DNA of 64,000 nt from Pelagibacterium halotolerans B2. Its GTDB lineage: Bacteria > Pseudomonadota > Alphaproteobacteria > Rhizobiales > Devosiaceae. Within the stretch, counting starts at the first letter, position 1; every line of letters begins with the position of its first letter. The notes beneath the pieces are model-generated. The model searched no databases, was not told where the DNA came from, and was given only the letters and a program-made list of their open reading frames with translations. The translations under genes were made by a program, and so were the position numbers. The stretch is from NCBI RefSeq assembly GCF_000230555.1, contig NC_016078.1, positions 3,433,001 through 3,497,000 on the forward strand, read 5' to 3'. This document shows, piece after piece, positions 1 to 64,000 of the stretch.

Positions 1-26
1 CACCATCAGCAGAGGAAGGGGGCTTT

Positions 27-467
27 ATGCCCGGCGGGTCGCGTCAGCCCTTGCGGCAAAATTGGCTCAATGAGACGGGCAGCTCCGCCGTCGAATTTGC
101 CTTGATCGCGCCCGTCTTCCTGCTGCTTGTGTTCGGTGCCATCGGTTATGGCATTTATTTCGGCGCTGCCCATTCGGTCCAGCAACTGGCCGCCGATGCG
201 GCCCGCGCCGCGGTGGCCGGGCTCTCGGGCGCCGAGCGCACGGCCCTCGCCACCGCCTTCCTCGCCGACAATGGTGGCTCGTACGTCCTTATCGACCCCG
301 ATCTCCTGACAATCGAGGCCGCCCCCAGCCCGTCCGATCCCGACCAGTTCCTGGTCCGTGTCAGCTATGATGCATCGGCGCTGCCCATCTGGAATCTCCA
401 CCCCCCGCTTCCCCTGCCCGACAGGACGATAAGGTTTGCCTCAACCATTCGGAATGGCGGGGTGTGA
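27..467 (+). CDS. TadE-like pilus assembly protein
   Basis: 146 aa. Residues about 19-45 form the typical TadE/TadG N-terminal stretch: a short polar leader, SSAVEFALIAPVFLLLVFGA, then a single membrane helix with an acidic residue just ahead of it. The remainder is a small extracytoplasmic domain. TadE-like pseudopilins belong to the tight-adherence (Flp pilus) secretion system and are processed by a prepilin peptidase; that is family knowledge. A TadG-like gene follows after 3 bases, so the two are very probably co-transcribed. Whatever lies upstream is outside the window, so it is unknown whether a full tad cluster is present. The start is the ATG preceded by AGAGGAAGGGGG. Confidence 0.8.
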   Translation: MPGGSRQPLRQNWLNETGSSAVEFALIAPVFLLLVFGAIGYGIYFGAAHSVQQLAADAARAAVAGLSGAERTALATAFLADNGGSYVLIDPDLLTIEAAPSPSDPDQFLVRVSYDASALPIWNLHPPLPLPDRTIRFASTIRNGGV

Positions 468-470
468 GCC

Positions 471-2123
471 ATGCACCGGCTCCAGGGTTTTCTCGCCGAT
501 GTCAGGGCCAATGTCGTAACGCTGTTTGCCGCCGGCGCGCCGGTGCTGCTCGGGCTGGCGGCCTTTGCCGTCGATGAGGCCTCCCTGCATCTTGAAAAGC
601 GCCGTTTGCAATCGGCCGCCGATCTGGCCGCCATCCATGCCGCAGCCGACCCCGCCAACGCCGCCGACCGCGTGCGGGTGGCCCTGACGGACGCGGGTTA
701 TGATCCCTTGCCCGAAACAATTCTCGTCCAGACCGGCCATTACGCCCCCGATCCATCGCTTGCTCCCGCGTCCCGCTTTGCCCCCGATACCGGCCCGGTC
801 AATGCGGCCCGCGTCACCCTGCGGCGCCAGGGCACCGTCCATTTCGCTTCGATTTTCGGTTTTGCCCCGCCCCGCATCGGCGTTGTGGCCACCGCCAGCG
901 CCACCCCCATGGCCACCTGGTCCATCGGCTCGCGCCTCGCCAGCCTCGATGGCGGCGTGCTCAACGCCGTGCTGGGCGGCCTTCTGGGCACCCAATTGTC
1001 CCTCACCCTGCTCGATTACAACGCCATTGCCGATATCGATATTGCGCTGCTCGATTTCCTCGACGCCCTGGCCGGCGAAGTCGGTCTGGAGGTCGGCACC
1101 TATTCCGAACTCCTCGATGCCGATGTTTCGCTCGGCGCCATCGCCACCGCAATCGCCTCGGCCTCGGGGGGCAATGCAGTCCTCGTGCAACTGGCCGGGC
1201 TGATCGACGAAACCATCAGTGTGGATATGGCACGCCTCATCGTCGCCGACGGGCTGGCCGGGCTGGCGCTTGGCACTTCGGCCGCCGTCGAGGCCAGCAT
1301 CGATGCGCTGGGCCTTTTGTCCGCCGCCGCATTGGTGGCCGATGGCAACCGCCATGTCAGCCTTGAGCTGGGCGCGGGCGTACCGGGCATTGTCGGCATC
1401 GACGTGGCGCTCGTCGTGGGCGAACCGCCGGTCACCGGCTGGTTTACGCTCTCGGGCGAGGGCGACTATCTGCGCACCGCCCAGACCCGGCTGCGGCTCG
1501 ATATATCCGTTCTGGGCGATGGCGGCGGCCTCGGCCTGCTCGATATCACATTGCCCGTCTATGCCGAGCTCGCCCCCGCCGAAGCCCGCATCGCGTCCCT
1601 CGCCTGCCCGCCCGGCCGCCCCGATCAGGGTACGGCCACCATCGCCGCGCGCCCCGGTGTGTTGCGGCTCGCCGTGGGCAACACCCCGCATGCGGCCTTC
1701 CTCGACACACAAAGCCCGCTGGTGGTCACCGAAACGCCCATCGTCTCGCTTCTGGGCGGTATTGCCCGGGTCAATGCCCGCGCCGATATTTCAATGAGCC
1801 AGACAAGCCCCGTCCCGCTCTATTTCACGGCGGCCGACGCCGCCAATGGCACCATCCGCACGGCAAGCACGCAAACCCCCGTGTCGAGCCTCACCAGCTC
1901 CTTGATCGGCGATCTCGACCTGGAACTGGAAATCTTGTCGATCAGCCTGCTCGGCTCGCTCCTCTCGGGCGCGCTGGGCACCGTCGAAACCCTGCTCGAT
2001 CCTGTTGCCCCCATCCTCGACGAGGTCCTGATGGTGCTTTTCGATACGCTCGGCCTCGGCCTTGGCGAAATCGATGTCGCCGTCCACGGCTTCGACTGCC
2101 GCAACGCCGCCCTGGTGCAATAG
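471..2123 (+). CDS. TadG-like pilus/secreted protein
   Basis: 550 aa. The N-terminal 70 residues match TadG-like (putative Flp pilus-assembly) proteins: a short cytoplasmic leader, a hydrophobic helix (VTLFAAGAPVLLGLAAFAVD) and EKRRLQSAADLAAIHAA, the usual run after the helix. The rest is unusually rich in Leu, Gly, Ala, Asp and Val with many short hydrophobic stretches, and no von Willebrand A MIDAS motif was seen, so the C-terminal function is unknown. It starts 3 bases after the TadE-like stop codon and probably shares its mRNA. The protein is expected to be membrane-anchored with its bulk in the periplasm. Confidence 0.7.
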   Translation: MHRLQGFLADVRANVVTLFAAGAPVLLGLAAFAVDEASLHLEKRRLQSAADLAAIHAAADPANAADRVRVALTDAGYDPLPETILVQTGHYAPDPSLAPASRFAPDTGPVNAARVTLRRQGTVHFASIFGFAPPRIGVVATASATPMATWSIGSRLASLDGGVLNAVLGGLLGTQLSLTLLDYNAIADIDIALLDFLDALAGEVGLEVGTYSELLDADVSLGAIATAIASASGGNAVLVQLAGLIDETISVDMARLIVADGLAGLALGTSAAVEASIDALGLLSAAALVADGNRHVSLELGAGVPGIVGIDVALVVGEPPVTGWFTLSGEGDYLRTAQTRLRLDISVLGDGGGLGLLDITLPVYAELAPAEARIASLACPPGRPDQGTATIAARPGVLRLAVGNTPHAAFLDTQSPLVVTETPIVSLLGGIARVNARADISMSQTSPVPLYFTAADAANGTIRTASTQTPVSSLTSSLIGDLDLELEILSISLLGSLLSGALGTVETLLDPVAPILDEVLMVLFDTLGLGLGEIDVAVHGFDCRNAALVQ

Positions 2124-2188
2124 GGCCAGTCCCACCCAAAGAAAAAGCGCTCTTCTGCGCTCGGCACCATCGGCGCCACACACCCTTG

Positions 2189-2227
2189 GTCACCCCGGCC
2201 TTGAGCCGGGGTCCAGTACACTCGGCG
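2189..2227. repeat. GTCATCCCGG-type intergenic repeat, copy 1
   Basis: A short palindrome (CCCCGGCCTTGAGCCGGGG core) flanked by GTCA on one side and TCCAGTACACTCGGCG on the other. Related copies lie at about 17119, 19862, 38422, 40029, 46552, 46714, 57977 and 58339, with a truncated one at 54448. All are intergenic. Confidence 0.8.
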
Positions 2228-2364
2228 TTCGCGATAGACCCCATCAATCTTGCCGGTTACCGAATCCCCTGTGACGCCGGTGAGAAGGTCGATTTCCCGC
2301 TTCCTGCCCCGGTGAAAGCCGGGGGCCGGCAACATTGCGGCAGTCGAAAACTCAAATGCTCGTG

Positions 2365-2970
2365 CTACCCCTTGGCCTTTCCATTGGGATGCAGCGTCTC
2401 CCCCCGCGCCAGCATGGCAACGAATTTTTCGATGTTGCGGGACCGTGTTTCCGCCTTTTTGACCCCGTTGATCCGGAACATCAGCGCATAAAGATTGGCG
2501 CGATTGAGCGTTTCATAGACCTTGAACGCCTCAGGATTTGCCCGCACCGCCGCAACAAAATCCTCGGGCATGGTGAATTCGGCCCCCGAGGAATAGGCAG
2601 CGTCCCAGCGCCCGTCGCCCTTGGCCGCCTCGATCTGCGCCAGTCCCGGTTCGCGCATCAGCCCGTCTTCGATCAGCTTTTCGGCGTGGCGGGTATTGAT
2701 CTGGCTCCAGATCGATTTCTTGCGCCGCGGGGTAAAGCGCAAAAGATAGGATTTTTCGTCGTGCTTTTTCTTGATCCCGTCGATCCACCCCCAGCACAGC
2801 CCGGCCCGCACGGCCTCCTCGTAACTGATCGTTTCGACCCCCGATCCCTTCTTGAAAAACTGAACCCAAACCTCGTCCCATGCGCCCCCATGCTGGGCCA
2901 GCCAGCCATAAAAGCTCTCGAAATCGACAAACGGACGAATTTTATCCGGATCGGGAATGACAGGCGGCAT
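2365..2970 (-). CDS. YdeI/OmpD-associated family protein
   Basis: 201 aa. The protein begins PPVIPDPDKIRPFVDFESF and carries the hallmark WVQFFKKGSG, EAVRAGLCWGWIDGIKK, RFTPRRKKSIWS and ALMFRINGVKK segments of the YdeI/OmdA family (small soluble proteins linked to bacteriocin or peptide resistance in enterics; the molecular role is unclear). The reading frame stays open further upstream, but that stretch is repeat DNA. The ATG ending at 2970 has AAGAGGAG eight bases upstream and fits family length. It stands alone, convergent with the TadG-like gene. Confidence 0.85.
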   Translation of the reverse strand: MPPVIPDPDKIRPFVDFESFYGWLAQHGGAWDEVWVQFFKKGSGVETISYEEAVRAGLCWGWIDGIKKKHDEKSYLLRFTPRRKKSIWSQINTRHAEKLIEDGLMREPGLAQIEAAKGDGRWDAAYSSGAEFTMPEDFVAAVRANPEAFKVYETLNRANLYALMFRINGVKKAETRSRNIEKFVAMLARGETLHPNGKAKG

Positions 2971-3054
2971 GACGACTCCTCTTTTCCCCAACTCTACAGA
3001 GAGACGCTGTCCGTGCAAGTGATGGCCCGGGAGACAGTGCGCAAGGCCTAAAAG

Positions 3055-3188
3055 AAAGGCCCCCTCACCCGTCTGGCTGCGCCAGCCGACCTCTCCCCCA
3101 AGGGAGAGGTGTCCCCCGGCACTTGCGGCTTTCTTACCTCTCCCTTGGGGGGAGAGGTCGGACCGCAGGTCCGGGTGAGGGGGCCTTT
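3055..3188. repeat. REP-like palindrome, CTCTCCC family, copy 1
   Basis: A 134-bp nested palindrome. The outer arms are AAAGGCCCCCTCACCCG and CGGGTGAGGGGGCCTTT; inside lie two CTCTCCC/GGGAGAG hairpins. Similar elements are at 6765-6881 and 19684-19821. The folded RNA would be very stable. It lies just upstream of the YdeI-like gene. Confidence 0.8.
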
Positions 3189-3282
3189 CCTTTGCGCGAT
3201 ACAGAGATATGGTCCTGCTCATCATGAGCCAACGCAAAACCATTCGCGGCGCGAGAGCCTGCGAAAAACACGAATTTCAAAG

Positions 3283-3560
3283 GAAGACTGGACGAGGCGA
3301 AGCCGAGGACCCGGCCGACCATTCGGTCGCGCCATCGCAGGCGCAACGAAGGGCATAGGGCGGTTTTAGCCCGTCATGTCCGCAGTGGTGCGCGTCGTGA
3401 GAAAAAAGAAACAAATGGTGGAGGTAAGAGGCGAAGCCTCGAACCGCGACAAGGCCGCAAATGCGGCCCGCGCAACGTTTTGCGCGCCCCATCGGAGCGC
3501 CAGCGAACCGCGTAGCGCGGCTTTAGCGCGTCATGCGGTGAGTGATACGGCGCGTGAGAT
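3283..3560. repeat. Degenerate repeat cluster flanking tRNA-Ala, left side
   Basis: Two diverged copies of a unit that reads GAGGCGAAGCC-GAGGAC, then a CGGCC/GGCCG-rich hairpin, then CAGCG..CGCATAGGGCG-like and GTCATG-CCGCAGTGGTGCG. A third copy is at 3779-3975 on the other side of the tRNA. No coding potential is convincing here. Confidence 0.55.
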
Positions 3561-3568
3561 ATGGAAAA

Positions 3569-3644
3569 TGGTGGAGCCAAGCGGGATCGAACCGCTGACC
3601 TCCTGCATGCCATGCAGGCGCTCTCCCAGCTGAGCTATGGCCCC
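3569..3644 (-). tRNA. tRNA-Ala (anticodon GGC)
   Basis: 76 nt on the minus strand, starting GGGGCCATAGCTCAGCTGGG and ending GGCTCCACCA. The acceptor stem (GGGGCCA/TGGCTCC, one G-T pair), D-loop, GGTTCGATCC T-loop and encoded CCA are all present. The anticodon stem CCTGC/GCAGG encloses the loop ATGGCAT, giving anticodon GGC, which reads GCC/GCU alanine codons. Confidence 0.95.
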
Positions 3645-3778
3645 ATCGATTGGTGGCGCGCAATGCGCCGTCCGGGTGGTTCCTCAGGTGCCCTGAGCGA
3701 ACGGGCGGAACCTAGTGAGAAGTGTTTTGCGACGCAAGAGCAAAAATTGCCATGCGTCGCAAATTTTTCATGCGGCTC

Positions 3779-3975
3779 GAAAAAGCCCTGTCATGCCCGC
3801 AGCGGTGCGCGCCGTGAGACGGATGGACGAGGCGCAGCCGAGGACCTCGGCCAACGTTTTGGCCGCCCCGCCGGAGGGCCAGCGCACGGCATAGCGCGCA
3901 GGCCGCCGGCGCGAGGCAAAAAGACCGCGCGCGTCATGCCCGCAGCGGTGCGGCCCGTGAGGCAAAACAACCGAG
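3779..3975. repeat. Degenerate repeat cluster flanking tRNA-Ala, right side
   Basis: Third copy of the unit seen at 3283-3560: GAGGCGCAGCCGAGGACC, a GGCC-rich hairpin, GCCAGCGCACGGCATAGCGC, and GTCATGCCCGCAGCGGTGCG occurring twice (about 3793 and 3936). The 336 bp between the tRNA and the next gene hold nothing else recognisable. Confidence 0.55.
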
Positions 3976-3979
3976 CGCT

Positions 3980-4417
3980 TTAGCGCTCGTCATCGTCCAC
4001 TTCGACGTCGAAATCGATGTCGTCTTCGTCGTCATCGGTTTCAAGGAAGGTGTCGTCGTCGTCACCGCCCAGTTCCTCGTCGACCTCGACATCCTCGACA
4101 TCGGGAATGTCGTCGTCATTGTCGTCATCATCGTCGGTATCGTCTTCGGCATCGCTGAGCGAGATGACTTCGGCGCCCGCTTCAGCGGCCGCGACATCCA
4201 CGTCGGCCTCCTCGACCTCGTCTTCTTCTTCGACCTTGTCGGCCTTGCGCTCCTTGGCACCGAACTTGGCGGCCGCCTTTTCCTGAGCGGCTTCGAAAAA
4301 GCTCAAGGGATAGGATTTTCCGGTATAGGGCGAGACCACCGGGTCCTTACCCAGATCGTAGAATTTCTTGCCCGTCACCGGGCATGTCCGCTTGGTACCG
4401 CGTTCGTCACTGGCCAA
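3980..4417 (-). CDS. TIGR02300 family protein
   Basis: 145 aa. The N-terminus (RGTKRTCPVTGKKFYDLGKD followed by PVVSPYTGKSYPLSFFE) is the conserved FYDLN-acid domain of TIGR02300, a small alphaproteobacterial family of unknown function. The family usually has FYDLN; here Asn is replaced by Gly. The C-terminal 90 residues are almost entirely Asp/Glu with a few hydrophobic breaks, a feature of the family. The acidic tail is encoded by tandem GAC/GAT/GAA codons, so this part may vary in length between strains. The gene is divergent from aroA and close to a tRNA-Ala gene. Confidence 0.9.
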   Translation of the reverse strand: MASDERGTKRTCPVTGKKFYDLGKDPVVSPYTGKSYPLSFFEAAQEKAAAKFGAKERKADKVEEEDEVEEADVDVAAAEAGAEVISLSDAEDDTDDDDDNDDDIPDVEDVEVDEELGGDDDDTFLETDDDEDDIDFDVEVDDDER

Positions 4418-4460
4418 GGCAATTCCCCATTCATCTGCTGCTGTAGGGTTGGTATTTCGA

Positions 4461-4500
4461 GCGCCCCGAAAAACGCTAGCGGGTTTTTGCTAAGGGGCGC
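4461..4500. promoter_or_regulatory. Palindrome between divergent TIGR02300 and aroA genes
   Basis: GCGCCCC and GGGGCGC arms separated by 26 bases, with an inner GCTAGC. It sits in the divergent promoter region between 4418 and 4689. It may be an operator or a hairpin; no regulator can be named. Confidence 0.3.
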
Positions 4501-4620
4501 AACAGGCATAAAGTGCGGGCGCAACACCCTCGGCAGAATAAGGGCGGCCACGTTGGGGGTTCGGTTAGCGTGAAATTTTCGCCGCTGTCAAACGCAAAAT
4601 GTAAGCGGCCATGCCCGTGA

Positions 4621-6677
<2,057 letters not shown>

Positions 6678-6764
6678 AGAGCGAAGGCAAAATCCAAACT
6701 TGCGGCGTTGGGCCACTAATCTTTCGCCGGGTGCTGGGACAATCGATAGCGTTGTGCTCTTGGC

Positions 6765-6881
6765 CTCCCCTCACCCCGTCCCTCTCCTCAGAGGGGCGAG
6801 GGAGTGAAGTCTTTGGCGAGCCCCTGATGTCCTTCGCCCCTTTGGGGAGAAGGTGGCCGCGAAGCGGTCGGATGAGGGGCG
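6765..6881. repeat. REP-like palindrome, CTCTCCC family, copy 2
   Basis: CCCCTCACCCCGTCCCTCTC and CAGAGGGGCGAGGG start a nested palindrome that closes with GGTCGGATGAGGGGC, resembling 3055-3188 and 19684-19821. It lies in the cmk-rpsA gap and might modulate how much cmk transcript continues into rpsA. Confidence 0.7.
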
Positions 6882-6993
6882 CAGCTCATGCAACCGGCAC
6901 CGTTCGTTGTTTTTGTTCCACCCCCTGCCCATATACCTATCATCATCAACACCAACCCAAATGTTCCGCGCACCCGCTCGGAATGGAGTTTTA

Positions 6994-8697
6994 ATGGCTA
7001 ACCAGACCGCATCTGCAGAAGATTTCGAACAGCTCCTTTTTGAGAGCTTTCACGACATCGATCCCGTCGAGGGCACCGTTGTCAAAGGCAAGGTCGTCGC
7101 AATCGAAAAAGACCTCGCCATCATCGACGTTGGACTGAAGACCGAAGGCCGCGTGCCGATGAAGGAATTCGGCGCCGCCGGCCGCGACGGCACCATTGCC
7201 GTTGGCTCGGAAGTCGAAGTCTATGTCGACCGCGTCGAAAACGCGATGGGCGAGGCTGTCCTCTCCCGTGAGAAGGCCCGCCGCGAAGAAAGCTGGGTCC
7301 GCCTCGAAGTCCTTTACGACAAGGGCGAAAAGGTCGAAGGCCAGATCTTCAACCAGGTCAAGGGCGGCTTCACCGTCGATCTCGATGGCGCCGTGGCCTT
7401 CCTGCCGCGCTCCCAGGTCGATATCCGCCCCATCCGCGACATCGCTCCCCTGATGAACGTGCCGCAGCCCTTCCAGATTCTGAAAATGGACAAGCGCCGC
7501 GGCAATATCGTCGTCTCGCGCCGCGCCATTCTCGAAGAGAGCCGCGCCGAACAGCGTTCGGAAATCGTCCAGCAGCTCGAAGAGGGCCAGGTGGTCGAAG
7601 GCGTCGTCAAGAACATCACCGATTACGGTGCGTTCGTTGATCTGGGCGGCATCGATGGCCTGCTCCACGTCACCGACATCGCATGGCGCCGCGTCAATCA
7701 CCCCAACGAAGTCCTGGCGATCGGCGAGACCATCAAGGTCCAGATCATCCGCGTCAATCAGGAAAGCCATCGTATTTCGCTGGGCATGAAGCAGCTCCAG
7801 GCCGATCCCTGGGAAGGCATTGCCGCCAAGTACCCGGTGGAAGCCAAGTTCACTGGCCGCGTGACCAACATCACCGATTACGGTGCGTTCGTCGAACTCG
7901 AGCCGGGCATCGAAGGCCTGATCCACGTCTCGGAAATGAGCTGGACCAAAAAGAACGTCCATCCGGGCAAGATCGTCTCGACCTCCCAGGAAGTCGAAGT
8001 GGTCGTTCTCGAAGTCGATCCCGAAAAGCGCCGCATCTCGCTTGGTTTGAAGCAAACCCTCGCCAATCCGTGGGAAAGCTTTGCCGACAAGTTCCCGATC
8101 GGCGCCGAGATCGAAGGCGAAGTCAAGAACAAGACCGAATTCGGCCTGTTCATCGGCCTCGATGGCGATGTGGACGGCATGGTCCACCTCTCCGATCTCG
8201 ACTGGAACCGTCCGGGCGAAGAAGCGCTTGAGGATTACAACCGTGGCGATATCGTCAAGGCCAAGGTTCTCGACGTCGATATCGACAAGGAACGCATTTC
8301 CCTGGGCATCAAGCAGCTTGGGTCCGATGCGATGGCCGATGCCGCTGCCGGCTCCGATGGCCTGCGCAAGGGTGCCATCGTCACCACCGAAGTCACCGCC
8401 GTTACCGATGGTGGCCTCGAAGTGCGCATCGCCGATACCGACCTCAGCGCCTTCATCCGCCGCTCCGATCTGAGCCGCGACCGTGAAGACCAGCGCCCCG
8501 AACGCTTCGCCGTCGGCGAAAAGGTCGATGCCCGCATCACCCAGTTCGACAAGAAGACCCGCCGCATCGGCCTTTCGATCAAGGCCCTGGAAATCGCCGA
8601 AGAAAAAGAAGCCGTCGCTCAGTACGGTTCCTCCGACTCCGGCGCCTCCCTCGGCGACATCCTTGGTGCTGCGCTGAAAGGCCAGGACAAGAAGTAA
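6994..8697 (+). CDS. rpsA: 30S ribosomal protein S1
   Basis: 567 aa with six S1 (OB-fold) repeats, recognisable by VEGTVVKGKVVAIEKD, EGQIFNQVKGGFTVDLDG, VEGVVKNITDYGAFVDLGG, FTGRVTNITDYGAFVELEPG, IEGEVKNKTEFGLFIGLDG and a last degenerate copy. S1 binds mRNA leaders and brings them to the 30S subunit. The ATG at 6994 has GGAG five to eight bases upstream; frames open further upstream are repeat DNA. Codon use is strongly biased (GTC, CTC, GAA, AAG), as expected of a highly expressed gene. A rho-independent terminator follows at once. Confidence 0.97.
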   Translation: MANQTASAEDFEQLLFESFHDIDPVEGTVVKGKVVAIEKDLAIIDVGLKTEGRVPMKEFGAAGRDGTIAVGSEVEVYVDRVENAMGEAVLSREKARREESWVRLEVLYDKGEKVEGQIFNQVKGGFTVDLDGAVAFLPRSQVDIRPIRDIAPLMNVPQPFQILKMDKRRGNIVVSRRAILEESRAEQRSEIVQQLEEGQVVEGVVKNITDYGAFVDLGGIDGLLHVTDIAWRRVNHPNEVLAIGETIKVQIIRVNQESHRISLGMKQLQADPWEGIAAKYPVEAKFTGRVTNITDYGAFVELEPGIEGLIHVSEMSWTKKNVHPGKIVSTSQEVEVVVLEVDPEKRRISLGLKQTLANPWESFADKFPIGAEIEGEVKNKTEFGLFIGLDGDVDGMVHLSDLDWNRPGEEALEDYNRGDIVKAKVLDVDIDKERISLGIKQLGSDAMADAAAGSDGLRKGAIVTTEVTAVTDGGLEVRIADTDLSAFIRRSDLSRDREDQRPERFAVGEKVDARITQFDKKTRRIGLSIKALEIAEEKEAVAQYGSSDSGASLGDILGAALKGQDKK

Positions 8698-8718
8698 GCA
8701 ACGTAGTTGCTTCGACTT

Positions 8719-8752
8719 TAAGGGGCTCGCGCAAAAGCGCGGGCCCTTTTTT
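8719..8752 (+). terminator. Rho-independent terminator after rpsA
   Basis: GGGCTCGCGC-AAAA-GCGCGGGCCC with one mismatch, followed by a run of T, 22 bases after the rpsA stop. Confidence 0.9.
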
Positions 8753-8914
8753 AGAGCTGGCATTTCGGCGAGCCCTTGGGAGGGATAAGTGTCCGCTCGG
8801 GTGGTTCTGGTCGGGTTACCTTAGCGATCGGACCCACAAGAGAAAACGTATGGATCGACGGGACTCGGTTCCCGTTTGCCAGCTCTCAATTTTTGCGATC
8901 AATACTTTCGCTTC

Positions 8915-9730
8915 TTACGCCCCAGTACGTTCTGCGAAATCAACCATCTGGTTGCGCAGCTCAGAGAAGCGATCGATTGCTGGCAGCTCCCTTATCGCCT
9001 TGTCAGTTGGGCGATATCGCATGAAGCCCTCAAGTTTTACCTTATGGTCAAAATAGTTTTCGATCTGTTCATTGGAGAGCATGAAGAAGGCAAGAGCATC
9101 GTCGACGGTGAGGATCATTCCGTTACCCTGCCCAGTCAGCATGTTCGCGAAATACTGCACGCGGTACGCGTTCATACCTGCCGCGTTTTCCTTGGCGTGC
9201 TCCGAGATCAGGGTATTCCGCTCCAATCGAATGGCGTTGTATTCCTTCATGGCGGACATTGCCCGGTGAATGAAGGTCGACAGATGCGGCATCTCCTCGG
9301 CCACCCTTGAAAGTTCAAGGAAGTCAGGTGGCTCGAGCTCGTAAGCATGGGGGATCGTCTGATAAAAGTACCGCAGCTTTTGGCTGCCTTCAACGAGCGG
9401 CTTAATGTTCGTGGCATCTTCGTAGGACGCTTCCACAAGCTTCTGCATTGTATCGACCTCCGGAGCGAGGTCGTTGAGGAACTGCCGTTTATGCGAGATG
9501 AGCGTCTCCATATTCGTACTGGCGCACGTCAAAACGCGCTTCAGCGCGTCATTTACCGCTTCATCTCTGTCATGTTGATCGCGGCGGCGATAGAACCACT
9601 GTTGAATCGCGAAGGCCAACAAGCCGAACATGAAACCACCTGCAGTGCCAATCGCCGTCTGAATGATCGGCATCCAGTTGAAGCCCATTTCAGAAATGCG
9701 AACGAACTCGACAATCATGGGATCCGTCAT
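8915..9730 (-). CDS. Membrane-anchored protein of unknown function, partner of AbiTii protein
   Basis: 271 aa. One membrane helix lies near the N-terminus (about residues 19-45, PIIQTAIGTAGGFMFGLLAF) followed by a basic RRRDQHDRDE stretch and a long, mostly helical charged domain with no motif I recognise. The start codon overlaps the stop of the upstream AbiTii gene by 4 bases (ATGA), so the two are translated together and probably act together. Base composition is visibly less GC-rich than in neighbouring genes. The predicted layout (short N-terminal segment, one helix, cytoplasmic body) resembles effector subunits in some abortive-infection pairs, but no function can be assigned. The 217 bp between it and rpsA hold only the rpsA terminator. 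Confidence 0.7.
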   Translation of the reverse strand: MTDPMIVEFVRISEMGFNWMPIIQTAIGTAGGFMFGLLAFAIQQWFYRRRDQHDRDEAVNDALKRVLTCASTNMETLISHKRQFLNDLAPEVDTMQKLVEASYEDATNIKPLVEGSQKLRYFYQTIPHAYELEPPDFLELSRVAEEMPHLSTFIHRAMSAMKEYNAIRLERNTLISEHAKENAAGMNAYRVQYFANMLTGQGNGMILTVDDALAFFMLSNEQIENYFDHKVKLEGFMRYRPTDKAIRELPAIDRFSELRNQMVDFAERTGA

Positions 9731-10371
9731 GTGCCCCCAGGACGATTAGTCCTCACCCCACCATAGACTGTTTGGCGGAATATCTCTGTGACCGTTTGTT
9801 CACTCGATGAGCCTGCAGGCATCCTCTGATCGAGCGTCACATCGGCTGCCTCAGGAAGTCGCTTTTCGAGCTCTAGAGTCAACTCCAAGACACGGCTTCG
9901 AACAGTTTGCTTGATTTCTCTAACGGCAACCAACGACAGCTCGCCCGTGATGGAGTTGCAGGCCAAATCCGGGTACACCTTGCCCTGCAAAATAAGAATC
10001 AGGTTCGAAGCGTCGACGCCTATAGAGCCTTCTGTCTTGGCGGTCAGATCATCAACCGCTGCGACGCTCTCCCGCATTTGGAACTCCGTCCAGGATTCGC
10101 CAGCGTGTTTCTCAATCAGGTACGATGGAATTGGCGCATTTTCGATGCCGCTCGCCCATGGTCCCGACCAAGTCCCGCGATATTGGACACTCAGCTTCCG
10201 GTATTCCGGCACCTCCACATCCTTAGGATATCCTTCAGTCTCATACTTGACCCAATCCTCGAGTGGCTCGCTTCCAAGACGTGAGGCCAAAAAGCGGAGC
10301 CTCAGCAGTACTGAAGCAAGGTCGGCTTTCTCATTCAGGACTGCCGCTTGGATTTCGCCTAGAATGCCCAC
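9727..10371 (-). CDS. AbiTii domain-containing protein
   Basis: 214 aa from the GTG at 10371, which has AAAGGGGG just upstream; an in-frame upstream start at 10440 has no comparable site. The first about 130 residues fit the AbiTii domain: a leading helix (LGEIQAAVLNEKADL), LLRLRFLASRLGSEPLEDWV, ETEGYPKDVEVPEYRKL, then NAPIPSYLI. AbiTii domains take their name from an abortive-infection (phage resistance) system and commonly accompany a second, variable effector; here that is the overlapping membrane protein. The C-terminal 80 residues are helical without a known motif. Its composition is atypical for the genome, consistent with horizontal gain. Confidence 0.65.
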   Translation of the reverse strand: MGILGEIQAAVLNEKADLASVLLRLRFLASRLGSEPLEDWVKYETEGYPKDVEVPEYRKLSVQYRGTWSGPWASGIENAPIPSYLIEKHAGESWTEFQMRESVAAVDDLTAKTEGSIGVDASNLILILQGKVYPDLACNSITGELSLVAVREIKQTVRSRVLELTLELEKRLPEAADVTLDQRMPAGSSSEQTVTEIFRQTVYGGVRTNRPGGT

Positions 10372-10536
10372 GCTACCCCCTTTGATTTGAAATAGGCGCG
10401 TTATTATCAGTCGACTTGGGAACCGTCCCTGTCTGAGCAAAGCGCCAATTCTTTCCCAATCCGTATGTCAGCTTCAAGGTAACAGCAATTGCGCGACCTT
10501 TTTCCCATATGGTGTCGCGGAAGCAGTCAGGCCATT

Positions 10537-10686
10537 TCAAGCCCGTGAGCCTACCTCGATCACCCCTACATACCCGGCCCCGCCAAAACAGCATGGTATC
10601 CAACTGTCCCTCGGAAACACAGTGATATGCGGATGGTCCAAAAACAGCCGCGCCGCGTCCTCCGCTGTTTCCACCTGATCGATCAT
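10537..10686 (-). pseudogene. Possible remnant of a YCII-like small protein
   Basis: 49 codons beginning MIDQVETAEDAARLFLDHPH and ending at a TGA. It reads in the same frame as the nucleotidyltransferase gene, just after its stop. The segment GYMIDQVETAEDAARLF followed by DHPHITVFP resembles the C-terminal half of YCII/DGPF-type small proteins, but the N-terminal half is absent. The rest of the 339-bp gap shows no other gene. Degenerate remnant is the likeliest reading; a real micro-protein cannot be excluded. Confidence 0.3.
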
Positions 10687-10710
10687 ATAGCCGCAGAAAT
10701 CGTTCCCCCC

Positions 10711-11730
10711 TCACCCCATCCCCTTTAACCGCTCTACCGTTTCCGGCATCCGCTTCAGACTCGCCCCGATCCGCTCGCGCCAGCGCGAGCCGCGCGATAA
10801 GGCATCCTCATAGGCTTCGGCGAGATCGTCGGGCCGGTCCTGCGCCAGCACCGCCACCAGAAACGCCGCCTGCGCCCGGTCCTTGCGCGCCTTGATCTGG
10901 TCCGGCCCGCCCTGGCGCCGGTCGGCCACGATCAGCTTGTGAATGGCAAAGCGTTCCGGCCGCGGAACCTGCACCAGAACCCCCGAGCGATAGAGCGCAA
11001 CCGCTTGGATCGGGTCGGCGAGCAGGAAGTTGAGATAATTGAGCCCTTGCGCGCTCACCCCCAAGGCGGGTAGCGGCTTGACGCTTTCCTCCCCGAAGGC
11101 GGGCGTCAGAAATTCGACAATGGCTTCCGAATGGCTCTGCCGCCATCGCCACACCTGCTGGTCGTTGATCCCCGGCACGGGATCGAATTTGAGCACATTG
11201 AGAATGTCGCCAGGGTTTTCGTCCACTGTGTCGTCCAGCGCCACCGAAAGTCGCTCGAAACTGGCAATATCGATATCGCCGGTTTGCGCCAGCTCCTCGG
11301 CATCCATGCGCACCCCGAGTTCGCCCTGGTAGAGTCCATAGGCCGAAGTGCCCACCAGCGTTCCCCCCAGCCGGAACACCCCCGCCCTTGAAAAGGCGAG
11401 CAGTAGCGATCCAGTGTCCCGGTCGGTCGTCAAAAGCCCTTCGGCCCGCAGCGTCCGCGCCAGTTGGCTCATCCGCTGCCGGCGCCCCTCCGATTGCGCT
11501 TTCAGGGTTTCGGCCTTTTCCAGCCGCGCCCGCAGCTCCGGCCTGTCCTCGCCCAGATACCGGCTTACCATCTCGGTCCCGATCCGGAACCGCTCGTAAA
11601 GATAGACCCGCCCGTTGCGGTGCCGCTCCTCGATACTGCCCATAAGGCTCGCCGCCCGCTCATCGAGATGAAGGCGCAAGAGATCCTGATAGGCCACCAC
11701 CGCCGAGCGGCTCAGAGATACCGGTTCCAT
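10711..11730 (-). CDS. GSU2403 family nucleotidyltransferase-fold protein
   Basis: 339 aa. GGTLVGTSAYGLYQGELG at residues 122-139 and TGDIDIA at 150-156 (the Asp pair that would bind metal) are the nucleotidyltransferase-fold hallmarks of the GSU2403 family. An N-terminal helical/charged region of 110 residues and a C-terminal helical domain complete it. Substrate and role are unknown; the fold is shared with tRNA- and antibiotic-modifying enzymes and with AbiEii/MenT-type toxins. It has its own near-consensus promoter embedded in an array of four TGTGCATCA half-sites directly upstream, so it is probably tightly controlled independently of mipZ, the next gene upstream on the same strand. Confidence 0.75.
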   Translation of the reverse strand: MEPVSLSRSAVVAYQDLLRLHLDERAASLMGSIEERHRNGRVYLYERFRIGTEMVSRYLGEDRPELRARLEKAETLKAQSEGRRQRMSQLARTLRAEGLLTTDRDTGSLLLAFSRAGVFRLGGTLVGTSAYGLYQGELGVRMDAEELAQTGDIDIASFERLSVALDDTVDENPGDILNVLKFDPVPGINDQQVWRWRQSHSEAIVEFLTPAFGEESVKPLPALGVSAQGLNYLNFLLADPIQAVALYRSGVLVQVPRPERFAIHKLIVADRRQGGPDQIKARKDRAQAAFLVAVLAQDRPDDLAEAYEDALSRGSRWRERIGASLKRMPETVERLKGMG

Positions 11731-11745
11731 GTCGAACCCCGTTTA

Positions 11746-11813
11746 TGTGCATCAAATTATAGTTTGCTGCACACAAACATCAAGTGTGCATCAAAAAATT
11801 TCCTGATGCACAC
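11746..11813 (-). promoter_or_regulatory. Promoter and four-half-site operator of the GSU2403-type gene
   Basis: On the minus strand TATAAT (11761-11756) is preceded by 16 bases and TTGATG (11783-11778), giving a start point about 19 bases before the ATG. Four TGTGCATCA-type half-sites lie at 11746-11754, 11766-11774 (inverted, one mismatch), 11785-11793 and 11804-11812 (inverted), spaced 19-20 bp. The last two form a perfect 10-bp inverted repeat (GTGTGCATCA/TGATGCACAC, 10-bp spacer). The array covers the -10 and -35, so repression is the likely outcome of binding. Confidence 0.6.
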
Positions 11814-11856
11814 CGGCCAGTCGCAGAACGCGGCGACCTGCCGCCGACCCCAGCCT

Positions 11857-12732
11857 CTAAGCCGAACGCCGCTCGACTCCCGCCGCGCTTGCTCCATTGT
11901 CCGCCTCGGGCACCGGCAAGCCCACCGGCAGCCGCATCGCCGCCACCAGCCGCCGATATTCCTGCCGCGCATTGACATGCGACATCGAGGGCGCGGCCCC
12001 CAGCGTTTCGGCGTCCAGCGGGTCGAACACCGTCATCCCCAGTTTAAACAGCGAGCGAAAGATCACCCGCTCCGCGATCCCCTCGGCCACCCGGCACCCC
12101 AACCGCTCGGCGACCATCTCGATGGTCTCTTGCACCTCGCTGGCGTTGCGCGAGCCCAGTTGCGCGATCCGGTTACGCACCAGCACCCAGTCGATTGTCT
12201 GCCCCGTGCGCTCCAGCCGCTCGGCGCGCGCCTTTTGCACGTTTCGCGAATAGGGGCTGGTCTGGATCGGCTGCCCGCTCTGCTCGTCGATCCGGGCCAG
12301 AACGTCCAGATCGATCATCGAATCGTTGAGCGGGGTCACCAGCGTATCGGCAATCTCGAGCGCCGCCCGCGCCAGATTGCAGTCGAACCCCGGCGTGTCG
12401 ATGACGATGAAATCGACCTCCTTACGCAGCCCCGCCACGGAGCGGTCGAAAATCTCGCGCTCGGCCACCTGGTTTTCCGAAATCGAATCCCCCCAGGCCG
12501 TCGGGATATAAAGGTGCTTGGGCATCGGCACGTCGCGCCCACGCGTCTCCGCGCTGGTTCGCCTGTTGCGCACATAGCGCGTCAGCGTCTGCTGCCGGCT
12601 GTCCACGTCCACGGTCCCCACGGCAAACCCGAAATGGAGCAGATAGACCGCCAGATGCAGCGAGGTCGTCGATTTGCCCGACCCGCCCTTTTCATTGCCC
12701 ACAACAATGATATGCGCGCCCGCCTGCGTCAT
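11857..12732 (-). CDS. mipZ: Division plane positioning ATPase MipZ
   Basis: 291 aa. ParA-superfamily ATPase that forms a gradient from the poles and inhibits FtsZ, placing the division site at midcell. The deviant Walker A NEKGGSGKST is at residues 13-22, the switch segment TVDVDSRQQTL follows, then FIVIDTPGFD and TPLNDSMIDLDVLARID, typical of MipZ rather than of ParA/Soj. The ATG at 12732 was chosen; a TTG five codons upstream is possible. A CtrA box lies about 56 bp upstream. Presence of MipZ implies MipZ-based rather than Min-based division control. Confidence 0.92.
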   Translation of the reverse strand: MTQAGAHIIVVGNEKGGSGKSTTSLHLAVYLLHFGFAVGTVDVDSRQQTLTRYVRNRRTSAETRGRDVPMPKHLYIPTAWGDSISENQVAEREIFDRSVAGLRKEVDFIVIDTPGFDCNLARAALEIADTLVTPLNDSMIDLDVLARIDEQSGQPIQTSPYSRNVQKARAERLERTGQTIDWVLVRNRIAQLGSRNASEVQETIEMVAERLGCRVAEGIAERVIFRSLFKLGMTVFDPLDAETLGAAPSMSHVNARQEYRRLVAAMRLPVGLPVPEADNGASAAGVERRSA

Positions 12733-12787
12733 CTCCAACAACCCCAAATCAACCGATAATCCATCGGCCCATCAAGTGCCAACATGG

Positions 12788-12802
12788 TTAACGAGGACTT
12801 AA
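12788..12802 (-). promoter_or_regulatory. CtrA box upstream of mipZ
   Basis: TTAACGAGGACTTAA: on the minus strand TTAA-N7-TTAAC, the full consensus for the cell-cycle regulator CtrA, in the 105-bp gap between the TetR gene and mipZ, about 56 bp before the mipZ ATG. Confidence 0.6.
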
Positions 12803-12837
12803 TCGGGCCCCTTCTCCCAAGGATAAGGCAGAGGATT

Positions 12838-13446
12838 TCAACCGGTTTGTTGCCCGCCCATCGCTTCGACGGCGTCGAACCCTTCGGCCAGAAAATCGGC
12901 GAGCGGCCGTCGCCCGCCATCCTTGTTCCATCCATCCAGCGCCACCCGCGACACTCCGATGGCCAGCATGGCAACCATCCGCAGATGGGTGTCGCTCTTT
13001 TCGGGCCAATGGGTCCGCAACGCTTCGAGAACCAGCGCCTCGTCGCGCGCATAGCTTGCCTGTTTGCGCGCCTGGATCGCTTCGCTCGAGCGCATCAGCC
13101 TGTCGAGCGCAATCAACTCGTCGGGCGGGTATTGCGCCACCAGCGCCAGCATCGCCCCGCGCACCGCCGCAAACGGCGTCAGCCCCTCGTGCCGCGCGGC
13201 CAATGCCGCGGCCAGCGCCTCCCCCGGCCCGCTTTGCAGCGAGAGCAAAATGTCGTCCTTGGATTTGAAATAGTGAAAAAAGGTCCGGCGCGAAATCCCC
13301 GCCTCGGCGGCAATGGCCTCCAGCGTCGTCGCCTCATACCCCTGCGCCCGGAACAGCCGCAGCCCCGCCTCGGCAATGCGCGCATGCGTCTGCCTGCGCT
13401 TTTGCTCCCGCAGACCCTCCACGCGCGGCTCTTTTGCGTTTGTCAC
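12838..13446 (-). CDS. TetR family transcriptional regulator
   Basis: 202 aa from the GTG at 13446 (AAGGGT upstream). The N-terminal helix-turn-helix is clear: RIAEAGLRLFRAQGYEATTL, AIAAEAGISRRTFFHYFKSK. The C-terminal ligand domain is not informative. A frame extending further upstream would run through the operator palindromes, so the internal GTG is preferred. It is divergent from an SDR oxidoreductase gene across an 79-bp region with two matched palindromes, the usual arrangement for a TetR repressor controlling itself and its neighbour. The inducing ligand is unknown. Confidence 0.88.
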   Translation of the reverse strand: MTNAKEPRVEGLREQKRRQTHARIAEAGLRLFRAQGYEATTLEAIAAEAGISRRTFFHYFKSKDDILLSLQSGPGEALAAALAARHEGLTPFAAVRGAMLALVAQYPPDELIALDRLMRSSEAIQARKQASYARDEALVLEALRTHWPEKSDTHLRMVAMLAIGVSRVALDGWNKDGGRRPLADFLAEGFDAVEAMGGQQTG

Positions 13447-13467
13447 AATCAGACCCTTGTCAAAAAC

Positions 13468-13502
13468 TGCACTGAGTGCAATATAATTATGCACCGAGTG
13501 CA
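13468..13502. promoter_or_regulatory. Twin palindromic operator for the TetR regulator
   Basis: TGCACTGAGTGCA (13468-13480, perfect) and TGCACCGAGTGCA (13490-13502, one mismatch), centres 22 bp apart, two helical turns. Located between the divergent TetR and SDR genes, as expected for two TetR dimers on one face of the DNA. Confidence 0.75.
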
Positions 13503-13525
13503 TTTTTCATCGAAGGGTAGAATTT

Positions 13526-14455
13526 ATGGCAAAATGGACAGCCTTGGAAATCCCCCCACTCACCGGACGGTCCGCCGTCATCACCGGCACCGGCGGTCTG
13601 GGGTTCGAGGACGCTCTGGCCCTGGCGCGGGCCGGCGCCGAAATCATCGTCGCCGGCCGCAATCCGAAAAAGGGAAACCAGGCGCTCGCCCGCATCCGGG
13701 CCGAAATCCCCGGCGCCAATGTCGCCTTCGAACAGCTCGATCTGGCCAGTCTCAATTCGGTAGAAGATTTCGGTGCCCGGCTGCGCCGCCAGCGCGGTTC
13801 CCTCGATATCCTCATCAACAATGCCGGAATCATGGTGCCGCCCGAACGCCAGCAGACCGAAGACGGTTTCGAGCTCCAGTTCGGCACCAATTATCTCGGC
13901 CATTTCGCCCTGACGGCCCATCTCATGCCGCTGCTGGTCAAAGGCTCTGACCCGCGCGTCGTTTCGCTCTCCAGCATTGCCGCCCGTCAGGGCAAGATCG
14001 ATTTTGCCGATCTCCAATCGCAGGCCGCCTACATCCCCATGCAGGCCTACAGCCAATCCAAGCTCGCCTGCCTCATGTTCGCCTTCGAGCTGCAGCGGCG
14101 CTCCGAGGCGGGCGGCTGGGGCATATCCAGCTTTGCCGCCCATCCGGGCATTTCCCGCACCGACCTCCTGCACAACGCGCCCGGCCGCATGAGCGTTAGC
14201 GGCATAACGCGGTCCGCCCTGTGGTTCCTGTTCCAGCCCGCCGCCCAGGGCGCCCTGCCAACCCTTTTCGCCGCCACGGCGCGGGAGGCAAAGCCCGGCG
14301 CCTATTACGGCCCCAACGGATTGAACGAAACCCGCGGCCATCCCGCCCCGGCCAAAATCCCGCCCCAGGCCGCCGACCGTGCGGTCGCCGCAAGGCTCTG
14401 GGAGGTGTCCGAAGGGCTTTCAGCAACGCGCCTTGCACGCGAGTTTGCCCAATAG
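13526..14455 (+). CDS. SDR family NAD(P)-dependent oxidoreductase
   Basis: 309 aa. Rossmann-fold short-chain dehydrogenase: nucleotide-binding ITGTGGLGFEDA near residue 20 (one residue shorter than the common TGxxxGxG), LDILINNAGIM near 95, and the catalytic YSQSK near 176. Resembles retinol dehydrogenase/WW-domain-oxidoreductase-like SDRs with a longer C-terminus. Substrate unknown. Divergent from the TetR gene and probably repressed by it, given the twin operator in the promoter region. The operator array precedes the ATG by about 24 bp. Confidence 0.9.
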   Translation: MAKWTALEIPPLTGRSAVITGTGGLGFEDALALARAGAEIIVAGRNPKKGNQALARIRAEIPGANVAFEQLDLASLNSVEDFGARLRRQRGSLDILINNAGIMVPPERQQTEDGFELQFGTNYLGHFALTAHLMPLLVKGSDPRVVSLSSIAARQGKIDFADLQSQAAYIPMQAYSQSKLACLMFAFELQRRSEAGGWGISSFAAHPGISRTDLLHNAPGRMSVSGITRSALWFLFQPAAQGALPTLFAATAREAKPGAYYGPNGLNETRGHPAPAKIPPQAADRAVAARLWEVSEGLSATRLAREFAQ

Positions 14456-14479
14456 GGTCGAGGTGACGCACCGCATGGA

Positions 14480-14508
14480 TTGACTATGCAACAAAAGTGT
14501 TGCATAAA
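14480..14508 (+). promoter_or_regulatory. Promoter with internal palindromic operator for the ArsR-VOC-GNAT operon
   Basis: TTGACT (14480-14485), 16-bp spacer, GCATAA (14502-14507). The spacer contains the palindrome TGCAACAAAAGTGTTGCA (14487-14504), a good ArsR-type autoregulatory site. The predicted start point falls on or next to the GTG at 14515, so the first gene may be translated from a leaderless mRNA. Confidence 0.55.
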
Positions 14509-14514
14509 GCCGCC

Positions 14515-14823
14515 GTGACCACCGACGACGAAGCCCTCAACCGCCTGTTCCGCGCCCTGGGCGATACGACCCGGCGGATCATCATTGCCGAACTGGACAA
14601 GCGCGACCGCCAGTCCCTGTTCGAGCTGTTTACCCGCGTCGTCACCAATCACGGCATCGGCCAGACGCGTCAGGGCTTCTCGCGGCATCTGACAACGCTC
14701 GAGGAGGCAGGGCTGATCGAAATCGAATGGCAGGGCACCACAAAACTCCACAGCCTCAACGCCGCACCCATTGCCGAGCTCCAGTCGGGCTGGCTGAAAT
14801 CCTTCCAGGAGGACCAAAAATGA
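14515..14823 (+). CDS. ArsR family transcriptional regulator
   Basis: 102 aa from the GTG at 14515; another GTG at 14497 lies inside the predicted promoter. Winged helix: ALNRLFRALGDTTRRIIIAE, then TRQGFSRHLTTLEEAGLIEI, EWQGTTKLHSLN. No cysteine pair for metal sensing was seen, so it is of the SdpR/YczG-like type that often controls SRPBCC or glyoxalase-fold genes. Its stop overlaps the next gene (ATGA), making an ArsR-VOC-GNAT operon with two successive 4-base overlaps. Confidence 0.88.
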   Translation: MTTDDEALNRLFRALGDTTRRIIIAELDKRDRQSLFELFTRVVTNHGIGQTRQGFSRHLTTLEEAGLIEIEWQGTTKLHSLNAAPIAELQSGWLKSFQEDQK

Positions 14824-15218
14824 AAATCTACGTCACATCGGTCTTTGTCGACGACCAGAACAAGGCCCTCGATTTTTATACCACCAGGCTCGGCTTCATC
14901 AAAAAGACCGATATCCCCGTCGATGGCGAAAACCGTTGGTTGACCGTCGTCAGCCCGGACGCGCCCGATGGGGTCGAACTGCTGCTCGAACCCTCCGGCC
15001 ATCCCGCCACGACGCCGTTCAAAAAGGCCCTCGTCGCCGATGGCATCCCGCTGACCTCGTTTCAGGTCGACGACATCGACGCCGAATATGCGCGCCTCAC
15101 CGGTCTTGGCGTTGTCTTCACCCTGCCCCCCACCGATGCCGGCCCGGTCAAGATGGCCGTTTTCGATGATACCTGCGGCAATCTCATCCAAATCGTCGAA
15201 ATGGCCGGCCAGCCGTGA
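14820..15218 (+). CDS. VOC family protein (glyoxalase-fold)
   Basis: 132 aa. Single-module vicinal oxygen chelate protein: KIYVTSVFVDDQNKALDFY at the start, FIKKTDIPVDGENRW, LTSFQVDDIDAEYARL and a closing TCGNLIQIVEM. Likely metal-binding, substrate unknown. Starts inside the ArsR stop codon and ends inside the GNAT start codon (GTGA), so all three are coupled. Frames open upstream of 14820 are the ArsR gene in another frame. Confidence 0.9.
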   Translation: MKIYVTSVFVDDQNKALDFYTTRLGFIKKTDIPVDGENRWLTVVSPDAPDGVELLLEPSGHPATTPFKKALVADGIPLTSFQVDDIDAEYARLTGLGVVFTLPPTDAGPVKMAVFDDTCGNLIQIVEMAGQP

Positions 15219-15727
15219 CAGTCCGCTGGCGCCCGCTGCTTGCTGCGGACATCCCCGCCGTCTCGGCAATCGCGGCCCGGATCCATCCCGATTTCCCCGA
15301 GGACGATGCGGTCTTTGCCGACCGCCAGGCCATAGCCCCCGATTTCTGTTTCCTTTTCGAAATCGACGCCGCCCCCGCCGGCTATGTCCTTGCGCACCCC
15401 TATCGCCTCGGCGGCCTCCCGGCGCTCAACACGGTGCTGGGGCGCCTGCCCGACCTCTGCGACACGCTCTATATTCACGATCTGGCCCTGCTCCCCGCCG
15501 CTCGTGGCAGCGGCGCGGCGCGCCGGATCGTCCAGACCCTCGCCCGGCGCGCTATCCCTTTCGGTCCCCTCAGCCTCGTCGCCGTCAACGGCTCGGTTCC
15601 CTTCTGGTCCCGCATGGGGTTTTCCGTGACCGACGAAGCCCACCTCGCGGAAAAACTGGCAAGCTATGCGTCCGATGCCTGCTACATGGTCCGCTCCAAA
15701 CTTGCGCCCGAGCCATCTAAGCGGTAG
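15215..15727 (+). CDS. GNAT family N-acetyltransferase
   Basis: 170 aa from a GTG overlapping the VOC stop by 4 bases. The acetyl-CoA-binding motif A appears as LALLPAARGSGAARRIVQTL (about residues 92-111), and the C-terminal VNGSVPFWSRMGF fits motif B. The acceptor substrate cannot be told. Third gene of the ArsR operon. Confidence 0.88.
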   Translation: MTVRWRPLLAADIPAVSAIAARIHPDFPEDDAVFADRQAIAPDFCFLFEIDAAPAGYVLAHPYRLGGLPALNTVLGRLPDLCDTLYIHDLALLPAARGSGAARRIVQTLARRAIPFGPLSLVAVNGSVPFWSRMGFSVTDEAHLAEKLASYASDACYMVRSKLAPEPSKR

Positions 15728-15761
15728 CCATCTTCGGGACTTAACCAACCCGGACGCCCCC

Positions 15762-16697
15762 ATGTCGCTCCAGGACGATCCATTGGAAACCATCCCCGTC
15801 ACCCGTGCCCTGCGCCGCTCGCGCGGCCGCTGGCGGATTTTCGCCTTCCTCGTGCTGGCGATCGCGGTGGTGGTCGGCTTTGCGCGTTTCGTGCCCCTGA
15901 TGACCCCCGCCGCCGATGTCGTCGCCCGCGTCACCATTTCGGGCGCCATCACGACCGATCCCGAGCGCACCGCCCTGCTCGAGGACCTCGCAGAGGATAA
16001 TTCGGTCGCCGCGATCATCGTCGCCATCAATTCCCCCGGCGGCACCACGGCAGGCGGCGAGGAGCTTTATGCCTCCCTGCGCGCTCTGGCCGAACAAAAG
16101 CCCGTCGTTTCGACAATCGGCGAGTTGGGCGCCTCTGCCGCCTATATGGCCGCCATCGCCACCGACAGGATATACGCGCGCAATCTTTCCATCGTCGGCT
16201 CCATCGGCGTTTATTACCAGCACGTCGATGCCTCGGGCCTGTTTGAAACCCTTGGCGTCGATCTCGACAAGGTCGCCTCGGGGCCTTTGAAGGGCAAGCC
16301 CGATTTCGACGAGCCGATTTCGCCCCAGGTGCGCGACTCGCTGGTCGACCTCGTCGATTCCTCCTACCAGTATTTCGTCGATCTGGTCGCCGAACGCCGC
16401 GGCATCCCCCGTTCCGATACCCTTGCCCTGGCCGATGGCCGCATTCTTTCGGGCATCATGGCGATTGATGCCGGGCTGGTCGATGCGGCGGGTGGCGAGC
16501 CCGAAGCCCTGGCCTGGTTGCAGGCCGAGCGTGAAATCGCTCCCGAGCTCGAAATCGTCCCGGTGTGGCCACCCCGGCGTGCGCCGGGCTGGCTCGATCT
16601 GGTGTTCGGCTCTCTTGCCGGTGCGTTGGGAGAAACCGGCTGGCCCGGCTTGCCGCTTGACGGGCTGGTCTCGCTTTGGCACCCTCACGCCCGATAA
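15762..16697 (+). CDS. sppA: Signal peptide peptidase SppA (S49 family)
   Basis: 311 aa. N-terminal membrane anchor (about residues 26-46, [20 protein letters not shown]) with a periplasmic S49 domain. [14 protein letters not shown] and [12 protein letters not shown] (Ser nucleophile) are followed by [14 protein letters not shown] and the catalytic Lys region [10 protein letters not shown]. It degrades cleaved signal peptides in the inner membrane. The chosen ATG gives the normal short-form length. Gene order sppA-ihfB-lapA-trpF is common in Rhizobiales. Confidence 0.93.
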
Positions 16698-16768
16698 GAA
16701 CAACGCCACAACACTTTAGCCCGAGGGTGCAAAACACCCCAACTGCGCCGGGGGGCGTGCGACAGACC

Positions 16769-17050
16769 ATGATAAAGTCCGAACTCATCGAAAAGCTTGC
16801 GGCCGAAAACCCGCATCTTTTCCATCGCGATATCGAAAACATCGTCAACGCCATCCTCGACGAGGTCGGCGACGCGCTGGCCCGGGGCGACAGGGTCGAA
16901 TTGCGCGGCTTCGGCGCGTTTTCGGTCAAGAACCGCCCGGCTCGTGTCGGCCGCAACCCCCGCACCGGCGAACAGGTCGATGTGGGCGAAAAATACGTGC
17001 CGCAATTCAAGGCCGGCAAGGAAATCCGCGAACGGCTCAACGGCGGCTGA
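16769..17050 (+). CDS. ihfB: Integration host factor subunit beta
   Basis: 93 aa, family length. [10 protein letters not shown] start, [20 protein letters not shown] dimer region, and the DNA-intercalating beta arm [20 protein letters not shown] with its Arg-Asn-Pro tip. Bends DNA sharply as a heterodimer with IhfA. Located 71 bp after sppA. Confidence 0.95.
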
Positions 17051-17118
17051 ACCGCACAGCCCCTATGGGCCTGCAGACTGTTGCGGCAAGGGATCGGAAG
17101 CTCGAGCCTGTCCCCGCC

Positions 17119-17158
17119 GTCATCCCGGACGTGATCCGGGATCCAGTAACCGGCAGCG
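17119..17158. repeat. GTCATCCCGG-type intergenic repeat, copy 2
   Basis: GTCATCCCGGACGTGATCCG followed by GGATCCAGTAACCGGCAGCG: the palindromic CCCGGA/TCCGGG core with the conserved right tail. In the ihfB-lapA gap. Confidence 0.8.
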
Positions 17159-17208
17159 CCGGCGGCGCTTTCCTCGCTGCCCACGCGGCAACCATGTAGT
17201 GAACTCTT

Positions 17209-17559
17209 ATGCGCAAACGCATCGTCGGCTGGCTCGTTCTCGTGCCCCTTTGCCTTTTGGTCCTGGTGTTTGCCCTGGCCAACCGGCACATGGTCGCGCT
17301 CAATTTCAATCCTCTTGTCGCGCCCGATGAGGCGGCGCCCGGCTTCGGCGTTCCGCTGTTTCTGGTGATCTATGCCGTGCTGTTCGTCGGCATTTCGCTC
17401 GGCGGCCTCTCGGTCTGGTTCACGCAGGCGGGGCACCGCAAGGAAGAACGCCGCCTGCGCCGCGAAAACGAAAAGCTCAAAGCCGATCTCGAACGCTCGC
17501 GCCGCGCTCCGGCCCGCGAGCCCGACCCTGCGCTGCTCGCCACGGACGAATTGGTCTGA
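17209..17559 (+). CDS. LapA domain protein (YciS-like)
   Basis: 116 aa. Two membrane helices (about residues 7-26 and 48-68) separated by HMVALNFNPL, the LapA hallmark, then a basic coiled-coil tail (EERRLRRENEKLKADLERSR). LapA-type proteins help control lipopolysaccharide assembly in enterics; the role in alphaproteobacteria is less clear. The stop overlaps the trpF start by one base. Confidence 0.85.
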   Translation: MRKRIVGWLVLVPLCLLVLVFALANRHMVALNFNPLVAPDEAAPGFGVPLFLVIYAVLFVGISLGGLSVWFTQAGHRKEERRLRRENEKLKADLERSRRAPAREPDPALLATDELV

Positions 17560-18206
17560 TGGACCAGCCCATCATCAAGATCTGCGGGGTCAAAACCCCC
17601 GACATCCTCGATCATGTCATCGCCGAGGGCGCCGACATGGTGGGGTTCGTCCATTTCGAAAAAAGCCCGCGCCATCTCCCTTTCGATAAGATCGAAACGC
17701 TCGTGGCCCATGCCGGCGACAGGATCGAAACGGTCATCCTGCTGGTCGAGCCCGACAACGATACCGTCGCCGCCGCCGTCGAAACCGGCGCCCAATGGCT
17801 CCAGCTCCACGGCTCAGAGCCCAAGGGCCGCGTTGCCGATATCCGCGAGCGCTCGGGGCTCAAGATCATCAAGGCCCTGCCCATCGGCGATAAAAACGAC
17901 GTGCGTCAGGTTCCCGCCTATCGGCCGGTCTCCGACCGGCTGATCCTCGATGCGCGGCCGCCGAAAGATGCCACCCGTCCCGGCGGCCTGGGCGCGGTGT
18001 TTGACTGGTCGCTACTCGAAAGTCTTGACCCTGCGGTCCGCTTCATGCTTTCCGCTGGGCTCGACAGTGACAACGTGGCCCGCGCCGTCAAAACCTTAAA
18101 ACCCTTCGGCCTCGATGTTTCTTCAGGCGTCGAGCGCGAAAAGGGCGTAAAGGACGCCGGGCTGATTACCCGGTTCATCGCCAGCGCCCGGGCGGCGGCA
18201 CAGTAA
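17559..18206 (+). CDS. trpF: Phosphoribosylanthranilate isomerase
   Basis: 215 aa, family length. Amadori rearrangement of PRA to CdRP in tryptophan synthesis. KICGVKTPDIL at the start carries the catalytic Cys; VGFVHFEKSPRHL and LILDARPPK, PGGLGAVFDWSLL and the C-terminal GLDVSSGVEREKGVKD phosphate-binding region are all present. trpB follows after 13 bp. Confidence 0.96.
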   Translation: MDQPIIKICGVKTPDILDHVIAEGADMVGFVHFEKSPRHLPFDKIETLVAHAGDRIETVILLVEPDNDTVAAAVETGAQWLQLHGSEPKGRVADIRERSGLKIIKALPIGDKNDVRQVPAYRPVSDRLILDARPPKDATRPGGLGAVFDWSLLESLDPAVRFMLSAGLDSDNVARAVKTLKPFGLDVSSGVEREKGVKDAGLITRFIASARAAAQ

Positions 18207-18219
18207 GGTTTAGGTATTT

Positions 18220-19440
18220 ATGAGCCAGCAAAGCGCCAATTCCCTGCGTCAGGGGCCCGACGAGAACGGCAAGTTCGGCATTTATGGCGGACGCTTCGTG
18301 GCCGAAACGCTGATGCCCTTGATCCTCGATCTGGAAAAATCCTATCGCGCCGCCCAGGCCGACGAAAAATTCCTCGCCGAAATGGACGATCTGCGCACCC
18401 ATTTCGCCGGGCGTCCCTCCCCGCTCTATTTCGCCGAGCGCATGAGCGCCGAACTTGGCGGCGCCAAGATCTATTTCAAGCGCGAGGACCTCAACCACAC
18501 GGGCTCCCACAAGCTCAACAATTGCATCGGCCAGATTCTTCTCGCCAAGCGCATGGGCAAGACCCGCATCATCGCCGAAACCGGCGCCGGCCAGCACGGC
18601 GTGGCCACGGCCACCGTCTGCGCCCGGTTTGGCCTGCCCTGCACCATCTTCATGGGCGCCACCGACGTGGAGCGCCAGATGCCCAACGTGCTGCGCATGA
18701 AAATGCTCGGCGCCGAGGTTCGCCCCGTCACCGCCGGCGCCGGAACGCTGAAAGACGCCATGAACGAGGCGCTGCGCGATTGGGTCACCAATGTCGAGAC
18801 CACCTATTACCTGATCGGCACCGCCGCCGGCCCGCACCCCTACCCGGAAATGGTGCGCGATTTCCAGAAGGTGATCGGCGAGGAAATCCGCACCCAGATT
18901 CTTGAGGCCGAAGGCCGCCTCCCCGATGCGCTCGTCGCCTGCATCGGCGGCGGGTCCAACGCCATCGGCACCTTCCACGATTTCCTCGACGAGCCGAACG
19001 TGAAGATTTTCGGCACCGAGGCCGGCGGGCACGGGCTCGATGTGGAAAACGGCCACGCCGCCTCGATGACCGGCGGCCGCCCCGGCGTGCTGCACGGCAA
19101 CCGAACCTATCTCCTCCAGGATGCCGACGGCCAGATCCTCGAAGGCCATTCGATTTCCGCCGGCCTCGATTACCCCGGTGTCGGCCCCGAACATTCCTTC
19201 CTGCGCGACAGCGGCCGGGTGAACTACGTCCCCGTCACCGACAAGGAGGCCCTCGACGCCTTCATGGCCTGCACCAAGTTCGAAGGCATCATCCCGGCGC
19301 TCGAAAGCGCCCACGGCCTCGCCCACGTGATGAAACTGGCCCCCGATATGGACAGGGACCAGATCATCGTCCTGTGCCTTTCCGGCCGCGGCGACAAGGA
19401 CGTCGAATCCGTCGGCAAGCATCTGGGCATGACGCTTTAG
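18220..19440 (+). CDS. trpB: Tryptophan synthase beta chain
   Basis: 406 aa. Condenses indole with serine. The PLP-binding Lys is in [13 protein letters not shown] (about residue 95); [12 protein letters not shown], the glycine-rich [15 protein letters not shown] and the C-terminal LSGRGDKD are conserved. It would normally pair with trpA directly downstream, but here trpA lies 3.17 kb away, beyond an unrelated operon and repeats. Confidence 0.97.
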
Positions 19441-19668
19441 GACCAATCGACATTCAACTGATGGCGACCTGCAAATGGCAGTATTCGCTGACGCAGCCCG
19501 TCGGGTCCGCGCTTCCCATGCTCATGTACCCGAAAGTATGCTCCGCTCATGGCCCGCGAGCCTAAGCGCGCCGGACCTTCTGTAGCCGGTCAGAACTCTC
19601 GAAAGCCGCCATTTTCGCTGGCGCGGACCTTCGGTTCGGCTCGCCCTGCGCTGAATGTCGATTGGTCC
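19440..19668 (-). repeat. Long intergenic palindromic element, copy A
   Basis: 229 bp bounded by inverted arms GGACCAATCGACATTCA and TGAATGTCGATTGGTCC; the left arm begins on the last base of the trpB stop. In reverse orientation it contains the family core (AGCGGAGCATACTTTCGGGT then ACATGAGCATGGGAAGCGC) and an inner TTCGAGAGTTCTGACCGGCT segment shared with copies at 21948, 27362 and 47638. Confidence 0.75.
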
Positions 19669-19683
19669 TAGCGCCCCGCTGCC

Positions 19684-19821
19684 AAGGCCCTCACCCGGGA
19701 CCTTGCTCCGCAAGCACCGATTTTTCCCACGGGAGGGATGTTTCACGTCGCTTGCAGCCTTCTTCACCTCTCCCTTTGGGGGAGAGGTCGGATGGCGCAG
19801 CCATACGGGTGAGGGGGCCTT
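19684..19821. repeat. REP-like palindrome, CTCTCCC family, copy 3
   Basis: Outer arms AAGGCCCTCACCCG and CGGGTGAGGGGGCCTT enclose a CTCTCCC/GGGGGAGAG hairpin. Same family as 3055-3188. Confidence 0.8.
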
Positions 19822-19861
19822 GAGCGCTGGCAGTGTCACGTCGCCTTGCCTCCTCCCCACC

Positions 19862-19900
19862 GTCATCCCGGGCGAAGTCCCGGGACCCAGTACCCCCAGC
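19862..19900. repeat. GTCATCCCGG-type intergenic repeat, copy 3
   Basis: GTCATCCCGGGCGAAGTCCC, GGGACCCAGTACCCCCAGCG. With copy A and the REP-like element it fills the 647-bp trpB-arsR gap; nothing else was seen there apart from the promoter at 20035. Confidence 0.75.
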
Positions 19901-20034
19901 GCTTGCGACGCTTGCCCAAACCCTGCCTCCTGTCGCCCCGGAGTCCAATGTCTCAGCGCGGCTCCAAACGCATGCCGCAAAAGCTATGCGTCTGCCTCGC
20001 TTCTGGCTATTTCCTTTGATTGCAATAAAGCGAA

Positions 20035-20077
20035 TTGACAAACACATACCTCTCCAGCTATACATTAATCCATAGCC
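20035..20077 (+). promoter_or_regulatory. Promoter of the ArsR-DUF1801-SRPBCC operon
   Basis: TTGACA (20035-20040), a 19-bp spacer, and TATACA (20060-20065), 22 bp before the ATG. An imperfect palindrome GCTAT-N10-ATAGC (20058-20077) over the -10 is a candidate ArsR operator. Confidence 0.5.
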
Positions 20078-20087
20078 AACGGGATAT

Positions 20088-20420
20088 ATGTCATCAATGT
20101 CCGCCACCCATGATGCTCTCTTCCGAACCCTCGCCGATCCCACCCGCAGGGCCCTCTTCGAGCGTTTGTGCAAAAACGGCGAGTTGACGGTCGGTACGTT
20201 GACTAAGGGCGCCGGCGTCTCCCAGCCGGTGGTCTCAAAGCATCTCGGCGTGCTGCGGCAGGCGGGGCTGGTCTCAGACCGCCACGAGGGCCGGCACACC
20301 CATTACAGCGCCCGCATCGATGCTTTGGCCCCCCTGGCCGACTGGACGCGCCAGATGGCCGGGTTCTGGAACAGCCGTTTCGACGATCTCGAGGATGTGT
20401 TGAGGAGAATGGATCAATGA
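20088..20420 (+). CDS. ArsR family transcriptional regulator
   Basis: 110 aa. Winged helix: LFRTLADPTRRALFERLCKN, GVSQPVVSKHLGVLRQAGLV, RHEGRHTHYSAR, and the C-terminal DWTRQMAGFWNSRFDDLEDV typical of ArsR proteins that partner SRPBCC (AHSA1) genes. No metal-binding cysteines. Its stop overlaps the next gene by 4 bases (ATGA). Heads a five-gene operon inserted between trpB and trpA. Confidence 0.9.
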   Translation: MSSMSATHDALFRTLADPTRRALFERLCKNGELTVGTLTKGAGVSQPVVSKHLGVLRQAGLVSDRHEGRHTHYSARIDALAPLADWTRQMAGFWNSRFDDLEDVLRRMDQ

Positions 20421-20647
20421 AAATCAACGCCTGGTTCCGCCAGATTCACCGCTGGCTGGCAATCGCCTTCACGCTTGGCGTCGTCGTCAATTTCATTGCC
20501 CTTGGCGGCGGCGAGGAGCCCGATTTCTGGGTCTATCTGTTGGCCCTCATTCCCCTGTTCCTGCTGCTTTTCACCGGCCTTTATCTGTTCGTGCTACCCT
20601 ATGCCCTCAAATGGCGCGGCGGGCGGCGCGTAAGCGAAAGAGCATGA
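20417..20647 (+). CDS. Small two-helix membrane protein
   Basis: 76 aa. Two membrane helices (about residues 13-29 and 38-62) and a basic C-terminus (KWRGGRRVSERA). The start FRQIHRWLAIAFTLGVVVNF resembles small PepSY-like or DUF membrane proteins often found beside ArsR-SRPBCC genes. Overlaps both neighbours by 4 bases (ATGA at each end), so it is a real gene. Function unknown. Confidence 0.75.
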   Translation: MKINAWFRQIHRWLAIAFTLGVVVNFIALGGGEEPDFWVYLLALIPLFLLLFTGLYLFVLPYALKWRGGRRVSERA

Positions 20648-21072
20648 TCCCCATGAGCAAACCCGAAGACAAGCCGGTGCTGCTGTCGGGCGGCAACCCC
20701 CAGATTCCCAAGGGCTATGGCAATGGCCCGGTCGCCGCATATCTGGCGGCCATGCCGGGCTGGAAGGGCGATATCGGCCGCCGCCTCGATGCCATCATTG
20801 AGCGCGTCGTGCCCGGGGTCGAAAAGGCGGTGAAATGGAACTCGCCCTTTTACGGGGTCGAAAAGGACTATTGGTTCACCTCCTACCACTGCATGACCAA
20901 ATACGTGAAGGTGACCTTCTTTAAGGGCAGCGATCTCGATCCGCCGCCCCCCGGCACCTCGAAATATCCGGCGGTGCGCTATCTCGATGTCTACGAGGAC
21001 AAGGGGTTCGACGAGGCCCGGTTCGCCTCGTGGATCGAACAGGCCAGCAAGCTGCCCGGCGAAAAAATGTGA
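20644..21072 (+). CDS. DUF1801 domain-containing protein
   Basis: 142 aa. Contains GWKGDIGRRLDAIIERVVPG, EKAVKWNSPFYGVEKDYWF and TKYVKVTFFKG: the YdhG-like DUF1801 fold. Function unknown. An ATG three codons in (20653) is an alternative start, but the one at 20644 overlaps the preceding stop. First of two adjacent DUF1801 genes. Confidence 0.85.
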   Translation: MIPMSKPEDKPVLLSGGNPQIPKGYGNGPVAAYLAAMPGWKGDIGRRLDAIIERVVPGVEKAVKWNSPFYGVEKDYWFTSYHCMTKYVKVTFFKGSDLDPPPPGTSKYPAVRYLDVYEDKGFDEARFASWIEQASKLPGEKM

Positions 21073-21081
21073 GTTTTACCC

Positions 21082-21510
21082 ATGCCTAGACCCAATGACA
21101 CCCGGGCCGCTCCGTCCACGGCGAGCGCCTCGGACCTCATCGATGCCCGCATCGCCGATCTTGGCGACTGGCGCGGAAAAACCCTCGCCAGAATGCGTGC
21201 GCTCATCCACGAGGCCGTTCCCGAAATTGTCGAGGAATGGAAATGGCGCGGCACCCCGGTCTGGTCCCATGCCGGCATCGTCTGCACCGGAGAAACCTAC
21301 AAGACCTACGTCAAACTGACCTTCGCAAAAGGCGCCTCGCTCGATGATCCCAAAGGGCTGTTCAATTCGAGCCTCGAGGGCAACACCCGCCGCGCCATCG
21401 ATATCCACGAAGGCGACAAGATCGACGAGGCCGCCCTCAAGGCGCTCATCGCCGCCGCCGCGACCCTCAATTCCGTCAAGAAACCCGCCCGGACCAGAAA
21501 ATCGGACTAA
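21082..21510 (+). CDS. DUF1801 domain-containing protein
   Basis: 142 aa, the same length as the gene before it and distantly related (VEEWKWRGTPVWSHAGIVCT and TYKTYVKLTFAKGASL), so an old tandem duplication is likely. The C-terminal KKPARTRKSD is basic. Nine bases after the previous stop. Confidence 0.85.
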   Translation: MPRPNDTRAAPSTASASDLIDARIADLGDWRGKTLARMRALIHEAVPEIVEEWKWRGTPVWSHAGIVCTGETYKTYVKLTFAKGASLDDPKGLFNSSLEGNTRRAIDIHEGDKIDEAALKALIAAAATLNSVKKPARTRKSD

Positions 21511-21520
21511 GGACACCATC

Positions 21521-21940
21521 ATGGCCGAACCCGTCACCGTCACCGTCGAACGCGAAATCCCCTTTCCGCCCGAAAAGATCTGGCGTGCCCTCACCCAGCC
21601 CCATCTGATGGAGGAGTGGCTGATGAAGACCGATTTCAAGCCCGAAATCGGGCACAACTTCACCTTGCGCGGCGATTGGGGCGGGGTCGAATGCGAAGTG
21701 CTGGCCATCGAGCCGGAAAAGACCCTGTCCTACACCTGGAACCACCCGCACTCCGATCCGGCCTATGCGCTGGAAAGCGTCGTGGTCTTCACCCTCACCG
21801 CCACGGCGACCGGCACCCATCTGCGCATGGAGCAGACCGGCTTTAACCCCAACCAGAAACAGGCCATCGGCGGCGCCAAATGGGGCTGGGAAGAAAACTT
21901 CGCCAACCTCGAAAAACTGCTGGCCGAGGGCAAGGCGTAA
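21521..21940 (+). CDS. SRPBCC domain-containing protein (AHSA1-like)
   Basis: 139 aa. START/Bet v1-like fold of the AHSA1 group: TVEREIPFPPEKIWRALTQP, HLMEEWLMKTDFKPEIGH, then LEPEKT-like IEPEKTLSYTW and the closing GGAKWGWEENFANLEKLLAE. Ligand unknown. Last gene of the ArsR operon; ArsR-AHSA1 pairs are widespread. Confidence 0.9.
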   Translation: MAEPVTVTVEREIPFPPEKIWRALTQPHLMEEWLMKTDFKPEIGHNFTLRGDWGGVECEVLAIEPEKTLSYTWNHPHSDPAYALESVVVFTLTATATGTHLRMEQTGFNPNQKQAIGGAKWGWEENFANLEKLLAEGKA

Positions 21941-21947
21941 GACAGAG

Positions 21948-22142
21948 CGACATTCAGCTCAGGGTGAGCCGAAAATGGCGGTTTTCGAGAGTGATGACCG
22001 GTTATCGAAGGTCCGGTGGACCTTCGATAGGGAAGAACGCCCGGCGAGCTTGAGCTCACGGGCTATGAGCGGAGCGTACTTTTGTACGTGAGCACCGGAA
22101 GCGCAGCAAACTGTCATTTGCAGGCCACCCTGAGTTGAATGC
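21948..22142 (+). repeat. Long intergenic palindromic element, copy B
   Basis: 195 bp, starting 8 bp after the SRPBCC stop. Arms CATTCAGCTCAGGGTG and CACCCTGAGTTGAATG. Contains TTTTCGAGAGTGATGACCGG, an inner GAAGGTCCGGTGGACCTTC palindrome and the core GGAGCGTACTTTTGTACGTG followed by AGCACCGGAAGCGCAG. Confidence 0.85.
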
Positions 22143-22296
22143 CCTTTGGGCGTGACGGCCAGGTGCACCGAGTGTCCATTGGCCGTCAGCCCCCCGCTTT
22201 GCGCATGGCTGGAATACCCATTGAGCGCTTGTTTATCGCCCCCGGCAGGCGCATTTAAATCTCAAGAAATCAGGCAGTTCTCAGGAGATTTGAACA

Positions 22297-22479
22297 ATGG
22301 CACGCAATCGGATTTTCGATTCCATCTCGGGCTTTTTCGGTGACGTGGGCCGCGCCCGCAACGCCTCGAACCTTTATTCCGACCTGTCCAACATGTCGGA
22401 CGATGCGCTCCGTTCGCGCGGTCTCAATCGCGCCGATCTGGCTCGCCACGCTTTCGATACCGCGTTTAACTCCAAGTAG
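22297..22479 (+). CDS. DUF1127 domain-containing small protein
   Basis: 60 aa. ARNRIFDSISGFFGDVGRAR then LSNMSDDALRSRGLNRADLA fits the small YjiS/DUF1127 family of alphaproteobacteria, whose members are often stress-induced, and some of which bind RNA or take part in phosphate and carbon turnover. GGAG lies upstream of the ATG. It has its own terminator. It stands alone between copy B and trpA. Confidence 0.82.
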   Translation: MARNRIFDSISGFFGDVGRARNASNLYSDLSNMSDDALRSRGLNRADLARHAFDTAFNSK

Positions 22480-22503
22480 TTTCCCGCCGACGCGCCGATA
22501 TCA

Positions 22504-22537
22504 AAAAGGCACCCCGCCTCTGGCCGGGTGCCTTTTG
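22504..22537 (+). terminator. Rho-independent terminator after the DUF1127 gene
   Basis: AAAAGGCACCC and GGGTGCCTTTT arms with a CGCCTCTGGCC-type loop, followed by T residues, 25 bases after the stop. It should isolate trpA from upstream transcription. Confidence 0.88.
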
Positions 22538-22612
22538 TGCTGATGGAGTTGACTTGAGCGTCAACCTGTCCTTTATCCCGGTAATCATTGGCCTTTCCCT
22601 TCCGGAGATTTC

Positions 22613-23482
22613 ATGGGCGCCTCGCGCATCGACAAGCGGTTTGCAAAGACACGGGCCGAAAACCGCCCCGCCTTCGTCTCCTTTGTCATGGCGGGCGATC
22701 CCGATCCCGAAACCGCCGACGCCATTCTCGCCGGGCTTCCCGCGGCGGGCGCCGATGTGATCGAACTGGGCATGCCCTTTTCCGATCCCATGGCCGATGG
22801 TGTCGCCGTCCAGCTCGCCGGCCAGCGCGCCCTCGCCGCCGGCATGAGCCTTGAAAAAACGCTGGCCATGGTCGCCCGCTTCCGGGAAGGGGATGATGAA
22901 ACCCCAATCGTTCTGATGGGCTACTACAATCCCATCTACATTTACGGCGTCGAAAAGTTCATCGCCGACGCAGTCTCATCGGGCGTCGACGGGTTGATCG
23001 TCGTCGACCTCCCCGCCGAGGAAGATGACGAACTCTGCCTCCCCGCGATAAAGGCCGGGCTCAATTTCGTGCGCCTGACCACGCCCACGACCGACGCACA
23101 CCGCCTGCCCACCGTGCTCAACAATGCCTCGGGCTTTGTCTATTACGTCTCGATGACCGGCATCACCGGCGCCGAGATCAAGAACCGCGCTGCGGTGGGC
23201 GAGGCGGTCAACCGCATAAAATCGGTCACCGATCTGCCCGTTGCCGTGGGGTTCGGCATCAAATCGGTCGAGGACGCGGCGCTGATCGGCAGGGACGCCG
23301 ATGGGGTCGTTGTCGGGTCCGCGCTGGTCACGGCCATCGAAAAATCGCTCGAAAACGGCCGCGCCAGCCTGGGCACTCCACAGGCTGTTCACAATCTGGT
23401 CCGCGCTCTCTCGCAAGGAGCGTTCTCAGCAAGAGTGGACGCCACTCTTGCGCTTCGAGAGCGCGACAAAACAGGAAATTAG
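22613..23482 (+). CDS. trpA: Tryptophan synthase alpha chain
   Basis: 289 aa. Cleaves indole-3-glycerol phosphate to indole. [15 protein letters not shown] has the catalytic Glu, [12 protein letters not shown] the catalytic Asp; [12 protein letters not shown] and [11 protein letters not shown] bind the phosphate. The usual C-terminus ends near LVRALSQG; here about 20 further residues ([20 protein letters not shown]) are encoded by an intergenic repeat that also supplies the stop. It lies after a terminator and so needs its own promoter, unlike in the usual trpFBA operon. Confidence 0.95.
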
Positions 23483-23522
23483 AGCGGCCCGGAATTTTCA
23501 CTGAAAATTCGGACGGCTCTAA
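23425..23522 (+). repeat. CGCGACAAAACA-type repeat, copy 1 (inside the trpA 3' end)
   Basis: AGCAAGAGTGGACGCCACTC, TTGCGCTTCGAGAGCGCGAC, AAAACAGGAAATTAGAGC, then GGCCCGGAATTTTCA and its complement, ending GGACGGCTCTAA. Two hairpins. Sister copies are at 24626, 26021, 48664, 49519 and 58090. Confidence 0.75.
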
Positions 23523-23618
23523 GTGCGCGTTCGGCCAGAAGCTGATAGTATTGCCACAATTGCTTCCTACATCTTGGGCAGCGCTTTCCGCCCGAATGAA
23601 AAGCTGAGACGAGAAAAA

Positions 23619-24611
23619 ATGAACTGGATCGACAACGTCGTTCGCCCCAAGATTCGCTCCTTCCTCAATCGCCGCGAGGTCGAGGACAATCTGTGGGTCA
23701 AGTGCCCCGAAACCGGGGAAATGGTGTTCCATCGCGATCTCGAGGCCAATCAGTGGGTCGTGCCCAATTCGGGCTACCATATGAAAATCAAGCCGGCCGA
23801 TCGGCTGGGCCACTTCTTTGACGATGGCGAGTTTACCACCATCGCCCTGCCCTCTGTGGCCGCCGATCCGCTCAAATTCCGCGACACCAAGCGCTACACC
23901 GACCGTCTCAAGGAAGCCCGCAACACCACCGGGCGCGATGATGCGATTGTTGTCGCCACCGGCAAGCTCTATGGTCAGGAGACCGTGGTCACCGTGCAGG
24001 ACGGCGATTTCATGCTCGGTTCGCTCGGCATGGCGGCAGGGTCCGCCATCATCACCGGGCTCGAACTGGCGGTGGAAAAAAAGCTCCCCTTCGTGATCTT
24101 CACAGCCTCGGGCGGCGCCCGCATGCAGGAAGGTATTCTCTCCCTCATGCAGATGCCCCGCACCACCGTTGCTGTCCAGCGCCTGCGCGAAGCGGGCCTG
24201 CCCTATATCGTGGTGTTGACCAATCCCACGACCGGCGGCGTCACCGCGTCCTACGCCATGCTGGGCGACGTCCAGATCGCCGAACCCGGCGCGCTGATCT
24301 GCTTTGCCGGCCCGCGCGTCATCGAGCAGACCATCCGCGAAAAGCTTCCCAAGGGCTTCCAGCGCTCCGAATATCTCTATGAGCACGGCATGGTCGATAG
24401 GGCCGCCCCCCGCCACAATCTGCGTTCCACCATCGGCTCGCTGATCGGCCTTTTGACCCGGGCTCCGGTCAATGAGGCCATTCCCGCAGCGCGTGCCGTG
24501 GCCGGGGCGACGGTGGCCACCGTCACCACCCGCGATGCCGCGCTTGCCGCCGAAAGCGATGGCGACGAAGATTTCCTCGCCAACGCCCCCGTCGCCGGCC
24601 ACGCTGAGTAG
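23619..24611 (+). CDS. accD: Acetyl-CoA carboxylase carboxyltransferase subunit beta
   Basis: 330 aa. Transfers CO2 from carboxybiotin to acetyl-CoA with Acc[50 protein letters not shown] and [16 protein letters not shown] are conserved. The N-terminal region reads [20 protein letters not shown]; only one of the four zinc-ribbon cysteines of E. coli AccD is kept, which is usual in alphaproteobacteria. The ATG at 23619 follows GAGAAAAA. Order trpA-accD-folC is standard for this group. Confidence 0.96.
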
Positions 24612-24625
24612 GCAATTCAAACCAG

Positions 24626-24690
24626 AGCGCGGCCAGAAAAAGTTGCAGACTTTTTCGGTTCGGTCCGCGCGACCAAGCAAATAGGTCAGC
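24626..24690 (+). repeat. CGCGACAAAACA-type repeat, copy 2
   Basis: AGAGCGCGGCCAGAAAAAGT, TGCAGACTTTTTCGGTTCGG, TCCGCGCGACCAAGCAAATA: a diverged copy with the central AAAAAGT/ACTTTTT hairpin. It fills the accD-folC gap up to the folC ribosome-binding site. Confidence 0.65.
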
Positions 24691-24691
24691 C

Positions 24692-25984
24692 GTGTCCCGC
24701 ACCGACGCGATTCTCAAGCGGCTGCTCACGCTCCACCCCAAGCTCATCGATCTCGAGCTTGGGCGCACCGAGCGCATGCTTGAGGCCATCGGCCGGCCCC
24801 AGGACCGTCTGCCGCCGGTCATCCATGTGGCCGGCACCAATGGCAAAGGCTCGACCATCGCCTTCCTGCGCGCCATGCTCGAAGCGCAGGGCAAGCGCGT
24901 CCACGTCTATACATCCCCCCATCTCGTCGCCTTCCGCGAGCGGATAAGGGTGGCGGGAAAATTCGTTTCCGCCCGCGCGCTCAACGCCGCCCTCGAAGAA
25001 TGCGAGACGGCCAATGCCGGCAAGCCGATCACTTTTTTCGAAATTACCACCGCTGCAGCTTTCCTGCTGTTCTCCCGCGTACCGGCCGATTATCTGCTGC
25101 TCGAGGTGGGGCTCGGCGGGCGGTTTGATTCCACAAACGTCATCGAAAATCCGCTCGGCACCATCATCACGCCGATTTCGTCGGACCACACACAGTTCCT
25201 GGGCGAAACGATTGGCGAGATCGCCTCGGCCAAGGCCGGCATCATCAAGCGCGGCGCCCCGCTGGTCGTGGCCCGCCAGCCCGATGACGCCATGGACGTG
25301 ATCGATGCCGAAGCGAAGAAATTCGGTGTTACCCCCTTTGCCGCCGGGGTCGATTTCGACGGCTTTGCCCAGCGTGGCAAGCTCGTCTATCAGGACGAGG
25401 ACGGGTTGCTCGACCTGCCCCTTCCCGCCCTCGCGGGTGCCCATCAAATCGACAACGCGGCGCTCGCGCTTGCCGCCATGCGCCATTTCGCGCTTGTCGA
25501 AAACGAGGATGCGCTGGCCACCGGTCTGCGTGCGGTGGTCTGGCCGGCCCGGCTGATGCCGCTGCGCGGCGCCCTGTCGGCCTATCTCGCCGAGGGTCAG
25601 GAACTCTGGCTCGATGGCGGCCACAATGCCGCCGGTGCCGGGGTGCTCGCCGCTGCGCTCAAGGAGATGAACAAGGCCCGCCCCGCCCCGCTGGTTCTGG
25701 TGTGCGGCATGATGGCCTCAAAGGACGCCGCAAATTTCTTTTCGCCCCTGGCCGATATGGCCAGCCACGTCTTCACCGTCCCCATTCCCGGCGAAACCGG
25801 CGCCCTGCCGGCCCGCGCCCTGGCCGGCTTCCCCAAGGCCCTCGGGCTGTCCACCACCATTGCCCGCTCGATCCCCGCCGCCCTGCAGCGCGCCGCCCAT
25901 TTCGAAGGCGCCCGCATCGTCATCTGCGGCTCGCTCTATCTGGCGGGGGCTGTGCTCAAGCAGAACAGGACCCCGCCGGTTTGA
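24692..25984 (+). CDS. folC: Bifunctional folylpolyglutamate/dihydrofolate synthase
   Basis: 430 aa. Adds glutamate to folates (and makes dihydrofolate from dihydropteroate). P-loop HVAGTNGKGSTIAFLRAML near residue 47, YTSPHLVAFRERIRV, LEVGLGGRFDSTN, SSDHTQFLGETIGEIASAKA and LDGGHNAAGA are all present. The start is a GTG with AGGT upstream. Third gene of trpA-accD-folC. Confidence 0.95.
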   Translation: MSRTDAILKRLLTLHPKLIDLELGRTERMLEAIGRPQDRLPPVIHVAGTNGKGSTIAFLRAMLEAQGKRVHVYTSPHLVAFRERIRVAGKFVSARALNAALEECETANAGKPITFFEITTAAAFLLFSRVPADYLLLEVGLGGRFDSTNVIENPLGTIITPISSDHTQFLGETIGEIASAKAGIIKRGAPLVVARQPDDAMDVIDAEAKKFGVTPFAAGVDFDGFAQRGKLVYQDEDGLLDLPLPALAGAHQIDNAALALAAMRHFALVENEDALATGLRAVVWPARLMPLRGALSAYLAEGQELWLDGGHNAAGAGVLAAALKEMNKARPAPLVLVCGMMASKDAANFFSPLADMASHVFTVPIPGETGALPARALAGFPKALGLSTTIARSIPAALQRAAHFEGARIVICGSLYLAGAVLKQNRTPPV

Positions 25985-26020
25985 AACCGCGCTCTATTCC
26001 GGGCCTCGCCGCAAACGCCA

Positions 26021-26095
26021 TTTGGAGCGTGCCCAGCAAAAGTGGAAACTGTTTTGCGCTTCGAACACGCGACAAGACAACGGCTCTAGGACTCG
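26021..26095 (+). repeat. CGCGACAAAACA-type repeat, copy 3
   Basis: GGAGCGTGCCCAGCAAAAGT, GGAAACTGTTTTGCGCTTCG, AACACGCGACAAGACAACGG. Between folC and the convergent receptor gene, whose last codons it touches. Confidence 0.7.
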
Positions 26096-27186
26096 TCTCC
26101 AAAATAGCGTGTCTTGAGGTCGGCGATCAGCCCGCTTTCATGCGCGCCGATCAGTTCCACCGAGAGCTGGCGCGTCATCTCGCTGCGCTGGGGCAGTCCA
26201 AAGCCATATTTGTCCGGCGCAAAGATCGGGCCGACAACGGATACCGATTGTTGCGGATTGGTGTGGGCGTAATATTCGAGCACCGGGGCATCCCCGACGA
26301 TCGCCTCGATCCGGCCCGCGACCAGCGCTTCGACGGCCTGGTCGATATGATCGAACGGGCGGATCGTGAGCCCGGCCTGCCGCGCGTAATCCTCCGATAC
26401 GCTTCCCGGCTGCACACCGACCGGCCGTCCGGGAAGGTCCGCCACCGTGTTGATCTGGTTGTTGAGCGAGAGGGTGGTCATCACGCTTGTCACCGATGAG
26501 GTGAGATAGGCCAGCACCGCGATGCCGCAGACAAGCCAGAGCCCCTGCCAGAATCGCCCCATCCAGCCGAACAGGTTCTTTCGTGCCGGCGGCTTTCCCG
26601 AGGTTGCGACCGACATGACAGTGTAAAACCCTTCGGCAAGGCCATCGCGCCAGCGGCGGGGAAAATCCTTGTCGAAGCGCCGATCGAACAGCGTCACAAG
26701 AACCGTGGCGACGATGATGACGACCGCGATCCAGCCATAGGCACGCAGATGACCCGATTCGCTGAGCCCGGCGACAAGGTCGGAAAAGTCGCCCCCGGAA
26801 AATTCATTGACCATTATGCGCTGACCGGCGTCGAACCAGGGATGGGTGAAATCGATCCGCTCGGCCCGCCCCCGCGTCACGGTGATGTTGGTCACAGCAA
26901 CGTCGACCTCGCCGGACGCCGTGGCATCGACAAGCGCGCCCACGGTGTTGAACGCGACATATTCGCTCTCGAGGTCGAGGCGGGAGGCCAGCCACTGCCA
27001 CAGCTCGATGGCCATGCCCTCAAATTGCCCGTCGGCCTCCATCACGAACGGCGGATGAACATAAACGCCGACAGTCAGGGCCTCGTCCGCGGGCGGAACG
27101 CTCTGGGCGCTGGCCGGCCCTGTGGCAATCGCCGTTGAAAAGGCGATGATTGCGAACAGCGCAACACGCTGGAAATGAAAAAACAT
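26086..27186 (-). CDS. GluR0-like ligand-gated ion channel / solute-binding receptor
   Basis: 366 aa. Signal peptide (1-27, ending ASAQ), periplasmic-binding lobe S1 (about 33-135, TVGVYVHPPFVMEADGQFEG and DVAVTNITVTRGRAERIDFT), helix TM1 (151-167), pore-loop region (184-199, EGFYTVMSVATSGKPP), TM2 (209-236), then lobe S2 (from about 248, DLPGRPVGVQPGSVSEDYAR). This is the layout of prokaryotic ionotropic glutamate receptors such as GluR0. The pore reads MSVATSGK instead of the potassium-type TVGYG, so ion selectivity is open. Expected in the inner membrane, sensing a periplasmic amino acid. Monocistronic. Confidence 0.85.
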   Translation of the reverse strand: MFFHFQRVALFAIIAFSTAIATGPASAQSVPPADEALTVGVYVHPPFVMEADGQFEGMAIELWQWLASRLDLESEYVAFNTVGALVDATASGEVDVAVTNITVTRGRAERIDFTHPWFDAGQRIMVNEFSGGDFSDLVAGLSESGHLRAYGWIAVVIIVATVLVTLFDRRFDKDFPRRWRDGLAEGFYTVMSVATSGKPPARKNLFGWMGRFWQGLWLVCGIAVLAYLTSSVTSVMTTLSLNNQINTVADLPGRPVGVQPGSVSEDYARQAGLTIRPFDHIDQAVEALVAGRIEAIVGDAPVLEYYAHTNPQQSVSVVGPIFAPDKYGFGLPQRSEMTRQLSVELIGAHESGLIADLKTRYFGDES

Positions 27187-27268
27187 AAGGCCCCGGTCCC
27201 CGTGCGGTGTTCAAACAGCACGCCCAGTGAACCTTCAATCGCCCGATTTCACAAGTTTACACCCGATA

Positions 27269-27306
27269 AACAAAACGCCCCCAACCCGAAGGCTGGAGGC
27301 GTTCTG
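27269..27306 (-). terminator. Rho-independent terminator after trxA
   Basis: Minus strand: AACGCCTCCAGCC-TTCG-GGTTGGGGGCGTT followed by TTGTTT. It lies beyond repeat copy C, about 250 bp after the trxA stop, and protects the receptor gene. Confidence 0.85.
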
Positions 27307-27361
27307 CTGTCTCGCCAAAACGAAAGGAGAGGCGAGAAATCTCTAATTTGCTGAGTCTCAA

Positions 27362-27550
27362 GGCCGGTCAGGGCTGTGCGAAAACGGGGGACTTTCGAGA
27401 GTGATGACCGGCTACAGAAGGTCCAGTGGACCTTCTGCAGGGAAGAACGCCCGGCGAAGCTACGCTTCGCGGGCTATGACCGGAGCGTACTTTTGTACGT
27501 GAGGACCGGAAGCGCAGAAAACCTGCGTTTGCAGCCAGCCCTCACCGGCC
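27362..27550 (+). repeat. Long intergenic palindromic element, copy C
   Basis: 189 bp, ending 6 bp from the trxA stop. Arms GGCCGGTCAGGGCTG and CAGCCCTCACCGGCC (one mismatch and a small insert). Contains TTTCGAGAGTGATGACCGGC, an inner AGAAGGTCCAGTGGACCTTC palindrome, a GAAGCTACGCTTC hairpin and the core GGAGCGTACTTTTGTACGTG. Confidence 0.85.
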
Positions 27551-27555
27551 GATGC

Positions 27556-27879
27556 TTAAGCGGCGTGGCCTTCGAGCCATTTGACCAATCCGGCCTTGGG
27601 GGTGCCGGCGCCGATCTTGATGTCGGCGGCCTCACCGCCCTTGAACAGGATCATGGTCGGGATCGAACGCACGCCATACTGCGCGGCGATGCCGGGGTTT
27701 TCATCGACATTGAGCTTGACGATCTTGACCTTGCCTTCCATCTCGCCCGAAATCTCTTCGAGGATCGGGGCGATCGCCCGGCAGGGACCGCACCATTCCG
27801 CCCAGAAATCGACGAGCACGGGTTCTTTCGAGCCCAGGACTTCTGTGGAGAAATTGGCGTCTGTTACGTGTCCGGTCAT
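27556..27879 (-). CDS. trxA: Thioredoxin
   Basis: 107 aa. Active site [13 protein letters not shown], cis-Pro in [12 protein letters not shown]. Cytoplasmic disulfide reductase. The ATG at 27879 follows AAGGTAG and matches family length. Last in the minus-strand run divL-tsaE-murU-addB-addA-trxA, 108 bp after addA. Confidence 0.96.
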
Positions 27880-27987
27880 GGCACTACCTTTATTGTCAGG
27901 CCCCACATATGGACCTTTGAGAATTACGTTACACTATAGCTAGGCAGAGTCGGAAGCCAGTTCAAGCCTCCCTGTCACGCGTCCTTC

Positions 27988-30900
27988 TCACAGCACCGTG
28001 ACGTCGCCCACCGCCGCGTCGAGCAGACCGGCGGGAAGGGTCATCAGGCGCGAATTTTCCGTCCACAGGATCGCCGCCTCGACACGCCTGCCCGCAAAAA
28101 GCCGCTGCGCCGCCAGCCGGTACAGGGCCAATTGGTGCACATAGCCCGCCGAAACCGCTTCGGGCCGCTCGGGCACCATGCCATCGGATTTATAATCGAC
28201 AACCAGCACGCTTTCCCCCGCCACCAGCCTGTCGATCCGCCCTTCCAGCCGCGCATTCGCGTCGCCCTGTCGCACCACAATCGAAAACGGCACCTCGGCC
28301 CGGCTGTCAGTGCCGAACAGCCCGGCCAGATCCGGGTCGGAAAGGATCGCCAGGCCCCGCTCGGCCACCGGCCCGGCAAGCTCTGGATCGTCGGGCAAAA
28401 GCGTCTGCGCCGCGCTCAGCGCCACAGCCTCCCTGCGCTCCTGAGGTGCGGCACTCAAATGCTGCAGCAGCGTGTGCAGGGCAATCCCCCGCATCCGGGC
28501 CCCGCGCGCATCGAGCAGGCTTTCCGCAGCCGTTTCCAGCCCCAACGGTGCCCACACGTCATCGTGCCGCGATGGGGTGATGATCGGCAGCCCGGCCCGT
28601 CTTGGCGGCGGCCCCAGCGTCAATGGCTGCGTTGCGGCACGCACATCATCGCCCGCCTCCCCAGCCGCCACTGCACTGGCTTCCAGCGCCGGAAACCGCA
28701 ACACATCGCCCCGATGGTCGGAGGTCGTGGCGCTCTCGCCGCCCAGCGCGCCCGAGACCGCCCCGAACCAGGTTTCCTCGACCTTTGTCCGGCTGTCGAG
28801 CGTGCCCGCAATGTGCAGCGCCTCCTCGGCCCGCGTCATCCCCACATAGAGATTGCGCCAATATTCAGCGATATTGCGCGCCTCCACCTCGGCCCGCAGC
28901 GGCCGCGACGCCTCGCAATGGCTGTCCTTGCCCGGGCAATAGAGCAAAAACGCATCGCCATCATGGGTGCCGAAAAAGACGCAGTCGGACACCGCCCGCG
29001 GCTTGGTCGCCGCATCGGCAAGGATCACGACGGGCGCTTCGAGCCCCTTGGCTCCATGCACCGTCATCACCCGCACGCCCGCCGCCCGGGCCACGAGATC
29101 GCGCTTGATGACGATGTCGGACGCCCGCATCGCCGCCACGAATCCGGTCAGCGAGGGCTGATCGGACGTCTCGTGCTCGAGCGCCAGATCCAAAAATTCG
29201 GCGATCACCTCGTCCACTTCCTCGCCCAGCCGCGCGTGAAACTGTTTCAGCCCGCCCTGCTGGTAGAGCACATGCGCGAAAAACTCGTATGGCCGGTCGA
29301 AATCGAGCCGCTGCCGCAGCCCGCCTAGGCGCTGATAAGCCGCCTGCGCCGCCTCCATATCGCTCGCGCCCAGCCGCTCGTAAAGGCTCAGTTTTCCCCG
29401 CCCATGAGCCAGCGTGAACAATTGCTCCTCGGAAATCGCAAACAGCGGCGAACGCAGGATTGCCGCCAGCGTCAGATCGTCGGCCGGGTTGAGTAGGAAA
29501 TCGGCAAGTCCCAGAAGATCGTCGATGGCGATATGGGCCGAAACCGGCAGCCGGTCGGCGCCGGGGCTGGCGATATTGCGCTGCTTTAACGCCCGCACGA
29601 TCTCGGGAAAAATCCCCTTGCGCTTCTGGACGAGGATCAGGATGTCCTCGGGCCGGATCGCCCGCCCCCCCGGCCCGACCGGAGCCCGGCTTTCGATCCA
29701 GCCGGCAATCGTATCGGCAATCCTGTTGGCCAATTGCTTTGGCGCCGCCGCAAGGCTTTCCACGGGCTCGGTCGGCCAGGCCTCGGGGATCTCCGGGCTG
29801 TCGGGATTTTCGATCACCGGCCAGATTTCGATCCGCCCGCCCTTTCGCGTCCGTGCCGCCTCGTGCCGGATCGTCTCGGCCAGAAGCGATGCTGCGATAT
29901 CGGGCCGGCCAAACACCTTGTCGACGCCCTCAAGGATTTCTTCGAGCGTGCGAAAGCTGGTTTCCAGCGTCTCCCCGTACCACTCGCGCCCCGCCGCCCT
30001 GGCTGCGGCCGCCAGCGCGCGGCCCTTGTCCAGAAACAGTTTCGGCTCGGCCCCCTGAAACGAATAGATCGATTGTTTCGGGTCCCCCACCGCAAAGATC
30101 GTCTTGGGCCTTTGCGCCGCCCCAGTCCCGGAAAAATAATCGTCGATCAGCGCGTCGATCACCGCCCATTGCTCGGGATTGGTGTCCTGGCTCTCATCGA
30201 CAAGAATATGGTCGATCCCCGCATCGAGCTTGTAGCGCACCCATTCGCCCATGCCCCTGTCGCCGAGCAGAGCTGCCGTGCGCGCCACCAGATCGTCGAA
30301 ATCCATAAGCGAACGGGCCCGCTTCTGTGTCTCGTAGCGCTTCAGGATCGCCGCCAGCACCCGCGTCAGCGCCGCGCTGTTCTCGGCGATAGTCAGCGCC
30401 TTGGATTTTTCAAACAGCGCTTCGAGCCGCTCGGCCTCCGCCGCCAGCCGCTCGGCAAGCTCGGGCATGGCGGTGGCAATCGCCTTGGCCGGAAACCCGC
30501 GCTTGGGCGCCGTCCCCGCTGCCGTGAGATAAGCGGCGAAAAGCTGGCTGGCGGTGGGCGATGTCCTGTCGACCCTTTCAAGCTTGTCTTCGAACCCGGC
30601 CCGTTTGGCCACCCCGGGCGGGGTCAGCGACCAGATGGCCGGATATTCGGCGGTCGCAACCAGCATCCCGTCCACAACCTCGCGATTGAACCTTTCGATT
30701 GTCTCGCCCGCCCCCAGCCCCAGCCCGGCCCGCATCGCCCCAATCGCCCGCTCGGGATCGGCAAGGATCGGTCCCAGCTTGCGGCTGTTGTCCAGACATT
30801 GGCCAATCGCGGTTTCGATCTGGCTGTCGCTGAGCGCATCGAACAGCGCCCGTACGGCCTCGCCCACCGGGCCGCCTGCCTTGAGCCCCTCGGCGATCAC

Positions 30901-31401
30901 CCCCTCGCGCGCCTCGCGCAACAGCGCCGTGGCGTCCGCCTCCTCGATCACCGTGAAATTGACCGGTACCCCCGCCTCGCGCGGAAAGCGCTGCAGCACA
31001 GCCTCGCAAAAGGCGTGGATGGTGTTGATCTTGAGTCCGCCCGGCGTATCGAGCGCATGGGCGAAAAGGCTCCGCGCTTTGAGCTTTTCGGATGCGCTGG
31101 CCCGCTGCCCCAAAAGCTCCGCCAGTTCGCGCTCGAGCTCGGCCTCGTCCGCCCGCGCCCACCGGGCCAGAATGCCCGTCACCCGGTGCCGCATTTCGGC
31201 GGCTGCCGCCTTGGTATAGGTCAGGCACAAGATCGCCTCCGGCGCAGCCCCGTCTAGCAGCAGCCGCAGCACCCGGCGCGAGAGCACATAGGTTTTGCCC
31301 GATCCGGCATTGGCCGAAACCCAGGCATTGGCCCGCGGGTCGGCCACCCGCGCCTGCTTGGCATTGGTATCGGGCGGGACGGAAAGGTCTTCCCGGCTCA
31401 T
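27988..31401 (-). CDS. addA: Double-strand break repair helicase AddA
   Basis: 1137 aa, family length. Helicase-nuclease subunit that resects double-strand breaks to recombinogenic ends. Walker A SANAGSGKTYVLSRRVLR near residue 30, LCLTYTKAAAAEMRHRV, DHILVDESQDTNPEQW, AVGDPKQSIYSFQGAEPKLF, VMTVHGAKGLEAPVV and YVGMTRAEEALHIAG are the UvrD-type motifs; the C-terminal nuclease domain ends with GRIDRLVAGESVLVVDYKSD (the Asp and DYK residues). Starts within the addB stop (ATGA). Confidence 0.96.
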   Translation of the reverse strand: MSREDLSVPPDTNAKQARVADPRANAWVSANAGSGKTYVLSRRVLRLLLDGAAPEAILCLTYTKAAAAEMRHRVTGILARWARADEAELERELAELLGQRASASEKLKARSLFAHALDTPGGLKINTIHAFCEAVLQRFPREAGVPVNFTVIEEADATALLREAREGVIAEGLKAGGPVGEAVRALFDALSDSQIETAIGQCLDNSRKLGPILADPERAIGAMRAGLGLGAGETIERFNREVVDGMLVATAEYPAIWSLTPPGVAKRAGFEDKLERVDRTSPTASQLFAAYLTAAGTAPKRGFPAKAIATAMPELAERLAAEAERLEALFEKSKALTIAENSAALTRVLAAILKRYETQKRARSLMDFDDLVARTAALLGDRGMGEWVRYKLDAGIDHILVDESQDTNPEQWAVIDALIDDYFSGTGAAQRPKTIFAVGDPKQSIYSFQGAEPKLFLDKGRALAAAARAAGREWYGETLETSFRTLEEILEGVDKVFGRPDIAASLLAETIRHEAARTRKGGRIEIWPVIENPDSPEIPEAWPTEPVESLAAAPKQLANRIADTIAGWIESRAPVGPGGRAIRPEDILILVQKRKGIFPEIVRALKQRNIASPGADRLPVSAHIAIDDLLGLADFLLNPADDLTLAAILRSPLFAISEEQLFTLAHGRGKLSLYERLGASDMEAAQAAYQRLGGLRQRLDFDRPYEFFAHVLYQQGGLKQFHARLGEEVDEVIAEFLDLALEHETSDQPSLTGFVAAMRASDIVIKRDLVARAAGVRVMTVHGAKGLEAPVVILADAATKPRAVSDCVFFGTHDGDAFLLYCPGKDSHCEASRPLRAEVEARNIAEYWRNLYVGMTRAEEALHIAGTLDSRTKVEETWFGAVSGALGGESATTSDHRGDVLRFPALEASAVAAGEAGDDVRAATQPLTLGPPPRRAGLPIITPSRHDDVWAPLGLETAAESLLDARGARMRGIALHTLLQHLSAAPQERREAVALSAAQTLLPDDPELAGPVAERGLAILSDPDLAGLFGTDSRAEVPFSIVVRQGDANARLEGRIDRLVAGESVLVVDYKSDGMVPERPEAVSAGYVHQLALYRLAAQRLFAGRRVEAAILWTENSRLMTLPAGLLDAAVGDVTVL

Positions 31402-34400
31402 TCGCCCTCCTCCCCGCCCTCGATCAGCGTCCATTCTTCGGTGCGCGCCAGATGGTCGTAATCGCCTTTGAAGCGCTGGCTGGGCTTGGGCAGAACCCGC
31501 GCCGTCATCGGAAAATCGTCGCGCAGCAGCATCGCCGCCACATGGTTCTGAAACAGGGTGAAACTCGTTTCGATCGCTTCAGAAAGGCTCATCCCGTCCG
31601 GCGCCGCATAGGGTGTGATCTTGAGCGCCTCGGGCCCGTGCGAAAGCTTGATGAACGCCATCGCCTCGGTCTGCCCCTCTGCCCCCACAAACCCGCCGGC
31701 CCGCGCCATATGGGCTTCGAGCGGCAGTTGTGGCGCAAAAAACTGTTTCATGTCCTTGGGCGCCGGCGCCTGTCCGGTCTTGAAATCGATGATTTCGAGG
31801 CCCCCGCTCCGCGTCCTGTCGATCCGGTCGGCCCGCCCCGAAACGACGAAGGGCGGATCGCTCAGCGGCAATTCGATCCGGCCCGAAATCTCAGCCATCC
31901 GCGCCGCAATCTGCGGCCTGCCCCGTTCGAAATCGAGAAACGCCCGCGCAATCGCGGCAAACCGTGCCAGCCAGATGTCGCGCCGCGCCGGAATGGCATC
32001 GAGCCGCCCATAGCGCTCCCGAGCGATGGCCATGATCGCCTCGAACGCACCGGCATGTGCAGGATCGTGCCCTTCTGTGAGGAAATCGCCTAAAATATCG
32101 TGGATCAGCGTACCGCGTTCGGCATGATCGGGGTCGGCCCCAAGCGCATCGATGGGCTTTAGCCCCAGAACGTGACGCGCATAAAGATCGTATGGCGAAC
32201 GCAACAGCGTTTCGGCTTCGGTGATCGAGAGTTTGCGCGGCCGCACATCCGCCGGCGGTTTTGGCGCGGGCCGCCCCGCCGGTTGGGGCGGCAGCCCGGT
32301 TGCGTCGAGCTGCCGGGCCATCTCCACCCAGACTGCGCCGCGCTCCTGCATCTTTTTATTGATCTCGCCCCCCACAAAGGCCTCGAGCCGCTGGATCAGC
32401 CGCGAGGGATTGGCCGGAGAGGTCCCCGCCCGCTCGGGCAGGGTAAACACCACTTCCGGCCCGCCCGCCGCCATCAGAAAGTCATGCGCCGCCAGCCCGT
32501 GCAGCTTTTCGGGCGGCTCCAGCCCGGCGGCCAGCCGCATGCCCCGGCTCATCCACGGCCCCGGATCGGCCACTTCGGGCCACACCGTTTCGATCATCCC
32601 GGCCAAAATCACCCGGTCGGCATCCATCAGCCGCGCTTCCAGCCGTCCGAACACTTGCACATCCTCGGCGTCGGGCTGGCGCGGCCGCACGCTCTGGCCG
32701 GCCATCAGCCCATCGAGCGCAAAACCCAGCCCGCCGCCCGAAAGTCTTGGGCCCCGCGCCCCCTGCCGCGCGGCCAGCTCGATCCAGCGCGCCAGCTCGT
32801 CCTCGCCCTCCAGCGGCGCCGGCTTTTCCCCCTGCGGTACGTCCCTCAAACGCTCGATTGTCTCGCCCAGCACCGCCGCGGTCTCGCTCGCCGCAAATCC
32901 GTCCTTCGCCAAAAGCTCCGCCAGTGGCGACAGCGCCGCCTCCAGCGCGTCGATCAGCGCAAGCACGGCCTGCGCCTTGTCCGCATCGAGCTTGAGCGCC
33001 GGGCGTCGGGTCACGCCGTCGCGATTGTCGGCAACGGCGCGCCGCAAGCCGTCAAAGCCGGGCAGGGGCCTTTGCCCGCGCAGGATACCCAGATCGAGCC
33101 ATTGGCTGGCCGACGCCACGCTCCCGCGCCCCAGTCCCAGCGCCACATGCCGGTTGCGCAGCAGCGCCATGATATCGACGGCGTTCAGGCCATTGGCCAG
33201 CACCGACACCGCCTGCCGCACCATCCGCCCGGCCCGCGACAAAAGGAGCGGCGTCCCCGCCGCATCGTCCAGCGGCACGCCAAACCGCGCCAGTTCCGCG
33301 CAGATCCGCCGCGCCAGCGTCTGGTCGGGCGCAATGATCGCTACGGATTTTTTCTCGTTCAGCGCGTCGTGAACGCAAACGGCAATGGCCCGCGCCTCCT
33401 CCTCGGGCGTGCGCGCCACGAGGAGAGACAGCCCCTCCGTGCCCGCCTCCAGCCCGGCGCCCAGCCCTTGCGCAACCGCCTGCCATTGCGCGGTGGCCTC
33501 CGGCAGCCCCAGCGCCGCATTGAGAATTTTGGTGCGCGGCGCCTCCTCAGGCGCCAGCTCGGTCACCGCCTCGGGCAGCGTGCCGACCCGCTTGAGCAGA
33601 CGCGCCAGCCCGTATTGCGGATGCCCATGCGGATTGCGCTTCGGATCGTCCAGAGCGGCCAGCGTCTGTCCACCCATGTGTGTATCGAGCCCGGCCAGAA
33701 CCACGGCGCCATTGGCCAGCTTTGCCACGGCCGCGATCAGGTCGGCGGTCGCCGGGATCGAACCGGCCGAACCGGCAACCACCACGGGCCTCTCCTCATG
33801 CACCACCTCAAGCGAAGCCGCCTTGCGCTCAAGCAGGATATTTGTGCGTTCGGCCCCCTCCATCTCGCCTTCAGCGGCCAGAATCTGCGGCCAGGCATCG
33901 AGCACGAAGGTCACGAAATCGAGGTGCTCCTGCCATTGCGCCGGCAAGTGTTCGCTCTCGATACCTTTGAGCGAGCGCGGATCGCGCCGCGCGATTGTGA
34001 AATCGTCGATCAGCGTGCCCAGCGAATCCGCCAGCGCAAAGATTTCGGCCCCGTTGGGTGCACCGGAAACCCCGCCCAAACCGGGGGCCGAAAACGCGCC
34101 CTCGCCCGTCACCGCCAGCCAGCGTTCGACGATTTCGCCCAGCAATAACCGCCGCTTGAACCTGTTGATGGCGCCGGGCAGTTCCACCGGCTCATAGGGC
34201 GGAATGAACGGTTCGGTGCTCGGATCGTCCCCGCCCAGCGGCCGTATGTCGGGCAATAGCATCGGGGCATCGCCGAGCCTGTCGGCAAGGATGCGCGACA
34301 AGCGGTTGGCGGCCCGGCGCGTGGGCAGATAGATGGTAAAGTCCGAAAGCCAGAACGGCCCCTCGCGCCGCCAGCCCGGCGCAATCCGTCCGTCGATGAT

Positions 34401-34469
34401 CGCGTTCGCCAGCGTATCGAGAAACGGCGCGTGCGGAGCTATGGAAAAAATGGTACCCGGACGCGCCAT
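31398..34469 (-). CDS. addB: Double-strand break repair protein AddB
   Basis: 1023 aa. Partner of AddA: degenerate helicase domain plus nuclease. The N-terminal IFSIAPHAPFLDTLANAI and LPTRRAANRLSRILADRL, and the C-terminal nuclease segment SGRADRIDRTRSGGLEIIDF followed by KTGQAPAPKD, are diagnostic of the alphaproteobacterial AddB. ATG at 34469 overlaps the murU stop (TGATG); a GTG one codon upstream is possible. Confidence 0.95.
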   Translation of the reverse strand: MARPGTIFSIAPHAPFLDTLANAIIDGRIAPGWRREGPFWLSDFTIYLPTRRAANRLSRILADRLGDAPMLLPDIRPLGGDDPSTEPFIPPYEPVELPGAINRFKRRLLLGEIVERWLAVTGEGAFSAPGLGGVSGAPNGAEIFALADSLGTLIDDFTIARRDPRSLKGIESEHLPAQWQEHLDFVTFVLDAWPQILAAEGEMEGAERTNILLERKAASLEVVHEERPVVVAGSAGSIPATADLIAAVAKLANGAVVLAGLDTHMGGQTLAALDDPKRNPHGHPQYGLARLLKRVGTLPEAVTELAPEEAPRTKILNAALGLPEATAQWQAVAQGLGAGLEAGTEGLSLLVARTPEEEARAIAVCVHDALNEKKSVAIIAPDQTLARRICAELARFGVPLDDAAGTPLLLSRAGRMVRQAVSVLANGLNAVDIMALLRNRHVALGLGRGSVASASQWLDLGILRGQRPLPGFDGLRRAVADNRDGVTRRPALKLDADKAQAVLALIDALEAALSPLAELLAKDGFAASETAAVLGETIERLRDVPQGEKPAPLEGEDELARWIELAARQGARGPRLSGGGLGFALDGLMAGQSVRPRQPDAEDVQVFGRLEARLMDADRVILAGMIETVWPEVADPGPWMSRGMRLAAGLEPPEKLHGLAAHDFLMAAGGPEVVFTLPERAGTSPANPSRLIQRLEAFVGGEINKKMQERGAVWVEMARQLDATGLPPQPAGRPAPKPPADVRPRKLSITEAETLLRSPYDLYARHVLGLKPIDALGADPDHAERGTLIHDILGDFLTEGHDPAHAGAFEAIMAIARERYGRLDAIPARRDIWLARFAAIARAFLDFERGRPQIAARMAEISGRIELPLSDPPFVVSGRADRIDRTRSGGLEIIDFKTGQAPAPKDMKQFFAPQLPLEAHMARAGGFVGAEGQTEAMAFIKLSHGPEALKITPYAAPDGMSLSEAIETSFTLFQNHVAAMLLRDDFPMTARVLPKPSQRFKGDYDHLARTEEWTLIEGGEEGE

Positions 34470-35212
34470 CACACGAGCGCGCCGATATCCTGCTCGGTGC
34501 GCTCAAGCGCCTGGCTGTCACCGACATGAAACCATGGCGCACCGATTTCGACGCCCCGCAGCCGCCCCGCCGCGCGCGCGGTCTCGAAATGCCGGTAGAG
34601 CGAAAACGGCACGTCCGGCCCGCTCGCCGCCAGTTCGCGCGAAATCAGCGCCGCGCCGGCATAGACCATCGGCCGCCCCTGCGTTCTGGAAATCTGCCCG
34701 TCTCCGTCCAGCAGATAGTCGGCGCCCTTGCGAAACCCCGAAGCCCTGTCGGGCGCTACACACAGCAAGACGACATCGGCCCCGCCCGCGCCATAACATG
34801 CGTGCATGCGCGCAATGGGCGTATCGCTGCCGGCCAGCCAGAACGTGTCGGTGTTGAGCGCCAGCACCGGATCGGACCTCAAAAGCTCAAGCGCCTTGCG
34901 CAACCCGCCACCCGTATCGAGCAGCCGGTCTTTCTCATGGCTCACGGCAAACCCGAGATCGGGCAGGGCGCTGGAAAGCCGGCTGAAATGGGCGGCGATC
35001 ATTTCGGCCTTGTGATGGGCATTGACCACGAACCGCGTGCAGCCTTCGGCCAGCGCTGCATCGATCGCGTGATCGATCAGCGGTTTGCCCGCCACCTCGA
35101 TCAGCGCCTTGGGTTTTTCGAAGGTCAGGGGCCGCATGCGCGTGCCCAGCCCCGCGGCAAGCAGCATCACATCGGGCATGGCAATCGGTGGCATGGGAAA
35201 GGAATCGCTCAT
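34469..35212 (-). CDS. Nucleotidyltransferase, MurU-like (N-acetylmuramate-1-phosphate uridylyltransferase type)
   Basis: 247 aa. LLAAGLGTRMRPLTFEKPKA is the sugar-nucleotide pyrophosphorylase signature; VNAHHKAEMIAAHF and LALNTDTFWLAG follow. MurU-type enzymes recycle cell-wall MurNAc in concert with the kinase AmgK. In many Rhizobiales the kinase is a neighbour, often fused to TsaE; here tsaE stands directly upstream and no kinase domain is present, so the source of the sugar phosphate is unknown. Overlaps addB by one base; 3 bases after tsaE. Confidence 0.85.
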   Translation of the reverse strand: MSDSFPMPPIAMPDVMLLAAGLGTRMRPLTFEKPKALIEVAGKPLIDHAIDAALAEGCTRFVVNAHHKAEMIAAHFSRLSSALPDLGFAVSHEKDRLLDTGGGLRKALELLRSDPVLALNTDTFWLAGSDTPIARMHACYGAGGADVVLLCVAPDRASGFRKGADYLLDGDGQISRTQGRPMVYAGAALISRELAASGPDVPFSLYRHFETARAAGRLRGVEIGAPWFHVGDSQALERTEQDIGALV

Positions 35213-35215
35213 GGC

Positions 35216-35686
35216 CTATTGTGTCTCCTCGGCCCGCCACGGCGCAAGCGCCTCGGCCAGCCCCTCGCGTTCGCGGCCCCTTGCCGTAACGCGCAGAACC
35301 CGCCCGTTGCCCGCAGCGCCCATTTCGATGGCAATCCCCAGCCCCGGCCGCCGCATGAGCGAAGGCGCGCGCTCGGGCCATTCGACAAGCACGATATCGC
35401 CCTCGTCCTCGATCAGCCCCAATTCGTCGATTTCCGATTCATCGGCCAGCCGGTAAAGATCGGCATGGATGATGCCACGATAGGGCTGGACGATGGCGAA
35501 GGTCGGGGAGGGGATTTCAAGCTCGGGTTCATCGAGCCGCGCCCTGATGATGGCCCGCGCCAGCGCGGTCTTGCCGGCCCCCAGATCGCCCTTGAGCGTT
35601 ACGACATCTCCGGACAAAAGATGCGCGGCAATCGCCGCCCCGATGGCATCGGTCGCCGCCGCATCGGGCGCAAACAGCGCGATCAT
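35216..35686 (-). CDS. tsaE: tRNA threonylcarbamoyladenosine biosynthesis protein TsaE
   Basis: 156 aa, the length of a stand-alone TsaE. ATPase needed for t6A37 in ANN-decoding tRNAs, with TsaB and TsaD. P-loop LKGDLGAGKTALARAI, IPSPTFAIVQPY, HADLYRLADESEIDELG and VLVEWPERAP are conserved. The C-terminal aminoglycoside-phosphotransferase domain (AmgK-like) that is fused to TsaE in many Rhizobiales is lacking. 4 bases after divL. Confidence 0.94.
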   Translation of the reverse strand: MIALFAPDAAATDAIGAAIAAHLLSGDVVTLKGDLGAGKTALARAIIRARLDEPELEIPSPTFAIVQPYRGIIHADLYRLADESEIDELGLIEDEGDIVLVEWPERAPSLMRRPGLGIAIEMGAAGNGRVLRVTARGREREGLAEALAPWRAEETQ

Positions 35687-35690
35687 GGCC

Positions 35691-38183
35691 CTATTCGCCC
35701 GCGTTCTGGGCCAGCGCGGTGTTGGCGGGGATGATCACCGTCACCCGCGTGCCGCGCGGCTGGCGGCCCTCGATAAGGACCGAGCCGCCATGGAGATTGA
35801 CGAAGGTCTTGACGATCGCCAGCCCCAGCCCGGCGCCCCGCTGGCGCCCCTCGACCGATTGCCCCTCGAAGCGCTGGAACATCGCGTTGCGCACATCCTC
35901 GGGAATGCCCACCCCGTCATCCTCGACGGCAAAGGCGATCCGCTCATTGCCGCGCGCCGAAACCGTAAGCCGCACCTGCGAGCCGGGATCGGAAAACCGC
36001 GCCGCGTTGGACAAAAGATTATAAAGCACCTGAACGATCCGCGTGCCATCGGCGACAAATGTCGGCAGATCGTCCTCGATCTCGACCGCCAGATCGACCT
36101 TTTCCTCACCGCCGGTAAAGGTCGCATCGAGCCCGGCCCGCGCCTTTTCGATCAGCGTGGAAATATCGAGCACTTCGGGGTTGAGCTGAGCAATCCCCGC
36201 ATCGACCGTCGCCAGGTCCAGAATGTTGTCGATCAAAAGCCCCAGATTGGCGCTCGAAGACCGGATATAATCGGTATAGGCGCGCTGCTTGTCGGAAAGC
36301 GGGCCCACCTCGCCCGAGGCCAGAAGATCGGCAAAGCCGATAATGTTGGTCAGCGGCGAGCGCAATTCGTAGGAAACGTTCTGAACGAACGTATCTTTCA
36401 GCCGATCCGCCGCGATCAGCGCCTCGTTGCGTTCTTTCAGCACCCGCTCGTAATTGGCGCTTTCCGAAACATCCACGAACGTCATCATGGTCTGCCCGTC
36501 GGGCAGCCGCACCACGGCATAATCAAGCAACCGTCCGTCGGCGCGGGTGATCCGCCCCTTGGTATCCGACCGCGTGGGGTTGAGGTCGACGATCCGCTGT
36601 TTCAGATCCCCCCAGATGCGCCGCCCGTCCTCGGGAAACGCCTCGGCGCAGGCCCTTGCGATCTCGTCGATATGGGGGTGGCTGCCCAGCGTATTCATGG
36701 GCAGTTTCCACAGCATCGATAGCCGCGGATTGTGCAGTTTCAGCCGCCCGTTGGTGCCGAACACCGCAACGCCTTCGGTCAGGGCATTGAGCGTTTCGCG
36801 CTGTACGTGCATCAGCGCATTGTGCCGGGTTTCGAGCGCCAGCCGTTCGGTCATGTCCTCGAACACATAGATCACCCCGCCCGTGCCGGTGGCCGGTGCC
36901 GCGATCACATTGGCGCAGCGCCCGTCGGGCAGATACCAGGGCACCTCGCGCGGCGCGGTCAGCGCGTAGCTCATCAGATGCTTGCCGCGCCAGTCGCGAT
37001 AATCGGTCTCCGCCGGCAGCGCCCCTTGCGTGCGCAATTTGTCCAGGATCGCCTTTTCATTGGGTTCGGTGTTGAGCCAGGCGGTGTCCAGCCCCCAGAA
37101 ATTGGCGTAGGCGGTGTTGTAATGGGTCAGTTGCTGGCGCTTGTCGAACACGGCAATGGGCGTCGCGAGCGCATCGATCACCGTTGTCAGATGCCCCAGA
37201 TCGGGCTCGGCGTCTTCGGTTTCGGCCGGCTTGGCCCGCGCCACCGGCAGGTAGCAATAGCCCGCGCTGCCGCCCGAAAGCGGAAACAGCACAAGTTCGA
37301 GCCCCCCGGCAATCGCGTGCTCCTCGGTAAAGGCGATGGTATCGGCCGCATCCTCGATGGCCTTCAAATGCCGCTCGCGCGTCGCCACGTCGAAAATATC
37401 GGGCGCCGTGCCGCGCTCGCCCTTGAGCCCCAGCGTGCGGGTAAAATGAAGATAGGCCGCATTTGTGTAGATCAGCAGCCCGTCCCTGTCGCGCAGCCAG
37501 GCGGGGATGGTGAGGTTCGAAAGGATGGCCTGTGCTTCGGCCGGCGAGGGCAGGCGGGTCAGGTCCGCGCCCTTGAGCGGCGGTTCCACATTGGCGCCCG
37601 ATGGCCGCAGCCGCACGACCGCCGCGCCGCCCACCAGTCGCCCCGTGGCCCGGATGATCCGCCCGTCGCGCGCCGTCACCGAGGTTTCGAACACCCGCCC
37701 CTCGATCCGCAGATCGGTCAGCCGTCCCGCCAGCGCCCGCGCCGCTTCGTCTTCGAGCCAGGAGCGGAATTCGAGCACCGCCTGGGGGCGGCTTTCCCCC
37801 GGCAAGAGCGCCGTGATCGGCCCGATCACCGAGGGTTCGATCCCCGCGTCGCGCCAGATGATGGTGACTTCGGGCATCCCCGCCAATAGCCCCTCGAATT
37901 CATCGAGTGCGGCGCGCATCGCCCCCAGCTTTTCGCCGGCGTCGAGGCGGGCGGCTTCCGCTTCCCGCCGCCATTTGAGCGCCAGAAGCGTCGCCACCAG
38001 CCCGAACCCGGCGGCGCCCAGCGCCATCGTATAGGGCGCGGCGCCCGATATGGCGGTGGCTGCAAAAGGGGCGGCAAGGGCAGGGGAGGCGGCGATAAGC
38101 GCTGCGCCCGCAACGCCAACGGATACGAATCCCGTAAATCTCCGGAATCCCGCCGGCTGCATTCCTGATGCCCTCTTGCTCAA
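35691..38183 (-). CDS. divL: DivL-like cell-cycle (pseudo)histidine kinase
   Basis: 830 aa. Two membrane segments (about 16-35 and 51-69), PAS domains (around 225-315, 330-445 and 460-575), a dimerisation domain and an HATPase domain. The phospho-acceptor box reads FVQNVSYELRSPLTNIIGF, with Tyr605 where histidine kinases have His; this substitution defines Caulobacter DivL. ATP-binding motifs are intact (LLSNAARFSDPG, VEDDGVGIP, GAGLGLAIV). DivL controls the CckA phosphorelay that sets CtrA activity. First gene of the run to trxA. Three GANTC methylation sites are packed upstream. Confidence 0.88.
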   Translation of the reverse strand: MSKRASGMQPAGFRRFTGFVSVGVAGAALIAASPALAAPFAATAISGAAPYTMALGAAGFGLVATLLALKWRREAEAARLDAGEKLGAMRAALDEFEGLLAGMPEVTIIWRDAGIEPSVIGPITALLPGESRPQAVLEFRSWLEDEAARALAGRLTDLRIEGRVFETSVTARDGRIIRATGRLVGGAAVVRLRPSGANVEPPLKGADLTRLPSPAEAQAILSNLTIPAWLRDRDGLLIYTNAAYLHFTRTLGLKGERGTAPDIFDVATRERHLKAIEDAADTIAFTEEHAIAGGLELVLFPLSGGSAGYCYLPVARAKPAETEDAEPDLGHLTTVIDALATPIAVFDKRQQLTHYNTAYANFWGLDTAWLNTEPNEKAILDKLRTQGALPAETDYRDWRGKHLMSYALTAPREVPWYLPDGRCANVIAAPATGTGGVIYVFEDMTERLALETRHNALMHVQRETLNALTEGVAVFGTNGRLKLHNPRLSMLWKLPMNTLGSHPHIDEIARACAEAFPEDGRRIWGDLKQRIVDLNPTRSDTKGRITRADGRLLDYAVVRLPDGQTMMTFVDVSESANYERVLKERNEALIAADRLKDTFVQNVSYELRSPLTNIIGFADLLASGEVGPLSDKQRAYTDYIRSSSANLGLLIDNILDLATVDAGIAQLNPEVLDISTLIEKARAGLDATFTGGEEKVDLAVEIEDDLPTFVADGTRIVQVLYNLLSNAARFSDPGSQVRLTVSARGNERIAFAVEDDGVGIPEDVRNAMFQRFEGQSVEGRQRGAGLGLAIVKTFVNLHGGSVLIEGRQPRGTRVTVIIPANTALAQNAGE

Positions 38184-38226
38184 TGATTTGCCTTGACTTG
38201 CCCCTGAGGTGGCCGGACAGCCCCCC

Positions 38227-38270
38227 GAATCAGTTAACCATAACCGCGCCGCGAATCGCGAAAAAGAGTC
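38227..38270 (-). promoter_or_regulatory. Cluster of three GANTC sites upstream of divL
   Basis: GAATC at 38227-38231, GAATC at 38253-38257 and GAGTC at 38266-38270, within 44 bp and 44-87 bp before the divL ATG. GANTC is the CcrM methylation target used with GcrA to time transcription in alphaproteobacteria. A TTAACCATAAC sequence lies between the first two. Confidence 0.4.
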
Positions 38271-38353
38271 AAACTGACGACCCGTGGATAACTTAGGGCT
38301 TGCACAGTCCGTAGCAGCCCTTCTGATCCTGATTTGTTCCCCAAAAGGTTAAC

Positions 38354-38376
38354 AAAAGGGGCGCCGAAGCGCCCCG
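38354..38376 (-). terminator. Terminator between ahcY and divL
   Basis: Minus strand: GGGGCGC-TTCG-GCGCCCC followed by TTTTGTT, about 110 bp after the ahcY stop. It separates ahcY from the divL operon. Confidence 0.8.
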
Positions 38377-38421
38377 GATCCGGTCATAAAGGTTAACGCG
38401 CCGGCCCTCAAACCCTCTGCC

Positions 38422-38461
38422 GTCATCCCGGCCCTGAGCCGGAATCCAGTAACGGGCAGCG
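38422..38461. repeat. GTCATCCCGG-type intergenic repeat, copy 4
   Basis: GTCATCCCGGCCCTGAGCCG, GAATCCAGTAACGGGCAGCG. Just after the ahcY stop. Confidence 0.8.
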
Positions 38462-38484
38462 TCAAAGGTTTCGGCTGCAGAGCC

Positions 38485-39885
38485 TCAATAGCGGTAGTGA
38501 TCGGCCTTGAACGGCCCGGTTGCCGGCACCCCGATATAATCGGCCTGCGCCGTCGAAAGTGTCGTCAGCTTTGCGCCCAGCTTGGCCAGATGCAGGCTCG
38601 CGACCTTTTCGTCCAGATGCTTGGGCAGCACATAAACCTTGTTTTCGTAATCGCCGCCCTTGGTCCACAATTCGATCTGGGCCAGCGTCTGGTTGGAAAA
38701 CGATGCGCTCATCACAAACGAAGGGTGCCCGGTCGCATTGCCTAGATTGACCAGCCGCCCTTCGGACAAAAGGATCATCTTCTTGTCGCCGGGAAATTCG
38801 ACGATATCGACCTGCGGCTTGACGTTGGTCCATTTCAGGTTCCGCAGCGCGGCCACCTGAATCTCGTTGTCGAAATGCCCGATATTGCAAACGATCGCCA
38901 TGTTCTTGACCCGGCGCATGTGATCGATGGTCAGAACGTCCTTGTTCCCCGTCGCGGTCACGACGATATCGGCGCGTTCGATCGCGTCCTCGAGCGTCAC
39001 CACCTCATAGCCGTCCATGGCCGCCTGCAGTGCGCAGATCGGGTCGATCTCGGTCACCAGCACGCGCGCGCCGGCGCCGCGCAGCGATTCCGCCGAACCC
39101 TTCCCCACATCGCCGTAACCGCAAACGATCGCCACCTTGCCCGCCATCATCACGTCGGTGCCCCGACGGATGGCGTCCACAAGCGATTCCCGGCAGCCAT
39201 ATTTGTTGTCGAACTTGCTTTTCGTCACGCTGTCGTTGACGTTGATGGCCGGGAAGGGCAGGTCGCCCTTTTCCTGGAGCTGATAGAGCCGCATCACGCC
39301 GGTCGTGGTTTCTTCGGAAACCCCTTTGATCGCAGCACGGCACTTGGAATAAAAGCCGGGCTCCTTTTCGAGACGGCGCTTGATGACCTTGAAGAGCTCT
39401 TCTTCTTCCTCGTTGGAAGGATTGGCCAGCACCGAAGGGTCGGTCTCGGCGCGCGCGCCGATCAGCACCAGCATGGTTGCGTCCCCGCCATCGTCGAGGA
39501 TCATGTTGGCGACCTCGCCATTGCCCCAGTCGAGAATGCGGTCGGCAAAGTCCCAGTATTCGGCCAGCGTTTCGCCCTTGTGGGCAAACACCGGGATGCC
39601 CGCCTCGGCAATCGCCGCCGCCGCATGGTCCTGGGTGGAAAAGATGTTGCACGAGGCCCAGCGCACTTCGGCGCCCAATGCGACGAGCGTTTCGATCAGC
39701 ACGGCGGTCTGGATGGTCATGTGCAGCGAACCGGCGATGCGCGCGCCCTTCAATGGCTGGCTGGCGGCGTATTCGGACCGGATGGCCATAAGGCCCGGCA
39801 TTTCGATCTCGGCCATCTCGATTTCCTTGCGGCCATAGGGGGCCAGCGAGATGTCCTTGACGGCGTAATTGGATGCGGCGCTCAT
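38485..39885 (-). CDS. ahcY: Adenosylhomocysteinase
   Basis: 466 aa. Hydrolyses S-adenosylhomocysteine to adenosine and homocysteine, with bound [59 protein letters not shown], the Rossmann motif [19 protein letters not shown] and the C-terminal FKADHYRY are all conserved. The ATG at 39885 fits the family; another ATG 15 bases upstream is less likely. A strong palindrome lies about 80-100 bp upstream. Own terminator. Confidence 0.96.
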
Positions 39886-39963
39886 CGGCCCGATCTCCAC
39901 GTCTGATAACTGAAAAAAAGCGTGGGCCGCTTATACAAGACAGAAGGTCGCTCCCGCAACCGG

Positions 39964-39985
39964 GATATAAAGAAAGTTTTATATC
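39964..39985 (-). promoter_or_regulatory. Palindrome upstream of ahcY, possible methionine-cycle operator
   Basis: Perfect 8-bp arms GATATAAA and TTTATATC around a 6-bp spacer, 79-100 bp before the ahcY ATG in an AT-rich patch. ATAAAGA...TTTAT resembles sites proposed for ArsR-type S-adenosylhomocysteine-responsive regulators in Rhizobiales; that identity is inference. Confidence 0.45.
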
Positions 39986-40028
39986 ATTAAAAACGCGCCG
40001 ATGGTGAGAGCCGATTCCCCCCTCAGCC

Positions 40029-40070
40029 GTCATCCCGGGCGAAGACCCGGGACCCAGTACACGGCAGAGC
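40029..40070. repeat. GTCATCCCGG-type intergenic repeat, copy 5
   Basis: GTCATCCCGGGCGAAGACCC, GGGACCCAGTACACGGCAGA. Between ahcY and the DUF2937 gene. Confidence 0.78.
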
Positions 40071-40139
40071 CCGTGTCTCCGGCCGGAACTGTTCCTCTTG
40101 CCCCAATACAAATCGACGGTGTGACGAGGCAGCGCCCCC

Positions 40140-40667
40140 CTACATCCGCTCGGCGCGGCTGATCCTGACCTTGCTCCGCCGCCTGCGGAACGGCGCTCCG
40201 AGCACGCTCGCCAGCACCCAGAACACGGCAAATCCCGCTGCCAGCCCCACGGCGATATAGGCAAAGCCCACAACGCTCAGCGGCAGGGCAGGCTGGAAAT
40301 CCTCGAGCGCCGCCGCGCCCACATCGGTATCGAAATGGCGCGCGATCTCGAAAAGCTGTGTTCCGGCCGGCGCCTGCCGCAGATCGGCCAGTTGGGTGGA
40401 GAGCCGCGCATGGCGGTCGAACACCGTCTGCATGGAAAGTCCGCGCTCTTCGAGAAAATCGTCGGGGCTGGCCCGATAGCGCTCCAGCCCTTCCTGCCGG
40501 GTCAGCCCGAAACGGGCGGCGTCGGCATCGAACTGTTCGATGATCGTCGTCAATTCATCGACGGCGCCGGACAGGCGCTGGGTGTATTGCTGGGTATATT
40601 CGGGCGTTTGCGACAGTGTCACCCCGCCAAGCGCGGCTCCGATCAGGCAGACGATCCGTTTAAGCAT
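40140..40667 (-). CDS. DUF2937 family protein
   Basis: 175 aa. An N-terminal hydrophobic segment (LKRIVCLIGAALGGVTLSQT), QYTQRLSGAVDELTTIIEQF, DADAARFGLTRQEGLERY, and a C-terminal membrane helix (about 131-155) with a basic tail RRRRSKVRISRAER. This is the DUF2937 pattern: a periplasmic helical body between two membrane helices, function unknown. Its start is 39 bp beyond the HPr stop, so it may be read through from the PTS genes. Confidence 0.85.
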   Translation of the reverse strand: MLKRIVCLIGAALGGVTLSQTPEYTQQYTQRLSGAVDELTTIIEQFDADAARFGLTRQEGLERYRASPDDFLEERGLSMQTVFDRHARLSTQLADLRQAPAGTQLFEIARHFDTDVGAAALEDFQPALPLSVVGFAYIAVGLAAGFAVFWVLASVLGAPFRRRRSKVRISRAERM

Positions 40668-40706
40668 CAGCGCTCGGTCTTTCGTTTGCCCTCGGTGGAA
40701 ATACTG

Positions 40707-41024
40707 TCAGGCGCCCGGTTCGCCGTCCTGGTCTTCGTCGAACCCGCAACTGACAAGCTCGGTCAGCGCCTCGACGGCCTCGCGGGCCTGATTGCCCGTC
40801 GCCTGCACCAGAATGGTCGATCCCGGCCCCGCCGCGAGCATCATCAGCCCCATGATCGAGGTGCCCCCCACGGTCACCCCGTCGCGGGTGACGCTGACCT
40901 GCGCGTCGAAATGATCCGCCGTGCGCACAAAGCGCGCCGAGGCGCGCGCGTGCAGGCCGCGCTTGTTGCAGATGGTCAGCCGCTGGCAGACGGCCTTGCC
41001 CGGTTCGGTGACTGTGGTGCTCAT
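40707..41024 (-). CDS. ptsH: Phosphocarrier protein HPr (regulatory PTS)
   Basis: 105 aa. The phospho-His is in NKRGLHARASARFV; the regulatory serine site is GGTSIMGLMMLAAG, the target of HPr kinase. No sugar-specific EIIB/EIIC gene is near, so this is the regulatory phosphorelay of alphaproteobacteria that reports carbon and nitrogen status. Overlaps the EIIA gene by 4 bases. Confidence 0.93.
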   Translation of the reverse strand: MSTTVTEPGKAVCQRLTICNKRGLHARASARFVRTADHFDAQVSVTRDGVTVGGTSIMGLMMLAAGPGSTILVQATGNQAREAVEALTELVSCGFDEDQDGEPGA

Positions 41025-41419
41025 TTGCCCAATACGTCGTTTGCGACGTTAATGTATTTACGCCCGGCCTCTGCTGCAAGGCGCACCGCGTCGCGCATCG
41101 CCATTTCGGGCCGGATGCGCGCCAGCTTGACCAGCATGGGCAGGTTGAGCCCCGCCAGAACCTCGATATCGCGGTCCTGCATCACCGAAATGGCAAGATT
41201 GGACGGTGTGCCCCCGAACATGTCGGTCAGGATCACCACGCCGTCACCGCTGTCCACCGATTCCACGGCGGCAATGATGTCCTGGCGGCGGCCCTCCATG
41301 TCGTCTTCGGGACCGATGGAAACCGAGGCGATCCCCTCCTGCGGGCCCACAACGTGTTCGAGCGCCGAACTGAACTCTTCGGCAAGCCTGCCATGGGTCA
41401 CGAGGACCAAGCCCATCAT
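41021..41419 (-). CDS. PTS EIIA component, mannose/fructose family (ManX-like)
   Basis: 132 aa. GLVLVTHGRLAEEF has the phospho-His; VVILTDMFGGTPSNLAI is the family signature. In Rhizobiales this EIIA receives phosphate from HPr and is linked to ChvG-ChvI signalling and PHB metabolism. Next to hprK and chvG on the same strand, 107 bp after hprK. Confidence 0.92.
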   Translation of the reverse strand: MMGLVLVTHGRLAEEFSSALEHVVGPQEGIASVSIGPEDDMEGRRQDIIAAVESVDSGDGVVILTDMFGGTPSNLAISVMQDRDIEVLAGLNLPMLVKLARIRPEMAMRDAVRLAAEAGRKYINVANDVLGK

Positions 41420-41526
41420 GATCGCTTCGCTACCTTCTTCTGTCCGCGCAACCGGGGCGGAGTCTTGATCGGGACGGTAAAGGTTTCAAGTCTTTTCGGC
41501 CCGCTATCCCGCGAAATCGGACGGGC

Positions 41527-41994
41527 CTACCCCAGATTGGCGCCAAGCGCCCTTAACGCAGCATGAACCAGAAATCTCTGGTGCAGTCCGTCGATCCGCC
41601 CGCGCCGCGGCACCGGGCAGCGCGGCACCCAGATGCCGTCGATTTTTGTGGTCAGCGCCGATTCCTCGAGCAGCCGCTCTTCTTCTTCCACAAGGTCGAC
41701 AACGAGATGAACATGTGCCCGCTTGGCAAAAGGCAGGGTAATGATGCCCCGCCCGCGCAATTCGATCATGCCCTCGATGGTGTCGGGCGCTTCCATGATC
41801 AGCCCGTCCTCATCGCGCGAGAGCAGCACGCGGTCATCGGAAATCAGCAGCGCCGTCTCCCCCCGCAGCCGTGCCTGTTCGATAATATCGAGCGCCAGAA
41901 GCGATTTTCCCGCCCCTGAAACACCGGTGAGAAGGATGCCGTGATGGCCGATCAGGATGCCGGTGCCGTGGGCATTGTGCTTTTCTGCGCTCAA
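41527..41994 (-). CDS. hprK: HPr kinase/phosphorylase, short alphaproteobacterial form
   Basis: 155 aa, against about 310 in Firmicutes: only the C-terminal kinase domain is kept, as usual in alphaproteobacteria. P-loop LTGVSGAGKSLLALDII near residue 23, LISDDRVLL, and the HPrK signature IEGMIELRGRGI. Phosphorylates HPr on serine. Starts within the chvG stop (4-base overlap), linking PTS control to the ChvG-ChvI two-component system. Confidence 0.93.
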   Translation of the reverse strand: MSAEKHNAHGTGILIGHHGILLTGVSGAGKSLLALDIIEQARLRGETALLISDDRVLLSRDEDGLIMEAPDTIEGMIELRGRGIITLPFAKRAHVHLVVDLVEEEERLLEESALTTKIDGIWVPRCPVPRRGRIDGLHQRFLVHAALRALGANLG

Positions 41995-43793
41995 GTCTTC
42001 GCTCTGGGTAGGGTGAGGGTAAACACCGCTCCAGTTGCCTTGCTTTGGTTGCCCGCGTCAAGCGTACCCTGATGGGCCTGGGCGATCTGGCGTGAAATCG
42101 ACAGCCCCAGCCCCGAATGGTCGCCGAAGCTCTCGCTTTCGGGCCTGTCGGTGTAAAAGCGCTGGAATACTTTTTCGGTGTCGCCCAGTCCCGGCCCCTG
42201 GTCCTCAACCCGGGCGATCACGCGCTCGCCCTTGGTCGAAATCCTCACCGTGACGGTGCCCCCCTCGGGCGAGAATGACACGGCATTGTCGATAAGGTTG
42301 GTAAAGACCTGTGCCAGCCGCGTATCGTGCCCCTTGACCAATGGCGCATGTTTGCTGTCCTCGATTTCGAGCACAACCGACACGTCGCGGCTGGCGGCGA
42401 GATCGGCCTGGATCGAAACGATCGCCGCGGCCAGCTCGCCCAGATTGACCGTTTCGGTGTTTTCCCGCGCCAGCTCGGCGTCGACGCGGCTGGCATTGGA
42501 AATGTCGGAAATCAGCCGGTCGAGACGGCGCACGTCGTGCTGGATGATATCGGCGAGACGTTGGCGGTCCTTTTCGGTCTTGGCCAGCGGCAGGGTTTCC
42601 ACGGCGCTGCGCAGCGAGGTCAGCGGGTTTTTGAGCTCATGGGCCACATCCGCCGCAAACCGCTCGATGGCCTCGATGCGGTTGTAAAGCGCGTTGGTCA
42701 TGGCGCGCAGCGAGCCTGAAAGGTGCCCGATTTCGTCCGACCGGTCTGTATAATCGGGAATTTCCGCCCGCGCCTTCATCGAGCTTTGCACCCGTTCCGC
42801 TGCCGCCGAGAGCCGCCGCATCGGCCCGGCGATGGTTCCCGCCATCAGCGCAGAAAGCGTGCCCGTCACCAGCGCCGCCACCAGTGCCAGCCGCAGGATC
42901 GACCAGCGCTCCTGGGCAACGATGGCGTCGATTTCACCCGGACTTGTCGACAAAAGCAGCGCGCCGACCACCGAGCGCTGGCGCTGCACCGGCACCGCGA
43001 CCGACACCACCAATTGCCCGCGCGCATCGACCCGCACGATATCGGCGGGCGAGCCGTTGAGCGCCGAGGCCACTTCGGGGTAGCGCAACCCCTCATGGGC
43101 CGGATAGTCCTGATAGACCGGGTAATCCCCGCCCCGCAAAAGCCGCCCGAACCAGTTCCAGACGGAAAAAAAGAACGGCTGGGATTGCGCGCTCTCTTCG
43201 GTGCTCGAAGAGCGCAGGATTTCTCCGCTGGCATAGATATTGTTCGAATCCAGGATCATCAGCCCGTCCCGGTCGTAGATCCGGGCCCGCGTGCGCGTCG
43301 GGGTCACGAGGTTGCGCAGCAGCGGCGCCACCCGCTCGGGGCTTATGGGAAATTCAAGGCTTGGATCGAACAGCGTATAGGAGGACGGGAAATCCCCCAT
43401 ATAAAGCTCGAGCAACCGGTCGGGATTGACCGTGATCTGGTCGGAATTGGCCGTCGCCGAAGCCGCGACCGCCGCCGAAATGATTTCCCCCTGCACCCGC
43501 AGGGCCGAAACCCGCACGTCGATCAGCCCGGCCCGAAAGGTGTTGAGATACATGATCCCCGCCACCAGCACGGCCAGCGCCACGAGGTTGAGGATCACGA
43601 TCCGCCGGGTGAGGGACGAAAAGAACGTGAAGTTGATAAGGCGCCCGACCCCGCGGAAAAACGCATAGAGCGGACGCAGCAAGGGCCGGCGGGCCGCCTG
43701 GCGTTCCCGTGCGGCCCTCGCTTTTTCCTCCCCCTTGGAAGGAGGAGCCGATCCTGAAATGGTCTCGCCTGCGTCCAATTGGAGCGCCTTCAA
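41991..43793 (-). CDS. chvG: Sensor histidine kinase ChvG/ExoS
   Basis: 600 aa. Two membrane helices (about 66-87 and 305-325) around a periplasmic sensor of about 220 residues, HAMP, H-box FAADVAHELKNPLTSLRSAV, N-box LIDNAVSFSPEGG, G1 VEDQGPGLGD and G2 GDHSGLGLSISRQIA. ChvG (ExoS) senses acid or envelope stress and controls exopolysaccharide, motility and central metabolism through ChvI. 21 bp after chvI. The N-terminal 65 residues are charged and cytoplasmic. Confidence 0.94.
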   Translation of the reverse strand: MKALQLDAGETISGSAPPSKGEEKARAARERQAARRPLLRPLYAFFRGVGRLINFTFFSSLTRRIVILNLVALAVLVAGIMYLNTFRAGLIDVRVSALRVQGEIISAAVAASATANSDQITVNPDRLLELYMGDFPSSYTLFDPSLEFPISPERVAPLLRNLVTPTRTRARIYDRDGLMILDSNNIYASGEILRSSSTEESAQSQPFFFSVWNWFGRLLRGGDYPVYQDYPAHEGLRYPEVASALNGSPADIVRVDARGQLVVSVAVPVQRQRSVVGALLLSTSPGEIDAIVAQERWSILRLALVAALVTGTLSALMAGTIAGPMRRLSAAAERVQSSMKARAEIPDYTDRSDEIGHLSGSLRAMTNALYNRIEAIERFAADVAHELKNPLTSLRSAVETLPLAKTEKDRQRLADIIQHDVRRLDRLISDISNASRVDAELARENTETVNLGELAAAIVSIQADLAASRDVSVVLEIEDSKHAPLVKGHDTRLAQVFTNLIDNAVSFSPEGGTVTVRISTKGERVIARVEDQGPGLGDTEKVFQRFYTDRPESESFGDHSGLGLSISRQIAQAHQGTLDAGNQSKATGAVFTLTLPRAKT

Positions 43794-43814
43794 ACAAATG
43801 CCGAAGGCATTGTT

Positions 43815-44531
43815 TTATTGCTCCTTGAAGCGGTAGCCCACCCCATAGAGCGTTTCGATCATGTCAAAACTGTCATCGGTGCTCTTGAACTTCTTGCGCA
43901 GCCGCTTGATGTGGCTGTCGATGGTCCGGTCGTCGACATAGACCTGGTCGTCATAAGCCGCATCCATCAGCGCGTTGCGGCTCTTGACCACGCCCGGACG
44001 TTGGGCCAGCGCCAGAAGGATCAGAAATTCGGTGACCGTCAGCGTCACCCGCTGCCCCTTCCAGGTGCAGGTGTGGCGCTCCTGGTCCATGACCAGCGAG
44101 CCGCGTTCGAGCGATGTCTTTGGGGCACCCTCCTCGCCGTTGACCACGGTGGCTCCGGCCTCCTTGGGGGCGGCGGCGCGGCGCAGCACAGCCTTGACGC
44201 GCTCGACCAGCAGGCGCTGGGAGAACGGCTTGGTGATGAAATCGTCGGCGCCCATCTTGAGCCCGAACAATTCGTCGATCTCTTCATCCTTTGAGGTGAG
44301 AAAGATCACCGGAACGTCCGATTTCTGCCGCAACCGGCGCAGCAGTTCCATGCCATCCATGCGCGGCATCTTGATGTCGAGGATGGCGAGGTCCGGCCGC
44401 TCCGAAGTCAGCCCGTCAAGTCCTGATGCGCCGTCCGTATAGGTGGCGACCTGATAACCTTCGGCCTCCAGCGTCATCGAGACCGAGGTCAAAATATTGC
44501 GGTCGTCATCGACAAGAGCGATCTTGGGCAT
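43815..44531 (-). CDS. chvI: Response regulator ChvI
   Basis: 238 aa. Receiver domain: IALVDDDRN acidic pair, [16 protein letters not shown] with the phospho-Asp, [11 protein letters not shown], and K in [11 protein letters not shown]; then an OmpR-type winged helix ([35 protein letters not shown]). The ATG at 44531 follows AAAGGGAAA. Divergent from pckA, a classical arrangement; ChvI controls pckA and other genes in Sinorhizobium and Agrobacterium. Confidence 0.95.
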
Positions 44532-44870
44532 GAATTTCCCTTTATCTGTTGCAGGCGCCCGGCAGGTAAGAATGCCCCCGGCACTTTGCAATGTCGCTTG
44601 AATGAACTCTTTATGCCGACTTTTGCCGTGCACAATACGCGTAAATTATGGCAAGACCAACGCCTGTCATGGTCGCCGGTTCCGCCCTGCGCGGCTTTGT
44701 CCCGCTTAACGGGCCCCCGATTTTCGCGGTTCGAAGACGCAAAGGGCCGCCACGGCGAAAAACGCAAAGCCTCTAGACGAACGTCTTACGACCCATTGCC
44801 AGATGGAAGCGGGGTCGGCTGCGGCCCTATTGTGGCGCTCAATATATCATAGCATTTACGAGTGTCACAA

Positions 44871-46469
44871 ATGACCGCCACAACGTGCCAGAGCCTTGCC
44901 AAGACCGTAGCCGCCAAAGCCGCTTCGGTGCGGTTCAACGACAGCGCGCCCATCCTTGTCCAGACCGCTGCCGAACGCAGGGAGGGTCTGCTCAGCGCCG
45001 ATGGCGCCTTCGTTGCCGATACGGGCAAGTTTACCGGCCGTTCGCCCGCCGACAAATTCATCGTGCGCGACGATTTGACCGACAATCTGGTCTGGTGGGA
45101 CAACACCAACGCGCTCGATCCTGACCGGTTCGAAGTCCTGCTTGCCGATTTCACGGCCCAGCTCGAAGGCGTCGATCTGTTCGGCCAGCAGCTTCTGGCC
45201 GGCGCCGATCTCAAACACCAGCTCAATGTCGAAGTGCTGACCCCCTCGGCCTGGCACGCCCTGTTCATCCGCAATCTTTTGATCCGTCCGGCCCGGGCCG
45301 GGCTCGATGGCTTCGCCCCGCATGTGACGATCCTGCACAATCCCGAATTCAAGGCCGATCCGGCCCGCCACGGCACGCGCACCGATACGGTCATCGCCAT
45401 GGATCTCAGCCGCAACATCGTTCTGATCGGCGGCACGGCCTATGCCGGCGAGATCAAGAAGTCGGTGTTCTCGCTGTTCAATTTCCATGCGCCCTCCGAT
45501 GGCGTTCTGCCCATGCACTGCTCGGCCAACACCGGCAAAGGGGGCGATACCGCGCTGTTTTTCGGGCTCTCGGGCACCGGCAAGACAACGCTTTCGACCG
45601 ATCCTGAACGCGTTCTGATCGGCGATGACGAGCATGGCTGGTCCGACGATGGCATCTTCAATCTCGAAGGCGGCTGCTACGCCAAGACCATCAATCTCTC
45701 GGCCAGGGCCGAGCCCGAAATCTATGCCGCCACCAAGCGTTTCGGCACCGTGCTCGAAAATGTCGTGCTCGACGAATACACCCGCGAGCCCGATTTCGAC
45801 GACGGCTCGAAAACCGAAAACACCCGCGCCGCCTATCCCCTTTATGTGCTCGACAATGTCTCGCGCACCGGCACCGGCCCAACGCCCACCAATGTGGTGC
45901 TCCTGACCGCCGACGCCTTCGGCGTCCTGCCCCCCATTGCGCGGCTGAGCCCCGAACAGGCGATCTATCACTTCCTGTCGGGCTACACCGCCAAGGTGGC
46001 GGGCACCGAGCGCGGCGTCACCGAACCCCAGGCCACCTTCTCGGCCTGTTTCGGCGCCCCCTTCATGAGCCTGCACCCCACCGTCTATGGCCGCATGCTC
46101 AAAAAGCGCATCCGCGAATCCCTTGCCGAATGCTGGCTCATCAACACCGGCTGGACCGGCGGCGCCTATGGCGTTGGCCAGCGCATTTCGATCAAGGATA
46201 CCCGCCGCCTGCTCAACGCGGCGCTGTCGGGCGAATTGATCAACGTGCCGGCCCGTATCGATCCGGTCTTCGGCTTTTCCGTGCCGCTCGCCGTCGAGGG
46301 CGTGGATTCAAAACTCCTCACCCCGCGTGAGACCTGGGAGGACAAGGCCGCCTATGATCGCCAGTCGGCCAAGCTTGTGGGGCTGTTCGAAGCCAATTTC
46401 GAAAAATTCGCCGCCGCCGACGCCCAGATCGCCGAAGCCGGCCCCCGCCTCGCGGTGGCTGCCGAGTAG
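44871..46469 (+). CDS. pckA: Phosphoenolpyruvate carboxykinase (ATP)
   Basis: 532 aa. Converts oxaloacetate to PEP, first step of gluconeogenesis. [45 protein letters not shown] (P-loop), IGDDEHGW and the GCYAKTI segment are all conserved. ATG at 44871; a GTG three codons upstream has no better ribosome site. The 339-bp gap to chvI must hold both promoters; neither could be fixed with confidence. Followed by a terminator. Confidence 0.96.
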
Positions 46470-46504
46470 TCTTCCCCGGAAGCTGCAAAGAACACACAGT
46501 GAGC

Positions 46505-46541
46505 AAAGCCCGCGCCGGATGCGTCCGGTGCGGGTTTTCTT
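46505..46541 (+). terminator. Rho-independent terminator after pckA
   Basis: AAGCCCGCGCCGGA-TGCG-TCCGGTGCGGGTTTT with a T-rich end, 36 bases after the pckA stop. Confidence 0.9.
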
Positions 46542-46551
46542 TTGGACCCCC

Positions 46552-46590
46552 GTCACCCCGGCCCCCGAGCCGGGGTCCAGTACACTCAGC
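46552..46590. repeat. GTCATCCCGG-type intergenic repeat, copy 6
   Basis: GTCACCCCGGCCCCCGAGCC, GGGGTCCAGTACACTCAGCG; very close to copy 1 at 2189. Confidence 0.8.
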
Positions 46591-46713
46591 GCATGAGACA
46601 GAATCGCCGGCGCTGCCGGAAGCCTATGATGCTCGGCCCCTCCGCAACTGCGCTGCTCCGGCGAAAGCCGGAGTCCATGCGCGCGCCCGCACCCACCGGT
46701 GGTGCGGCAGGTC

Positions 46714-46748
46714 TGCTGGATCCCGGATCAAGTCCGGGACAGCGATGG
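46714..46748. repeat. GTCATCCCGG-type intergenic repeat, copy 7 (inverted)
   Basis: GCTGGATCCCGGATCAAGTC, CGGGACAGCGATGGG, in the opposite orientation to copy 6. With copy 6 and the terminator it accounts for the 316-bp gap after pckA. Confidence 0.75.
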
Positions 46749-46785
46749 GGGAGACGTCAGAGCGCCCCCGCACTCCGGCCTTCAA

Positions 46786-47373
46786 TCAGTAAAAGATATG
46801 GTTCCCGATCGCGGCGACCTGGGTATAGGCCGAGGCCCAGGAGGGCGAAACCGTCGTGGTGTGGAAATGCATCGCGGTGGTCAGCCCGTCCTCGGGGCGC
46901 TGGCCCTCGAGCGATTTGCGATAGGCGATCAGCGCCATGATGTTGGACTGAACCCAGCTTTCCCGGTCGATGATGTTGCCGTGCCCGCCATCGTCGGGGC
47001 GTCCGTCGCAGGCAAAGGAAAACTGGCAGCGATTGACCATATGCGCGTTCTGGAACACCACCCCGCATACTGTGTCGGGATAGGTGCGGCTGTCGACCCG
47101 GTTGAGGATCACCGAGGCCACCGCCCATTGCCCCTGATCGGGTTCGCCGCGCGATTCATGATAGATCGCCTGGGCAAGGCATTCGATTTCCGAGGCTGCG
47201 ATCTGCTTGCGTTCGGCGGTCGTTGCATACCCTTGGGAAACGTAATCGCTGAGCAGATCGGCGGTCAGAACCGCGTCTTCGGCATATGCCGGATAGAGGC
47301 TCACGAGACCGAGTATGGCCCCCGTCACCCACTTCAAGATGGCGTGCTTGCCCCGCGCCAAATCGCCAGCCAT
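46786..47373 (-). CDS. Cell wall hydrolase (SleB-like)
   Basis: 195 aa. Signal sequence (about 1-31, ending YPAYAED) then a Hydrolase_2/SleB domain: [20 protein letters not shown] contains the catalytic Glu, followed by [20 protein letters not shown] and [12 protein letters not shown]. Predicted periplasmic peptidoglycan lytic enzyme. The ATG at 47373 has AAGGGGACAC upstream. Twin CtrA boxes 76-107 bp upstream point to cell-cycle control, in keeping with a role in division or remodelling. Confidence 0.9.
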
Positions 47374-47448
47374 GTGTCCCCTTGTCCGGTTCGGCACCTC
47401 ACAGTGATGCCGTTATCTCGTTGCCCTGACCCTTACCAGATTAAGCCG

Positions 47449-47480
47449 TTAACGCGATGTTAAGCTTAATCGATGGTTAA
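47449..47480 (-). promoter_or_regulatory. Twin CtrA boxes upstream of the cell wall hydrolase
   Basis: TTAACGCGATGTTAA (47449-47463) and TTAATCGATGGTTAA (47466-47480), both TTAA-N7-TTAA, centres 17 bp apart; the first reads TTAA-N7-TTAAC on the gene's strand. A fifth TTAA is at 47441-47444. Confidence 0.7.
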
Positions 47481-47637
47481 TTTGTATCGTGTTTGGGTCG
47501 TATTGCAAAGAGCCCTAAAGCAGGGGACTGAACGCGAAGTGCTTCAAACCCGTTGGATTTTAGGTAAATTCGGTCTGTCGGATGCTCTCCTGGTGGCGAG
47601 AGGCAGTGCCGGCACACGCCAGCCTGTCGCACGGCGC

Positions 47638-47757
47638 GATTCAGGTCAGGGCTGAGCGAAAACGGGGGTGAGCGAGAACCGGAACGGAGCGTACTTCAGG
47701 TACGTGAGTACCGGAAGCGCAGCTTACTCCCGTTTGCAGCCAGCTCTCACCTGAATC
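47638..47757 (+). repeat. Long intergenic palindromic element, copy D (short form)
   Basis: 120 bp. Arms GATTCAGGTCAGGGCTG and CAGCTCTCACCTGAATC; the right arm overlaps the stop codon of the CDF transporter. Core GGAGCGTACTTCAGGTACGT then GAGTACCGGAAGCGCAG. The roughly 70-bp inner GGTCC/GGACC hairpin of copies B and C is absent. The remaining 47481-47637 shows no gene. Confidence 0.82.
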
Positions 47758-48643
47758 ACAACACGACTATTCCCGAATGCTTGGCCTTGTGCTCTGGCTC
47801 CACATGGATGGTGATGATGGCGCCTTCGTCATTGGCCCTGAGCGCGGCCTCGATCCTGTCGCAGATGTCGTGGGCATCGACAACGCTCATGGCGGCCGGC
47901 ACCACGAGATGAAAATCGATGAACACCGCCTTGCCCGCCTCGCGGGCCCGCACGTCATGGGCCTCGATGGCGCCCTCGGCGTTTTCCGCAATCGTCTGGC
48001 GGATGGCGTCCAGCCGCTCGGGCGCCGCCGAAACGTCCATCAGCCCGCCCACGCTGCTCGCCAGCAGCCTCGACCCCGACCACAGGATGTTGAGCCCCAC
48101 CAGCACGGCCAGCGCCGCGTCCAGCATGGGCTGGCCGGTCACAACCACCAGCACCAGCCCCACGGCCACCCCCAGCGAGGAAAACACGTCCGTCCACAGA
48201 TGATGCCCGTCCGCTTCGAGCGCCGGAGACTGCAATCTGCGGCCCTGGCGCACCAGCACCACGCTCCAGCCCCAGTTGATCGCCGTGGCCACCATGGAAA
48301 TGGCGATGCCCTCGAACGGCGCGTCGAGCGGGGTGGGCGCCAGGAACCCCTGCCAGGCCTGATAGAAGATCAACAGCGCCGCGACCACGATGAACACGCC
48401 TTCGAGGACCGCGGAAAAATATTCGGCCTTGTAATAGCCGAACGGCATTTTGCTGTCGGCTGGCCGCGCCGCCAGCCGCACGGCGATCAGCGCCGCCACC
48501 GCCGTCGCCAGATTGACGATCGATTCCAGCGCGTCCGAAAGCAGCGCGACCGACCCGGTGATCTGCGCCGCCCACAATTTCAGCCCCAGAACGCCCAGAG
48601 CGACGACGATACTGCCGATGGCGAGTTTGAGGACCTGGGTCAT
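47756..48643 (-). CDS. Cation diffusion facilitator family transporter
   Basis: 295 aa. Six membrane helices; SGSVALLSDALESI-type segment in TM2 (GSVALLSDALESIVNLATA), SKMPFGYYKAEYFSAVLEG, the TM5 metal site DGHHLWTDVFSSLGVA, and a C-terminal cytoplasmic domain with DAHDICDRIEAAL. Exports divalent metals such as Zn, Fe or Co by proton antiport; specificity cannot be read, though TM2 has Glu in place of the second Asp. ATG at 48643 chosen by homology; upstream codons are repeat DNA. Confidence 0.92.
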   Translation of the reverse strand: MTQVLKLAIGSIVVALGVLGLKLWAAQITGSVALLSDALESIVNLATAVAALIAVRLAARPADSKMPFGYYKAEYFSAVLEGVFIVVAALLIFYQAWQGFLAPTPLDAPFEGIAISMVATAINWGWSVVLVRQGRRLQSPALEADGHHLWTDVFSSLGVAVGLVLVVVTGQPMLDAALAVLVGLNILWSGSRLLASSVGGLMDVSAAPERLDAIRQTIAENAEGAIEAHDVRAREAGKAVFIDFHLVVPAAMSVVDAHDICDRIEAALRANDEGAIITIHVEPEHKAKHSGIVVL

Positions 48644-48663
48644 GGCGGGACATCCTGCAGTGC

Positions 48664-48745
48664 TTCGAGCAAAAGTGGCCCCCACTTTTGCGATTCGGAA
48701 GCGCGACAAAACAAGGACCGGGAGCGCCTCAGGCGCTCCAACGGT
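48664..48745. repeat. CGCGACAAAACA-type repeat, copy 4
   Basis: GAGCAAAAGTGGCCCCCACT, TTTGCGATTCGGAAGCGCGA, CAAAACAAGGA, then a GAGCGCCTCAGGCGCTC hairpin. Between the HAD and CDF genes. Confidence 0.75.
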
Positions 48746-48789
48746 TGAGAAGCGTTGGGTTAGCCCCTAGCCCAACCGGAGTGCCTTGT

Positions 48790-49503
48790 CTATCCCTTTG
48801 ATTTTACTTGCAAATGCTGTTGCAACCTATTTGCAGAACGGGGTGCGGAGACCAGATGGTCATGGGCATGGACCATGCTTTCGAGCACGGCCACGCACAG
48901 CGCCGCGATCTCGTCGGACGGCGTCACCAGATCGGGCACCATCACCGTGCGCATTCCCGCCGCATGGGCGGCCCTCACTCCTGAAACCGAATCCTCGAAT
49001 GCCACGCAATGGACCGGCTCGACGTTCAGCCGCCGCGCCGCTGTCAGATAGGGCTCGGGATGGGGTTTGGGGTTGATGACGTCGTCGCGGGTGACGATGG
49101 TGTCGAAAAACCCGATAACCCCCGCCGCCTCGAGATGGCTCATGGCATGGTTGGACCGCGAGGAGGTCGCCACCGCCAGCGGTATGTCGAGTTCCCGCAG
49201 CGCCATGACCAGCTCGCGCGCCCCCGCCTTGACCGGAACGTCCGACAGGCGCGACTTCATGATCGAGCGGCACTTTTCGTCGAACATTTCATAGGGGAAA
49301 TGGGCGCCGAAGCTTTCGGCCAGCAGCGCCGCCGTCGCCTCGTGCGAGGACCCCACCATGCGCCCATGCACAAGATCGGTCATTTCAAATCCCATCTCGG
49401 TGCACACCTCATAGACAATGGCCTTGAACACCGCTTCGGTGTCGAGCAGCGTTCCGTCCATATCGAAAATGACGGCGTCGAAGGGGTGGGCGAGAGGAGA
49501 CAT
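48790..49503 (-). CDS. HAD family hydrolase (phosphatase/phosphoglucomutase-like)
   Basis: 237 aa. Motif I AVIFDMDGTLLDTEAVF, motif II VATSSRSNHAM, motif III KPHPEPYL, motif IV FEDSVSGVRAAHAAG. C1 cap between motifs I and II. Substrate likely a sugar phosphate or similar metabolite, not determinable. Between repeats on the minus strand. Confidence 0.92.
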   Translation of the reverse strand: MSPLAHPFDAVIFDMDGTLLDTEAVFKAIVYEVCTEMGFEMTDLVHGRMVGSSHEATAALLAESFGAHFPYEMFDEKCRSIMKSRLSDVPVKAGARELVMALRELDIPLAVATSSRSNHAMSHLEAAGVIGFFDTIVTRDDVINPKPHPEPYLTAARRLNVEPVHCVAFEDSVSGVRAAHAAGMRTVMVPDLVTPSDEIAALCVAVLESMVHAHDHLVSAPRSANRLQQHLQVKSKG

Positions 49504-49518
49504 TTTGGGCTTTCGCGC

Positions 49519-49575
49519 TAGAGCGCGTCCGGCAACGGTTTTGCGGTTCGGACGCGCGACAGAACAAGGAGTTGG
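49519..49575. repeat. CGCGACAAAACA-type repeat, copy 5
   Basis: AGAGCGCGTCCGGCAACGGT, TTTGCGGTTCGGACGCGCGA, CAGAACAAGGAG. Between mscS and the HAD gene; followed by a GGATCAA/TTGATCC hairpin. Confidence 0.72.
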
Positions 49576-49708
49576 ATCAAGCCCGCGATTCGAAGACCCG
49601 AAGGGCCGCGCAAGCGAACAGCGGATTTGATCCAGGCTCGGAAAGCACGGTCCCCTAGCACGTTCGCAAGACCGTTAAAAGGCGGCATCGTGTCAACCCG
49701 GGCATGCC

Positions 49709-52054
49709 CTAGGTTTCGTCCTCTGGGCCTTCATCGACATCGGGCATGTCCTTGCCAGCCACGTCTCCCTTGCGCCGCCGGCGCCGGGGTTTGGCCTCCA
49801 GCGTCTTGGCCGGTGCGCCCCCGGCCGCCGCCTCGTCTGTGGCACCGTCCGATGGCTCGTCCTCGCGCACCATATGCATGGGCGGCGCCTTGCCATCCTT
49901 GCCCACCCCGAAATACAGCGTCTGGTGCGGGAAGGGGATTTCGATGTCGCGCGCGTCGAAAATGCGTTTGACGATGCCGTTATAGGCGCGCTTGACCCCC
50001 CATTGCTTGCCGGGAAGCGTCTTGATGCGGGCGCGCAGCACGACCTCGCTCGCCCCGAACGCATTGACCCCCATCCATTCGAAATCGTCGATGATCGCGT
50101 TCTTGTATTCGGGGTCGGCCCGCAATTCCTCGAACGCATCGAGCATGGCCTGCCGGGCGTCCTCGACGTTCTCGCGATAGCCCACCCCCATGTCGATGAC
50201 CGCAAAGGAAAAGCCGCGCATGAAATTGGTGACGGTATCGACCGAGGAGAACGGGATGATGTGATAGGATCCTTCGACGTCGCGCAGCGACACCGAGCGG
50301 ATGGTCAGCCTTTCCACCACTCCGGAAATCCCCCCGACTGCCACAACGTCCCCCACATCGATCGCCCCTTCGAGCTGGATGAAGATGCCGGTGATGATGT
50401 CCTGGACCAGCTTTTGCGCCCCGAACCCGATGGCAAGGCCCAAAACACCGGCCGAGGCGAGAAGCGGGGCGATATTGATGCCGATTTCCGAAAGCACGAA
50501 CATGAGCGTGATAACGATCAGCGCGATGGTCAGCGCGTTCCGCATCAGCGCGAACAGCGTGCGCTTGCGGGCCGTCGCGCCCGGCGCCAGTTCGGGATTG
50601 ACCTGGCTGTCCATCCAGGTGTTGAGCCCCACCCAGGCGAGGATCGCCACCCCGAGGATGACAAGGATCGTCACCGCCGATCCGGCCACCCGCGCCCCGA
50701 ACTCGCCTTCGATGAAATCGACGAAGTTGAAGAACCCCAGCTTGTGCAGGCAGAAGATGACGATGGCGCCGATCACGATGAACCGGACAACCTTGAGCAC
50801 GGCGGGCACGATCCTGTGCAATTGCCGCTGCAGCTCCGGTGAGCGCTTGCGCAGGCCCTCGGGCAGGTTGAACCCGTTGCGGGCGCTGCGCTTGATCAGA
50901 TTGAGGATCACCACCCCGATCATGATGGCGATTACAACCTGCACATTGTCCCAAACATAGGCCTGGAACTGCACGCTGGTGCGCGTCAGGGCGATCACCG
51001 CGAGCACCGCCAGATAGAGCAGCGCGAAGATGTGCCAGTTGCGGATCGGCAGAGCCAATCCGCGCCTCGCCTCCTTGCTCTCGATCATCCCCATCAGCTT
51101 GTGCTTGACCGGCCGGCGCGCCACCAGCACGGCCACCGCCATGGCAACCAGCGTCAGCAGCAACAGCACCACCGAAATGGCTCGACCCGCCGCGAACGAC
51201 ACGCTGGCGGTCAGAAGCGGCAGCACCATCATCTGCCCGAACACGAACAGCGAGACGATGAACCGCGACCACCCCATAACCGATCTCGCCTCGCCGTCCG
51301 ACAGATGCACCAGCCGCTGCTCGGGCAGGTTGGGCGAAACCACGGTACGGATGATCGCCACCACGATTTCGACCATCAGGAACGCGTTGAGATAAAGCGC
51401 GTGCTCGAGCCGGATGACCCCCGCTTCCCCCAGAAGCGCCGCCGCGATGCCATAGCCGACCGCGTAGGGGATGACCGCCGCCAGCACGTCGAGCACGAAT
51501 TCGAGAACCAGCGCCACCGGCTTGGCGATCCAGCCGCCCGAATTGAACAGGGCCCGCAGCCGCTCGCGCGGAATGCGCACCAGCCGGCGCATCAAAACCA
51601 GCCCGCCATAGGTCAGAACCACCAGAACGGCCACATTGGCCAGAATGGCCCACAGCGCATTGAGCTCGGAAAGCGAAAGCGCCGAAAACACCTCCGGCGT
51701 GGCGGCCAGTTGCCGCCAGAGCTGGCTCAGCGAGGCCATTGTGCTTTCCACCGCCGAGCGCGTCACATCGGAAATCTGCCCACCGATCGAGCGCAACTCA
51801 TCGCTGGCATCGCCGGGTGTGTCGGCCTCTGTTTCCTGGGCGCTGCCCTCGAGCCCCGCTTCGAGCTCGGCGATCAGCGCATCGCGCGCGCCTTCGTCGC
51901 GCAGCACTTCGATAAGCTGGCTCAGCGCCTGTTGCGGGTTTTCGCTGGCGCCATCGCCGCCTTCCGATTGCGCAAGGGCCGGCGCGGCCAGCCCGGCGCA
52001 AACAACGATGATGGCAAAAAACTGAAACAGGCGGGAAAGGATGAAAACCGGCAT
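49709..52054 (-). CDS. Mechanosensitive ion channel family protein (MscS)
   Basis: 781 aa. Signal peptide (1-28, ending PALAQS), an acidic periplasmic region, about 8-10 membrane helices, then the MscS core: pore-lining ASAGVLGLAIGFGAQKLVQD, TGIFIQLEGAIDVGDVVAVG (beta domain) and GVVERLTIRSVSLRDVEGSY. The tail is basic (KPRRRRRKGD) with a final acidic patch. A large MscK/YbdG-like form that releases solutes on osmotic downshift. ATG at 52054 gives the signal peptide. Confidence 0.93.
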   Translation of the reverse strand: MPVFILSRLFQFFAIIVVCAGLAAPALAQSEGGDGASENPQQALSQLIEVLRDEGARDALIAELEAGLEGSAQETEADTPGDASDELRSIGGQISDVTRSAVESTMASLSQLWRQLAATPEVFSALSLSELNALWAILANVAVLVVLTYGGLVLMRRLVRIPRERLRALFNSGGWIAKPVALVLEFVLDVLAAVIPYAVGYGIAAALLGEAGVIRLEHALYLNAFLMVEIVVAIIRTVVSPNLPEQRLVHLSDGEARSVMGWSRFIVSLFVFGQMMVLPLLTASVSFAAGRAISVVLLLLTLVAMAVAVLVARRPVKHKLMGMIESKEARRGLALPIRNWHIFALLYLAVLAVIALTRTSVQFQAYVWDNVQVVIAIMIGVVILNLIKRSARNGFNLPEGLRKRSPELQRQLHRIVPAVLKVVRFIVIGAIVIFCLHKLGFFNFVDFIEGEFGARVAGSAVTILVILGVAILAWVGLNTWMDSQVNPELAPGATARKRTLFALMRNALTIALIVITLMFVLSEIGINIAPLLASAGVLGLAIGFGAQKLVQDIITGIFIQLEGAIDVGDVVAVGGISGVVERLTIRSVSLRDVEGSYHIIPFSSVDTVTNFMRGFSFAVIDMGVGYRENVEDARQAMLDAFEELRADPEYKNAIIDDFEWMGVNAFGASEVVLRARIKTLPGKQWGVKRAYNGIVKRIFDARDIEIPFPHQTLYFGVGKDGKAPPMHMVREDEPSDGATDEAAAGGAPAKTLEAKPRRRRRKGDVAGKDMPDVDEGPEDET

Positions 52055-52236
52055 GGACCTTGAGGATGGGTTGATGCGTGTGCGCCGCAGGCTAACCGCC
52101 TTGCCGCTCCGATTGAACCCCCGGCGCTCCCATTCGGTTGCCTTGGTTGCATATTTTTTCCCGCACCGGACAATTCCGGGCTGTCGCCAAACGGGCACGA
52201 TGCTAATCTCGCCCCGACACCTAAAAGGAGGGCGCA

Positions 52237-53043
52237 ATGGCAATGGGCAGGATTTTCATCGGCGTGGGCGGCTGGACGTTCGAGCCCTGGCGCGGCACCT
52301 ATTACCCCGAAAAACTCACCCAGAAGCGCGAACTCGAACACATGGGCTCGACAATGACCGGGGTCGAGGTCAACGGCACCTTCTATGGCTCCCAGAAGCC
52401 CGAGAGCTTCAGGAAATGGCACGACGAAGTGCCGGCCGATTTCATGTTTACGCTCAAGGGCACCCGCTACGCCACAAACAAGAAGGTGCTGGCCGACGCC
52501 TCCGAATCGGTTCTTCGCTTCACCGCCTCGGGCATCGTTGAACTCAAGGACAAGCTCGGCCCCATCAACTGGCAGCTCGCCGCCACCAAGAAGTTCGATC
52601 CCGCCGATTTCGGCGCCTTCCTCAACCTCCTGCCCGCCACCCAGGACAACAAAACCCTCCGCCACGCCGTCGAAGCCCGCCATGAAAGCTTTGCCAACGC
52701 CGAGGCCGTCGCCCTGGCCCGCGAGACCGGCGTGGCGCTGATCACCGGCGCCGATGCCGACTATTCCGTCATCGCCGACCCCACCGCCGATTTCGTCTAT
52801 CTGCGCCTCCAGGGCACCTCCGAGGACAACGAAAAAGGCTATTCGGAAAAAGCCCTCGACGCCTGGGCCGACCGCATCGTGACCTACGCCAGGGGCGGTG
52901 TCCCCACCGATCTCCCAAGCTTTGCCCCCGCCCCCGCCGAAACCCCCCGCGACGTCTTCGCCTTCGTCATTTCCGGCTTTAAGGAAAAAAACCCCGCCGC
53001 CGCCATGGCGCTGATCGAACGGGTGAAAAAGCTGACGAGCTGA
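52237..53043 (+). CDS. DUF72 domain-containing protein (YecE-like)
   Basis: 268 aa. FIGVGGWTFEPWRGTYYPE, GVEVNGTFYGSQKPESFRKW, DFMFTLKGTRYATN, HAVEARHESF and DFVYLRLQGTSEDNEKGYSE match the TIM-barrel DUF72 (YecE) family, function unknown. AGGAGG-like AAAAGGAGGGC precedes the ATG. Divergent from mscS, convergent with the Hsp70-like gene with 15 bp between stops. Confidence 0.92.
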   Translation: MAMGRIFIGVGGWTFEPWRGTYYPEKLTQKRELEHMGSTMTGVEVNGTFYGSQKPESFRKWHDEVPADFMFTLKGTRYATNKKVLADASESVLRFTASGIVELKDKLGPINWQLAATKKFDPADFGAFLNLLPATQDNKTLRHAVEARHESFANAEAVALARETGVALITGADADYSVIADPTADFVYLRLQGTSEDNEKGYSEKALDAWADRIVTYARGGVPTDLPSFAPAPAETPRDVFAFVISGFKEKNPAAAMALIERVKKLTS

Positions 53044-53058
53044 CCCGCTCAGAAGCGC

Positions 53059-54318
53059 TCACGCAAACCGCCGCGCCGCGTCCACCGCCAGCCCCAGCCC
53101 CACGGCCCCGAACCGGTCCGATTGGGCGATCCGCGCATGGGCAAAACGCGCATCGACCAGTGCCCGCACCTGGCGCACCTGCGCGCCGCCCCCGGTCAGG
53201 ATCACCGTTTCGATCGCCGAAGCGCTCACCCCCGCTGCAGCCAGCGCATCGTCCAGCGCCGCCCCGATCTTGCCGGTCAGCCCCGCACTCGCCGCTTCGA
53301 ACTCGGCCCGATTCGTGGGGATGGCCAGCGACAGCCCCGGCTCGTCGAGCGTGATATCGACCATCGGCGTATCGGTCAGCGCGATCTTTGCCGCCTCCAC
53401 CTGCCCGGCCAGCCTGTGCCCCGAGCGGTGGGCGAGCAAATGTTTGAACCGTTCGAGCTTGTCCGGTTCTGCCGCTTCGCGCTGCAACTCGCGCATGTCG
53501 CGCAGCACCTCGGGGCGATAGAGCTGGTTGATCTTGTGCCAGGTCGCCATGTCGTGAAAATACCAGCGCGGCATCCCCCGCTTGCCGTCGCGCGTTGCGG
53601 TTCCCAGCCCCATTTCGGGCATCACCTTGAAAATGTTGAGCTGCCGGTCGAAATCGGTGCCGCCCACATGCACGCCCGTCGTGCTCAAAATGTCCTCGCG
53701 CCGGTCGGTGCTTCTGCTGCGCTCGGGCGAAAGTTTCAGCACCGAAAAATCCGAAGTGCCGCCCCCGATATCGACGACCAGCGCCAGCGCTTCGGCCTCC
53801 AGCGTGCGCTCGAAATGCAGCGCCGCCGCCACCGGCTCGAACTGAAATTCGATATGGGAAAACCCAACGCTGCGCGCCGCCGCCGCAAGCTGGTCCTGCG
53901 CCGCCCTGTCGGCGCCTTGGTCCCCGTCGACGAAATAAACCGGCCGCCCCAGAACCACCTGCTCGGGCATCGCCCCGGTGTGCGCGGTCAGCCTGTCGCG
54001 CAAATGGCTCAAAAACCGCCCGATCAACCCCTCAAACCCGATCCGCTCGCGCCCGATCTGGGTCGTCTCCTCCATCAGGGCCGTCCCCAGCACAGATTTC
54101 AGCGCCCGCATGAACCGCCCCTCGGCCCCGTCCATATATTCATGCACCGCCGACCGCCCGAAATGGGTGCTCTGATCCTCGAAACTGAAAAACAGCGCCG
54201 AAGGCAACGTCACCGCGTCCCCTTCCACCGGGATCAACACCGGCGCGCCATCGGGCCCAACGACCCCGATGGTGGAATTGGTGGTGCCGAAATCGACCCC
54301 ACAATAAAGCGATGCCAT
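53059..54318 (-). CDS. Hsp70 family protein (YegD-like)
   Basis: 419 aa. Only the actin-like ATPase half of Hsp70 is present: YCGVDFGTTNSTIGVV (phosphate 1), VLGRPVYFVDGDQ, FEPVAAALHFER, VVDIGGGTSDFSVLKL (phosphate 2) and VILTGGGAQVRQV (adenosine). No substrate-binding domain. YegD-type proteins are putative chaperones of unknown client. ATG at 54318 gives the Hsp70 start MASLYCGVDFG. Confidence 0.92.
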   Translation of the reverse strand: MASLYCGVDFGTTNSTIGVVGPDGAPVLIPVEGDAVTLPSALFFSFEDQSTHFGRSAVHEYMDGAEGRFMRALKSVLGTALMEETTQIGRERIGFEGLIGRFLSHLRDRLTAHTGAMPEQVVLGRPVYFVDGDQGADRAAQDQLAAAARSVGFSHIEFQFEPVAAALHFERTLEAEALALVVDIGGGTSDFSVLKLSPERSRSTDRREDILSTTGVHVGGTDFDRQLNIFKVMPEMGLGTATRDGKRGMPRWYFHDMATWHKINQLYRPEVLRDMRELQREAAEPDKLERFKHLLAHRSGHRLAGQVEAAKIALTDTPMVDITLDEPGLSLAIPTNRAEFEAASAGLTGKIGAALDDALAAAGVSASAIETVILTGGGAQVRQVRALVDARFAHARIAQSDRFGAVGLGLAVDAARRFA

Positions 54319-54447
54319 GGAAAAACCCGACCCAACCCACCCCGCCCGCAAACCCGCGCCGCCGAGGCAAAAACAAAAAGGGGCGCCGATCTAGCCTATC
54401 CGCCCGGCCGTGGCAACCGGCCCCCGGCGATCAAGCCTCCCCCACCG

Positions 54448-54470
54448 TCATCCCGGCTAAAAGCTGCCTT
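54448..54470. repeat. Truncated GTCATCCCGG-type repeat at island edge
   Basis: CGTCATCCCGGC, then the sequence departs from the family and changes to less GC-rich DNA that contains the ATPase/HEPN genes. Confidence 0.45.
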
Positions 54471-54549
54471 TGAGGAAATGATAGAATGCTACAGCGCCGC
54501 ATTCGGAATTCGGTAATAGGTGGCCAATCTCGATGCAGAAATTCTGCGC

Positions 54550-56829
54550 TTAAGTGCAAGCCCTCACCATTTTCTTGTAGTGATCCTTCCCGACCTCTTT
54601 AATGAAGTTGATACCCGCATCAGCCGCGCGGATAGCTTCTTCGAGCGTAAGGTCTGGCAGGGTGCCAAGCCCTTCAATAGTTCCGTGAGATTCGATTTGA
54701 ACGAGGCGTTCGAGAGCGCGAACGTCGATCTTATCTTTCACTGCCTCGTGATGGTCCATGAGTGCGCCAGCGAAGTTGGATTGTCCTGGAGAACAGAAGG
54801 TAGCAAACATCTCTAGGAGCTTGCGGGTTGCGTTCGGAAGTAGGAAAACGTATTCGGTTGCCTTATCTTGCGCCGCCTTCTGCACCATCATGAAAAGGTA
54901 GTGATACTCACTGTCATATTTCACCAGCAGCTCGTGCATGGGTGTGAGCGAGGTGATGCGGTCGTTCCCTTCTCCCGAGCTCCGACAATCAAGCGATAGG
55001 AGCGCCGTCACCTTTTTGGATTCATACCGTCTCTGAAAGTTTTGAAACTCACGCTTCACCATGTTCATGAAGCTTGTATTGTGGGTGAGAACGATAACCT
55101 GAGCGCACTTCTTGGTCATGCGGATCATCAAGCTGTAGGCATAGGTCCGAGCTGCGGTATCGAGGCTCGATATCGGGTCATCAATGACCAGCACCAAGTC
55201 TTCAGCTTTGCGCCCCTCAGCGGCTAGTTGGGTCAAGAAATAGCAGAAGGAAACAGCCGTACGCTCCCCTTCGCTCAGCTCTGTCGCAGGGCTGCCATTC
55301 TGTCGAAAAATTTTGTATCCGCCACTTTCTGCAACAAGACGAAGTTCTTTGTGTCCAAGGTAGGCCCAGATGAGTTCGTTCATCCTATCTGCGCCGACGC
55401 CATGATCCTGCAAATCGTTGCGAAGTGCCAACTGCCGGTCAGCAAGATATTTCTCTTCCTTTTGCGCGGCTGTCTGGTCGGTCTCAGCATCTTCGGCAGC
55501 CTTCTGTAGGCGGTTCCACTCGTTTTGGTTGGTAGCCAAGACGTGGGCTTCGATCTTCGTGAATGCGTCTTTTTGCATTGCCGCAAAGCTAGCAAAGACA
55601 TCATTGTGCTTCCGCAAGGTCGCCGCTAAGGCTGCCTCTATGGTCGCGTACTCTGTGAGCCAGTTGCCAAGGTCAAAGATTGAAAGCTCCCCCGCAACCA
55701 CGATTTCATTGGTGGGGTTTGCAACTCTCGCTTCTAAGCCTTTGAGAACTTCTCCGACGCATACACCGAGCCGCTCGATGGCCGATTCCATAGACGCCCG
55801 GCTTATGGCGAAAGCTTCACGTTCCGCTGCGATAATCTCCACTTCTTTGGGGGTGGAGCGATAGAGCTCTCTTAAATCCTGTTGGTATCCTCGTCCGTGC
55901 TTCACGGCCTCTTCCAAGGATCTCAGTGCTTCGGCCCACGACTTGTCGAACAAAACTCGGAGCTGAGCTCTGCGATCCTCCGAAAAAGGGTTGCCGCAAA
56001 GAAGGCAGTCCGACACGCTGTGCTCATCATGGTAGTGGAGCCCTTCCTCTACCCACCGAAGAGCATCCGAATGCGCTTCAAACTCGTTCAGTGCGATTGT
56101 GGAGACGCTCTGCGTGAGAAGCGACTGGCTGGCCTTGAACCAATCGGCCAGCCCTTCCGGAATGCTCGGGGAAAAGCTGAGACTTGGGAGCGGTTCACGT
56201 TGATTAAGCAGCCCCTGGTGCGTATTGAGTTTATCTTCGGACAGCTTTTGCTCCATGCCGAAGGATGCTTTCGAATAGTGCGCCTGAATCTTTCGCGCGT
56301 CGTAAGACTGTGTGTAGCTGCTTGAAGACGCCAACTCGCGGATATTGCGCGCAACTCGCGTCTTAAAGTCTGACAATGCCTTGTCAGCTTTGGTCTTCGA
56401 GTTCTCCTGAGCCTTGGTCTTATGTTTCGCGGCCGATAGCTTCGGTGCTATTTCATCATACTCCTTGCGAGCATCGACCTTCTTTTCGCTCAGGTACGCA
56501 ATCCCCTTCGTGTTACTGGCATCCCACTCGAAATTTCTGGACACGAAGTCTGTATTGAAAACCAGAAGATTATTCCCGAATGGGTTTGAAATAGGGTCAT
56601 GCGTAACAGTAGCTCCGTCTGACGTCTCGATTTTAAAAGTGGTTGCCTTTGGCAACCGGTCTTCTAAATTGCCTCGCTCTATCGAAGAAAACACCCTCGA
56701 TAAGGTAGTCTTGCCGGAACCATTGAACCCGTAGATCAAGGTGCGGGGAGCCAATTGCAGATCGCCTGAGGCGCAAAATTCTTTCCAGACTCCCGCTTGT
56801 TTCAACTCCGAAAGCCTCTGGATTATCAT
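54550..56829 (-). CDS. AAA family ATPase, RloC/PrrC-like, with zinc-hook-like CxxC
   Basis: 759 aa. ABC/SMC-type ATPase of the AAA_13 group: Walker A YGFNGSGKTTL at 33-43, signature TELSEGERTAVSF at 516-527, Walker B LVLVIDDPISSLD at 545-555 and H583 in VIVLTHNTSF. A coiled-coil middle (about 115-300 and 400-475) is interrupted by SDCLLCGNPF at 273-282, a CxxC like the zinc hook of RloC. The C-terminus (VKYDSEYHYLFMMVQKA) is typical of the group; PrrC and RloC are anticodon nucleases that answer phage infection or DNA damage, but the nuclease triad could not be assigned. Less GC-rich than neighbours. Start at the second in-frame ATG. Confidence 0.75.
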   Translation of the reverse strand: MIIQRLSELKQAGVWKEFCASGDLQLAPRTLIYGFNGSGKTTLSRVFSSIERGNLEDRLPKATTFKIETSDGATVTHDPISNPFGNNLLVFNTDFVSRNFEWDASNTKGIAYLSEKKVDARKEYDEIAPKLSAAKHKTKAQENSKTKADKALSDFKTRVARNIRELASSSSYTQSYDARKIQAHYSKASFGMEQKLSEDKLNTHQGLLNQREPLPSLSFSPSIPEGLADWFKASQSLLTQSVSTIALNEFEAHSDALRWVEEGLHYHDEHSVSDCLLCGNPFSEDRRAQLRVLFDKSWAEALRSLEEAVKHGRGYQQDLRELYRSTPKEVEIIAAEREAFAISRASMESAIERLGVCVGEVLKGLEARVANPTNEIVVAGELSIFDLGNWLTEYATIEAALAATLRKHNDVFASFAAMQKDAFTKIEAHVLATNQNEWNRLQKAAEDAETDQTAAQKEEKYLADRQLALRNDLQDHGVGADRMNELIWAYLGHKELRLVAESGGYKIFRQNGSPATELSEGERTAVSFCYFLTQLAAEGRKAEDLVLVIDDPISSLDTAARTYAYSLMIRMTKKCAQVIVLTHNTSFMNMVKREFQNFQRRYESKKVTALLSLDCRSSGEGNDRITSLTPMHELLVKYDSEYHYLFMMVQKAAQDKATEYVFLLPNATRKLLEMFATFCSPGQSNFAGALMDHHEAVKDKIDVRALERLVQIESHGTIEGLGTLPDLTLEEAIRAADAGINFIKEVGKDHYKKMVRACT

Positions 56830-56945
56830 CCCCCGTGCCCCCACGCCAGAATTACACCAGTTTTGCGTCCAGCGTACTTGTACCAATAAAGACTAGCAAC
56901 TATCGAAGGCACGCTGGGGCAATGAAAATTGCAGCGGGTCGGCGG

Positions 56946-57545
56946 CTAGGCCGGCCATTCGATTAAGGCCAAGGTCCGAAGATTTCGCCGCATTTCTTTA
57001 CGCTGCGCAAAATTCAGGCGTCGGAAAGCCCAACCAAATTCAAGAATCTCCCCGATGATGCGCGCGATCAGCTTCGTAATCTCAGGAATTCCTGACACCT
57101 CAATCGACCAACCCATCGGCTCGAAATGCGCGAATTGATTCCGGATATTCTTGTGAAAGCGGCGCAACCAATTCAGCTCGGACTCGCTGATCGCAACACC
57201 GGCAGCGTTGCTGCAATCCCCCGCCGAACGAGGTTTTCTCACGGCTGTAAGCAGGTCTGGAAGCCCCATCAAATGGGTCTTGGGCGGTTTTGCGTTCGGA
57301 TTTGTGCGGGAGTCCTCAAAATGGGCCAGCCATTCGCTCGCATTGCTCTCAGTGACAGCACCCACCGGTGCCGCAGTCGTAGTAAGATGGCATACGCACG
57401 CGCCTTGTAGCGCTGAATGCAATGCCATCACCACCCACTTCCATGCTTGGGGATCCTCGCCCACAAACTGAGCGGCGCGTATAACGTGGCGGATCGATCC
57501 CGCTACATCCTTCGTCTCATTCGTCTGAATCCAACTGTCCACCAT
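56946..57545 (-). CDS. HEPN-like protein of unknown function
   Basis: 199 aa. AWKWVVMALHSALQGACVCH near residue 35 and WLRRFHKNIRNQFAHFEPMG near residue 140. RNQFAH fits the R-x4-H motif of HEPN domains, many of which are RNases or nucleotide-modifying toxins. An ATG at 57545 with GAGGGG upstream is preferred over a TTG 14 codons earlier. It lies 116 bp upstream of the RloC/PrrC-like ATPase on the same strand and shares its less GC-rich composition, so the two probably arrived together. The assignment to HEPN is by motif only. Confidence 0.5.
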   Translation of the reverse strand: MVDSWIQTNETKDVAGSIRHVIRAAQFVGEDPQAWKWVVMALHSALQGACVCHLTTTAAPVGAVTESNASEWLAHFEDSRTNPNAKPPKTHLMGLPDLLTAVRKPRSAGDCSNAAGVAISESELNWLRRFHKNIRNQFAHFEPMGWSIEVSGIPEITKLIARIIGEILEFGWAFRRLNFAQRKEMRRNLRTLALIEWPA

Positions 57546-57709
57546 CGGCCCCTCGTCGTCGTATCGCTTGCGGTGAGCATAGACCAACCGGTGGTGATAC
57601 GAACATATGGCCGCTTTTGGCAGTCGGGCTAGCGGCGTCTAATGACCGCAATGGCGTCGCAAGCTCCCTCCACCTTGACGTCCCGCCAATCCGCCACACA
57701 TAAAGTTAC

Positions 57710-57931
57710 ATGAAAACCCCCAACCCCACAGCCCCCGCTTTCGGCGCCGGCCACGCCAGCACTTATGCCGCGGGCACGCCGCGCACGGTGCCCGGTTTCG
57801 ATGGCCTGCACGCCATGACATCCCAGCTTCTGGCCGAGCGCGTGAAAGAGGATGGGAAAATTCTCGTACTCGGGGCCGGGGGTGGGCTGGCACGCGCCCG
57901 CATTAGCGTGTCTTCAGCGGCAGACTGGTGA
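57710..57931 (+). pseudogene. Truncated class I SAM-dependent methyltransferase
   Basis: Residues 1-60 match the N-terminus of a small methyltransferase family: APAFGAGHASTYAAGTPRTV, GFDGLHAMTSQLLAERV, and SAM motif I ILVLGAGGGL. Right after motif I (57889) homology stops and the frame runs into unrelated sequence and a stop. The remaining three quarters of the enzyme are missing, so it is a broken gene, probably cut by the rearrangements that also scattered repeats over 57932-58434. Confidence 0.6.
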
Positions 57932-57976
57932 GGCCTTCCACTTAGTCAGGCTAAAGCCGCCGACAACCACTCTCTC

Positions 57977-58013
57977 CATCGCTGTCCCGGACCTGATCCG
58001 GGACCCAGCAGCC
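57977..58013. repeat. GTCATCCCGG-type intergenic repeat, copy 8
   Basis: CATCGCTGTCCCGGACCTGA, TCCGGGACCCAGCAGCC, followed by CACCGGGGCAGCGATGG (about 58063). Confidence 0.72.
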
Positions 58014-58089
58014 TTGCCGGGCCACCGGCGTTTGCGGAAGGGCACATGGGCCCCGGTTGTCACCGGGGCAGCGATGGTGGGCGGGACAG

Positions 58090-58215
58090 TCAGAGCGTGT
58101 CCAGCAAACGCATGTCCTCGACGCGATCGGGGATGGAAACGGTTTTGCGGTTCGGACACGCGACAAAACAAGGGTTTAGAGCCGAGGATTTGAGTCAATC
58201 AAATCCTGAACGGCT
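58090..58215. repeat. CGCGACAAAACA-type repeat, copy 6
   Basis: CAGAGCGTGTCCAGCAAACG, ATGGAAACGGTTTTGCGGTT, CGGACACGCGACAAAACAAG, then GAGGATTTGAGTCAATCAAA and a hairpin ending CGGCTCTGAG. Longest copy of the family. Confidence 0.72.
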
Positions 58216-58338
58216 CTGAGTGCGGCAAGGACACGGTTCGTCCGGCTGACCCGTCAATCCGTCGCACTTGCCCTCCTCAACAGAAATGATACTCCCGCAC
58301 CGCTTGCAAAACCTGCACTGCAGGGCACCTAACCCCAC

Positions 58339-58369
58339 CGTCATCCTCGGGCTCGACCCGGGGATCCGC
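58339..58369. repeat. GTCATCCCGG-type intergenic repeat, copy 9
   Basis: CGTCATCCTCGGGCTCGACC, CGGGGATCCGC. With the two repeats before it, this explains most of the 503-bp gap after the methyltransferase fragment. Confidence 0.7.
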
Positions 58370-58434
58370 CGGGCCGCCACACCCCCAACAGAGGTGATGC
58401 CCCCAGCCTCGGCGCGAACAAACCCCCTCAGCCC

Positions 58435-59535
58435 TCACGCCACCTTGCGCGCCGCCTGATCCGCCCCAAACGCCCGCCCGAACCGGTTGCCAAGGAACGC
58501 ACTAAGGTCGATCTCTTCCTGCGCCACGAACCCCTTTTGCGCCAGATCGCCCGCTGCCAGCATGTCGAGCACCGTCAGGATGCCCGCAGCCGTCGTGATC
58601 TGGATGGCCGAGCGTTCCTTGTTGCCCACAAAGCCCGAAAGCACGGTGCGCTCGAAAATCTCATGCGCCGGTTTGCCGTCCTTCATGCCCGTCACATCGA
58701 CCCGGATCACCACCATGTCTTGCTTGGTCGTGGTCAGCGCATGCCGGAAAATGTCCAGCGCCAGATCGCGCCGGTCCTTAAGGTTCAGATCGTTGAGCAG
58801 CAGCTTCATGATCCGCGCATGGCCGGGATAGCGGATGGTGCGATAGTTGAGGCTCTTGACCTTGCCCAAGAGCTTTTCGGGGGTCGAGCCCAGCCCGCCC
58901 GACGTGTTGAACGCTTCGTAAGCCACCCCGTCGATGGTCAAGTCCTCGATGTCCTCGAGCGGCGCGATTTCCGCCATCTTCCCATCGACAATCGCCTCGC
59001 ACGGCTCGCAATATTCGTTGATCACCCCCTCGGGCGACCAGGTCAGCGCGTAATTGAGCACATTGGTGGGAAACTGCGGCAGCGCCCCCACCTTCATCGC
59101 CACGCTGTCCAGCGTATCGAACTGTTTGGCCAGACTCATCGCGGCAATGGCGATGAACCCCGGCGCCAGCCCGCATTGGGGGATGAACGCGGTCTGCGCC
59201 TTGCCCGCGATCTCTTTCACCCGCCGCGTCGATTTCACATCCTCGGTCAGATCGAGATAATGGACCTTCGCCGCCGCCGCCGCTTCGGCGATCCGCGTGG
59301 TCAGCGAGTAGGGCGCCGCAGACAAAACGGCAAATTTACCCGAAAGGATTGTTTCCAGCTCCCCCGGCTCGGCCACTTCGCAGCGCGCCGTTCTCACCTT
59401 CGTGTCCGTGTCGAGCGCGGCCAGCGCTTCGGCCGATCGGTCCACCACCGTCACCGCGAAATCGCCGCTCTGGCTGGCCATGTCCGCGATGGTCGCACCG
59501 ATCCGTCCGGCGCCGATAACCACGATCTCTTTCAT
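58435..59535 (-). CDS. Saccharopine dehydrogenase family protein
   Basis: 366 aa. Rossmann start EIVVIGAGRIGATIADMASQ, SAAPYSLTTRIAEAAAAAKV, HYLDLTEDV, FIPQCGLAPGFIAIAAM and ALTWSPEGVINEYCEP match bacterial saccharopine reductase/lysine 6-dehydrogenase-like proteins. Likely amino-acid catabolism, perhaps lysine. Divergent from an Lrp/AsnC regulator that probably controls it. ATG at 59535 aligns with the Rossmann start. Confidence 0.88.
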   Translation of the reverse strand: MKEIVVIGAGRIGATIADMASQSGDFAVTVVDRSAEALAALDTDTKVRTARCEVAEPGELETILSGKFAVLSAAPYSLTTRIAEAAAAAKVHYLDLTEDVKSTRRVKEIAGKAQTAFIPQCGLAPGFIAIAAMSLAKQFDTLDSVAMKVGALPQFPTNVLNYALTWSPEGVINEYCEPCEAIVDGKMAEIAPLEDIEDLTIDGVAYEAFNTSGGLGSTPEKLLGKVKSLNYRTIRYPGHARIMKLLLNDLNLKDRRDLALDIFRHALTTTKQDMVVIRVDVTGMKDGKPAHEIFERTVLSGFVGNKERSAIQITTAAGILTVLDMLAAGDLAQKGFVAQEEIDLSAFLGNRFGRAFGADQAARKVA

Positions 59536-59687
59536 CCCAAAACCCCTCTTGGCCAAAGATCACAAATGTTGTGGCACCGAACGCTCAACTCCATAGCTTT
59601 TGGCGCCATTGTTGCCCATGATGCCACGGAGTTCCGTTGATTTGCAGGCTCCAATCAGGCACAATCGCGACTTAAAATGCGCAAATA

Positions 59688-59724
59688 GACGAAAATTTAC
59701 GCCATAATGACGAAAATTAACGCC
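59688..59724 (+). promoter_or_regulatory. Direct repeat at the start of the Lrp/AsnC gene
   Basis: GACGAAAATTTACGCC (59688-59703) and GACGAAAATTAACGCC (59709-59724), 21 bp apart. The second begins on the last base of the ATG. AT-rich cores of this type suit Lrp binding, suggesting autoregulation. Confidence 0.45.
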
Positions 59725-60138
59725 GACCGCCAACTGATCGCCCTGCTGCGCCAGAACGCCCGCATGCCGGTCGCCGAGATCGCGAGAAAGCTAGGAATTT
59801 CAAGGAGTACGGCCCAGTCGCGCCTCGAAAAGCTCGAGCGCAACGGCACCATTGCCGGCTATGTGGTAAAGCTGTCCTACGACTATCTCGCCGGCCAGAT
59901 CCGCGCCCATCTGATGGTCACGGTCTCGCCCAAGCTCGCGCCTAAGGTCTTCAGATTCCTCGATGATTTGATAGAGGTCCGCACCGTCCACTCGGTCTCG
60001 GGCAGTTTCGACATGATCGTCATCGTCGAAGCCCCCTCCGTCGCCGAACTCGACTCCGTCATCGACAAAATCGGCGCGCTCGACGGAGTCGAGCGCACCA
60101 TGTCTTCAATCATTCTATCGACGCGGATAGAGCGCTAA
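59707..60138 (+). CDS. Lrp/AsnC family transcriptional regulator
   Basis: 143 aa. N-terminal helix-turn-helix (LIALLRQNARMPVAEIARKL, GISRSTAQSRLEKLERNGTI), then the RAM ligand domain (VRTVHSVSGSFDMIVIVEAP, ALDGVERTMSSIILSTRIER). Divergent from the saccharopine-dehydrogenase-like gene and likely its amino-acid-responsive regulator. Confidence 0.93.
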   Translation: MTKINADRQLIALLRQNARMPVAEIARKLGISRSTAQSRLEKLERNGTIAGYVVKLSYDYLAGQIRAHLMVTVSPKLAPKVFRFLDDLIEVRTVHSVSGSFDMIVIVEAPSVAELDSVIDKIGALDGVERTMSSIILSTRIER

Positions 60139-60143
60139 GTCTT

Positions 60144-60938
60144 TTATTTTCCTTGGAATTCTGCAACCGTATCCGCTGCAATCTGCTGCAGAAACGCTGC
60201 TGTTTCGGCGTCCAGCCGGCCGAAATAATCATATTCCAGCCCCACCGGCGAAGCGTCATAAAGCGTCGCATACGTCGTCGCCGCCGCCAGATACGAGCCT
60301 GCCAGGCTGGGGTGGCTGTGGTCGAATTCCATATGCAGTTCCAGATCGGGCCGCTCCTCATACGCCCCGGCAAATGCCAGCCCGACGGGAATGACCAGCG
60401 CCCCCACTTCCGCACCGACTTCAGTATAGACCCTCGCCAGGTTCGCCGTCATTTCCGGGTCATAGCTGTTGTGCCCTTCGGCATAGGCGTGGCTCATGTA
60501 AAGCACTGTTTGAGCACCACTTTCATCGATCAGCGCATCCGCCGCCACAACCGCGTCGCGGAAGCGGGCGGTACGCGATTCCGAATTGGCTGCGGCGCTA
60601 TGCCCCTGCAGGATAACTGCGTCGAACGGGGTGTCGTAGCCGATGGCGTCGGGGGTCAGGTAGTGCTCAAAGGGATGCATGTCCAGCGAGCCGCCCGAAA
60701 TGGTTATAGAGCGATAGGCAAGATCATCGATCCCTTCGCCCTCCCCAACCATCCGGCTCGTATGGTTGTGCAGACTGTCATTGTAATAGAAGTACGAATT
60801 GCCCACGAACAGGACTTGCCTTGGGGCATCCAGCCCGACGTCGCCAGCGCCGGGCTGTGGCCCGACATCCTGGGCGAAAGCTGACGTCGAGGCGAGCAGA
60901 ACCATGGCTCCAACAAGGGAGCGGGTAGCGATAGTCAT
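60144..60938 (-). CDS. Secreted SGNH-fold hydrolase
   Basis: 264 aa. Signal peptide (about 1-22, ending SAFAQ). VLFVGNSYFYYNDSLHNH carries the block I Ser (GNS), ISGGSL a possible block II Gly, and MEFDHSHPSLAGSYLAAA the block V Asp/His pair. Substrate (ester or polysaccharide acyl group) unknown. ATG at 60938 has GGAGG eight bases upstream. Convergent with the Lrp gene, 5 bp between stops. The 263-bp gap to ugpC holds no recognised site. Confidence 0.75.
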   Translation of the reverse strand: MTIATRSLVGAMVLLASTSAFAQDVGPQPGAGDVGLDAPRQVLFVGNSYFYYNDSLHNHTSRMVGEGEGIDDLAYRSITISGGSLDMHPFEHYLTPDAIGYDTPFDAVILQGHSAAANSESRTARFRDAVVAADALIDESGAQTVLYMSHAYAEGHNSYDPEMTANLARVYTEVGAEVGALVIPVGLAFAGAYEERPDLELHMEFDHSHPSLAGSYLAAATTYATLYDASPVGLEYDYFGRLDAETAAFLQQIAADTVAEFQGK

Positions 60939-61201
60939 TTGATTTTCCTCCATATTCCAATCCCCTGTGTACTGAGAGGCCACACAGGGATGGAGGTTGA
61001 TGGCTAACCTTGCGATGGGGTGGCGGCAAGCGCCAGGGGACGAAATCGGTCACCTTTTGTTGCATAGGGTGCGCCCAATGGGTGGAAAGCGAAACATTTC
61101 CGCTTCCCGCATGTATGTCATCCCACCCAATGGCGCGCGATGCGGCTTCCCGGTCGGAAGTCGACTGACGCGCCGAGGGCGTCTGGCCCCGGCCGTCGGC
61201 G

Positions 61202-62254
61202 TTATCGCGTGATTTTTCGCCCCGTTGCCGCATCGAAGCAATGCAGGGCCGAATGTTGGATATAAAGCGAGAGTTTGTCGTCATGCTCTCCGGGATGAAT
61301 GCCCTGCGTGCGCAGCACCAACTCCTTGTCGATCCCCTCGGCGTGGGCATAGACAAGACTTTCCGAGCCGACAAGTTCGACCGCGTCCACGATGACCTCA
61401 AGGGTGAGGTGGGGCTGGCTCGGGGCGACGAGCGCTATGTCTTCAGGTCTGATGCCGATGGTCCCGCACTGCGAAGAAACGAACCCAGGAAGGTTTCCGG
61501 CGACGCGGCCAAGCGCATGAGGATCAAGCAGGTTCATGCCCGGGGACCCCATGAAGCCAGCGACGAATACCGACGCGGGGTTGGTGTAAATATCGAGCGG
61601 CTTTCCGACCTGTTCGATCTGACCGCCGTTCATCACCACAAGTTTGTCGGCAAGCGTCATGGCTTCGAGCTGATCGTGAGTTACATAGACCGATGTCGTG
61701 CCGAGCGTGCGCTGCAGCCTGCGGATTTCCACCCGCATCTGCCCGCGCAGCTTGGCATCGAGATTGGAAAGAGGCTCGTCGAAAAGAAAAGCCTTGGGCT
61801 TGCGTACGATGGCCCGGCCCATCGCAACACGCTGTCGCTGGCCACCCGAAAGCTGGCGGGGCTTGCGGTCGAGAAAGGCCTCGATTTCGAGGATGCGGGC
61901 CGCTTCATTGACCCGTTCATCGATTTCAGTTCTGGGCGTCTTACGGTTCTTTAAACCGTATTCGAGATTGCCGCGGACGCTCATATGGGGATAGAGCGCA
62001 TAATTCTGGAACACCATGGCGATGTCACGCTCGGCGGGTTCGAGCTTGTTGACCGTCTTGTCGCCGATTTTCACCTCGCCCGAGGTTATGGTTTCAAGGC
62101 CGGCGATCATGCGCAACAGAGTGGATTTCCCGCAGCCCGATGGCCCCACCAGAACCACGAGCTCACCATCATCGATCGTGAGATCAACGGTCTTGATGGC
62201 CTCCACATTGCCTGAATAGACCTTGCGCAGGCTGGAAATTTCAATGGCGGCCAT
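61202..62254 (-). CDS. ugpC: ABC transporter ATP-binding protein, UgpC-like
   Basis: 350 aa. Walker [22 protein letters not shown]-loop [14 protein letters not shown], signature [20 protein letters not shown], Walker [22 protein letters not shown]-loop [17 protein letters not shown], and a C-terminal TOBE domain. Energises uptake of glycerol-3-phosphate or sugars. 3 bp after ugpE. Sugar and glycerol-3-phosphate systems are hard to tell apart by the ATPase alone. Confidence 0.88.
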
Positions 62255-62257
62255 AGC

Positions 62258-63106
62258 TTATTTCTCCGATTCGACCAGGCCTTTGACGAAAAGGCGCTGC
62301 ATAAAGAGGACCACGAGGACGGGCGGCAACATGGCAAGGATTACCGTCGCCATGACGAGGTTCCATTCGGGTTCGCGATCCGCCAGGGACAGCATCCGCT
62401 TGATCCCCATGACGATTGTGTAGAACTGTTCCTGCGTGGTGATGAGCAGCGGCCAGAGGTACTGAATCCAGCCATAGATGAACATGATGACGAACAGCGC
62501 CGCGATGTTGGTGATCGAGATGGGGATGAGTATGTCCTTGAAGAACTTCATCGGCCCCGCGCCATCGACGCGCGCGGCCTCCATCAATTCCTCGGGCACC
62601 GTCATGAAGAACTGGCGGAAAAGAAAGGTGGCCGTCGCCGAAGCGATAAGCGGCAGGGTCAGCCCGGCATAGGAGTTGAGCATGTCGAGATTGGCGACCA
62701 CTGCATAGGTCGGAATGATCCTCACCTCGACCGGTAGCATCAGCGTCACAAAGATGATCCAGAACGCCAGCGTCCGGAATGGAAAGCGGAAATAGACGAT
62801 GGCGAAGGCCGAGGTAATCGAGATCGCGATCTTGCCGACCGAAATGATCAGCGCCATCAAGAGCGAATTGCCCAGCATCAACCATACCGGCGGCGTCCCC
62901 GCTATCTGGTGTCCCTCGCCCAGCATTGTCGAATAGGACTGCACAAGATTATCTCCCGGCAGCAGTGGCATCACACCACGCACGAAGGCCGATGGCTCGT
63001 GGGTGGAGGCGATGAACGCGATATACACCGGGAATGCCACGATCAGCACACCCACGATCAGCACCAGATGGGTGAGAAAGTCGAGAAAAGGTCTGTTTTC
63101 AACCAC
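62258..63106 (-). CDS. ugpE: Carbohydrate ABC transporter permease, UgpE-like
   Basis: 282 aa. Six membrane helices; the EAA loop reads LMEAARVDGAGPMKFFKDIL. The start FLDFLTHLVLIVGVLIVAFP followed by VYIAFIASTH and the Met-Pro-Leu-rich TGTP-type periplasmic loop resemble UgpE. 15 bp after ugpA. Confidence 0.88.
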   Translation of the reverse strand: MVENRPFLDFLTHLVLIVGVLIVAFPVYIAFIASTHEPSAFVRGVMPLLPGDNLVQSYSTMLGEGHQIAGTPPVWLMLGNSLLMALIISVGKIAISITSAFAIVYFRFPFRTLAFWIIFVTLMLPVEVRIIPTYAVVANLDMLNSYAGLTLPLIASATATFLFRQFFMTVPEELMEAARVDGAGPMKFFKDILIPISITNIAALFVIMFIYGWIQYLWPLLITTQEQFYTIVMGIKRMLSLADREPEWNLVMATVILAMLPPVLVVLFMQRLFVKGLVESEK

Positions 63107-63121
63107 GGAACGGCGCTCCCT

Positions 63122-64000
63122 TTAGTAATTGACGCGGCGTTCCACGTAGCGGAACTGGATGAAGGTGAGGACGATCACGATACCCATCAGCAGCACCGAT
63201 TGCGCCGAGGACGAACCGATATTGAGGCCGATGACGCCATCGGTATAGACCTTGTAGACAAGCGTCATCGTCGCCTGGTTCGGCCCGCCTGACGTGGTTG
63301 CGTCGATTACCCCGAAGGTTTCGAACATCACATAGTTTATGTTGATGATGAGCAGGAAGAATGTAGTGGGTGAAAGCAGCGGAAAGACGATTGTCCAGAA
63401 GCGCTTGAACGGGCCGGCACCATCGATCGATGCAGCTTCCGACAGAGAAGCCGGGATCGATTGCAGCCCCGCGAGGAAAAACAGGAAATTGTACGAAATC
63501 TGCTTCCACGCCGCGGCGATGGTAATCAGGATCATGGCCTGCGTGCCTGAAACCCGGTGGTTCCAGTCCATTCCGAACCAGTCGAGGATATGCGGCAAAA
63601 GCCCGATGGTGGGATTGAACATGAACCACCACAATACCCCCGCAACGACCGGAGCGACCGCATAGGGCCAGACCAAAAGCGTTGTGTAGAAACGCTGCGT
63701 GCGCAGCACGCGGTCCACGCACACCGCAAGAAGCAGGGCAAATCCCATCGAGAGCAAGGTGACCGAAACCGCAAACACCGCCGTGCGGCCCAGTGCGTTG
63801 AGATAGCTCGGATCCGACAGAATGCGGGTGTAATTGTCCAACCAGATGAATGTGGTGCGGAACCCGAACGGGTCCTCACGTTCGAAGCTCGATTTCACGG
63901 CCTGGCTTGCCGGCCAGATGAAAAAGATCAGGGTGATCGCAAGCTGGGGACCCAGCAAGAGGTAGGGAAGCCACCGATTGGTAAAGATCGACCGCTTGGT
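63122..64000 (-). CDS. ugpA: Carbohydrate ABC transporter permease, UgpA-like (5' end cut by window)
   Basis: The frame is open to the last base of the window: 14 codons ([14 protein letters not shown]) precede [20 protein letters not shown], the normal UgpA N-terminus, so the true start lies beyond 64000. Six helices; EAA loop [20 protein letters not shown]. The C-terminal [10 protein letters not shown] is typical. Partner substrate-binding gene ugpB is expected further upstream. Confidence 0.88.

Follow-up and report, generated by a model that had tools for sequence, protein, structure and literature searches.

In the passages that set out its hallmarks, RloC is described by Davidov and Kaufmann (PMC2610378) as a protein of 658-897 aa that combines ABC ATPase motifs with a CxxC zinc hook, the latter carried by an insert that divides the ATPase in two; the same passages report that mutation of the R692/E696/H737 triad of the Geobacillus RloC abolishes activity. 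In Acinetobacter baylyi, RloC is reported to be activated by a DNA-break inducer, restriction mutants included (PMC3874168, in the part concerned with activation), and the relevant passage of a Streptococcus thermophilus study names RloC among defence systems and leaves it out of its tests (PMC12322248). As for HEPN domains, the section of PMC3710099 devoted to their motif places a conserved Rx4-6H where helix 3 ends or the next loop starts. Here, we analyzed a window of 64,000 nucleotides of the 3.95 Mb genome of Pelagibacterium halotolerans B2, where a known kind of anticodon nuclease adjoins a probable HEPN protein, of a family that has no model in the libraries searched, in what looks like an exchange site; of the two family calls made in an initial annotation of this DNA, the first was right and the second is likely to be. 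We consider it likely that RloC and an independently spreading HEPN protein are separate cargoes of this site.

The RloC gene lies on the minus strand at 54550..56829, its start being refined to the ATG at 56829, and encodes 759 aa, a size inside the published range, with an ABC ATPase, a zinc-hook motif and a C-terminal region of anticodon-nuclease (HEPN) type. The ATPase motifs and the CLLC that had been seen initially are all present on this strand: Walker A GFNGSGKT (residues 34-41; 56707..56730), the zinc-hook-type CLLC (C275, C278; 55996..56007), the ABC signature LSEGE (518-522; 55264..55278), Walker B VLVIDDP with the D-loop SSLD (546-557; 55159..55194) and the H-loop LTHN (H583; 55078..55089). 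An alignment of 29 sequences, in which the homologues are 33-81% identical to the window protein, showed G34, N36, G37, G39, K40 and T41 of Walker A to be invariant, as are C275, C278, H583, R669, S714 and H715 (29/29), and the signature, Walker B and D-loop were recovered by this alignment together with a motif check. The two cysteines stand between Walker A (34) and the signature (518), that is, in an insert splitting the ATPase halves, and a zinc-hook role is putative, from the motif. Further downstream, RKLLE (R669, E673; 54811..54825) and ESHG (H715; 54682..54693), both on the minus strand, would form the anticodon-nuclease triad, with the arginine and the histidine kept in 29/29 sequences and the glutamate in 26/29 (aspartate in the other 3/29). 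R669/E673 parallel R692/E696, and H715 parallels H737, of the Geobacillus RloC as given in the triad passage of PMC2610378, the spacing being R-x3-E-x41-H in the window versus R-x3-E-x40-H in Geobacillus.

Database comparisons point the same way. The protein matches Pfam AAA_13 (E 2.3e-120) and, in PADLOC, PDC-S06 (E 2.2e-137) and the PrrC model (E 8.2e-18), and a homologue search in which the 7998 candidates sharing most words were scored gave 226 homologues at E<=0.001, several of which, among the best 120 of 226 listed, are named "wobble nucleotide-excising tRNase". By every sequence criterion tested, the 759-aa ATPase is an RloC-type anticodon nuclease; AAA_13, PDC-S06, the names of homologues and the motifs all agree with the likeness to RloC first proposed. 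A housekeeping SMC/Rad50/RecN identity, a classification that the initial annotation had itself envisaged, was rejected, SMC_N falling below the Pfam cut-off and RloC being found in 1 of the 13 genomes of the genus survey. PrrC proper was rejected too, on the 759-aa size, the zinc hook and the lack of HSDR_N, for which the whole genome gave no match in a search that was positive in 9 of 14 genomes. Comparison with the Stappia copy (dN 0.10, dS 1.10) indicates purifying selection on RloC. Among phage protein families (PHROGs), phrog_2801, of unknown function, was matched (E 7e-44), and the viral contigs searched held no relative of RloC.

The small gene (56946..57545, minus strand, ATG at 57545) precedes RloC on the same strand, as first noted, and encodes 199 aa, with a predicted HEPN-like fold. 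Its RNQFAH (57126..57143, minus strand) has the form of the HEPN Rx4H motif, and R135 and H140 are each invariant in the 14/14 homologues aligned, down to 28% identity; like that of C275, C278, R669 and H715 in RloC, this invariance exceeds what chance would give. In the AlphaFold2 model, R135 falls in helix 121-139 and H140 just past it, which would agree with the placement rule for Rx4-6H; the model is predicted to form the helical bundle of the HEPN fold, and a structure comparison with VIA-align returned HEPN proteins and Csm6 structures in rows 1-13. On these predictions, the small protein is probably a HEPN-fold protein, in line with the original suspicion. The search against defence models that had been advised for both proteins thus succeeded for the ATPase and not for the small protein, which matched no sequence model in Pfam, PADLOC and further defence and protein-family libraries; no AbiV, AbiU2 or ApeA-type family model matched it, while automatic names of homologues point to all three. 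A PDB sequence search gave 0 matches, with the protein alone and as a profile, and PHROGs gave a weak match (E 0.19). Homologues are numerous, 455 being detected, and one among the best 120 of 455 listed bears an antitoxin name. Databases also contain the small protein as a 139-aa entry (P0094), from a contig as long as this chromosome; its start was probably called too late, to judge by homologues of about 199 aa.

From the perspective of gene mobility, the small gene lies beside phage structural genes in 2/2 viral contigs found, near capsid and tail-tube genes in one (L104, 457-1056) and near baseplate, tail and tail-fibre genes in the other (L105, 4644-5252). In both, it occupies the strand opposite the phage genes, like an added cargo gene. 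A conjugative Sphingobium plasmid carries it after a gene annotated as an HNH endonuclease, and at other loci it adjoins varied genes. Relative to the Mycoplana copy, dN is 0.09 and dS only 0.26, which suggests a recent transfer between families. At locus L107 (5021-6621), an HNH-annotated gene of 319 aa lies directly before the small gene, their ends overlapping, and its protein is identical in L044, L051 and L052 and 65% identical in L050. No regular neighbour besides the HNH-type gene emerged from the clusters present in at least 3 small-gene loci, which otherwise comprise the small gene, its antisense shadow, large families (ABC transporter, dehydrogenase) and DNA common to the near-identical L044/L051/L052, and it is possible that the HNH-annotated gene and the small gene form a separate two-gene unit.

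On this basis, one may ask whether the small protein has the HEPN fold and is no RNase, acting instead as an RNA or nucleotide binder, a regulator or an antitoxin, for instance for the HNH-type neighbour. The direct precedence of the HNH-annotated gene, in four identical-protein records and one 65% locus, would fit this, as would the antitoxin name of one homologue and the mention, in a passage of PMC3710099, that some HEPN domains are non-catalytic. However, the invariance of R135 and H140 to 28% identity is what a catalytic site would display, and the HNH-type gene, whose 319-aa product itself has no Pfam match, was not found in the remaining small-gene loci searched, so that we regard a non-RNase as unlikely.

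Both genes lie in a cargo segment (54458..57641, no strand assigned) that has no homology at the same site in congeners, and the site, between an Hsp70-like and a methyltransferase gene, looks like a small cargo-exchange site. On the left, the Hsp70-like gene (53059..54318, minus strand; Pfam HSP70, E 9.3e-24) is conserved in four congeners, and homology to the congener G318 stops at 54457, inside a CCGTCATCCCGG repeat, flank homology resuming near 57642. On the right stand the remnant of a class I methyltransferase gene (57710..57890, plus strand), intact with 225 aa in four congeners (Pfam Methyltransf_25 for the G318 copy) and losing homology here after 57888-57890, where repeat-rich DNA follows, and then a saccharopine-dehydrogenase-like gene (58435..59556, minus strand; Pfam Sacchrp_dh_C, E 3.7e-24), also conserved in congeners. 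The site content differs between related genomes. Four congeners retain the two flanks, and what separates the Hsp70-like from the methyltransferase homology is about 343 bp in G319 and G322, a protoglobin-chemoreceptor gene with a 300-aa ORF that matches nothing in Pfam in G318 (L076, 3219-6089), and two ORFs of 303 and 229 aa, likewise unmatched in Pfam, in G321 (L077, 3764-5375). In G311, G320 and G317, the whole Hsp70-like/cargo/methyltransferase segment is missing and the next outward genes are 46-73 bp apart. The broken methyltransferase and the variable locus of the initial annotation are thereby borne out, and the end of homology inside a repeat fits its truncated repeat; of its lower-GC island, the values stand (0.52 for RloC and 0.552 for the small gene, against 0.622 for the window), and the distinctiveness does not, because a GC content this low recurs in other 1-kb stretches (0.526 at 9001-10000), which makes composition alone a weak sign.

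Some further observations concern the site. By eye, the 300-aa ORF resembles GIY-YIG proteins and the 303- and 229-aa pair resembles RNase/LOTUS proteins, with no Pfam support. That the cargo edge carries an attachment motif found throughout the genome was rejected, because the 20-mer that the window has in common with G318 and G321 is present once in its genome, and an Rfam scan of 54000-59000 gave no match. A 126-bp repeat at 58092-58217 has 40 scored copies of at least 83 bp in the genome (40 of the 139 candidates were scored), 34/40 of them on one strand, chromosome-wide, a bias that the scoring order may cause.

Do RloC and the small gene belong together? They had initially been taken for one module, and in its fullest form this reading makes the small HEPN protein the cognate partner of RloC, as a silencer, second RNase or accessory subunit, with joint anti-phage action. 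The two genes share a strand, with 116 nt between them, a similarly low GC and one cargo segment, and a HEPN-HEPN operon has a precedent in Bxe_C0808 with AbiU2, in a passage of PMC3710099. Yet adjacency fails in every other readable locus. RloC was matched (tblastn, E<=1e-5) in 0/23 small-gene loci within the DNA fetched from a one-genome-per-species collection, and the small gene in 0/10 loci where RloC matched over a long stretch (L088, L095-L103), among them L095, probably from Stappia, whose RloC is 81% identical to that of the window; contig ends or short flanks truncate several of the 23 loci, as well as L088, L097 and L100. At the scale of whole genomes (E<=1e-15), a comparison that covered 22 of the 23 loci and passed over L054, a further fragment of the L042 strain, any RloC turns up in 1/22, and there it is non-adjacent. 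The one genome is that of Arsenicitalea aurantiaca, of the same family, whose RloC is about 31-32% identical and lies on a different contig from the small gene; this RloC (L103, 6311-8596) contains one in-frame stop and is perhaps a decayed gene. In an even sample of 289 genomes of the class, the small gene occurs in 5 genomes, and 21 give an ATPase match, which spans most of the protein in only 4 (the window's own among them) and elsewhere is confined to short ATPase stretches that may represent different families; both occur only in the window's genome. Across the family, the small gene is found in 2/136 genomes.

The sole positive case is that, among the matches listed, the closest homologue of the small protein (P0001, 84%) and the closest non-self homologue of RloC (P0122, 90%) come from contigs equal in length (4289) and source. 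A second, diverged pair of RloC and the small gene thus probably exists on one contig, a linkage deduced from equal length and source; one chance length match would be unsurprising over all pairs, and this one carries weight because each protein is the best non-self match of its list. A promoter and terminator scan gave 2 and 4 sites versus 1.9 and 4.2 expected in shuffles. The RloCs studied have their own switch and require no restriction partner (according to the activation part of PMC3874168). No description of an RloC-HEPN pair was found in the titles, abstract openings and passages of the literature on RloC, anticodon nucleases and PDC-S06. One probable second pair aside, a single module is not supported, and a cognate partnership appears improbable to us. 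That RloC and the HEPN family make up a dual-RNase defence unit, rare, of recent assembly and kept in at least two diverged lineages, where the upstream HEPN protein would silence RloC or be a second RNase working when the phage repairs or replaces cut tRNA, seems similarly doubtful.

Under the preferred reading of separate cargoes, by analogy with the RloCs described, the RloC of the window would remain inactive until its ATPase head reacts to DNA that is broken or linear, as arises from phage attack or DNA damage, and would then cut tRNA at the anticodon and stop translation, whereby the infection may be aborted. The small protein, distinct from RloC and of HEPN fold, would probably cleave RNA independently of metal ions, R135 and H140 lying in its predicted active site, and its gene would spread alone through alphaproteobacteria, also via prophage-like contigs and plasmids. 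Both would have come as cargo into the Hsp70-like/methyltransferase exchange site, whatever their order of arrival. With this locus, RloC gains an alphaproteobacterial member from a genome in which no type I restriction enzyme was detected and which suits tests of the restriction-independent switch of RloC. As for the small HEPN-like family, unmodelled in the libraries searched, its 455 detected homologues and its presence by phage structural genes and on plasmids make it a candidate solitary phage-exclusion RNase, on the predicted fold, and the exchange site would be worth mining for further defence genes.

With regard to known systems, the small protein resembles HEPN toxins of the HepT type and the HEPN domains of Csm6, its best structural matches, in the predicted position of Rx4H at a helix end; it differs in having no sequence-model match and an extra C-terminal helix (179-193), and in that no MNT antitoxin was found beside the small gene, whose neighbours in the window are RloC and the methyltransferase remnant. 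PrrC has ATPase and anticodon-nuclease motifs in common with the window RloC, as its PADLOC model match reflects, but measures 341-416 aa, about half of 759 aa, the CxxC being a feature of the window protein, and is tied to a type Ic restriction-modification locus in the PrrC passage of PMC2610378, whereas no type I restriction enzyme was detected in the window genome. The closest counterparts are the RloCs of Geobacillus kaustophilus and Acinetobacter baylyi and PADLOC PDC-S06, with which the window protein shares the ABC motifs, the CxxC, the R-x3-E-x40/41-H triad, the size and the lack of visible linked restriction genes; unlike these, the RloC of the window adjoins a HEPN-like gene.
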